From contig JABIVD010000008.1 of NCBI GenBank assembly GCA_018667335.1, positions 1 to 37,285 on the forward strand: a stretch of 37,285 bases of DNA, read 5' to 3'. Within the stretch, counting starts at the first letter, position 1; each line of letters begins with the position of its first letter. Below are positions 1 through 37,285 of the stretch, piece after piece. The notes under the pieces are model-generated. The model ran no database searches. It was not told the DNA's origin and saw only the letters and a list, made by a program, of their open reading frames with translations. This DNA is from Rhodospirillaceae bacterium (lineage in GTDB: Bacteria > Pseudomonadota > Alphaproteobacteria > UBA6615). The translations under genes were made by a program, and so were the position numbers.

Positions 1-2
1 GT

Positions 3-596
3 CTTCAGCTTGGCGCTCAGCCGCTGACACTCTCTGATTCTGGCGGTTTCGTGCATTGCGCAGATGGCTTCACGCAGGAGCAAATTGATTGGATAAAAGA
101 CCTTAAAGGTAACCGTCGCGGGAGAATTTCGGAAGCTGCAGCAGAATTTCCGAATGTTTCATTCCATGAGGGTCGCCCATGGGGGATTGAAGCGGATTGT
201 GCCGTACCGTCGGCCACCCAAAATGAGGTAAACGCTGACGAGGCTGCCGTCATGATTAAAAATGGGGTGAAAGCCGTCGCTGAAGCAGCAAACATGCCAT
301 GTGAACAAGGCGCTGTGGATGCATTCATGGAGGCCAACTTGCTGTTCGGCCCGGCGAAAGCTGTAAATGCTGGTGGAGTGGGTGTTTCTGGATTAGAAAT
401 GAGCCAAAACAGTGCTCGTATTTCATGGGATGAAGAAGAGTTACGCCGCCTACTTGAAAACATGATGGGGGATATTCACGATTCTTGCGTCGAGTTTGGT
501 GGTTCGTCGGAAGGCCCGATTAACTATTTAGCCGGCTCAAATATCGCTGGCTTTGTGAAAGTTGCTGATGCCATGATAAGCTTTGGGCACGTCTAA
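3..596 (+). CDS. gdhA: NADP-type glutamate dehydrogenase, C-terminal part (5' cut by window edge)
   Basis: This is the C-terminal ~197 residues of a hexameric glutamate dehydrogenase, which interconverts 2-oxoglutarate plus ammonia and glutamate in the cytosol. The open frame runs back to base 3 without a start, so the gene begins outside the window; an internal ATG at 51 is not the start. Family hallmarks are SDSGG near the beginning, the stretch PSATQNE, NGVKAVAEAANMP, KAVNAGGVGVSGLEM, and the conserved ending NIAGFVKVADAM. It ends with TAA at 594-596 and is followed by an intrinsic terminator. Its base composition is visibly less GC-rich than the genes from recA onward, which may hint at a different origin, but the fragment is short. 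Identity is certain at family level; NADP rather than NAD specificity is inferred from similarity to the small (~450 aa) GdhA type. Confidence 0.93.
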   Translation, partial: LQLGAQPLTLSDSGGFVHCADGFTQEQIDWIKDLKGNRRGRISEAAAEFPNVSFHEGRPWGIEADCAVPSATQNEVNADEAAVMIKNGVKAVAEAANMPCEQGAVDAFMEANLLFGPAKAVNAGGVGVSGLEMSQNSARISWDEEELRRLLENMMGDIHDSCVEFGGSSEGPINYLAGSNIAGFVKVADAMISFGHV

Positions 597-619
597 GATC
601 TTCGCAAGAGCATTCGTAA

Positions 620-677
620 CCCCTCTAAGCTTGTAGACTAATAGAGGGGCCCAGTTCACTCTAAACTGGCCCCCTCG
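620..677 (+). terminator. Terminator of gdhA with two overlapping hairpins
   Basis: Two stem-loops share one arm. The first pairs CCCCTCTA (620-627) with TAGAGGGG (642-649). The second pairs GAGGGG plus CCAGTT (644-656) with AACTGG plus CCCCTC (664-676), with a single C/C mismatch, and is followed by GATTTT. The second looks like the intrinsic terminator of gdhA; the first would compete with it because bases 644-649 are in both stems. Confidence 0.75.
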
Positions 678-858
678 ATTTTAGCGGAAGGTTGTCCTGA
701 CAAAACGACGGCCGCATCGCGCGCACGACCTGGCGAACCTGAGTTGCTAACAAAAATTCTAGAACTTTAGCGACATCACGGCGGAACTTTCGCTAGGCTC
801 TCGATTAACGAAGAATTTCATATGTACAACTATGGGGGCGCCGAAATGCGCGCGGTAA

Positions 859-2511
859 ATGACAAAAGCATCTGATCTATTCATTGAGTGTTTGGAAGAA
901 GAAGGTTGCGAGTATATCTTTGGAATTCCTGGCGAGGAAAACCTCGACTTTCTTGATTCCCTGTCGCGGTCAAAGAAGATCAAGCTGGTGCTGACGCGTC
1001 ACGAACAGGGCGCCGGGTTCATGGCCTCTGTCTATGGTCGCCTGACCGGGAAAACTGGCGTGTGTCTGTCGACCCTCGGGCCGGGTGCCACGAACTTCAC
1101 GACGGCTGCCGCTTATGCGCAGCTCGGCGGGATGCCGATGCTGATGATCACCGGGCAGAAGCCGGTGAAGAGTTCCAAACAGGGCCGTTTTCAGATCCTC
1201 AATGTGGTTGAGATGATGCGCCCGATCACCAAATACGCAACCCAGATCGTTGCGGGTGACAACATTCCCAGCCGCGTACGCGAAGCCTTCCGCATTGCAG
1301 AAGAGGAAAAGCCCGGCGCGACCCATATCGAACTTCCCGAAGATATCGCGGACGAGCAGACCGATGAGCGGCCAATAAAAGCATCCTCGGTACGACGCCC
1401 CACGGCCGAGGAGAAGTCGGTCTTCCGGGCGCTGGAGAAAATCCATGCTGCCAAGTCACCGATTCTAGTCATTGGCGCGGGCGGCAATCGGAAGCTGACC
1501 TCAAAAATGCTGTCAGTGTTCATCGAAAAGACGGGAATTCCCTTCATTGCCACCCAGCTCGGTAAGGGGGTGATCGACGAGCGGCACCCGCTGTTTATGG
1601 GCTGTGCAGCCCTGTCGGCCGGTGACTATGTCCATCGGGCCCTCGATGCGGCTGACCTGATTATCAATGTCGGTCATGATGTGATCGAGAAGCCGCCGTT
1701 CTTCATGGAGCGGGACGGGGCCGAAGTCATTCATGTTTCCTATAACACTGCTGAGGTGGACCCCGTCTACTTCCCACAGGTGGAGGTCATCGGCGACATC
1801 GGAAACTCGATCTGGCAGCTCAAGAATGGTGTGAAGAAAAAGGAAGAAGCCAACTGGGACTTCTCACGGATGATGGACGTAAAAATCCATGGTGATGCGC
1901 AGCTTGCAGAGGGCAAGGATGACATGCGCTTCCCGATCTACCCGCAGCATCTTGTCAGCAAGGTCCGCGATGCAATGCCGGAGGACGGGATTATTTGTCT
2001 CGATAATGGCGTCTACAAAATCTGGTTTGCACGCAACTATCCGGGCTATCAGCCCAATACGGTGCTGCTCGACAACGCGCTTGCAACCATGGGGGCTGGG
2101 CTTCCCTCAGCGATGGCCGCGCATCTCGTCCATCCAGACCGCAAGGTCATGGCGATCTGTGGTGATGGTGGCTTCATGATGAATAGCCAGGAGTTGGAAA
2201 CAGCGGTGCGACTGAAGATGAACATCGTCGTGCTGATCCTGAACGACAGTTCCTACGGCATGATCCGCTGGAAGCAGGCCAATATGGGCTTGAAGGATTG
2301 GGGCCTGGAATACGGCAATCCGGACTTTGTGAAATACGTCGAAGCCTATGGCGGCATTGGTCATCGTGTTGGGTCGGCCGAAGAACTGCCTGGTATCATC
2401 GAGACGGCGTTGACCGAGCCTGGTGTTCACCTGATTGATTGTCCGGTCGACTACGCCGAGAACGATCAGATTCTGAACATCGACATCAAGAAGCGCTCTG
2501 CCGCTATCTAA
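859..2511 (+). CDS. Acetolactate synthase large-subunit-like ThDP enzyme
   Basis: A thiamine-diphosphate enzyme of the acetohydroxyacid/acetolactate synthase family, 550 aa, which is the usual length. The catalytic glutamate of the N-terminal Pyr domain is seen in TRHEQGAGFMA (E49). The central domain holds a nucleotide-binding fold. The C-terminal PP domain has the ThDP motif GDGGF (D436) running to LND (N462/D463). The ending VHLIDCPVDYAEN resembles the single-chain catabolic AlsS type, and no small regulatory subunit gene (ilvN) follows, so a stand-alone role is more likely than branched-chain amino-acid synthesis; this is inference. The ATG at 859 lacks a strong ribosome site; an upstream ATG at 846 is out of frame. 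The aldehyde dehydrogenase gene starts 37 bases after the stop, so the two are probably co-transcribed and may act on the same substrate. The true substrate cannot be told from sequence alone. Confidence 0.85.
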   Translation: MTKASDLFIECLEEEGCEYIFGIPGEENLDFLDSLSRSKKIKLVLTRHEQGAGFMASVYGRLTGKTGVCLSTLGPGATNFTTAAAYAQLGGMPMLMITGQKPVKSSKQGRFQILNVVEMMRPITKYATQIVAGDNIPSRVREAFRIAEEEKPGATHIELPEDIADEQTDERPIKASSVRRPTAEEKSVFRALEKIHAAKSPILVIGAGGNRKLTSKMLSVFIEKTGIPFIATQLGKGVIDERHPLFMGCAALSAGDYVHRALDAADLIINVGHDVIEKPPFFMERDGAEVIHVSYNTAEVDPVYFPQVEVIGDIGNSIWQLKNGVKKKEEANWDFSRMMDVKIHGDAQLAEGKDDMRFPIYPQHLVSKVRDAMPEDGIICLDNGVYKIWFARNYPGYQPNTVLLDNALATMGAGLPSAMAAHLVHPDRKVMAICGDGGFMMNSQELETAVRLKMNIVVLILNDSSYGMIRWKQANMGLKDWGLEYGNPDFVKYVEAYGGIGHRVGSAEELPGIIETALTEPGVHLIDCPVDYAENDQILNIDIKKRSAAI

Positions 2512-2548
2512 CTGGCGACGATCAAACCAAAAGAGGCATCGCACCGTT

Positions 2549-3979
2549 ATGGGTACCTATCCGTATTACCTGAACAACGAAGCCGTCTTCGCCAATGAAG
2601 ATCTGAAAGTGACCGACAAATACACCGGTGACGTGGCCGCTGTATGCGCGCTCGCCGGCCCTGATGCTATCGACGAGGGGATTGCCGGCGCCGTCGAAGC
2701 GGCCGAAGCCATGGCGAAGATGCCGTCCTATGAAAAGAAGGCAATCCTCGAACATTGCGTGGATCGGTTCCGCGAGCGTTATGACGAATTGGCGATGGCG
2801 CTGTGCGTAGAAGCGGGTAAGCCGATCAACGATGCCGAAGGTGAGGTCACGCGGCTGATCGATACCTTCAAGATCGCGGCGGAAGAATCCGTGCGAATGC
2901 ATGGTGAACTGCAGGCGCTTGATATTTCGCCGCGTGCCAAGGGTTACCAGGGCATGTGGAAACGCATGCCGATTGGCCCGTGTTCATTCATCTCGCCGTT
3001 CAACTTTCCGCTCAATCTCGCGGCGCACAAGATTGCGCCGGCGCTCGCTGTTGGTTGCCCGTTTGTGATGAAGCCAGCCTCGCGCACGCCGCTTGGTGCG
3101 CTGATCATGGGTGAAGCCCTGGCCGAGACGGATTTGCCCAAAGGCGCGTTCTCAATCCTGCCCTGTTCCCGCGATGGTGCGGATCTGTTCACGGTTGATG
3201 ATCGACTGAAGCTGTTGTCCTTCACCGGTTCGCCGGCTGTTGGCTGGGATCTGAAGGCACGTTGCGGCAAGAAGAAAATCGTTCTGGAGCTTGGCGGCAA
3301 CGCAGCCGTCGTTGTCGACAGTGACACCAAGAATCTTGACGATGCCGTCGAACGGATCATCTTCGGGGCGTTCTATCAGTCCGGGCAATCCTGCATCGGT
3401 GTGCAGCGTATCCTCATTCATGAAGATATCTACGACACCTTCCGTGACAAGCTCGTTGCACGCGCCTCCAAGCTGATCGCGGGCGATCCGAAAGTTCGTG
3501 AAACCTTCATCGGCCCGATGATTTCCGAGAAAGAGGCCGAACGTCTCCACAAGTGGATCGAAGCGGCCGCTGCGGCGGGCGGAAAGATCCTATGTGGCGG
3601 TGGACGTGAGGGTGCAATGCTTCAGGCGACCTTGCTTGAAGACGTCCCAGCCGATCAGGACCTCTGCGTGGAGGAAGCCTTCGGTCCCGCGGCCGTGCTC
3701 TCCAAGTTCTCCAGTTGGGATGAGGCGATCGCGATGGTAAATGATTCTAAGTTTGGCCTGCAGGCCGGAATCTTCACCCGTGATTTCTACAAGGTCCAGC
3801 AAGCCTGGGATGAGATGGAAGTTGGCGGTGTCGTGCTCGGTGATGTGCCGAGTTATCGCGTGGACAACATGCCTTATGGGGGCGTCAAGGATTCCGGCAT
3901 TGGTCGCGAAGGCATTGTTTTCGCCATGGAAGACATGACCGAAATCCGTAACCTCGTGATCAGGTCGGTGCCCGACTGA
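2549..3979 (+). CDS. NAD(P)-dependent aldehyde dehydrogenase
   Basis: A 476-aa aldehyde dehydrogenase that oxidises an aldehyde to an acid with NAD(P). It has the cofactor-domain motif FISPFNFPLN, the general base in LELGGN (E247) and the catalytic cysteine in SGQSCIGV (C282). The C-terminus has the usual MPYGGVKDSGIGREG oligomerisation region. Closest resemblance by eye is to the lactaldehyde / phosphonoacetaldehyde / sulfoacetaldehyde dehydrogenase branch; the substrate is unknown. An AGAGG at 2531-2535 may be the ribosome site, rather far from the ATG. It follows the ThDP enzyme closely, so a two-step route in which the first enzyme makes or uses an aldehyde removed by the second is plausible but unproven. 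A TSUP pseudogene on the other strand ends only 9 bases downstream. Confidence 0.9.
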   Translation: MGTYPYYLNNEAVFANEDLKVTDKYTGDVAAVCALAGPDAIDEGIAGAVEAAEAMAKMPSYEKKAILEHCVDRFRERYDELAMALCVEAGKPINDAEGEVTRLIDTFKIAAEESVRMHGELQALDISPRAKGYQGMWKRMPIGPCSFISPFNFPLNLAAHKIAPALAVGCPFVMKPASRTPLGALIMGEALAETDLPKGAFSILPCSRDGADLFTVDDRLKLLSFTGSPAVGWDLKARCGKKKIVLELGGNAAVVVDSDTKNLDDAVERIIFGAFYQSGQSCIGVQRILIHEDIYDTFRDKLVARASKLIAGDPKVRETFIGPMISEKEAERLHKWIEAAAAAGGKILCGGGREGAMLQATLLEDVPADQDLCVEEAFGPAAVLSKFSSWDEAIAMVNDSKFGLQAGIFTRDFYKVQQAWDEMEVGGVVLGDVPSYRVDNMPYGGVKDSGIGREGIVFAMEDMTEIRNLVIRSVPD

Positions 3980-3988
3980 TCGCGGGGT

Positions 3989-4281
3989 CTATCGGCCCCA
4001 AACGGCCATCACGAAGACAATAAGCGCCAGATAGTCGATGAATATGCGGTGGATTAGTACGTCCGGAATCCGATGAGAAACTTTGACGCCCCCGGTGAGC
4101 CTACAAGCGCGCCGAGGGCCAGTCCGCCAAATGGGGGCCAGTAGAGATAGCCGAGCGAGAAGTCGGGCAGGTTGAGTTTGTTAATGCCGCCATAGACATA
4201 TCCCGCGGCGGCGGACAGGCTGAGCAGTCCGGCAAGCGCTGGCGACTCGAGGGTGTTGGTCCGGTCTACATAAAACTCGGG
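3989..4281 (-). pseudogene. Fragment of a TSUP (TauE/SafE) family permease, frameshifted
   Basis: Read on the minus strand from about 4281, the frame gives a peptide ending in typical TSUP C-terminal sequence (GGINKLNLPDFSLGYLY, then FGGLALGALVGSPG). Near 4098 the frame breaks, apparently by loss of one base in a run of G, and the expected continuation KVSHRIPDVLIHRIFIDY..VFVMAVWGR is found in the next frame, ending with TAG at 3991-3989. TSUP proteins are ~250-aa inner-membrane carriers of sulfonates or other organic anions; only the last ~95 residues remain and no N-terminal part is recognisable upstream. It is therefore a truncated, frameshifted remnant. Confident about the family because both halves match in order; less sure of the exact 5' limit. 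Confidence 0.75.
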
Positions 4282-4578
4282 CGCCTAGTGCGCAGTCGCC
4301 GGCATTATCTGGACGCCTTCCTCGAAGAACGCGCATGCAGATCAACGTCTATGGCCTGTGATCGGGGTCGAATGCCGTTCGTGGCGGCCGTTTTCCTCTC
4401 ACTGAGCCGTTCAGATATCCCGAATCATTGATTCTTAAGCGCTTGCGGGCTCATTGCCGCTGTGTGCCGTCACAAATTCGTCGCGCAACGGTACTTGCCG
4501 CAAAGAGGCCTCGCGCATATATTCCGCGCGCAAAATCGCCTGATGCGCACAATCAGGGTTGCAGGGGAAGAGAACCTC
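4282..4578. other. Non-coding stretch between TSUP remnant and dksA
   Basis: No convincing gene is seen here on either strand. A short plus-strand reading (about 4280-4430) is open but matches nothing I recognise and has no start. The last part should carry the dksA promoter and leader; an AGGGGAAGAG just before 4579 is the dksA ribosome site. Confidence 0.5.
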
Positions 4579-4998
4579 ATGTCGTCAAATATGCTTTCGC
4601 CGGATTACACGCCGACCGACAAAGAAGCCTTCATGAATCCAATGATGCAGGAGTTCTTTCGCCAGCGGCTGACCGCCTGGCGTGAAGAGTTACTGCGCGA
4701 GTCCGGTCTGACTCTCCAGACCATGCAAACGACAAGTGTCCAGGAATCGGACATCGCAGATCGTGCATCGCAGGAGAGTGAGCGCACGCTTGAACTGCGC
4801 ACCCGCGACCGGGAGCGCAAGCTGATCTCCAAGATCGATTCCGCGCTACGACGCATCGAGACCGAGGAATATGGTTATTGCGAGGACACCGGCGAGCCCA
4901 TCGGTGTCGGGCGGCTGATCGCACGGCCGATCGCGACACTGAGCATCGAAGCTCAGGAGCGCCACGAGCGGATGGAAAAGACTTACCGCGACGAGTAG
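4579..4998 (+). CDS. dksA: RNA polymerase-binding transcription factor DksA
   Basis: DksA enters the secondary channel of RNA polymerase and, with ppGpp, retunes transcription of ribosomal and stress genes. The 139-aa product has the coiled-coil region (residues ~30-95, rich in E/R/Q) and the C-terminal zinc-finger region YGYCEDTGEPIGVGRL followed by ARPIATLSIEAQERHE. Of the four zinc cysteines of the E. coli protein only C101 remains; the others are T104, S122 and A125. This pattern is common in alphaproteobacterial DksA and resembles zinc-independent forms. The start at 4579 was preferred over the longer frame from 4462 because AGGGGAAGAG lies just upstream and the extra 39 residues do not look like the family. 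It is monocistronic, with ~160 bases before the next gene. Confidence 0.92.
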   Translation: MSSNMLSPDYTPTDKEAFMNPMMQEFFRQRLTAWREELLRESGLTLQTMQTTSVQESDIADRASQESERTLELRTRDRERKLISKIDSALRRIETEEYGYCEDTGEPIGVGRLIARPIATLSIEAQERHERMEKTYRDE

Positions 4999-5161
4999 CT
5001 GCCGGCGCGTGAGCTTGGCAAAGGGCCGCCTTTCAACCGGCTGAATTCACCCATCTGAAAAATGCACATCGGGGCCAATTTCCCCTGGGGATGCGGCTTG
5101 TGCATGCCCCCTTAAAACCTGCTAGCGTTTGCCCAAGCATGCCCGTTCAGAGGCGTGCACA

Positions 5162-6217
5162 ATGAATGTCACGATGGGAGACGGCGCGATGCTTGCAATG
5201 GTCGTCAGGGAATGGGGCCAACCCTTTACACTTGAGGAACGTCCCGACCCGGAACCTGGGCCCGGCGAAGCTGTGCTCAAGGTGCGCGCCGCAGGGGTCG
5301 GACTGACACTCGTGACCATGCGCACGGGGATCTTCGGCGGCGAGGTGCCGCGGGTCATGGGCCATGAGCTTGGTGGTGACATCGTCGCGGTAGGCGACGG
5401 CGTGACCAACGTCAAACCCGGCGATCGCTGTGCGGTTTATTTCTATCTCAATTGCGGATATTGCCGCTGGTGTCATGGCGGACGCGAGACCCTCTGCGAA
5501 AATCATGGTGGTTATGTCGGCGTGCATGTCGATGGCGGCTATGCCGACTATGTGGTCCTGCCGGCCGGCAACTTCCTGCCGATCCCCGAGGGCCTCGATT
5601 ATGAGGGCGCGGCCATCGCAGCTGACGCGGTCAACACCAACTGGCATTGCATGCGCGAGCGCGCGCAAATCGCGCCCCATGATGATGTGCTCCTGATCGG
5701 CGCCGGCGGTGGCGTGGGCGTGCACGGCATCCAGGTGGCCAAGGCCTTCGGTGCGCGGGTTATCGCGGCCGATATATCCGATGAGAAGCTGGACTTCGCG
5801 CGACAATGGGGTGCCGACGAGGTGATCAATGTCCGCGCGGTCGACGATTTGGCTGAGGCGGCGCGTAAACTGACCGATGGCAAGGGCGTGGATGCTGCGG
5901 TCGATTATGTTGGCGCCTCCGAGACCTTCACAGCCGCGATCGCGTCGCTGGCAACAGCCGGGCGCGCGGTGATCATCGGCGCCAAGCCGGGCAAGGTCGA
6001 AATTAACCCGATAGAACTGTTGATCGGCGAGAAAATCGTGACCGGCTCGCGCCATTCAACACGGACGGAGCTGCTCGAGACCATGGACGTTATGGCGAAG
6101 GGCACGATCAAGTCGGCGATCGGCAAACGCGTGCACTTCACCGAGGTCGAGACACTGTTTGAAGATCTGCAGGCCGAGACCCTGTTGGGCCGCGGCGCGC
6201 TGACCTACGAAGATTAA
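5162..6217 (+). CDS. Zinc-type alcohol dehydrogenase (MDR) family protein
   Basis: A medium-chain dehydrogenase/reductase of ~351 aa. The structural zinc site is complete (C98, C101, C104, C112 in NCGYCRWCHGGRETLC) and the Rossmann motif GAGGGVGVHGIQVA is intact. At the catalytic zinc site GHE (H68, E69) is kept, but the first ligand cysteine, normally in a CGxC/CGVN-like segment before it, is replaced (VGLTLVTMRTG). The enzyme may thus use a different zinc ligand set or none at that site. ATG 5162 has AGAGG upstream; ATG 5189, which has GGGAG at 5176-5180 and would begin MLAMVVREWG like many relatives, is an equally good or better start. An acyl-CoA dehydrogenase follows 25 bases later, so the pair probably works in one oxidation pathway. 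Substrate unknown. Confidence 0.85.
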   Translation: MNVTMGDGAMLAMVVREWGQPFTLEERPDPEPGPGEAVLKVRAAGVGLTLVTMRTGIFGGEVPRVMGHELGGDIVAVGDGVTNVKPGDRCAVYFYLNCGYCRWCHGGRETLCENHGGYVGVHVDGGYADYVVLPAGNFLPIPEGLDYEGAAIAADAVNTNWHCMRERAQIAPHDDVLLIGAGGGVGVHGIQVAKAFGARVIAADISDEKLDFARQWGADEVINVRAVDDLAEAARKLTDGKGVDAAVDYVGASETFTAAIASLATAGRAVIIGAKPGKVEINPIELLIGEKIVTGSRHSTRTELLETMDVMAKGTIKSAIGKRVHFTEVETLFEDLQAETLLGRGALTYED

Positions 6218-6242
6218 CGAAGAATATTCACGGAGAGAAAAG

Positions 6243-7487
6243 ATGGTCGAATTTGCACTGACGAAGCGGCAGTTCGCGCTGCGCGACAAGGCCCGGAAGT
6301 TCGCGATCGAAGAGATGATTCCCGTTGCCGAGGTCGGTGACCGTGAGCCGGACCCGGCCAAATCCTTCAACTGGGATGTCATCCGCAAGGCCGACAAGCT
6401 GGGCCTGCGCACCCTGTCGGTGCCCAAGGAATACGGCGGCGGCGGCGCCGACGTGCTGACGCTGTCCATGGTCGGCGAGAATCTCGCCTATGGCGATCTA
6501 GGGATCGCGGTGGCCTTCGACCAGACCTGGAAGATCATGACCATGATTAGCCATCTGACGACGGCACGGCAGCGCAAGAAATGGCTGCCCCGGGTGATGG
6601 ACGATCCGACCTGCCTGCTGGCCGCGGCGGCAACCGAACCCCTGTCGGGCAGTGATTCCATCCTGCCTTACAACAAGCCCGATGGCGGCGTGCGCATGAC
6701 CGCCAAGAAGCGCGGCGACAAATGGATTCTCAATGGCGAGAAACGCTACATCTCTAATGGCGGGCTGGCGAATGTCATCTATGTCATGGCCCGCACCGAT
6801 ATGCGCAAACCGCCGCTCAAGAGCATGACCGGCTTTCTGCTGACCGCCGACACGCCGGGTTACTCCGTCACCGAAATCTGGGACAAGCTCGGCCAACGCA
6901 ACGTCGCCAACGGCACGATGATTTTCGACAATGTCGAGGTTCCCCAGGCCGATGTGATGGGCACGCCCAATGGTGCACTCGGTGAGTTGGGTGCGCTGTT
7001 GACGCGCTTCGGGTCGAATATTCAGGCGGGCGCGACGGTGCTGGGCGTCGCCCAGCGCGCCTTTGACGTGACCCTGCAATACGCCAAGCAACGCGTGCAG
7101 GGAGGCAAGCCGATCTTCGAGCATCAGATCCAGGCCCAGCGGCTTGCCCGCATGCGCATGCTGATCGAATCTTCGCGCTACTATCTCTGGTATTCAGGCT
7201 GGACGGCCGGACAGGGCGAGCCCGATGCTGTCGCCGCCTCGTTGTGCAAGGTCAACGCGGCAGAGAATTCCGTGAAAGTGCTGATGGAAGCATTCGAGCT
7301 TTGGGCGGCCACCGGCTACATGAAGAAGAACCCGATCGAGAAGCTCCTGCGTGACGGCCTCAGCTTCGTACATTCCGACGGCACCAACGATGTGTTGTTG
7401 CTCAAGGCGTCGCGGCTGCTGGGTGAGATCAGGCGTGGCGACCCGCGCTACAGCCGGCGGGTCGAGCTGGCGGCAAAGGGTCGCTAG
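6243..7487 (+). CDS. Acyl-CoA dehydrogenase family protein
   Basis: A 414-aa FAD enzyme of the acyl-CoA dehydrogenase family, with the N-terminal helical domain, the middle beta domain (AAAATEPLSGSDS, then GEKRYISNGGLANV) and the C-terminal helical domain. In most relatives the catalytic base is the glutamate of a YEGT motif near the C-terminus; here the corresponding segment reads HSDGTND, giving aspartate (D379). That suggests altered substrate preference or chemistry, but alignment is needed. A GGAGAG ribosome site precedes ATG 6243. The gene is probably in an operon with the dehydrogenase upstream. Its TAG stop overlaps that of the convergent hydrolase within the palindrome CTAG at 7484-7487. 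Confidence 0.9.
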   Translation: MVEFALTKRQFALRDKARKFAIEEMIPVAEVGDREPDPAKSFNWDVIRKADKLGLRTLSVPKEYGGGGADVLTLSMVGENLAYGDLGIAVAFDQTWKIMTMISHLTTARQRKKWLPRVMDDPTCLLAAAATEPLSGSDSILPYNKPDGGVRMTAKKRGDKWILNGEKRYISNGGLANVIYVMARTDMRKPPLKSMTGFLLTADTPGYSVTEIWDKLGQRNVANGTMIFDNVEVPQADVMGTPNGALGELGALLTRFGSNIQAGATVLGVAQRAFDVTLQYAKQRVQGGKPIFEHQIQAQRLARMRMLIESSRYYLWYSGWTAGQGEPDAVAASLCKVNAAENSVKVLMEAFELWAATGYMKKNPIEKLLRDGLSFVHSDGTNDVLLLKASRLLGEIRRGDPRYSRRVELAAKGR

Positions 7488-8341
7488 GCCAGCAGTTCAA
7501 CCAGCAACGTGTTGAAGCGGTCCGCCGCTTCATACTGAACCCAGTGTCCGGTGTCTGGGAAGACGTGGAAGGGCACGTCGTGCTGGAGTTCTGTCGCGTG
7601 CGCACGAATACCTGCCAGATCCGGATACAGGGTGGGATCGCCGTCCCCGAACACGAAGTTGAGGCGGCAGGGCAGGCCCGCGAGGCTGTCCGCCGTGATG
7701 AATGTGCGCGCGATCTTGCGCGAACGCAGCCGGGTCTTGCCCATGTTGGCGATATGCAGGTGCATGGCCAAATCGTCCACGGCGGCGGGGTCGTGGACCA
7801 TCAGTTTCTCAAGATTGCTCCGGTATAACGGCGCTGCCTCTGCGGGCGGCATACCCCGTGGCACGGCGACCAGGTCATTGGCCCGGCCCGTGGTGATAAG
7901 GCCCAGGATGGGCGTACCGATGATGGTCAGGCTGCGGATGCGGTCGGCCTGCGCTTGGGCGATGAGACCGGACAGGGTGCCGCCGAAGGAAAACGCCACG
8001 AGGTCGAATGAGGCGCCGTCTTCGGCGAACAGATGATCGAGGCCATCGGACAGGATCGCAGCAAGGCTCGCGGCGTCATAAGGCTCCGGCGGGTCGTCGG
8101 AATCCCCACAGCCCGGCAGGTCGGGCACGAACACCCTGAAATCTGTCTCCAATGCTGAAATGTTGCGCACCCAGTGGTTCCACGCACCGAACCCGCCATG
8201 CAGAAGCACGACCGCGGGCCGCTCGGGCTCGGCTTCCCCCCAGAAGCGCCAGACGAGTTGTCCGTCGCCACAGGGCGTGTGCGCCTCCCGGCAACGGGAG
8301 CGCAGGCTATCGAGTGTGTCTTGCGGTGATGGTTCGGTCAT
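7484..8341 (-). CDS. Alpha/beta hydrolase
   Basis: A 285-aa alpha/beta-hydrolase-fold protein. It shows the oxyanion loop HGGFGAWNHW, a nucleophile elbow AFSFGG (S118; the usual first glycine is alanine), a likely acid in the FGDGDP segment and the catalytic histidine in TGHWVQYEA (H266). These proteins cleave esters, C-C bonds or thioesters; which one cannot be told. It is convergent with the acyl-CoA dehydrogenase gene and shares the CTAG with its stop. No signal peptide is seen, so it is probably cytosolic. The ATG start is clear. It stands alone on its strand, with the tctA fragment 56 bases upstream on the same strand. Confidence 0.88.
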   Translation of the reverse strand: MTEPSPQDTLDSLRSRCREAHTPCGDGQLVWRFWGEAEPERPAVVLLHGGFGAWNHWVRNISALETDFRVFVPDLPGCGDSDDPPEPYDAASLAAILSDGLDHLFAEDGASFDLVAFSFGGTLSGLIAQAQADRIRSLTIIGTPILGLITTGRANDLVAVPRGMPPAEAAPLYRSNLEKLMVHDPAAVDDLAMHLHIANMGKTRLRSRKIARTFITADSLAGLPCRLNFVFGDGDPTLYPDLAGIRAHATELQHDVPFHVFPDTGHWVQYEAADRFNTLLVELLA

Positions 8342-8397
8342 GGGTGCGGAACCTGGAACTATCCGGATAGGGAAGGTCGTACCCGATCAGGTGCCGG

Positions 8398-8946
8398 TCA
8401 CGATCTCCGTCGGAAGATAGCGTCATAGAAGGTGCAGAGCACGACCATAATCAGGATATTGCCGACCGGACTGGTGAACGGTTCCCACCATGCCTTGTCC
8501 TCGAAGATGACCAGGGCCCCACGCAGGTTTTCATCCGCGAGCGGCCCCAGGAGGACGGCCGGCACCATCGGCGCGACGGGAAATCCGAACCGGCACAACA
8601 CATATCCCGCGATGCCGGCGGACAGCATGATGTAGACGTCCACAAAGTTTAGCCGGACTGCGAACGCACCGATCAGACAGATCGGAATGATCATTGGCAG
8701 GATCATGGTCTGCGGAAGACTGAAGAGTTTTACGCAGGGCTTGATCAGCGCAAACGCCATCATATACATCAGGAAATTGGCGACGATCAGGCCGATATAG
8801 ATGAAGAAGATCAGGACGGGGTTTTCGGTCTGAATGGTGGGCCCGACGACGACGTTTTTGAGCTCTAGCGCTGCGAGGATGGCCGCTGCGGCGGCATTAC
8901 CCGGGATGCCCAGGGTCAGGGTCGGCAGCATGGAGCCGCCGACACC
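8398..8946 (-). pseudogene. tctA: C-terminal fragment of tripartite tricarboxylate transporter permease TctA
   Basis: The last ~182 residues of a TctA-family permease, the large membrane subunit of the TctCBA uptake system for citrate and other carboxylates. The segment GVGGSMLPTLTLGIPGN is the family signature region normally found around residue 320-330 of a ~500-aa protein, and several hydrophobic helices follow (for example IFFIYIGLIVANFLMYMM). The frame stays open further upstream, but the residues beyond the GVGG point do not look like TctA; there the DNA is the plus-strand cckA 3' end. The N-terminal two thirds are therefore missing, and there are no tctB/tctC genes here. It is a truncated remnant created by a rearrangement. 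Confidence 0.85.
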
Positions 8947-9327
8947 ACGGGCGCGGGCACTGTTTTGGTGGTCGAAGAAGAGGATGCGGTGCGCCTGTTC
9001 TCGGCGCGTGCCCTGCGCGCCAAAGGCTGCAAGGTCCTGGAGGCGCGAACCGGTGAGGCGGCCATGGAGCTGATGGATGTTGTCGAGGAGCCGATCGACC
9101 TGCTTATCACCGACGCGGTGATGCCCGAGATGGGTGGCCCGACCCTGATCAAGAATGTGCGGGACGAGAAATCCGATATGCCGGTCATCTGTATCTCGGG
9201 GTATGCTCAGGAAATCTTCCGGAACCGGCTCGGCGAGGACCAGGATATCCATTTCCTGCCCAAGCCGTTCTCCCTGGCCCAGCTTGCCTGCAAGGTGAAA
9301 GAGGTACTGGACCGGGTGCCGCAATAG
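8941..9327 (+). pseudogene. cckA: Receiver-domain remnant of cell-cycle hybrid kinase CckA
   Basis: The plus strand encodes the linker and full C-terminal receiver domain of CckA, the hybrid kinase that feeds phosphate to ChpT and CtrA in alphaproteobacteria. Recognisable are GAGTVLVVEEEDAVRLFSARAL, the phospho-acceptor region LLITDAVMPEMGGPT, the switch region ICISGYAQ and the lysine motif HFLPKPFSL. The PAS and kinase domains are absent: immediately upstream the DNA becomes the minus-strand tctA fragment. A TTG at 8965 could start translation, but there is no ribosome site and it would fall inside the domain. In relatives cckA often lies just before recA, so this 3' end is at its expected place and the rest has been lost or moved. 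It is called a remnant, not a free-standing response regulator. Confidence 0.8.
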
Positions 9328-9428
9328 GCGTCCGCTCCCGCGCGTGCCGACTCCGGCGCGTCCGCTATAGTTCAGATGCTCATTCAGACAGCTCAATATC
9401 GTGCAAACTGCACGGTAGAATAGGGCTT

Positions 9429-9459
9429 TTGAATGAGAACAAAAAAAGAACTTTACAAT
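9429..9459 (+). promoter_or_regulatory. recA promoter with LexA (SOS) box between -35 and -10
   Basis: The element GAACAAAAAAAGAAC at 9437-9451 fits the alphaproteobacterial LexA site GAAC-N7-GAAC exactly. It lies between a possible -35 (TTGAAT, 9429-9434) and -10 (TACAAT, 9454-9459; spacing 19). LexA bound there would block RNA polymerase, so recA should be induced by DNA damage. The -35/-10 assignment is by eye; the box itself is unambiguous. Confidence 0.85.
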
Positions 9460-9581
9460 TAGAACAAAGCAAGTACGTTAACGCTCTGAACCGCGGTGGT
9501 GGGGGATTTCACCAACGTGGGACTGCAGAAACCTAGAGGGATCCCAAGGCGGGGTCTCCAGAAGGAACGGAGGAGCGATCC

Positions 9582-10754
<1,173 letters not shown>

Positions 10755-10795
10755 ACGGGACTGACAGACAACTGCTGCCGCCGGCGGCTGCGAAC

Positions 10796-10828
10796 AAAGA
10801 TCCCTTCCGAATACGGAAGGGATCTTTT
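10796..10828 (+). terminator. Intrinsic terminator of recA
   Basis: A perfect 14-bp stem (10796-10809 with 10814-10827) containing GATCCCTTCCG and its complement, loop AATA, and T residues at the end of the 3' arm. It lies about 40 bases after the recA stop and separates recA from alaS. Confidence 0.92.
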
Positions 10829-10922
10829 GCATTGGGGGACGCACATTGGTCGGTAGCCTCGACAGGCATCCGGGCGCACGGTAAAACCGCCCCCGCACCT
10901 TGTTTTGACCGGCCCGGCAGAT

Positions 10923-13604
10923 ATGGCGACCACCAGCGAAATCCGTTCAGCGTTTCTCGACTATTTTGCCCAGGATGGGCATGAGATCGTCGATTCATCG
11001 CCGCTCGTACCCCACAATGATCCGACTCTGCTGTTTACCAACGCGGGCATGGTGCAGTTCAAGAATGTGTTTACCGGCGCCGAGAACCGGCTCTACAGCC
11101 GCGCCACCACATCGCAGAAATGCGTGCGCGCCGGTGGCAAGCACAATGATCTGGAGAATGTTGGTTACACCGCGCGCCATCACACCTTTTTCGAGATGCT
11201 CGGAAATTTTTCCTTTGGGGATTATTTCAAGGGACATGCGATCGAGCTCGCCTGGAACCTGATCACCAAGGAATACGGCCTGCCTGCGGACCGTCTGATT
11301 GCGACCGTGTATGCCGAGGATGACGAGGCTTATGATCTCTGGAAGAAGATCGGGGGCTTGTCGGACGACAAGATCATCCGCATCGCCACCCACGACAATT
11401 TCTGGGCGATGGGCGACACCGGCCCGTGCGGGCCCTGCTCTGAAATCTTCTTCGACCATGGCGACAAGATCCCCGGAGGCCCGCCGGGCAGTCCGAACGA
11501 GGATGGTGACCGCTTCATCGAGGTCTGGAACCTGGTGTTCATGCAGTATGAGCAACGCAACGCAGACCTGCGCGAAGACCTGCCGAAACCCTCAATCGAC
11601 ACGGGCATGGGCCTGGAACGTATTGCCGCCGTCCTCCAGGGCAAGCACGACAATTACGATATCGATCTGATGCGTGGCCTGATCGAGGCCTCAGCGCACG
11701 TGGCCAACGTGGATCCGGACGGCGCGGGTGCGGTCAGCCATAGGGTAATCGCAGACCATCTGCGGGCCTGCTCGTTTCTCATGGCTGATGGCGTGCTGCC
11801 GTCGAATGAAGGGCGCGGCTATGTACTCCGGCGGATCATGCGCCGCGGTATGCGCCACGCCCATCTGTTGGGCTGCCGCGATCCACTGATGCATCGCCTG
11901 GTGCCGTCCCTGGTGTCGGCGATGGGGGATGCGTTCCCTGAACTGCGTCGCGCCCAGCCGCTGATTACCGAGACCTTCCGGTTGGAAGAGGAGCGCTTCA
12001 AGCAGACCCTCGATCGTGGCCTGAAATTGCTGGAAGAAGAAACGGACAAGTTGGGGGACGGGGCGGACCTGTCCGGTGATGTCGCGTTCCGCCTGTATGA
12101 CACGTTCGGCTTCCCGCTCGACCTGACCGAAGATATTTTGCGCGGGCAGGGGCGTTCGGTCAACAATGCCGCATTCGACGCGGCGATGGACGCCCAACGG
12201 GCTGCCGCACGCCGCGCCTGGTCAGGATCGGGCGACGCGGCGACCGAGGAAGTCTGGTTCGATATCCGCGAGGAAACCGGTGCTACCGAGTTTCTGGGCT
12301 ACGACACTGATACGGCCGAGGGAAAAGTTACAGCGATCGTGGTTGACGGTCAGCGGGTCGACAACGCCACACATGGCCAGGATGTGGCGGTCATTGTCAA
12401 TCAGACGCCGTTCTATGGTGAATCCGGCGGCCAGATGGGCGATGCCGGCGTGATGTTCAGCTCGAATGGCGCAGAGATCACCGTCCGGGATACCCAAAAG
12501 AAGCTCGGGGTTATGCATGTCCATCTAGGGACTGTCGACGGCAAGGCGCTGTCGGTCGGTGATGTGGTCGAACTGCGTATCGACGTCATGCGCCGCGACC
12601 GGTTGCGGGCCAATCATTCAGCCACCCATCTGTTGCACGAGGCGTTGCGCAGCGAGTTGGGTGCGCATGTCGCCCAGAAGGGCTCGCTGGTGGCGCCGGA
12701 CCGTCTACGGTTCGATATCTTCCATACCAAAACAATGGACGCCGCGGAGATTTCCGCCGTTGAAGCAGCGGCCAATGCGCGGGTTGCAGTTAACGCGCCG
12801 GTCAATACGACCCTGATGTCCCCTGATGAGGCGATCGATGCCGGTGCGCTCGCGCTGTTCGGCGAAAAGTATGGCGACGAAGTCCGGGTTGTCGCGATGG
12901 GCGGTACCGCGAATGATGACGGTGACGAGAACCGTGTCGCCTATTCGGTGGAGCTGTGCGGCGGCACCCATGTGCGCCGAACCGGCGATATCGGACTGAT
13001 CAAGATTATCTCGGAGAGCGCAGTCTCGGCCGGTGTGCGCCGGATCGAGGCGCTGACGGGCCCCGATGCGCGCGCCTATCTGGAGAATCAGGATCGGCTC
13101 CTGCGCGAGACGGCAGATGTCCTGCGGACGACGCCCGATGCGGTTCCCGAACGCGTTACGCAATTGCTCGACGAGCGTAAAAAACTCGAACGCGAACTGA
13201 CCGACACGCGCCGCAAGCTTGCGGCGGGCGGCGGTGGCGCGTCTGGTGCCGATAACGAATCCAAGGATATTGGCGGTGTCACTTACGCCGCCAGGGCGTT
13301 AACGGATGTGCCGCCGCGCGAGCTCAAGAGCCTCGTCGACGACATGAAAGACAGCATCGGATCCGGCGTGATTGCGGTGGCCGGTGCGTATGACGGCAAG
13401 AGCTCCATCGTGATCGGGGTCACCTCCGATTTGATTAAGCGATTCAGCGCGGTTGATCTCGTCCGTATCGGCGTGGCCGAGCTGGGCGGTAAGGGCGGTG
13501 GCGGGCGCCCGGACATGGCCCAGGGCGGCGGCCCCGATCCCTCGAAGACCGAGGCCGCTCTGGCCGCGATTGAGGCGGCCCTGAAGAACGAGCTGGCCGT
13601 CTGA
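10923..13604 (+). CDS. alaS: Alanine--tRNA ligase
   Basis: Alanyl-tRNA synthetase charges tRNA-Ala with alanine and hydrolyses mischarged Ser/Gly-tRNA. The 893-aa protein is full length. The N-terminal class II catalytic core shows [15 protein letters not shown] and [18 protein letters not shown]. The editing domain has its zinc-site motifs HSATH (H565 onward) and CGGTH (C679-H683). The C-Ala/DHHA1 domain ends with [12 protein letters not shown]. Start 10923 ([15 protein letters not shown]) is preferred to the TTG at 10905 because it matches the usual N-terminus. recA-alaS adjacency is common in alphaproteobacteria. The MoxR gene follows after 23 bases and could be read through from alaS, as no terminator is seen. 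Confidence 0.97.
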
Positions 13605-13627
13605 ACGACGACAGACAAGGAGTTAGC

Positions 13628-14479
13628 ATGCGCTTCGAAGGCACCAAGACCTATGTTGCGACCGACGATCTGCAGATCGCGGTCAACGCGTCGATCACCC
13701 TCGAGCGACCGCTGCTGGTCAAGGGTGAGCCGGGGACCGGCAAGACCGTCCTGGCATATGAAATCGCCGATGCGCTGGGTGCGCCGCTGATCGAGTGGCA
13801 TGTCAAATCCACGACGAAGGCTCAGCACGGGCTCTATGAATATGACGCCGTGGCGCGGCTGCGTGACGGCCAATTGGGTGATGCACGTGTTCAGGACATC
13901 TCCAACTACATCGTCCAGGGCAAGCTCTGGGAGGCGTTCGAGAGTGACCAACGCCCGGTTCTGCTGATCGACGAGATCGACAAGGCGGATATCGAGTTTC
14001 CCAACGATCTGTTGCTTGAGATCGACCGGATGGAGTTTCACGTCTACGAGACCAAGAAGACGGTCGTGGCGCGTCACCGGCCGATCGTGATCATCACGTC
14101 GAACAATGAAAAGGAATTGCCCGACGCTTTCCTGCGCCGCTGCTTCTTCCACTACATCGCGTTTCCGGACGCCGACACGATGACGCGGATCGTCGATGTG
14201 CATCATCCCGACATTAAAAAACGCCTGCTGCGCGAGGCGCTGACGTCTTTCTATGACCTGCGCGATGTCCCGGGCCTCAAGAAAAAACCCTCGACCTCTG
14301 AACTGCTCGACTGGCTGAAGCTTTTGATGGCCGAGGATATCGATCCTGAGGAGTTGCGTACCAATGATCCGGCAAAGCTGATCCCGCCGCTGTATGGCGC
14401 GCTTTTGAAATCGGAACAGGATGTGCAGCTGTTCGAACGCCTCGCCTTTCTTAACCGTCGCGAACGCGCGGGCAGCTAG
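13628..14479 (+). CDS. MoxR-family AAA+ ATPase
   Basis: A 283-aa AAA+ ATPase of the MoxR/CbbQ type, chaperones that usually act with a von Willebrand A (VWA) partner to mature or insert metal centres or membrane complexes. Walker A is GEPGTGKT (G33-T40), Walker B is VLLIDEID (D115-E116), followed by sensor 1 (IIITSNNEKELPDAFLRRC) with the arginine finger region. AAGGAG at 13617-13622 gives a strong ribosome site for ATG 13628. The VWA gene starts 11 bases after the stop, so the two are surely one unit. The client protein is not encoded nearby and cannot be named. Confidence 0.92.
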   Translation: MRFEGTKTYVATDDLQIAVNASITLERPLLVKGEPGTGKTVLAYEIADALGAPLIEWHVKSTTKAQHGLYEYDAVARLRDGQLGDARVQDISNYIVQGKLWEAFESDQRPVLLIDEIDKADIEFPNDLLLEIDRMEFHVYETKKTVVARHRPIVIITSNNEKELPDAFLRRCFFHYIAFPDADTMTRIVDVHHPDIKKRLLREALTSFYDLRDVPGLKKKPSTSELLDWLKLLMAEDIDPEELRTNDPAKLIPPLYGALLKSEQDVQLFERLAFLNRRERAGS

Positions 14480-14490
14480 GTCGCAGGTCG

Positions 14491-15675
14491 ATGTTCGCGG
14501 ATTTCTTCCAGACCCTGCGAAAGGCCGAAATCCCGGTATCCTTGCGCGAGTATCTCGACCTCCTGACAGCGATGGAACGCGGGGTCGCCGCGCATAAGGT
14601 CGAGGATTTCTACTATCTCTCCCGTGCAATTCTGGTGAAGGACGAACGCCATATCGACAAGTTCGATCAGGTCTTTGGTCATGTGTTCCGGGGGCTCGAA
14701 CCGCCAGAGTTCGATAATGTGGAGGGTGAAATCCCCGAGGAGTGGTTGCGCAAGCTCGGCGAACTGGAACTGACCGACGAGGAGAAGGCGCAGGTCGAGG
14801 CCATGGGTGGCTGGGAGAAGCTGCTGGAGACCCTGCGCGAGCGTCTCGCCGAACAGGAGGGCCGCCACCAGGGCGGCAAGAAATGGATCGGCACCCAAGG
14901 CATATCGCCGTTTGGCGCGAACGGCTACAACCCCGAAGGTGTGCGGATCGGCCAGGACGGCAACCGCAATAATTCCGCGGTGAAGGTCTGGGACCGACGC
15001 GAGTTCAAGGATCTCGACGGCGGCGTTGAAATTGGTACCCGGAATATCAAGGTGGCACTGCGTCGGCTGCGGAAGTTTGCCCGCGAGGGTGCGGCCGACG
15101 AGCTCGACCTCGACGATACAATCAACTCGACCGCCCGCAATGGCGGCTGGCTCGACATCAAGATGGTGCCCGAACGCCACAATGCGGTGAAAGTACTGTT
15201 GATGTTCGACGTCGGTGGCTCGATGGATCCGCATATCCAGATGTGCGAGGAACTTTTTTCAGCGGCGCGGACCGAGTTCAAGCATCTCGAATATTTCTAC
15301 TTCCACAACTGTGTCTATGAATCCTTGTGGCGAGAAAATCGCCGACGTCGCGCGGGCGGCACGGGGACGTGGGATGTGCTGCACACCTATCCCGCTGACT
15401 ACAAGCTGGTGCTCGTTGGCGATGCGACCATGAGCCCTTACGAGATTTCCCACCCCGGCGGCAGTGTCGAACACTGGAACGAGGAAGCAGGAGAGACTTG
15501 GCTGCGCCGCCTGGTGCGGACATATCCGCAGGTCGCGTGGATCAACCCCATGCCCCAGGACCGGTGGCGCTATTTTCCGTCCATCGGCATGATCAGCGAA
15601 ATCCTCGAAGGGCGCATGTATCCGCTGACGATCGAGGGATTGGACGATGCCATGCGTGGCTTGATCCGAAAATAG
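14491..15675 (+). CDS. VWA domain (CoxE-like) protein, partner of MoxR ATPase
   Basis: A 394-aa cytosolic protein of the CoxE/VWA type that pairs with the MoxR ATPase just upstream. The N-terminal half is helical and charged (FADFFQTLRKAEIPVSLREYLDLL). The VWA domain starts near residue 230 with the metal-ion site MFDVGGSMDPH (D240 to S244), where the first serine of the classical DxSxS is glycine, as is frequent in this subfamily. A basic Arg-rich segment and a conserved YFHNCVYESLW region follow. It likely delivers the ATPase to its client. No terminator is visible after the TAG at 15675. Confidence 0.88.
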   Translation: MFADFFQTLRKAEIPVSLREYLDLLTAMERGVAAHKVEDFYYLSRAILVKDERHIDKFDQVFGHVFRGLEPPEFDNVEGEIPEEWLRKLGELELTDEEKAQVEAMGGWEKLLETLRERLAEQEGRHQGGKKWIGTQGISPFGANGYNPEGVRIGQDGNRNNSAVKVWDRREFKDLDGGVEIGTRNIKVALRRLRKFAREGAADELDLDDTINSTARNGGWLDIKMVPERHNAVKVLLMFDVGGSMDPHIQMCEELFSAARTEFKHLEYFYFHNCVYESLWRENRRRRAGGTGTWDVLHTYPADYKLVLVGDATMSPYEISHPGGSVEHWNEEAGETWLRRLVRTYPQVAWINPMPQDRWRYFPSIGMISEILEGRMYPLTIEGLDDAMRGLIRK

Positions 15676-15748
15676 TTATTGTTTTCAATGCCTTGAAAAA
15701 ATTGGAATGGTTACGCACCATGGAGTGTTTATCTCTATGTGACGACCT

Positions 15749-15967
15749 GTGTTCATCAACATCCCAATAGGAGACAAATCTATATCCATTACACGAATTC
15801 TCGCCGCCGCAAGCATTGCCTCGATCGCCTTCACCGGTGCCGCTCTCGCGCAGAGCAACACCAACCCTCAGGCGTCTGCCAAAGGTCAGATGGTCAAGGA
15901 AGAAGCGATGAAGAAAGACGCCATGATGAAGAAGGACGAGATGAAAAAGGACGCGATGAAGAAGTAG
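15749..15967 (+). CDS. Exported pentapeptide MXKDX-repeat protein, start codon doubtful
   Basis: A short secreted peptide: a signal sequence (RILAAASIASIAFTGAALAQ) followed by a mature part of ~40 residues that is Lys/Met/Asp-rich and made of MKKDA-type pentapeptides (MKKDAMMKKDEMKKDAMKK). This matches the MXKDX pentapeptide-repeat family, small periplasmic or secreted proteins of unknown function. An excellent ribosome site AGGAG (15769-15773) lies 8 bases before an in-frame ATA at 15782, just where the start codon is expected. The only standard start in frame is the GTG at 15749, which has no ribosome site. Either the original ATG has mutated to ATA or an unusual start is used. It sits directly upstream of a decayed ECF sigma / anti-sigma pair and is probably part of the same dying module. 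Confidence 0.6.
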   Translation: MFINIPIGDKSISITRILAAASIASIAFTGAALAQSNTNPQASAKGQMVKEEAMKKDAMMKKDEMKKDAMKK

Positions 15968-16030
15968 CGTCGTCTTGTTTAGGTCCCTTCGCGCCGGTCT
16001 CCGGTGAGCACAGAATCCAAACGCTAGGCG

Positions 16031-16530
16031 GTGACCGCGGAATTGCCGCGGCTCCGCCGGTACGCGATCGCGCTGATGCGCAACCGCGTTGAGGCGGACG
16101 ACCTCGTTCATGACGTTGTCGTCCGGGCGTTGGACAAGCTCCGCCTTTGGCGCGAAGGGACCAACATGCGGACCTGGCTGTTCACGATCATGCACAACCT
16201 TCATGCCAATGAGATGCGCCGGCGCAGCCGGGCCCTCGATTCCGTCCCGCTGGACGCGGTGCCTCCGCGCGCCGAGCCGGCAGAACAGGAAGCGGCGGTC
16301 GAATGGTCGGATTGTCCCATGCCATGACAGGGCTTTCTATTCTTCACCGCCAGACGCTGTTGCTTGTTGGCGTTGAGGGGATGACCTATGCCGAAGCGGC
16401 GGGTGTCCTCGAAGTGCCTGTCGGGACCGTCATGTCGCGCCTGTCGCGCGCGCGAGGATCTGCGTCGGCGTATCGACGAAGGCTCTCAAGTGTCGACGAT
16501 CCGGAGGATCAAGTGGTGGGGGATGATCGC
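16031..16530 (+). pseudogene. ECF sigma factor gene with two frameshifts
   Basis: An extracytoplasmic-function sigma factor split over frames. The first frame, from GTG 16031, gives region 2 (ELPRLRRYAIALMRNRVEADDLVHD, then WREGTNMRTWLFTIMHNLHANEMRRRSR) and stops at 16327. Region 4 continues in another frame from about 16318 (LSHAMTGLSILHRQTLLLVGVEGMTYAEAAGVLEVPVGTVMSRLSRAR). It then shifts again near 16450, apparently by loss of one CG in a CG run, to give EDLRRRIDEG. Joined, the pieces make a normal ~165-aa sigma factor. Sequencing error could explain one shift, but the neighbouring gene is also damaged while all housekeeping genes are intact, so real decay is likely. Confidence 0.8.
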
Positions 16531-17097
16531 GTGTCCGATAGCGAACTCAACGCCCTCGTCGACGACGAACTCGACCCTGCACGTCATGCCGAGGTCGAGG
16601 CCTGGTTGGCTGACAATCCGGAAGCCGCACAGCGCGGTATCGGGCCCAAAGTGCGGGGCTGCATGCCCTGTATGACGATATTCTGAATGAGGAGCTGCCG
16701 GTCCGAACGGCCGCGTTGCTCGGTGCTCGACGTTCCGGTGTGCCGGCATGGGCCGCGATGGCGGCCGCGATTGCGTTGTTCGTGGTTGGTGCCGTTGGTG
16801 GCTGGATGGTGCGCGGTGATGGTGTCTCGGACACGGGCGCACAAATCGCCTTTGTGGCCGCGACCCCACCGATTGATACCCCTCTGATTGATACCGCGGT
16901 GCTGATGCAGCGTGCCTCGATGTCACCTATGCACTGGCTGATGATCTGTCACCTATGCACTGGCTGATGATTTGTCGATGTTCTACTGGAACGATTCAGA
17001 TCGTTCCTATGCTCTGGTCACCCGGATCGATGATGACACAGGCCGGGAAGCCTTGCTGACCGAGGCCAAGGCTGTCCACCGACAATTCAGCCAATAG
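16531..17097 (+). pseudogene. Anti-sigma factor gene, multiply disrupted
   Basis: Remnant of the anti-sigma factor for the sigma gene upstream. The N-terminus VSDSELNALVDDELDPARHAEVEAWLADNPEAAQR (from GTG 16531, with a G-rich ribosome site) is the cytosolic sigma-binding part. After a frame change near 16633 the next frame continues RYRAQSAGLHALYDDILNEELPVR and then one membrane helix (AWAAMAAAIALFVVGAVGGWMV). Frame changes again before 16919. A 26-bp tandem duplication (16921-16946 and 16947-16972) adds a further shift, after which the C-terminal end LSMFYWNDSDRSYALVTRIDDD..FSQ runs to TAG 17095-17097. The periplasmic part also looks shortened. It cannot make a working protein as it stands. 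Confidence 0.75.
16921..16972 (+). repeat. 26-bp tandem duplication inside the anti-sigma pseudogene
   Basis: Two adjacent copies of a 26-base unit beginning TGTCACCTATGCACTGG differ only at the last base (C versus T). Because 26 is not a multiple of three, the duplication shifts the frame. It looks recent. Confidence 0.93.
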
Positions 17098-17306
17098 AGC
17101 ATCGCCGCGTTTGGCTGTGTCATGTCGGGTTTCGGCGACACCTACTTTTCAACAGATCGTCACCGCCTGACCCGGTCAGCCTCTTTACAGAATGGCCCGA
17201 TCCCAGCATACAGAGGCTCCGCGCACGGCCTTGTCGTTTCCGCATTTCCCGGAACCGGCTGGATCGGCTGAGCCACTCGTATAATCATTGAAATTAAGAG
17301 GCGAAA

Positions 17307-18677
17307 ATGATCGATCTCATGTCCATTGCACGAACCGAAGCCGACGGCGGCGATCTGTTCGGAACCCTGCAGGGGCTTTATGAGCCGACCCATGTCCGCC
17401 CTGAGGGCTTCCCCGACGCGGTAGTCTGGCAGGGCGGAAGTTTCGACACCGGTGCCAATCCTGTTGCTCATTCTATGACCGACGCCTACGCGCTTCTCGG
17501 TACGATAGCGGCCATCGACATTCTTGGCCTGCCGTTCTACGCGGTGCCGATGTGGTCGCAGTATCGTCATGACACCAAGCTCGAATGCCTTGGCTGGTTT
17601 GGCAATCTGCCCAGCACCTCGATCAAATGGTCGACCGCGGGCGATGCGTATGTGAACGACGACGATGGCAAGAAAGTCGTCGTCATGGGCAAGTCGGGCA
17701 ACGCTCCGTTGCGTACCCAGGCCGGCGTGTTTTGTAATGTGCGTCCCTACGGCCCCATTACGGTCGTGCGCTGCATGCCCTGCCTGCCTTATTCCCAAAA
17801 CCGGCCACTGTTTAATGTCGACCCGGAAACGGGACTGGTGCATTCCGAGATGAACTCGCCGGGTGTCCAGATGGCCTATGCCAACCGGTTGTTCCTGCAA
17901 ATGGTTCACGAAAGCGGCAAGCTTGGCCGCGTCGCAATGAAGCCGACCCAGGCAATGGAAGACGGCATCAACGCAGGCCTTCACGCCTGGCTTCTGAAGG
18001 GAACCAAATTCGAGGTCGGTCGGAAATACGCCGTCGACCCCTATGAGGAGCATAAGGAGAATATCGACCGGATCGTTGCCCTGCTGCCAGACGACTTCAA
18101 GGATGGCATGGAGAATTGGGGCGGCCGGATCGAGCAGCATATCGCCGATACGAACTATGGATTGCTGCTCTGGGATCTGATCGAGCAGCGCGATTGCATC
18201 ATTCTGGCCACGGACCTCGATGGCGATCGCCTGACCGACCTGCTGGCCGATGTCTCCGATCCCCTGCGCGCCTATAGCAAGCGGGTTGCTGAGAAGCTGG
18301 GCCAAGATGTGAATTCCGGCGCACTTTGGAACGACATGGGCTACACGACCGGCAACGGTCGCGACATGACCTCGGTGATGCACCGTATGTCGGGTCCGCC
18401 GATCCACGAGCAGACCCTGGGTTCGGCTGATGCGATGTTGCTGCGTCTCCTCGACGGGGATGAATGGGTTGGTGGTACCAAGCAGCCCTACGATCCACGC
18501 ATTCACTTCGTGCTGATCCGTGACGCCTATATCGACGCCAACCCAGGCAACGACAAGCTGAATGCCTGGCTTGATGACGTGCTGGTGAAGTTCGATGAAG
18601 TTTACGGTGATGACCGGCCGGGCTTCCTCGACGGCTATGCGAAGCTGAAGGAAGCCATCACGCCCTGGGGCGCCTGA
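17307..18677 (+). CDS. Unrecognised conserved-looking 456-aa protein
   Basis: I do not recognise this family. The product is a soluble-looking 456-aa protein without signal peptide or membrane segment. It has a clear ribosome site (AAGAGG at 17296-17301) and codon use like the neighbouring housekeeping genes, so it is a real gene. Features include a cysteine-containing loop VRCMPCLPYSQNRP (CxxC), many aromatic residues, a segment MHRMSGPPIHEQTLGSADAM and an acidic C-terminus. It could be an enzyme, but no known catalytic motif is visible. It has its own terminator and is not in an operon: a decayed anti-sigma gene lies upstream and a convergent LOG gene downstream. A long antisense frame covers it but is a shadow. 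Confidence 0.75.
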   Translation: MIDLMSIARTEADGGDLFGTLQGLYEPTHVRPEGFPDAVVWQGGSFDTGANPVAHSMTDAYALLGTIAAIDILGLPFYAVPMWSQYRHDTKLECLGWFGNLPSTSIKWSTAGDAYVNDDDGKKVVVMGKSGNAPLRTQAGVFCNVRPYGPITVVRCMPCLPYSQNRPLFNVDPETGLVHSEMNSPGVQMAYANRLFLQMVHESGKLGRVAMKPTQAMEDGINAGLHAWLLKGTKFEVGRKYAVDPYEEHKENIDRIVALLPDDFKDGMENWGGRIEQHIADTNYGLLLWDLIEQRDCIILATDLDGDRLTDLLADVSDPLRAYSKRVAEKLGQDVNSGALWNDMGYTTGNGRDMTSVMHRMSGPPIHEQTLGSADAMLLRLLDGDEWVGGTKQPYDPRIHFVLIRDAYIDANPGNDKLNAWLDDVLVKFDEVYGDDRPGFLDGYAKLKEAITPWGA

Positions 18678-18720
18678 GCCTCAGACACAGAGCGCGTCTC
18701 CGCGCCAAGAAATCCATGAT

Positions 18721-18749
18721 ACGGGGTGCCCTTACAGGCGCCCCGTTTC
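18721..18749. terminator. Terminator between the 456-aa gene and the LOG gene
   Basis: ACGGGGTGCC (18721-18730) pairs with GGCGCCCCGT (18737-18746) with one G-T pair, loop CTTACA, then TTT. It can serve the plus-strand gene and, by symmetry, the convergent minus-strand gene, whose stop codon (18734-18732) lies in the loop. Confidence 0.75.
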
Positions 18750-19325
18750 TATATGGGTCGTGCCCGTGAGCTGCGCTTTGAGGCCCGCCAGGGCGGAATC
18801 CGGGTCCGCGACGAAGTGAACCAGACGCGCATTTTCCGGCCGCGCATAGCCCGCGGCCACCAGATCATCGATCAGTTCGCGCAGTCGGTCCCAGTGGCCA
18901 TCGGGATTGATCACCATGATGGGCTTGTCGTGGAGCCCGAGCTGACGCCAGGTCATGATCTCGAACAATTCCTCGAGCGTACCGAGACCGCCGGGTAGGA
19001 CGATGAAGGCATCGGAGAGTTCCGCCATGCGGGCCTTGCGCACGTGCATGCTGGGGACCACTTCCAGGTTCGTGACGTCGTGATGGCCATGTTCACGCTG
19101 CAGCAGGAAATCAGGGATCACCCCCGTCACCACGCCGCCCGCTTCCAGGACCGCATTGGCGACGGCGCCCATGACGCCCACGCGGCCGCCGCCATAGACC
19201 AGCTGAATCTGGTTGGCCGCCATTTTCCGGCCCAAATCACGGGCAAGATCACGGTGGGCGGCCGGGCCGTTGTCTGACGATCCGCAATAAACGCATATGG
19301 ATTTGAGTGGTGAGCTGTTGGTCAC
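18732..19325 (-). CDS. LOG family protein (nucleoside 5'-monophosphate phosphoribohydrolase)
   Basis: A 197-aa LOG-family protein, long misannotated as lysine decarboxylase. Such enzymes split the N-glycosidic bond of nucleoside monophosphates (cytokinin nucleotides or AMP) to base plus ribose 5-phosphate. Both hallmark motifs are present: GGGRVGVMG (residues 45-53) and PGGLGTLEE (111-119). The start is GTG 19325 with AGGA about 10 bases upstream on the minus strand. It is divergent from the LysM gene (89 bases between starts) and convergent with the 456-aa gene. The exact nucleotide substrate is unknown. Confidence 0.9.
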   Translation of the reverse strand: MTNSSPLKSICVYCGSSDNGPAAHRDLARDLGRKMAANQIQLVYGGGRVGVMGAVANAVLEAGGVVTGVIPDFLLQREHGHHDVTNLEVVPSMHVRKARMAELSDAFIVLPGGLGTLEELFEIMTWRQLGLHDKPIMVINPDGHWDRLRELIDDLVAAGYARPENARLVHFVADPDSALAGLKAQLTGTTHIETGRL

Positions 19326-19414
19326 GGTTTAACTATCCTGTCCGGTGTCGTTTGCGTTGAATCCGGTGCCGTAATACGCTGTTCATATAACAGGAATCTT
19401 GCAGGACAGGGCCT

Positions 19415-20353
19415 TTGAACCGTTCACTTCTCTTTGGTGGAATTGGCGCGCTTGCGCTGGCGATCATTGTCGGCGCGTGGTTGTTTTTCCGACCGGCGGA
19501 ACCCGCTCCGCCGGTGGTGGAGACCCCGAGTACCAGTGATGAGCCGAAAGCCGGCGTCGTCGCTTCCGAAGAACCCATGCGGCCGGACTTCGATGTCGTG
19601 CGGGTGGACAAGGATGGAAACGTGGTGATCGCCGGGCGCGGGACGCCAGGCTGTACGATCATCATACGCGATGGCGAGACCGAAATTGGCCGCACGTCGG
19701 TGGACCGAGCCGGCGAGTGGGTGCTTGTCCCTGACGATGCGATGGCACCTGGAGCGCGCGAACTGACGTTGGTTGCCGAGTGTGAGGGTGCCGAGCCCCT
19801 GGCCGCGGATCGTGTGGTGGCCGTGGTTGTGCCTGAACGCACCGGCAAAGCCTTGGCGGTGGCGGTGCCGCGCGATGGTGATGTGCAGGTTTTGCAGCGG
19901 CCCGGCCCGGCCGCCGCAGTCGACAAGATCGACTATGACGAGGCGGGCCGTACTACCCTATCGGGCATGGCGGCACCGAACAGTACGGTGCGTATCTATC
20001 TGGACAACAAGCTGGTCGGCACCACCCAGGCCGATGGTGACGGCGCTTGGTCACTGACGCTGGAGCGGGAAATCCCGACCGGCAACTATACGCTGCGGGT
20101 GGACCAGGTTCATCCCGACGGTACCGTGTTGGCGCGTTCCGAGCTGCCGTTCGCACGCAGCGAGCCTGTGGCCGATCTGCCGCCGGGTCGGGTTGCGATT
20201 ATTCAGCCGGGTGACCATCTCTGGAAGATCGCGCGTCAGCGCTATGGCTCCGGCTTTCAGTTCACGCTCATCTACGAGGCGAACAAGGATCAGATCCGCG
20301 ATCCGGACCTGATCTATCCCGGGCAAATTTTCACGTTGCCCGCCGAAAAGTAG
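19415..20353 (+). CDS. Membrane-anchored LysM peptidoglycan-binding protein
   Basis: A 312-aa envelope protein: N-terminal membrane anchor (residues ~4-26, LLFGGIGALALAIIVGAWLFF), a Pro-rich linker, two Ig-like beta repeats (around residues 55-115, VDKDGNVVIAGRGTPG, and 165-215, AGRTTLSGMAAPNSTVRIYLDN) and a C-terminal LysM domain (IIQPGDHLWKIARQRYGSG..IYPGQIFTLP) that should bind peptidoglycan. The start is TTG 19415; an AGGAC-type site precedes it and the residues after it form a normal anchor. This domain arrangement is common in alphaproteobacteria and often called a LysM peptidoglycan-binding domain protein; the precise role is unknown. It converges on the RND pump operon with a 12-base gap. 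Confidence 0.88.
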   Translation: MNRSLLFGGIGALALAIIVGAWLFFRPAEPAPPVVETPSTSDEPKAGVVASEEPMRPDFDVVRVDKDGNVVIAGRGTPGCTIIIRDGETEIGRTSVDRAGEWVLVPDDAMAPGARELTLVAECEGAEPLAADRVVAVVVPERTGKALAVAVPRDGDVQVLQRPGPAAAVDKIDYDEAGRTTLSGMAAPNSTVRIYLDNKLVGTTQADGDGAWSLTLEREIPTGNYTLRVDQVHPDGTVLARSELPFARSEPVADLPPGRVAIIQPGDHLWKIARQRYGSGFQFTLIYEANKDQIRDPDLIYPGQIFTLPAEK

Positions 20354-20376
20354 ACCGTCCGCAAACTAGGCGGTCT
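20352..20376. terminator. Possible bidirectional terminator hairpin between convergent genes
   Basis: AGACCGTCC (20352-20360) can pair with GGCGGTCT (20369-20376) with one bulged T, loop GCAAACTA. It spans the 12-base gap between the convergent LysM and RND genes. There is no clear T run on either side, so termination is only plausible. Confidence 0.35.
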
Positions 20377-23300
20377 GAGAGGCGGGTGTCGCCTCCCGGC
20401 GCGCCTGTCGTCGGGCGACAAAATTCTCTCGCAACATCAACGCGCTTGGCGTGATCACCAGGGTCAGAACCGTGGCAAAGGTCAGGCCTGCGACAATCGC
20501 GGTCGAGAGCTGGACCCACCATTGCGTCGACGGCGCCCCCTGACTGATCTCGCGGGTGACGAAGTCGATGTTGATCTGCAGGACCATGGGCAACAGGCCC
20601 AGGACCGTCGTCACGGTCGTCAGGAGGACTGGTCGCAAACGCTGCGCGCCGGTCATCAGGATTGCATCGAGGGGGCTCGCGACCTGTTTTCGCAATCTGT
20701 CGAATGTGTCGATCAGCACGATGTTGTTGTTCACGACAATGCCGGCGAGCGCGATCACCCCGATGCCGCTCATGACGATGCCGAAGGGTTGGCCGACGAT
20801 CAGAAGCCCCAGCATGACGCCGACCGTGGACATGATGACGGCCGAGAGAATCAGGAAGGCCGAATAGAAGCTGTTGAACTGGGTGACGAGGATAATCGCC
20901 ATCAGGAACAGTGCCACCCCGAATGCCTTTTGCAGGAACGCCTGCGCGGCCTTCTGTTCCTCGTCCTCGCCCCTGAATTCCACCTCGACGCGGGGGTCGA
21001 GGCCTGCCCCGGGCAGCCAGGCGCGAATCTGTCTGACCATGTCGTCGGCGAGGACGCCGGGGAGCACGTCCGCTCGCACCGTCATCACACGGACCGCATC
21101 GACCCGGCTGAGCTGGCCAGTGCGCGGTTTGGCGACCCGCTCGACGAAGTTGCTGATCGGCACCTGCCCCTCGGATGTTTGCAGGCGGATCTCATCGAGC
21201 TGGTCGATCGTGCGGTCGTTGTAGGGGTAGCGCGCCACGATATCGATTTCGTCGTCGCTGTCGTCGGGCCGGTAGTCGGTGATCTTCATGCCGTTGGTGA
21301 CGAATTTGACCGCGTTGCCGACCATGGCGACGTCGGCGCCGAACTTTGCGGCCTCGGCGCGGTCGACGTTGATCTCCCATTCGATGCCGGGCAGGGGGCG
21401 GCTGTCTTCTACATCCTTAAGGCCGACCAGCGTGTCGACGAAGGCGCGCACCTTTGCCACTTCGGCTTCCAGCAGATCGGGATTGCGTGAACTCAATTGT
21501 ACCTGGACCGGTTTCCCGACCGGGGGACCCGATTCCTGCTTGCGGGTTTCGACCAGAATGCCGGCGAGATCGCCAGACCTGGAGATGATGTCCGCGAGGA
21601 TCACGTCCGCGGGGCGGCGCTGGTCCCAGTCGGCGAATTCCACGCTGATCGTGCCGATCACGTCTTCGGCGACGTCTTCCTGCTGCTGGTCCGGGTTGCC
21701 GGACAGGGAGTAGACGGAATCGAACTCCCCGCGTTCGGCCTGGAGTTCGAGGATACGATCCTCGACTTCGCCCACGAGCGAGGCCTTCTCTTCGACCGAC
21801 AGGTTTCCCCGGGCATGAATCTGTACGGCAGCCTGTTCCGGCTCGACGCTGGGGAAGAACTCGACGCCCTTGCCGAGCGCCCCATACAGAACCCACGAAC
21901 CGATGAGGGTGGCAAACGCTATGGAGATGATGATGCCTGGGCGGCCCAGCGCGCCACGCAGGATGCGGACATAGGCGGCTGTGATGCCTGTCAGGGCGGC
22001 GAGATCAACAGGGTTGTCGTCACCATCAGAGGCCTTTGGTTGGGTGCCGCTCGGTCCCATCGGCCGGGATAGATTGCGTTCGACGATGGCAGCGAGGCGT
22101 CGGCCGATCCACCAGCCGCCGAGAGCGCCTCCTCCTCCGAACAGAACTTTAGCCAGTAATAGCGCGGAAGCCTCGGTGTTACCGCTGAAGACCGTCGTGA
22201 AGATCCCGTTGCCAATGGAGGTGCCGATGATCGCACCGAGGACCGCGGCACCGATCAGGATGAAATAGCGCGACACGATCGCGAAATTTGCACCCAGCAC
22301 GGGCACAAACAGCAGCGCCATCGCCAAGGATGCCGTCAACGTCGCGACGAGTGTGATCGGCAGGAACTTCATGAATTCACCGACGATACCCGGCCAGAAC
22401 AGCAGAGGTGCGAAGGCTGCCAGTGTGGTCGCAGTCGAGGTGATGATCGGCCATGCCATGCGCTTGGCGGCCATCCCGTAGGCGCGATCGGGTGGCTCAC
22501 CCTCGCGGATTTTACGGTCGGCATACTCGGTCACGACAATCGCGCCATCCACCAGCATCCCGACGGCCAGGATGAGCGAAAACAGGACGACGATATTCAC
22601 CGTCATACCGAGCGCATTGAGGACCAGGATCGCCGTCAGAAACGAGCCGGGAATGGCGACGGCAACCAGGATGCCAGATCGTAGTCCCAGCGCGCCCACG
22701 ACAGCGATCATGACAAGGAGAACCGCGCTCAGCACGTTGTTCTGGAGATCGCTCAGCATTGTGCGCACCTGCACGGACTTGTCCTGGGAAAAGTTGATCG
22801 TGACGGAGTCCGGCCATTCCGTACTTTCCGCGATCACGATGTCGCGGACCTGCTGGATGGTCTCGATAATGTTCGAGCCTGTCCGCTTGGAGATTTCGAG
22901 CGAGACCGCAGGCTGGCCGTTCACGCGGGCGACTGTATCGCGGTCACGGAATGTCCGGTACACGGAAGTCAGGTCGCGAAACGTTATCTTGGCGTTGTCG
23001 TTCACCTTTACGGGGAGGCTGAGGATGTCGTCCAGGTTCTCGATCAGCCCGGGCACCTTGATGGCGAAGCTTCCCTGGCCGGTGTCGATTGTCCCGGCCG
23101 CTACGAGCTGATTGGAGCGGGAGAGGAGCTCCAGCAGGGCGCCCAGGTCGACGTTGTAGCTTTCCAGGAGCTGCGGCTCGACGACGATCTCTACCAGCTC
23201 GTCACGGTCACCGCCGATCGTGGCCTCGAGCACTTCGGGGACGGCCTCGACCAAATCCTGCAGGTTGCGCGCCAGACGCATGAGCGTGCGTTCGGGGACG

Positions 23301-23737
23301 TTGCCCGAAAGCGTCACGACGAGGACCGGGAACAGGCTCAGATTGACTTCGTTGACGGTCGGCTCGTCGGTGTCGTCGGGCAGATCGGGGCGGACGAGGT
23401 CGACCTTCTCTCGGACATCGTCGATCGCGGTGTCGGGGTTGAAGCCGGCCTCGAATTCGAGCACCACATTGCCGCCGCCAAGATAGGACGTGGCGCGTAA
23501 TTCCTTGACGCCCTCGATCGAGCGCATTTCGGCTTCTATCGGGCGCACAAGCAGGCGCTCGGAATCTTCCGGCGATATCCCCTCATGAAACATGGACACG
23601 TAGATGATCGGGATATTGACGTCGGGCTCGGCCTCTTTCGGGATCGCGATAAACGAGAACGCGCCCGCGACGAGCAGGAGCAGGAGAGTCGCGAGGACCG
23701 TCCGTGATCGATTGAGCCCGGCGTCGATGAGGCTCAT
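20366..23737 (-). CDS. RND efflux transporter permease (AcrB family)
   Basis: The inner-membrane proton-driven pump of a tripartite RND efflux system, 1123 aa, longer than the usual ~1030-1050. It has 12 predicted membrane helices with two large periplasmic loops. In helix 4 the AcrB proton-relay pair DD is reduced to DG (GMLVDGAIVV, D397-G398). Helix 10-11 shows GIVVNNNIVLIDTFDR and the repeat RLRPVLLTTVTTVLGLLPM. About 70-80 extra residues with two more hydrophobic stretches (YFILIGAAVLGAIIGTSIGN and an Ala/Gly-rich one, GGGGALGGWWIG) follow helix 6 before the second half. Its ATG overlaps the end of the fusion-protein gene by four bases (ATGA), showing translational coupling. No outer-membrane channel gene is present, so a shared one is likely. 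Substrates are unknown. Confidence 0.93.
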   Translation of the reverse strand: MSLIDAGLNRSRTVLATLLLLLVAGAFSFIAIPKEAEPDVNIPIIYVSMFHEGISPEDSERLLVRPIEAEMRSIEGVKELRATSYLGGGNVVLEFEAGFNPDTAIDDVREKVDLVRPDLPDDTDEPTVNEVNLSLFPVLVVTLSGNVPERTLMRLARNLQDLVEAVPEVLEATIGGDRDELVEIVVEPQLLESYNVDLGALLELLSRSNQLVAAGTIDTGQGSFAIKVPGLIENLDDILSLPVKVNDNAKITFRDLTSVYRTFRDRDTVARVNGQPAVSLEISKRTGSNIIETIQQVRDIVIAESTEWPDSVTINFSQDKSVQVRTMLSDLQNNVLSAVLLVMIAVVGALGLRSGILVAVAIPGSFLTAILVLNALGMTVNIVVLFSLILAVGMLVDGAIVVTEYADRKIREGEPPDRAYGMAAKRMAWPIITSTATTLAAFAPLLFWPGIVGEFMKFLPITLVATLTASLAMALLFVPVLGANFAIVSRYFILIGAAVLGAIIGTSIGNGIFTTVFSGNTEASALLLAKVLFGGGGALGGWWIGRRLAAIVERNLSRPMGPSGTQPKASDGDDNPVDLAALTGITAAYVRILRGALGRPGIIISIAFATLIGSWVLYGALGKGVEFFPSVEPEQAAVQIHARGNLSVEEKASLVGEVEDRILELQAERGEFDSVYSLSGNPDQQQEDVAEDVIGTISVEFADWDQRRPADVILADIISRSGDLAGILVETRKQESGPPVGKPVQVQLSSRNPDLLEAEVAKVRAFVDTLVGLKDVEDSRPLPGIEWEINVDRAEAAKFGADVAMVGNAVKFVTNGMKITDYRPDDSDDEIDIVARYPYNDRTIDQLDEIRLQTSEGQVPISNFVERVAKPRTGQLSRVDAVRVMTVRADVLPGVLADDMVRQIRAWLPGAGLDPRVEVEFRGEDEEQKAAQAFLQKAFGVALFLMAIILVTQFNSFYSAFLILSAVIMSTVGVMLGLLIVGQPFGIVMSGIGVIALAGIVVNNNIVLIDTFDRLRKQVASPLDAILMTGAQRLRPVLLTTVTTVLGLLPMVLQINIDFVTREISQGAPSTQWWVQLSTAIVAGLTFATVLTLVITPSALMLRENFVARRQARREATPASQTA

Positions 23738-24852
23738 ATATTGTCCGCTTTCACAATGCGTGCGCTGACCGCGAACGGCTCCACGCGCTCCCCATCGAGG
23801 ACGAACTCCTGGCCGACCGTGATGAGCCGGATCGATTCGGGCAGCCCGCCGAGCCAGACACCATCCGGCTCATCGGCAATAATCTCGACGGGCCGGAAGG
23901 AAACCAGATTGTCAGCCGTTACGATTTTCACACCGATCACGCCGTCATCGTTGAGGGTGAGGGTCGAGGGCGTGACGAAATGTGCCGCGGACTCGCTGAC
24001 CGGAACCTCGATTTTGGCCGTGAGCCCGGCGCGGATGGCGACGTCTGCGTTGTGAACCTCAAGTTCGATGCGATAGGTCCGCGTGCTCGGCTCGGCGACC
24101 GGTGCAACGAAGCGGATGATGCCATCGCGCTCCGTTCCGTCTATCAGCCGAACAATGCCGGGCATGCCCTCGTGGAGGCTGTTGACCTGGCGCTCACTGA
24201 CATTCCCGACGACGAGAAGGGGGTCTAGGTCCACCACGGTCGCCGTGATGTCTCCGACGGCGACATAGTCGCCCAACTCGATATGGCCGGAATCGATCAT
24301 CCCGTCGAACGGTGCGCGAAACGTGGTGCGCGCGATATCGATTTCCATCTGTTCGACAACGGCGCGTGCGCCATCCAACCGGGCCTGGGCCGCGGCTTCG
24401 TCGGTTTCCGACCGGAAACCCTTCTCTTTCAGCGATTGTGCCGCCTTGTACTCGATTTCGCGCTGCCGCAGCGAAGCCTTTGCTTCGGCGAGCTTCGCGC
24501 CGCGATCGTCGAGGTGCAGGCGTGCAATTGGAGCACCCTTTTCGACGGTATCGCCGCGCTCGCGCAGCAACTGGCGCACTTGTCCATAGGTCTGGGCGCG
24601 GATCTGCACCGTGCGGGAGGCCTCGGTGCGCCCGGTGACGTCGACCCGCTCGGAGCGCATTACCGCTTTAAGGTCTGCCACGCGAACCTGCATCGGTAGG
24701 CGGGCAGTTTGTTTGAGTGGAGCGGATGCCACGTTGCTATTGGCAGCACCTGGGCCCGCGTCTGCGGCATCGTCGGTTCCGAACTGGCCCGACGCGATCC
24801 AGCCGATGCCAAGGACCGCGAGGATAAGGGCGGTGATGATTGATCTGCGCAT
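23734..24852 (-). CDS. RND periplasmic adaptor (membrane fusion protein)
   Basis: A 372-aa HlyD/AcrA-type adaptor linking the RND pump to an outer-membrane channel. It has an N-terminal signal/anchor (ITALILAVLGIGWIASGQF), a biotinyl-lipoyl half motif (VQIRAQTYGQVRQLLRERGDTV), a short coiled-coil hairpin (AKLAEAKASLRQREIEYKAAQSLKEKG), the second lipoyl half (TTFRAPFDGMIDSGHIELGDYV) and beta-barrel plus membrane-proximal domains. A good ribosome site (AGGAAC) precedes ATG 24852. It starts 14 bases after the padR stop and overlaps the pump gene by four bases. Confidence 0.93.
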   Translation of the reverse strand: MRRSIITALILAVLGIGWIASGQFGTDDAADAGPGAANSNVASAPLKQTARLPMQVRVADLKAVMRSERVDVTGRTEASRTVQIRAQTYGQVRQLLRERGDTVEKGAPIARLHLDDRGAKLAEAKASLRQREIEYKAAQSLKEKGFRSETDEAAAQARLDGARAVVEQMEIDIARTTFRAPFDGMIDSGHIELGDYVAVGDITATVVDLDPLLVVGNVSERQVNSLHEGMPGIVRLIDGTERDGIIRFVAPVAEPSTRTYRIELEVHNADVAIRAGLTAKIEVPVSESAAHFVTPSTLTLNDDGVIGVKIVTADNLVSFRPVEIIADEPDGVWLGGLPESIRLITVGQEFVLDGERVEPFAVSARIVKADNI

Positions 24853-24866
24853 CGCTTTGTTCCTGG

Positions 24867-25412
24867 CTATTCCGCGACGGCGCGCGACGGCACCAGGGCG
24901 GCGGCGACGAGTTGGTGGCGATTGTCCTCGATATAGTCCGCCATGGCCCGTTGCACGGTGGCGGCGAACCCGTTGACGAACGCCTCACCAGCACTTTCAA
25001 AACCACCATTGGTGCGCGCCTCGATCCGCGTCAGGCTGGCTTGAATCTCCCCCATGCGCGCATCGATCATCGAGTTGATGACGGATGGTGGCAGGATATC
25101 GGCAAACAACATTCGGAACAGGAAGTCTGATCGCACACGATCTGCATCCGTTGGGTCCTGTAACGCATTGAGCAATGTGAGGTGGCCGTCGGAGGTTAGC
25201 CTGTAGATTTTTTTGTCGGGGCGGCCTTCCTGGGCGAGCTCGGTCACCGAGACCATACCGTCTTCGCGCAGGCGCGACAGGGCCGGGTAGATGGAGCTGA
25301 ATCCGATGTCCTGGATGTGCCCGAACGGGCCTTCCTCCACGGATTTGCGGATTTCATAGCCTGATGCCTCACCCTGGCTTAACACGGCCAAACAAACGGT
25401 CTTCGCGTCCAT
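24867..25412 (-). CDS. PadR family transcriptional regulator
   Basis: A PadR-type winged-helix repressor of ~181 aa. The N-terminal DNA-binding domain reads LAVLSQGEASGYEIRKSVE, then SSIYPALSRLREDGMVSVTE and GRPDKKIYRLTSDG, all typical. The C-terminal part is helical and gives dimerisation and ligand sensing. ATG 25412 (MDAKTVCLAVLSQGE) is chosen because it matches the family's usual start; the frame stays open to 25475, but that would include operator DNA. It is the first gene of the operon with the adaptor and RND pump, and a perfect palindrome covers its -10 element, so it most likely represses itself and the pump until an inducer binds. Confidence 0.9.
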   Translation of the reverse strand: MDAKTVCLAVLSQGEASGYEIRKSVEEGPFGHIQDIGFSSIYPALSRLREDGMVSVTELAQEGRPDKKIYRLTSDGHLTLLNALQDPTDADRVRSDFLFRMLFADILPPSVINSMIDARMGEIQASLTRIEARTNGGFESAGEAFVNGFAATVQRAMADYIEDNRHQLVAAALVPSRAVAE

Positions 25413-25450
25413 CACAGATCTCGATATGTCACTTATGCCGGACAGGACAA

Positions 25451-25485
25451 TCTCATATGATATGAGACAAGACAATATATATCAA
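25451..25485 (-). promoter_or_regulatory. Promoter and palindromic operator of the padR-RND operon
   Basis: On the minus strand TTGATA (-35, 25485-25480) and TATCAT (-10, 25462-25457) are 17 bases apart, an ideal sigma-70 spacing. The -10 lies inside a perfect 17-bp palindrome, TCTCATATGATATGAGA (25451-25467). A dimeric repressor bound there would exclude RNA polymerase. PadR itself is the obvious candidate. Confidence 0.75.
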
Positions 25486-25575
25486 AATGTAATGATAGGC
25501 GCGATTCGCCAATTCCTGGAGAAGCGAATGCCTATCCAGCCGACGGGGGAGCGGTTGTGCGGTGGTGATGGGGGT

Positions 25576-25602
25576 CGCGCCTTGCGTTCCCGGAGAGGCG
25601 CG
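25576..25602 (-). terminator. Weak hairpin after the sensor kinase gene
   Basis: CGCGCCT (25576-25582) pairs with AGGCGCG (25596-25602) around a 13-base loop, just after the kinase stop on the minus strand. There is no T run, so a terminator role is uncertain. Confidence 0.25.
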
Positions 25603-25605
25603 GGA

Positions 25606-27924
25606 TCAGGGCGTGGAGCGTGACAGGAGGCTATCTACCTCTGCAAGCAGGTCTTTCCTGGCATAGGGCTTGGTGAGTACATGCACCTCATCACCGCTCA
25701 TCCCATGATCCTCGATCGCGTTTTGGGAATAGCCGGTGGCAAACAGGACCTGTATTTCCGGTTGCAGGCGCAATGCTTCCTGCGCCACGTCCACACCGTT
25801 TATGCTGCCCGGTAACATTACGTCGCTGAACAGTAGATCAAATGCTTCTTCGGTCCGCAGGCATTCCAGCGCCTCGGCGCCGTTTCTCGCCTCGATCACC
25901 TCGAAACCATGCGTTCGCAGAATGTGCACGGGTATTGCCCGTAAATCCTCATCATCCTCAAGCACCAGAATACGCCCCGCACGCGATCGCGGCTCGGGCG
26001 CTTCTTCTTCCTTGGTGTCCGGCTTCAATGCCTGGAGCCCACGCGGCAAATAGAGCGCCACAGTGGTGCCATGACCGATCTCACTGGAGATCGTCATATG
26101 TCCCTCCGACTGCTTGGCAAATCCAAACACCATGCTGAGCCCAAGTCCGCTGCCTTCGCCCACGCCTTTCGTGGTGAAGAATGGCTCGATCACACTGTCC
26201 AGAATCTTCGGTTCGATACCCAAACCGGTATCGCGCACCGTGACTCTCAAATAATCGCCCGGTGACAGTTCCTCGTATTTTCCTGCCTCGACGTCGTCCA
26301 GAACTATATTTTCTGTTGCGATCGTCAGCCTTCCACTTTTGGGCATGGCATCGCGGGCATTGAGCGTCAGGTTGAGCAGCGCGTTCTCGAACTGATGGGC
26401 ATCGATCGTCGCCGTCCAGGCGTTCTCACCAAATTCGATCGCCAGGTCGATGTTCTCGCCAAGCGCGCGCTTCAGCATGTACTCGAAGCCCTCGATCAGT
26501 TCGACGACGTCCGTTGTCGTCGGTATCAGAACTTGCTGACGCGAGAATGACAGCAGGTGCTGGGTCAGCGATCCAGCGCGGTTGATTGCTTCGATCGCGG
26601 CGTGGATGTGGCGACGCGCCGGGTTGTTGGCGTCGAGTTCCAGTTGGGCATTTTCTGCATTGCCCAGCATGACGCCCAGAAGATTGTTGAAATCGTGCGC
26701 CACGCCGCCCGTCAACTGACCCACGGCTTCCATTTTCTGGGCCTGGTGGAGTTGCTGGAGGTTTTGGTTGAGTGCCTCCTCGCGCGCTTTCAGCTTTTGC
26801 GCCATGGCGTTGAACTCGTCGGTGAACGCGCCGAGACCATCCGACCCCTGCGTTTCGAGCATGAGGTCGAGGTCACCTTCGCTGACGCGTTTTGCAGCTT
26901 CGGCGAGAACGGAGAAGCGGCGCGACATTGTGTACTGCATGGCGATGGCAACGAATATTGCCGCCAGAACTCCTGTCGTTGCGACAACAATGAATATCTG
27001 CTGATTTCGATGACCTTCAGCGATTGTACGCTGTTCAATCACGGCGAAAATCTCGTTGATTTCTTCGTTGAGCAAGCCGATCTGGTTTTGCGCGACCAGA
27101 AACGCATCGGTTGCGATCTTGGTGACTTCCCTTTGGGACGTCCCCGTCAACTCCGCTTCCTCGGCATCGCGGTAGATGAACAGGGCCGCACGAATACTTC
27201 GTACGGAATTTTGAACCTCGTCGATGTCTTTGGCTGCTTGGGACAGATCTTCGCCGGCAAACAACGAATGAACCGGTGGCGCGGTCACCAACGGCAAATC
27301 GTCCAGAACCTTCCGCGCTTGCTGAATTGGTGATGTGACGCTTGAGAATTCGAACCCGGGTTGATCGAAAAAGCGCTGCAGTACGGATTCGGTGGCATTC
27401 AGCAGGTTGCTGATTTTCTGCAGACCCTCGGGAGAAAGGCCAATTCGCGAACCGGACGTGTAGAGGTAGATGAGCGCTTTCCGCAATTCCGCCAACTCTC
27501 GTTCGACGGCGTGCCTCAGTTCAATCGCTGTATCGGTCGGGCCATATTCAGCGATTTCGTCGAGATGAAGATTGAACGCGAGGCGTGCGCGATTTCCCGG
27601 GCGACGTCGTAAATCCGGGGACGGAAAATCATCGGACAAACTGGCGATCAGGTCGGTTTCGGCTTTCGTCAATCGGCTCAGGTTCTCGAGACCACTCGCG
27701 GCCGTGACGCGATCCTGGCTGTTGTATACGGCGAAAGCGAGTTCGGCCTCTGCGAGCAATGAGCCGAACTGTTCCAGGCCAACCTGCGTCGGCACCGTGA
27801 TGGACGAGCGGATCTCGATTGAGGTGGCCGTGCGGCTATCGTGTTGAATGGCCAGCGTGGCGACGATTGTTACCAATGCTGCGAGGACAAAAAACCCGGC
27901 ACGTATCTGATTGGTCAGGGACAT
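25606..27924 (-). CDS. Hybrid sensor histidine kinase with C-terminal receiver
   Basis: A 772-aa membrane-bound hybrid kinase. Order: membrane helix 1 (residues ~9-26), a large periplasmic, mainly helical sensor (~27-305), membrane helix 2 (~306-330), HAMP (~330-385), HisKA with the phospho-histidine in GGVAHDFNN (H410), HATPase (GLGLSMVFGFAKQSEG and preceding DTGLGIEP), and a receiver domain (~655-770) with LLFSDVMLPG (D701) and a conserved lysine in LTKPYARKD. This layout is typical of alphaproteobacterial hybrid kinases that hand phosphate to an external Hpt protein or regulator; none is encoded here. It lies 51 bases after the ethylbenzene-dehydrogenase-like gene on the same strand, suggesting that the secreted protein is linked with its signal. 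Confidence 0.93.
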   Translation of the reverse strand: MSLTNQIRAGFFVLAALVTIVATLAIQHDSRTATSIEIRSSITVPTQVGLEQFGSLLAEAELAFAVYNSQDRVTAASGLENLSRLTKAETDLIASLSDDFPSPDLRRRPGNRARLAFNLHLDEIAEYGPTDTAIELRHAVERELAELRKALIYLYTSGSRIGLSPEGLQKISNLLNATESVLQRFFDQPGFEFSSVTSPIQQARKVLDDLPLVTAPPVHSLFAGEDLSQAAKDIDEVQNSVRSIRAALFIYRDAEEAELTGTSQREVTKIATDAFLVAQNQIGLLNEEINEIFAVIEQRTIAEGHRNQQIFIVVATTGVLAAIFVAIAMQYTMSRRFSVLAEAAKRVSEGDLDLMLETQGSDGLGAFTDEFNAMAQKLKAREEALNQNLQQLHQAQKMEAVGQLTGGVAHDFNNLLGVMLGNAENAQLELDANNPARRHIHAAIEAINRAGSLTQHLLSFSRQQVLIPTTTDVVELIEGFEYMLKRALGENIDLAIEFGENAWTATIDAHQFENALLNLTLNARDAMPKSGRLTIATENIVLDDVEAGKYEELSPGDYLRVTVRDTGLGIEPKILDSVIEPFFTTKGVGEGSGLGLSMVFGFAKQSEGHMTISSEIGHGTTVALYLPRGLQALKPDTKEEEAPEPRSRAGRILVLEDDEDLRAIPVHILRTHGFEVIEARNGAEALECLRTEEAFDLLFSDVMLPGSINGVDVAQEALRLQPEIQVLFATGYSQNAIEDHGMSGDEVHVLTKPYARKDLLAEVDSLLSRSTP

Positions 27925-27975
27925 CGGAGAACCGATTTTGGGTGAGGGACTGTCGCACCAACTCGCGGCTGGCGG

Positions 27976-28869
27976 TTACGGCGTTTGAAATTTGAGGTTC
28001 AACGTGTCTGCAATCTCTCCGGCACCAAACAAGGGCTGCTGCAGATTCGGGTTAGGTTTGCGGCCCGCGATTTCGTAGCGCGACACACCAAAGAGGTATG
28101 TCTGATTGGTGTCGAACTGAATGTCATCGCTGTTGTTTGTGACCAGGCGCCGCCTGAACTCAATCGTCCAGCGGCCATCTCGCCAAGTGCCTTTGGCGAA
28201 TACGTCCGCTCGGCTGCCTTGTGGCTGTCGCAGGAGAAAGGAAGGCAGTCGGTCTTCCGTGTGTTCCGTGTGGACCAGGGATTTATATGCTGATCTCCCA
28301 CTGTCGCCCGGTCGCGCAAGGAAAAACTGAAGTCCATTTTGCGAGACGACATCGACGGCGTTTTGCCCCCGGGTCATCGAGTAGACATGCATCTTGTCGT
28401 CGGCATGCCCGGTGGAATCGGTGCGGTTCGACTTCCAGTACCAGATGTCCGCCTTGTAGGGTTGCTCGGCATCGATCCTCAGATTGACGGGCCCCGGTTC
28501 CATGCTCCATTTGAAGACAAAGGTGTCTTCACGTTCGCCGCCCATGCGGTAGCGCTCCTGGTCGGGCAGCCATATCTGTGTCTTGTGCCCACGATTCTCG
28601 TCCGGATCAGGGAAACTCGCGAGCATGAAGATACTGTCCGTGGTGTAGACGGCCTTGAGTGTCAGATCTATCCCCGCCAGAGGGTCGTGTGTGACAATGG
28701 CTGTGGCCTGCTTCCAGATCGCTTCGTCGGCATTGCCGTCGATCGTGGGAGCTGTATCGGACTGGATTGCCACCATTTCGCGTGCGGGTCCTGAGGCCTG
28801 CTGAGCCGCCACGCCCGTGGCCGAGCCGGCGAGTGTTGCAAGCAGAACTGCCAAGGCTGTTTTTTTCAT
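27976..28869 (-). CDS. Exported ethylbenzene-dehydrogenase-related (haem-binding fold) protein
   Basis: A 297-aa secreted protein with a signal peptide (KKTALAVLLATLAGSATGVAAQ). The body fits the EB_dh / CBM9-like beta-sandwich fold used by cytochrome b-type gamma subunits of DMSO-reductase-like dehydrogenases: APTIDGNADEAIWKQA near the start, then LKAVYTTDSIFMLASFPDPDENR, DTFVFKWSM and the C-terminal WTIEFRRRLVTNN..DIQFDTNQTYLFGVSRYE. There is no molybdopterin or iron-sulfur subunit gene here, so it is a stand-alone member; it may bind haem or a ligand in the periplasm. A GGAAG ribosome site precedes ATG 28869. It is the first gene of a likely two-gene unit with the hybrid kinase, which suggests a sensing or redox role; this is inference. 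Confidence 0.75.
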   Translation of the reverse strand: MKKTALAVLLATLAGSATGVAAQQASGPAREMVAIQSDTAPTIDGNADEAIWKQATAIVTHDPLAGIDLTLKAVYTTDSIFMLASFPDPDENRGHKTQIWLPDQERYRMGGEREDTFVFKWSMEPGPVNLRIDAEQPYKADIWYWKSNRTDSTGHADDKMHVYSMTRGQNAVDVVSQNGLQFFLARPGDSGRSAYKSLVHTEHTEDRLPSFLLRQPQGSRADVFAKGTWRDGRWTIEFRRRLVTNNSDDIQFDTNQTYLFGVSRYEIAGRKPNPNLQQPLFGAGEIADTLNLKFQTP

Positions 28870-28963
28870 GCGACCGCTTCCGTTGTGTGTGCGTCGATGA
28901 TGGCGCTATCACCATCGGCGGCACGAAATTGTGGTTCCGTGCGCCGAACTTCAGCCTAGGCCA

Positions 28964-28983
28964 ACATACTTAATATTGTATGT
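28964..28983. promoter_or_regulatory. Inverted repeat upstream of the EB_dh-like gene
   Basis: ACATAC and GTATGT are separated by eight AT-rich bases about 95 bases before the start of the EB_dh-like gene. It could be an operator for a dimeric regulator or part of the promoter region. The rest of 28870-29060 shows no gene. Confidence 0.4.
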
Positions 28984-29060
28984 ACGACAGGGTAAAGGCC
29001 GCGGTTTTCATGGGAGAATAGCGGATTGGGAAGTGACACTATTAAAAGTGGTCGTATCTC

Positions 29061-29086
29061 AAAATAAGACCCGTAATACGAGTCTT
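29061..29086 (-). terminator. Intrinsic terminator of the dienelactone hydrolase gene
   Basis: On the minus strand AAGACTCG (29086-29079) pairs with CGGGTCTT (29073-29066) with one G-T pair, loop TATTA, followed by ATTTTG. It lies ~80 bases after the hydrolase stop. Confidence 0.65.
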
Positions 29087-29168
29087 TCGAGCATCGTACC
29101 GCTCTGTGGGGACGTCTCTCGGCGGACCTGGTTGTGTTGATGGTTGGCGCGAACGCAGCGGGACGCGG

Positions 29169-30089
29169 CTAGGTCAGATGTTTGTTGAACCAGTCGATCG
29201 TGCGGGACCATGCCAGATCGGCGTTTGGCTCGTCGTAGCGCGGCGTCGAATCATTGTGGAAGCCATGATTGGCCCCGGCGTAGATATGACCCTCATAGGT
29301 CTTGCCCTGTGCCTTCAGGGCCGCCTCATAGGTCTTGCCCTGTGCCTTCAGGGCCGCCTCATAGGCCGGCCAGCCGGCGTTGATACGTTTGTCGAGCGCC
29401 CCGTAGTGGAGCAGAAGCGGCGCCTGGATCCTGGCCACGTCCTCGGCCTTTGCCTGGCGGCCGTAAAAGGGCACCGAGGCGTTGAGTTCGGGATAGGTGA
29501 CCGCCAGCGCGTTGCACACGCCACCGCCGTAGCAGAAGCCGACGCAGCCGACCTTGCCCGTGGAATCGTCACGCGCCGCCAGATGTTCGTAGCCGGCGAA
29601 GAAGTCGTTCATCAGCTTGACGCGATCGACGGTCTTCTGGAGCGCCTTGCCCTCCGCGTCGTTACCGGGATACCCGCCGACCGACGTCAGGCCGTCGGGC
29701 GCCAACGCCATGAATCCAGCCTTTGCGACCCTTCGCGCGACATCCTCGATGTAGGGGTTGAGACCGCGGTTTTCGTGAATGACCAGGACGGCGGGCAGTT
29801 TGCCCGGGGCGTTTGTCGGGCGGACCACATAGCCACGTACTTCGCCGTTGCCGTTGGGCGAGTCATACATCTCATAGCTTGCCGTGATGTCGGGGTCGTT
29901 GAATGACACCTGTTCGGCCAGCGCATAGTCGGGCTTGAGCATGTTGAACAGGCCGAGCGCCGTGACGCCGCCGACGGCATATGTCCCGGCGCGATTGAGA
30001 AATTCGCGTTTCGTCAGCCCGCCATGGACATAGAAATCATAGAGATCGAGGAGTCCCTGATCGAAGTCTTTCGCCGTCAGTCGCGTCAT
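29169..30089 (-). CDS. Dienelactone hydrolase family protein with Tat-like leader
   Basis: A ~306-aa dienelactone-hydrolase-fold protein. The nucleophile is cysteine in GFCYGGG (C186), with the acid in HYGALDKRINAG and the histidine in GANHGFHNDS; the activating glutamate is in HENRGLNPYIED. The N-terminus carries a Tat-like motif (LTKREFLNRAG before a hydrophobic stretch), as in the exported YghX-like relatives. Start 30089 (MTRLTAKDFDQG) is chosen; the frame stays open to 30416, but that runs through the tRNA-Gln gene. An 11-residue unit AALKAQGKTYE is present twice because of a 33-bp tandem duplication. A terminator follows. The natural substrate is unknown. Confidence 0.88.
   Translation of the reverse strand: MTRLTAKDFDQGLLDLYDFYVHGGLTKREFLNRAGTYAVGGVTALGLFNMLKPDYALAEQVSFNDPDITASYEMYDSPNGNGEVRGYVVRPTNAPGKLPAVLVIHENRGLNPYIEDVARRVAKAGFMALAPDGLTSVGGYPGNDAEGKALQKTVDRVKLMNDFFAGYEHLAARDDSTGKVGCVGFCYGGGVCNALAVTYPELNASVPFYGRQAKAEDVARIQAPLLLHYGALDKRINAGWPAYEAALKAQGKTYEAALKAQGKTYEGHIYAGANHGFHNDSTPRYDEPNADLAWSRTIDWFNKHLT
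29292..29357 (+). repeat. 33-bp tandem duplication within the hydrolase gene
   Basis: Two exact copies of 33 bases (29292-29324 and 29325-29357), followed by eight more matching bases. It is in frame and duplicates the peptide AALKAQGKTYE shortly before the catalytic histidine loop. Confidence 0.96.
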
Positions 30090-30286
30090 CACGTTTGCCT
30101 TTCGCGCATGGTCCACCCGGTGTCGTCGGGGCAGTCTGGCCTGCCTGAGGGCCATCTCAAACCAGAATTCGAAGTATCGCGAGATCTTGATCGCGTCTTT
30201 TCGGTCCTCGAACGATCCGCGACGCCGTGACGGGTGTCCGAGGGGGTCGGCACCGGGTTTTCGCAGATTGTCGTTCGGGAAATAGC

Positions 30287-30360
30287 TGGCTGGGGGAGAA
30301 GGATTCGAACCCTCACTAGCGGAGTCAGAGTCCGCTGTCCTACCATTAGACGATCCCCCA
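30287..30360 (-). tRNA. tRNA-Gln (anticodon CUG)
   Basis: A complete 74-nt tRNA on the minus strand. The acceptor stem pairs TGGGGGA with TCCCCCA, the anticodon stem GCGGA/TCCGC holds the loop CTCTGAC with anticodon CTG (reads CAG, glutamine), the T arm contains GGTTCGAATCC, and CCA is encoded. It stands upstream of the hydrolase gene on the same strand. Confidence 0.95.
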
Positions 30361-30408
30361 ATGGCCAACTGGGCGCGGTCTTTACCATACCTGCGCCAAC
30401 GTGTGTAG

Positions 30409-30693
30409 ATGAACAACGTGGCACAGAAAAATTATCGACTGATTGACGAAACGTGCCGCGCGTACGAAAGCCCGACTCCCGGGACAGTTGGAGGGCATCG
30501 CCGCTCGCGCATATACGGACGGCTCGACTGTCCGAATGCCCTGCGTTGGCTCGCGAAGGGGCATTACGCGCCACAAAGAGTGTTTTTCCGCGATGAGAAG
30601 ACCGCACGAAGCGCGGGGTACCGCGCTTGTGCGATCTGCATGCCGGACGCCTATCGCGCCTGGAAGCAAGGACTGTCCGGGAAGGCTTCCTGA
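30409..30693 (+). CDS. Small protein with Ada-type metal-binding domain
   Basis: A 94-aa protein consisting mainly of the N-terminal zinc domain known from the DNA-repair protein Ada. Matching segments are GHRRSRIYGRLDCPNALRW, then RVFFRDEKTARSAGYRACAIC. Of the four Ada zinc cysteines three are present (C41, C74, C77); the first, which accepts the methyl group from DNA phosphotriesters in Ada (in YCRPSC), is glycine here (G37 in IYGRLDC). It therefore is unlikely to repair methyl phosphotriesters the way Ada does, and a DNA- or metal-binding role is more likely. No AraC or methyltransferase domain is attached. The start ATG 30409 is the only good one, and its ribosome site is weak. Confidence 0.75.
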   Translation: MNNVAQKNYRLIDETCRAYESPTPGTVGGHRRSRIYGRLDCPNALRWLAKGHYAPQRVFFRDEKTARSAGYRACAICMPDAYRAWKQGLSGKAS

Positions 30694-30757
30694 TCGTGCA
30701 CAGCCCGTGTAGTTTCAAGCGCTTGGGGTCGTCCTGATCCCGTCCTTGGAGAGCCCG

Positions 30758-31840
30758 GTGGCATCGAGACGCAGCAGACACGCACAGAATGAGACCCGGC
30801 AACGTCGCGACGGACGCTGGCAGCATGTCTATGCGGCACTTGATCTCGGGACCAACAATTGCCGGCTTCTCGTGGCCAAGCCCAATGACGACGGATTTCG
30901 CGTGGTCGATGCGTTTTCGCGGATCGTGCGGCTCGGCGAAGGGTTGGGGAATTCGAGCATTCTTTCCGAGCATGCGATGGACCGCACGATCGAGGCGTTG
31001 CATGTGTGTCGCTCGAAGGTCGAACGCAACGGGGTGACCCGGCTGCGCGCCGTGGCGACCGAGGCGTGTCGCAGGGCGGACAATGGCGCCGCGTTCATCG
31101 AACGGGTGCGGGCCGAGGCCAACATCGATCTCGAAGTGATCGCGGCTGACGAAGAGGCCGAACTGGCCCTGATTGGCTGTTCGCCACTCTACGATGCGCC
31201 GCAAGGCGACAAGGCATACGCGCTGTTGTTCGACATCGGCGGCGGCAGCACCCAGATCACCTGGCTCAAGCTTCATCATGTGGCAGGAGCACCGGATCGG
31301 GCGGATACCGAGATCATCGACTGTATCTCGGTGCCGTGCGGTGTGGTGACCCTCAGCGAGCGGTTCGGTTGCGGCGAGGACGAAGAGGGCCGGGCGTCGC
31401 CTGAGCTTTACGGCCAGATATGCGCGCATGTCCGCGATTTACTGGCCGCGTTCGATGCGCGGCACAACATCTCCAGGCTCGTGGCTGAAGGCGCCGTCCA
31501 GATGGTCGGGACCTCGGGCACTGTGACGACACTGACCGGCGTGTTTCTCAAATTGCCGCGCTACAACCGCGACCGCGTTGACGGTCGGCAGCTTAAATTT
31601 ACGGAGCTTGGCAGCGCGCGTGATCACCTCCTGGGGCTCGACCGCCGGGACCGCGCGGCACATCCGTGTATCGGACCCGAGCGTGCCGATCTTGTGGTTT
31701 CGGGTTGTGCGGTGCTGGATGCCATTTGTGGGCTTTGGCCCGTCGGCCAGCTGCGTGTTGCCGACCGCGGTCTGCGTGAGGGAATTCTGCATGGTCTGAT
31801 GCGGTCTGCCGACCGCGAAGCGATTCAGGCCGGGGCCTGA
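30758..31840 (+). CDS. Ppx/GppA family phosphatase
   Basis: A 360-aa member of the exopolyphosphatase / guanosine pentaphosphate phosphatase family, which hydrolyses polyphosphate or pppGpp. It has the ASKHA-fold phosphate loops: YAALDLGTNNCRLLVA near the N-terminus and FDIGGGSTQITW in the middle, plus a conserved ATEACRRADN and GTSGTVTTL. It is the short, single-module type without the C-terminal HD extension. GTG 30758 (MASRRSRH) with GGAG just upstream is preferred to TTG 30746. RlmE follows after 8 bases, a pairing seen in other alphaproteobacteria, so the two are co-transcribed. Confidence 0.92.
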   Translation: MASRRSRHAQNETRQRRDGRWQHVYAALDLGTNNCRLLVAKPNDDGFRVVDAFSRIVRLGEGLGNSSILSEHAMDRTIEALHVCRSKVERNGVTRLRAVATEACRRADNGAAFIERVRAEANIDLEVIAADEEAELALIGCSPLYDAPQGDKAYALLFDIGGGSTQITWLKLHHVAGAPDRADTEIIDCISVPCGVVTLSERFGCGEDEEGRASPELYGQICAHVRDLLAAFDARHNISRLVAEGAVQMVGTSGTVTTLTGVFLKLPRYNRDRVDGRQLKFTELGSARDHLLGLDRRDRAAHPCIGPERADLVVSGCAVLDAICGLWPVGQLRVADRGLREGILHGLMRSADREAIQAGA

Positions 31841-31848
31841 GACGGTCA

Positions 31849-32550
31849 ATGGCTCGGGACCGCAAGACATCAGGGGACGATGGTTCACGGATGCGTTTTG
31901 AACGGGTACGTTCCGCACGTGGCCGCAGATTGTCTTCGACACGCTGGCTCCAGCGACAGCTGAATGATCCCTATGTGCAGGCGGCCAAACGCGATGGCTA
32001 TCGTTCGCGGGCCGCCTACAAGCTGCTGCACATCGACGAACGGTTCGACCTCCTGACGCCGGGCAAGCGCGTTGTTGATCTGGGTGCCGCGCCGGGTGGC
32101 TGGACCCAGATTGCGGTCGACCGGGTCGAGTCCGAGGACAGCGCGATATCGGTCGTCGCCATCGATGTTCTCGAGATGGAGCCCCTGGCAGGGGCGGAAA
32201 TCCTGGTCGGCGATATCGAGGACGAGGATGCGGTCGTGCGCCTGCGGAAGGCGATCGGCGCACCGGTCGATCTGGTGTTGTCGGATATGGCGACATCGAC
32301 CACGGGGCATGCATCGACCGACCATCTGCGCACGCTGGGGCTGGCCGAAGCGGCGCTTGTGTTTGCCTGCGAAGTGCTGGTCCCGGGGGGTGGTTTCGTG
32401 ACCAAGGTATTCCAGGGAGCCGACGAGCCGGCGTTGTTCGCGGCCATGACGAAGAAGTTCCATTCCGTCCGCCGGTTCAAACCGAAGGCAAGCCGGAGCG
32501 ACTCGGTCGAGATGTTTCTCGTGGCGACCGGGTTCAAGGACGCCGGGTAA
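31849..32550 (+). CDS. rlmE: 23S rRNA (uridine-2552-2'-O)-methyltransferase RlmE
   Basis: RlmE (FtsJ, RrmJ) methylates the ribose of U2552 in the A loop of 23S rRNA during 50S assembly, using S-adenosylmethionine. The 233-aa product has YRSRAAYKL, the SAM motif VVDLGAAPGGW, LSDMA, GGGFVTKVFQG and SDSVEMFLVA, which supply the K-D-K-E catalytic tetrad. An extra basic N-terminal tail (~30 residues) is typical of alphaproteobacteria. It is translated eight bases after the phosphatase gene stop. Confidence 0.95.
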   Translation: MARDRKTSGDDGSRMRFERVRSARGRRLSSTRWLQRQLNDPYVQAAKRDGYRSRAAYKLLHIDERFDLLTPGKRVVDLGAAPGGWTQIAVDRVESEDSAISVVAIDVLEMEPLAGAEILVGDIEDEDAVVRLRKAIGAPVDLVLSDMATSTTGHASTDHLRTLGLAEAALVFACEVLVPGGGFVTKVFQGADEPALFAAMTKKFHSVRRFKPKASRSDSVEMFLVATGFKDAG

Positions 32551-32580
32551 CCGGGGTTTTTCTGTCCACCGGACGAATCC

Positions 32581-32610
32581 TTGTTCATGCGTGCCCCTTG
32601 TGTATATAAG
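32581..32610 (+). promoter_or_regulatory. Probable sigma-70 promoter of guaB
   Basis: TTGTTC (32581-32586) and TATATA (32603-32608) are 16 bases apart, about 40 bases before the guaB start. No riboswitch or clear operator is seen. Confidence 0.55.
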
Positions 32611-32641
32611 CCGCGTCAACTCTCGATTCCGCTGAGACTAG

Positions 32642-34108
<1,467 letters not shown>

Positions 34109-34135
34109 CCCGGCGTCCAGCCGGCGTATTTCACC

Positions 34136-35419
34136 ATGACACCCGCCGCGCGCACCGCCGCCACCATAGACATCCTGACCGAAATCTCCCGTGGCGATGC
34201 GCCCGCGGACGCCATCCTTGCGGATTGGTTCCGTGGCCACCGGTTTGCCGGGTCGGGGGACCGACGCGCTATCCGAGAGGCTGTTTACGCAGATTTTCGC
34301 ACGGGCGCGCTTCGTCGCTGGGCCGTGCAGGCGGCCGAAGGCGATCAGGAAAATCCGCGCCTGCGCGTGATCGCGGGTTTGACGCTGGATGCGCCAGGTG
34401 AGGTGGATTCGCAGTTCGACGGGGCCGGCTATGGCCCCCCGCCTCTCAGCGTCGAGGAACAGGGCCTGTCGGAGACTGTTGGCAAGCTGGATGTGGCGAC
34501 CGCCCCTGAACATGTCGGCGGCAACTGCCCAGCCGATCTGTACCCGCTGTTCGTCGATCAATGGGGGGCTGAGAGTGCGGATGAGCTCACGGCGCTGAAC
34601 CAGACAGCACCTGTGGATTTGCGGGTCAATGCGCTGCGCGCGACCCGTGAAGAGGCGCAGGCACGTCTCGCGGCAGATGGGTATGACGCCGAGCCGACCA
34701 CATACAGCCCGTCCGGACTGCGCGGCACAGTGCGCGGAAATTTCCAGCAGCTTGGTGCTTACCGCGCGGGGATGATCGATCCGCAGGATGAATCGAGTCA
34801 GTTGGTCACCATGTTGGTCGATGCGGCCCCGGGTTTGCGGGTGCTCGACTATTGTGCGGGCGCGGGTGGCAAGGCGCTGGCGCTGGCGGCCGCGTCGGGA
34901 AACCAGGCCGAAATTGTCGCCTGCGATGTATCGCGCTCACGGCTTTCACACATGGAGCCGCGTGCTGCCCGGCTCGGCGTCGAGGGCGTACGCAGCCTCG
35001 CCGTTCCCGCAGACCAGGCACCTGAAGAGCTCAAGAATTGGGCGGACCGGGTGCTGATCGACGCCCCGTGTTCGGGAACCGGCACATGGCGGCGTAGCCC
35101 GGACATGCGGTGGCGAACCAGCCCGGAGACGATTGCCGTCTACACGCGTGAGCAGGACAAACTCCTCGATACCGCCGCTACGATGCTGCGCGCGGGCGGT
35201 CGGATCATCTATGCCGTCTGTTCTGTACTCGAGAGCGAGGGCCGTGCGCGTGTCGAGGCCTTCCTCGCACGATATCCGGACTTCCAGCGCCTCCCCATAG
35301 CAGATATTCTGGGCCCCGAGTTGATCGCGCGTTTGGGGTGTGACGAGGACCTGGTTTTGACCCCGAAACGGCACAATATGGACGGCATGTATGGGGCGGT
35401 GCTGACGCGTCGGCCCTGA
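34136..35419 (+). CDS. RsmB/NOP family rRNA (cytosine-5) methyltransferase
   Basis: A 427-aa SAM-dependent RNA methyltransferase of the RsmB/NOP family, which makes 5-methylcytosine in 16S rRNA. An N-terminal NusB-like helical domain is followed by the catalytic domain with SAM motif VLDYCAGAGGKALALAA, the DAPCSGTGTWRR motif (C312) and the second, catalytic cysteine in YAVCSVLESE (C362). It sits between guaB and guaA, an arrangement met in related alphaproteobacteria. The exact C position modified is not decidable from sequence. Confidence 0.93.
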   Translation: MTPAARTAATIDILTEISRGDAPADAILADWFRGHRFAGSGDRRAIREAVYADFRTGALRRWAVQAAEGDQENPRLRVIAGLTLDAPGEVDSQFDGAGYGPPPLSVEEQGLSETVGKLDVATAPEHVGGNCPADLYPLFVDQWGAESADELTALNQTAPVDLRVNALRATREEAQARLAADGYDAEPTTYSPSGLRGTVRGNFQQLGAYRAGMIDPQDESSQLVTMLVDAAPGLRVLDYCAGAGGKALALAAASGNQAEIVACDVSRSRLSHMEPRAARLGVEGVRSLAVPADQAPEELKNWADRVLIDAPCSGTGTWRRSPDMRWRTSPETIAVYTREQDKLLDTAATMLRAGGRIIYAVCSVLESEGRARVEAFLARYPDFQRLPIADILGPELIARLGCDEDLVLTPKRHNMDGMYGAVLTRRP

Positions 35420-35502
35420 TTGGTCCCGGCCGTGCGCATTTGCCTGTGGATGAAGCCGATCAGCGCTAGTGCGGGGCGAATTCGAATCGGCTAAATATCC
35501 CT

Positions 35503-37071
35503 ATGGCCACATCGCTTCCCGTCTCCGAAAAAATCCTCATCATCGACTTTGGTTCGCAGGTCACACAGCTGATCGCACGGCGGATCCGCGAGTCCGGTGT
35601 CTACAGCGAAATCCACCCCTGTTTCCGGATCGACAAGGACTTCATCGAAGAGTTCGCGCCCGACGCGATCATCCTGTCGGGTGGCCCGGCCAGCGTGATG
35701 GCGGACGAGGCCCCGACAGTCGATCCGATTGTTTTCGAACGCGGCGTACCGGTGCTCGGTATTTGCTACGGCCAGCAACTCATGTGTCATGCGCTGGGCG
35801 GTACGGTTGAGGATTCCGACCATCAGGAATTCGGCCGTGCGCTCGTCGAGGTCACGGACCATTGCGGGCTCTTTCATCGAGTCTGGCTCCCGGGCACCGT
35901 GCCCGAGGTCTGGATGTCCCATGGCGACCGTGTCACCGCGTTGCCGGACGGGTTCCGATCTGTGGCCACCAGCCCCGGCGCACCATTCGCGGCCATCGCC
36001 GATGACGAGCGTAAGTTCTACGGTGTCCAGTTCCACCCCGAAGTGGTGCACACCAAGGACGGTGCGCGCCTCCTGTCGAGCTTTGTCCACCATGTCGCCG
36101 GTTGCCGCGGTGACTGGACCATGGCGGCATTCCGCGAGGCGGAGATCGAGAAAATTCGCGCCCAGGTCGGCGATGGTCGGGTGATCTGCGGGCTGTCGGG
36201 CGGCGTGGACAGCTCCGTCGCGGCGGTGCTGCTCCACGAGGCGATCGGCGACCAGTTGAACTGCATCTTCGTCGATCACGGCCTGTTGCGTGCGGGCGAA
36301 GTTGAAGAAGTGGAACAGGTGTTCCGCGAGCGATTCAATATCTCGTTGGTTGTGCGTGACGCGAAGGACATGTTCCTCGACAAGCTCGACGGCGTTTCGG
36401 ATCCGGAAACGAAGCGCAAAATCATCGGCGGGACCTTTATCGATGTCTTCGAGGAAGAGGCGGCAAAAATCGGTGGCGCGGATTTCCTGGCCCAGGGGAC
36501 GCTGTATCCCGATGTGATCGAATCCGTCAGCCCGTTCGGCGGGCCGAGTGCCACCATCAAATCCCACCATAATGTTGGCGGACTGCCCGAGCGCATGAAC
36601 ATGGAGCTCGTCGAGCCCCTGCGTGAATTGTTCAAGGACGAGGTGCGTGATCTTGGCCGCGAGTTGGGGATGCCCCACGAGATCGTCGGCCGCCACCCGT
36701 TCCCGGGGCCCGGCCTCGCGATCCGGATGCCCGGTGACTTCGACCGGGAGAAGCTCGAAACCCTGCGCCAGGCGGACGCGATCTATCTCGACGAAATTCG
36801 CAAGGCGGGATTGTATGATTCGATCTGGCAGGCCTTCGCTGTGCTGCTGCCGGTGCGTACGGTCGGTGTGATGGGCGATGCGCGCACGTATGAGCATGTC
36901 TGCGCGCTGCGTGCGGTCACCTCGACCGACGGGATGACGGCCGACAGCTATCCCTTCGAGCATGCCTTCGTCGCCGGCGTGGCGACGCGCATCATCAACG
37001 AAGTGCGCGGGATCAACCGGGTGGTCTATGACGTGACGTCGAAACCACCCGGGACCATCGAGTGGGAGTAG
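35503..37071 (+). CDS. guaA: GMP synthase (glutamine-hydrolysing)
   Basis: GuaA aminates XMP to GMP with glutamine and ATP. The 522-aa protein is complete. The N-terminal glutamine amidotransferase has the nucleophile C88 in GICYGQQLM and the histidine-glutamate pair in FHPEV. The ATP-pyrophosphatase domain has the P-loop LSGGVDSSV (S232-S238), and the C-terminal dimerisation domain ends in the nearly invariant [10 protein letters not shown]. The conserved 3' end of this gene serves as integration site for genomic islands in many bacteria, and here the composition changes abruptly after the stop. Confidence 0.98.
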
Positions 37072-37232
37072 TTATTCTTTACTAAGTCATTGATATTAAA
37101 CAATATTTAACTTACACATTTGTTTCACGTAAAAAATTAATCGTTGATTTAATTGAAGTTTTCTCATACAGTTACACAGAATGTTGCACAAACGTGTGAC
37201 TACTGAAAATAATAGTAACTCTGCGAGCAAAC
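37072..37232. other. AT-rich stretch after guaA, probable left edge of an integrated element
   Basis: Directly after the guaA stop the DNA becomes strongly AT-rich, unlike anything else in the window. No terminator-like hairpin is clear. GTTACAC and GTGTGAC around 37171-37199 form an imperfect inverted repeat. Confidence 0.5.
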
Positions 37233-37285
37233 TTGGCACTTAAAAAACAAAACTTTGCTGAAGGCGAAATAGCAATATTTGACGA
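37233..37285 (+). CDS. Possible N-terminus of a tyrosine integrase, cut by the window end
   Basis: From a TTG at 37233 the frame reads MALKKQNFAEGEIAIFD and is still open at the window end. It resembles the N-termini of some phage-type integrases (a segment like F-E-G-x-I-x-I-F/Y-D before an IYKRG motif). Only 17 residues are visible, so the call leans on its place right behind guaA, where island integrases commonly sit. A weak GCGAG precedes the TTG. Confidence 0.35.
   Translation, partial: MALKKQNFAEGEIAIFD

Follow-up and report, generated by a model that had tools for sequence, protein, structure and literature searches.

In the draft genome G000 of a Rhodospirillaceae bacterium, the 3' ends of tctA and cckA lie back to back beside recA, each without its 5' part. 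The joint between the two remnants is real as an observation, and it is very likely the scar of a deletion that began inside tctA and reached into the receiver-coding part of cckA. Furthermore, we lean towards the view that in this family the whole CckA-ChpT-CtrA relay disappeared along with the flagellum on six or more occasions, each time through a deletion of its own at a single conserved locus, and that several lineages cycle without CtrA. Taken singly, a deletion of this kind is an ordinary event; that it recurs across the family is of mild interest.

The two remnants and their joint

The window, that is, the whole 37,285-nucleotide stretch of DNA analysed, is contig 39 of the 62-contig draft genome (3.55 Mb, 96% complete). 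Its left flank at the locus is an intact abh gene encoding an alpha/beta hydrolase (7484-8341, minus strand; Pfam Abhydrolase_6), with an ortholog on the same flank in G006 (77% identity), G001, G002, G003 and G004. The right flank is an intact recA (9582-10754, plus strand; 92% identity to G006), followed by alaS (10905-13604, plus strand), which was identified from its open reading frame and the gene order in relatives and is next in the conserved cckA-recA-alaS order. Going from abh to recA, the interval holds only 56 bp of spacer, the two remnants (tctA, then cckA) and 254 bp of spacer. This leaves no room for a mobile element, and an insertion of that kind was rejected as the cause in the window. 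Upstream of recA, at 9437-9451, is the sole match in the window to the pattern GAAC-N7-GAAC, which we take to be a form of the alphaproteobacterial LexA box; this putative site was kept despite the loss of cckA.

The tctA remnant (8398-8942, minus strand) retains approximately the last 185 codons of the gene for this subunit of the tripartite tricarboxylate transporter, and its 5' part is missing. Pfam TctA matched the minus strand at 8401-8958 (E = 1.6e-31) over model positions 296-422 of 423, and the surviving part corresponds to residues 303-487 of the 488-residue protein of G018. No match to tctB or tctC was found within the window with the G018 proteins as queries, and a working TctABC transporter, comprising full-length TctA, TctB and TctC, is not encoded there. 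The G000 genome has five TctA matches, the other four being full-length paralogs that are 29-34% identical, and the missing 5' part of the window gene was not found elsewhere in this draft assembly.

The cckA remnant (8935-9327, plus strand) encodes the receiver-domain end only. Pfam Response_reg matched the plus strand at 8941-9324 (E = 3.1e-19). The best two NCBIfam models of the piece were both CckA models, matched over their last 124 or so positions with scores of 154 and 128 bits, far below the cut-off of 1000, and the remnant has the C-terminal receiver domain of the CckA type. What remains is about the last 15% of the gene, residues 722-852 of 853 in the numbering of G006 CckA, with 89% identity. 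The G006 protein contains PAS, HisKA and HATPase_c domains, and the homology in the window begins at about residue 722, past HATPase_c. The initial annotation had described the 3' half of each gene as preserved; the 3' ends are indeed there, but for cckA the surviving portion is much less than half. Its statement that cckA is lost as a kinase holds, since the kinase domains are missing. No 5' cckA was detected elsewhere in G000, where 40 of the 83 candidates were scored and none but the remnant itself had more than 38% identity to G006 CckA. A 772-residue hybrid histidine kinase is encoded on the minus strand of the window at 25606-27924; it is 38% identical to CckA over the kinase and receiver parts and is a paralog.

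In DNA alignments, the tctA homology spans 8408-8942 against G018 (81% identity) and 8398-8940 against G014 (78%), while the cckA homology sets in at 8935 (82% to G006). Because the two homologies end and begin there, the joint was placed at 8935-8942, GCCGCCGA, where they overlap. This lies inside the range of 8930-8960 originally proposed, and the Pfam matches together with the DNA homology limits confirm that both genes are truncated at a single point, just as the gene order confirms that the truncated pair adjoins recA. The joint was seen in one assembly, G000. Of its bases, 8/8 match G018 tctA, 6/8 match G006 cckA and 7/8 match G005 cckA; the shared word is short and G+C-rich, and the ancestral bases may differ from those of the living genes. 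A 332-residue open reading frame on the minus strand (8398-9396) passes through tctA and then the antisense of cckA and is not a gene of that length.

We considered whether the cckA remnant might persist as a functional receiver protein on its own, 120 residues long and starting from TTG at 8965. The frame is open to its natural stop, the product is 91% identical to the G006 receiver with a dN/dS of 0.10, and the LLITDAVMP stretch including its aspartate is retained. However, VEDED and EMDG, motifs that matter in the receiver, are altered to VEEED and EMGG. By subtraction, the window branch has accumulated 13 non-synonymous and 22.5 synonymous changes against 2 and 13.5 on the G006 branch, an excess of non-synonymous change that is suggestive only (Fisher p = 0.10, rounded counts). 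Moreover, neither ChpT nor CtrA was found in G000 as a partner, the G005 copy has an in-frame stop and the copies in G001, G009 and G017 are broken, so that a functional receiver protein is quite improbable. Neither cckA nor tctA in the window should be annotated as a working gene.

Ancestral gene order and origin of the joint

In G006, abh (C2:12547-13392) is followed by a flagellar block and then by cckA, in the order abh, flgH-flgA-flgG-flgF, fliP, flgB-flgC-fliE-fliR-flhB, intact cckA, recA and alaS, with further genes on either side of fliP. Pfam supports FlgH, FlgA, two rod proteins of the FlgE/F/G type, FliP, a FlgC-type rod protein, FliE, FliR, FlhB and one MotB-like protein within this block; a second MotB-like match was below the cut-off, and the protein called FlgB had no Pfam match and is named by its position. 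The distance from abh to the cckA point that matches the joint is 20.4 kb in G006 versus 594 bp in the window, where the tctA remnant lies between.

The right side of this arrangement is widely conserved. A cckA receiver match was present in 16 of 17 stretches from relatives; one of the 16 (L069) is a 35% identical paralog, the other 15 also have recA within about 2.4 kb, and the seventeenth stretch (L068 of G003) ends inside cckA. The flhB gene is directly upstream of intact cckA in G006, G022, G018, G014 and G008. Among the 80 named loci listed from AlaS matches, 16 carry the genes in the order flhB, cckA, recA, alaS, including those of Azospirillum brasilense, Ferruginivarius, Ferrovibrio and Pelagibius; the remaining loci in many cases end early or are otherwise arranged. 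The order cckA-recA-alaS is thus common in the family of the window and in named Rhodospirillales and Hyphomicrobiales records, and the suggestion that cckA had been relocated beside recA can be set aside.

On the left side, a short tctA tail is present between abh and flgH in two relatives that retain the flagellar block, 31 bp in G006 and approximately 50 alignment columns in G003, in the orientation seen in the window. Compared with the window tctA, the tails scored 52 (G006) and 54 (G003), the best of 1000 shuffles reaching 29 and 33; compared with G018 tctA, they scored 45 and 44 and the shuffles 34 and 32. From these tails, tctA very probably once lay between abh and flgH, pointing away from cckA, before the flagellar block was lost. 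In G022, a tctC-tctB-tctA operon adjoins flgH in the orientation opposite to that of the window (L185, G022:C128), which indicates that the tct genes moved or turned in one lineage. The tctA of this operon is split by a frame change.

In the window, then, abh and recA flank the locus in ancestral order and orientation, the tctA and cckA fragments occupy their ancestral place and orientation by comparison with G006 and G003, and the interval between is missing. One deletion, or the last of several overlapping ones, would have run from tctA into the receiver end of cckA and removed about 20 kb, comprising flgH-flgA-flgG-flgF, a MotB-like gene, fliP and flgB-flgC-fliE-fliR-flhB. With tctA and cckA transcribed in divergent directions, their 3' ends would come to lie back to back after a simple deletion. 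Recombination between short homologies would fit the short sequence shared at the joint, and yet this microhomology (6 or 7 of 8 bases with living cckA genes) may be due to chance.

The initial annotation had explained the back-to-back ends by an inversion, whose breakpoints would lie within tctA and cckA. The topology suits that explanation, and in G022 the tct operon next to flgH has the reverse orientation, but a deletion reaching from one divergent gene into the other yields this topology too. The missing 5' parts of cckA and tctA, expected to be joined head to head, were not found in the G000 draft assembly (40 of 83 CckA candidates scored), and the tctA tails of G006 and G003 share the orientation of the window although the flagellar block is retained there. 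With neither 5' part recovered from the draft assembly in these searches, and with both fragments still at their ancestral position, the inversion was rejected as extremely improbable.

Misassembly, the alternative named in the initial annotation, was considered as well, in which two contigs were wrongly joined at the short shared word and more sequence truly lies between tctA and cckA. A draft of 62 contigs and a short, G+C-rich word would allow this. It is nevertheless unlikely, given the ancestral place and orientation of both fragments, the collapse of the same interval in G001, G002 and G004, and the absence of FlhA, ChpT, CtrA and 5' CckA matches from an assembly that is 96% complete.

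Relay and flagellar genes across the family

For the structural flagellar genes, the genome-wide search used FlhA only. In G000 there was no match to FlhA (2 of 2 candidates scored) or ChpT (11 of 11), and the best matches to the CtrA query were 32-34% identical, none being of its own kind (52 of 52). Full-length cckA, chpT and ctrA, for which a search elsewhere had been advised, were thus not found in the G000 assembly (for cckA, among the 40 of 83 candidates scored). Because this lineage has no FlhA, ChpT or CtrA matches, the deletion scar would be part of a wider loss of motility in which recA stayed intact; once the flagellum was gone, the relay was probably dispensable and then decayed.

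Twenty-four family genomes were searched, and the counts in many of them are among the matches listed. FlhA matches were found in 7 of the 24 (G006, G008, G012, G014, G016, G018 and G022) and ChpT matches also in seven (G003, G006, G012, G013, G014, G022 and, as a piece only, G005). Full CtrA was present in G003, G006, G008, G012, G013, G014 and G022 (7/24); partial CtrA sequences were found in G005 and in G016, the latter at a contig end. In G006, CtrA (NF045991, 423 bits, cut-off 350) neighbours ChpT (NF046018, 132.7 bits, under the cut-off of 240), with flhA in one 19-kb stretch at a locus separate from that of cckA. In G008, CheR and CheB adjoin CtrA, and no ChpT was found. CckA is intact in six genomes (G006, G008, G013, G014, G018 and G022), broken in eight (G000, G001, G002, G005, G009, G017, G020 and G021, with contig ends also involved in G005 and G020) and without a close match among those listed in six (G004, G007, G011, G015, G019 and G023). 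In the other four genomes, cckA runs into the end of its contig (G003), is spread over two frames (G012), is partial and contains a stop (G010) or is a contig-end fragment (G016).

FlhA and full CtrA were associated across the family (Fisher p = 0.009, with genomes treated as independent of kinship). G018 lacks CtrA and ChpT, but only 480 bp separate its flhA from a contig end, on the flank where the G006 order would place these two genes. G003 and G010, which are both 79% complete, have other flagellar genes without an FlhA match. In G013 (L073), CckA, ChpT and CtrA are kept, with no FlhA match and no flagellar gene recognised beside cckA, and therefore relay and flagellum were not always lost together. 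A second relay locus appears half lost in G005:C9 (L206:3490-4441), where partial ctrA and chpT sequences are flanked by F10-adh-acaDH on one side and a NuoF-like gene on the other; the chpT piece, a 133-residue open reading frame, had no Pfam match alone, scored 33.5 bits in the genome search and is 86% identical to the G006 protein.

The scars at the cckA locus have different endpoints. In G005, the minus strand encodes flgH residues 41-160, and this piece abuts cckA (residue 637 onward) at approximately 306-362 of L058, with the topology of the window. In G002, a 320-residue open reading frame (L063:6580-7542) fuses residues 5-78 of a FlgB-like protein in frame to the CckA receiver (776-878) and adjoins a flgH relic. 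G021 retains cckA residues 547-687 and an flgH tail, and G011 has a flgB-like piece, an integrase-core frame and then recA, with no cckA. The abh gene adjoins the cckA remnant in G001 and G002 and is 270 bp from recA in G004.

Several neighbouring arrangements were also observed. Integrase-core frames resembling insertion sequences are present in G011 (L200:1249-2400 and 9553-10530), beside acaDH and between the flgB-like piece and recA. In G019 (L202), G007 (L203) and G015 (L204), acaDH is directly before recA; in L202 and L203, F10 and the NuoF-like gene follow beyond acaDH, as if both flagellar loci had closed up. In G021 (L201), recA, alaS and the AAA gene are each broken up over several frames and recA is 62% identical with six TGA codons, reflecting poor assembly or real decay.

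A tree of recA-alaS-AAA-VWA was built for 22 of the 24 family genomes (G003 and G023 had no recA match) and four outgroups. In several of these genomes one or more of the four proteins are missing, the branch leading to G021 is very long, and completeness is only 61% for G009. The tree pairs G006 with G005 (support 76), with G000 next to them. Counted by hand on this tree without regain, the losses would number seven, namely G000; G005; G001 with G004; G002; G011 with G017, G020 and G021; G007 with G015 and G019; and G009. The count would be six if G000 and G005 were sisters.

Relation to known losses of the relay

Loss of the relay is already known in kind, because a passage of PMC2877005 reports relay members missing to varying degrees in a Rhodospirillales cluster and no ctrA in Granulibacter and Pelagibacter. 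According to the survey in PMC8116508, chpT, cckA and divL were identified in only 27-36% of Rhodospirillales genomes, and the low counts might mean weaker selection or divergent genes that went unrecognised. The present family resembles these early-branching alphaproteobacteria in missing relay genes to differing degrees. Whereas those passages deal with presence and absence only, the present genomes still show the remnants and where they end, as well as the loss of relay genes jointly with a flagellar block. According to PMC3692519, CckA-ChpT-CtrA controls flagellar motility in Ruegeria sp. KLH11; the relay is likewise tied to flagellar genes here, but both are gone.

Deletion scars with truncated gene ends occur in lineages that lose motility. 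The joint resembles them in its flanks in ancestral order, missing interval and truncated genes, and perhaps in the short shared sequence, and nothing categorical differs; here the kinase gene that ends the flagellar block was also taken. No description of this scar was found in literature searches on the relay with motility, gene loss, pseudogenes or the cckA-flhB-recA cluster.

The remnants with visible endpoints indicate true loss in several lineages rather than failed recognition. An ancestral role in motility and recombination is mentioned in PMC9756655, and the disappearance of relay genes together with flagellar ones agrees with the proposal that CtrA first served motility. G013, which kept the relay without an FlhA match, marks where another CtrA role may hold. 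Should six or more such losses of the relay indeed have occurred, the family would offer a natural experiment on the ancestral tie of CtrA to motility.
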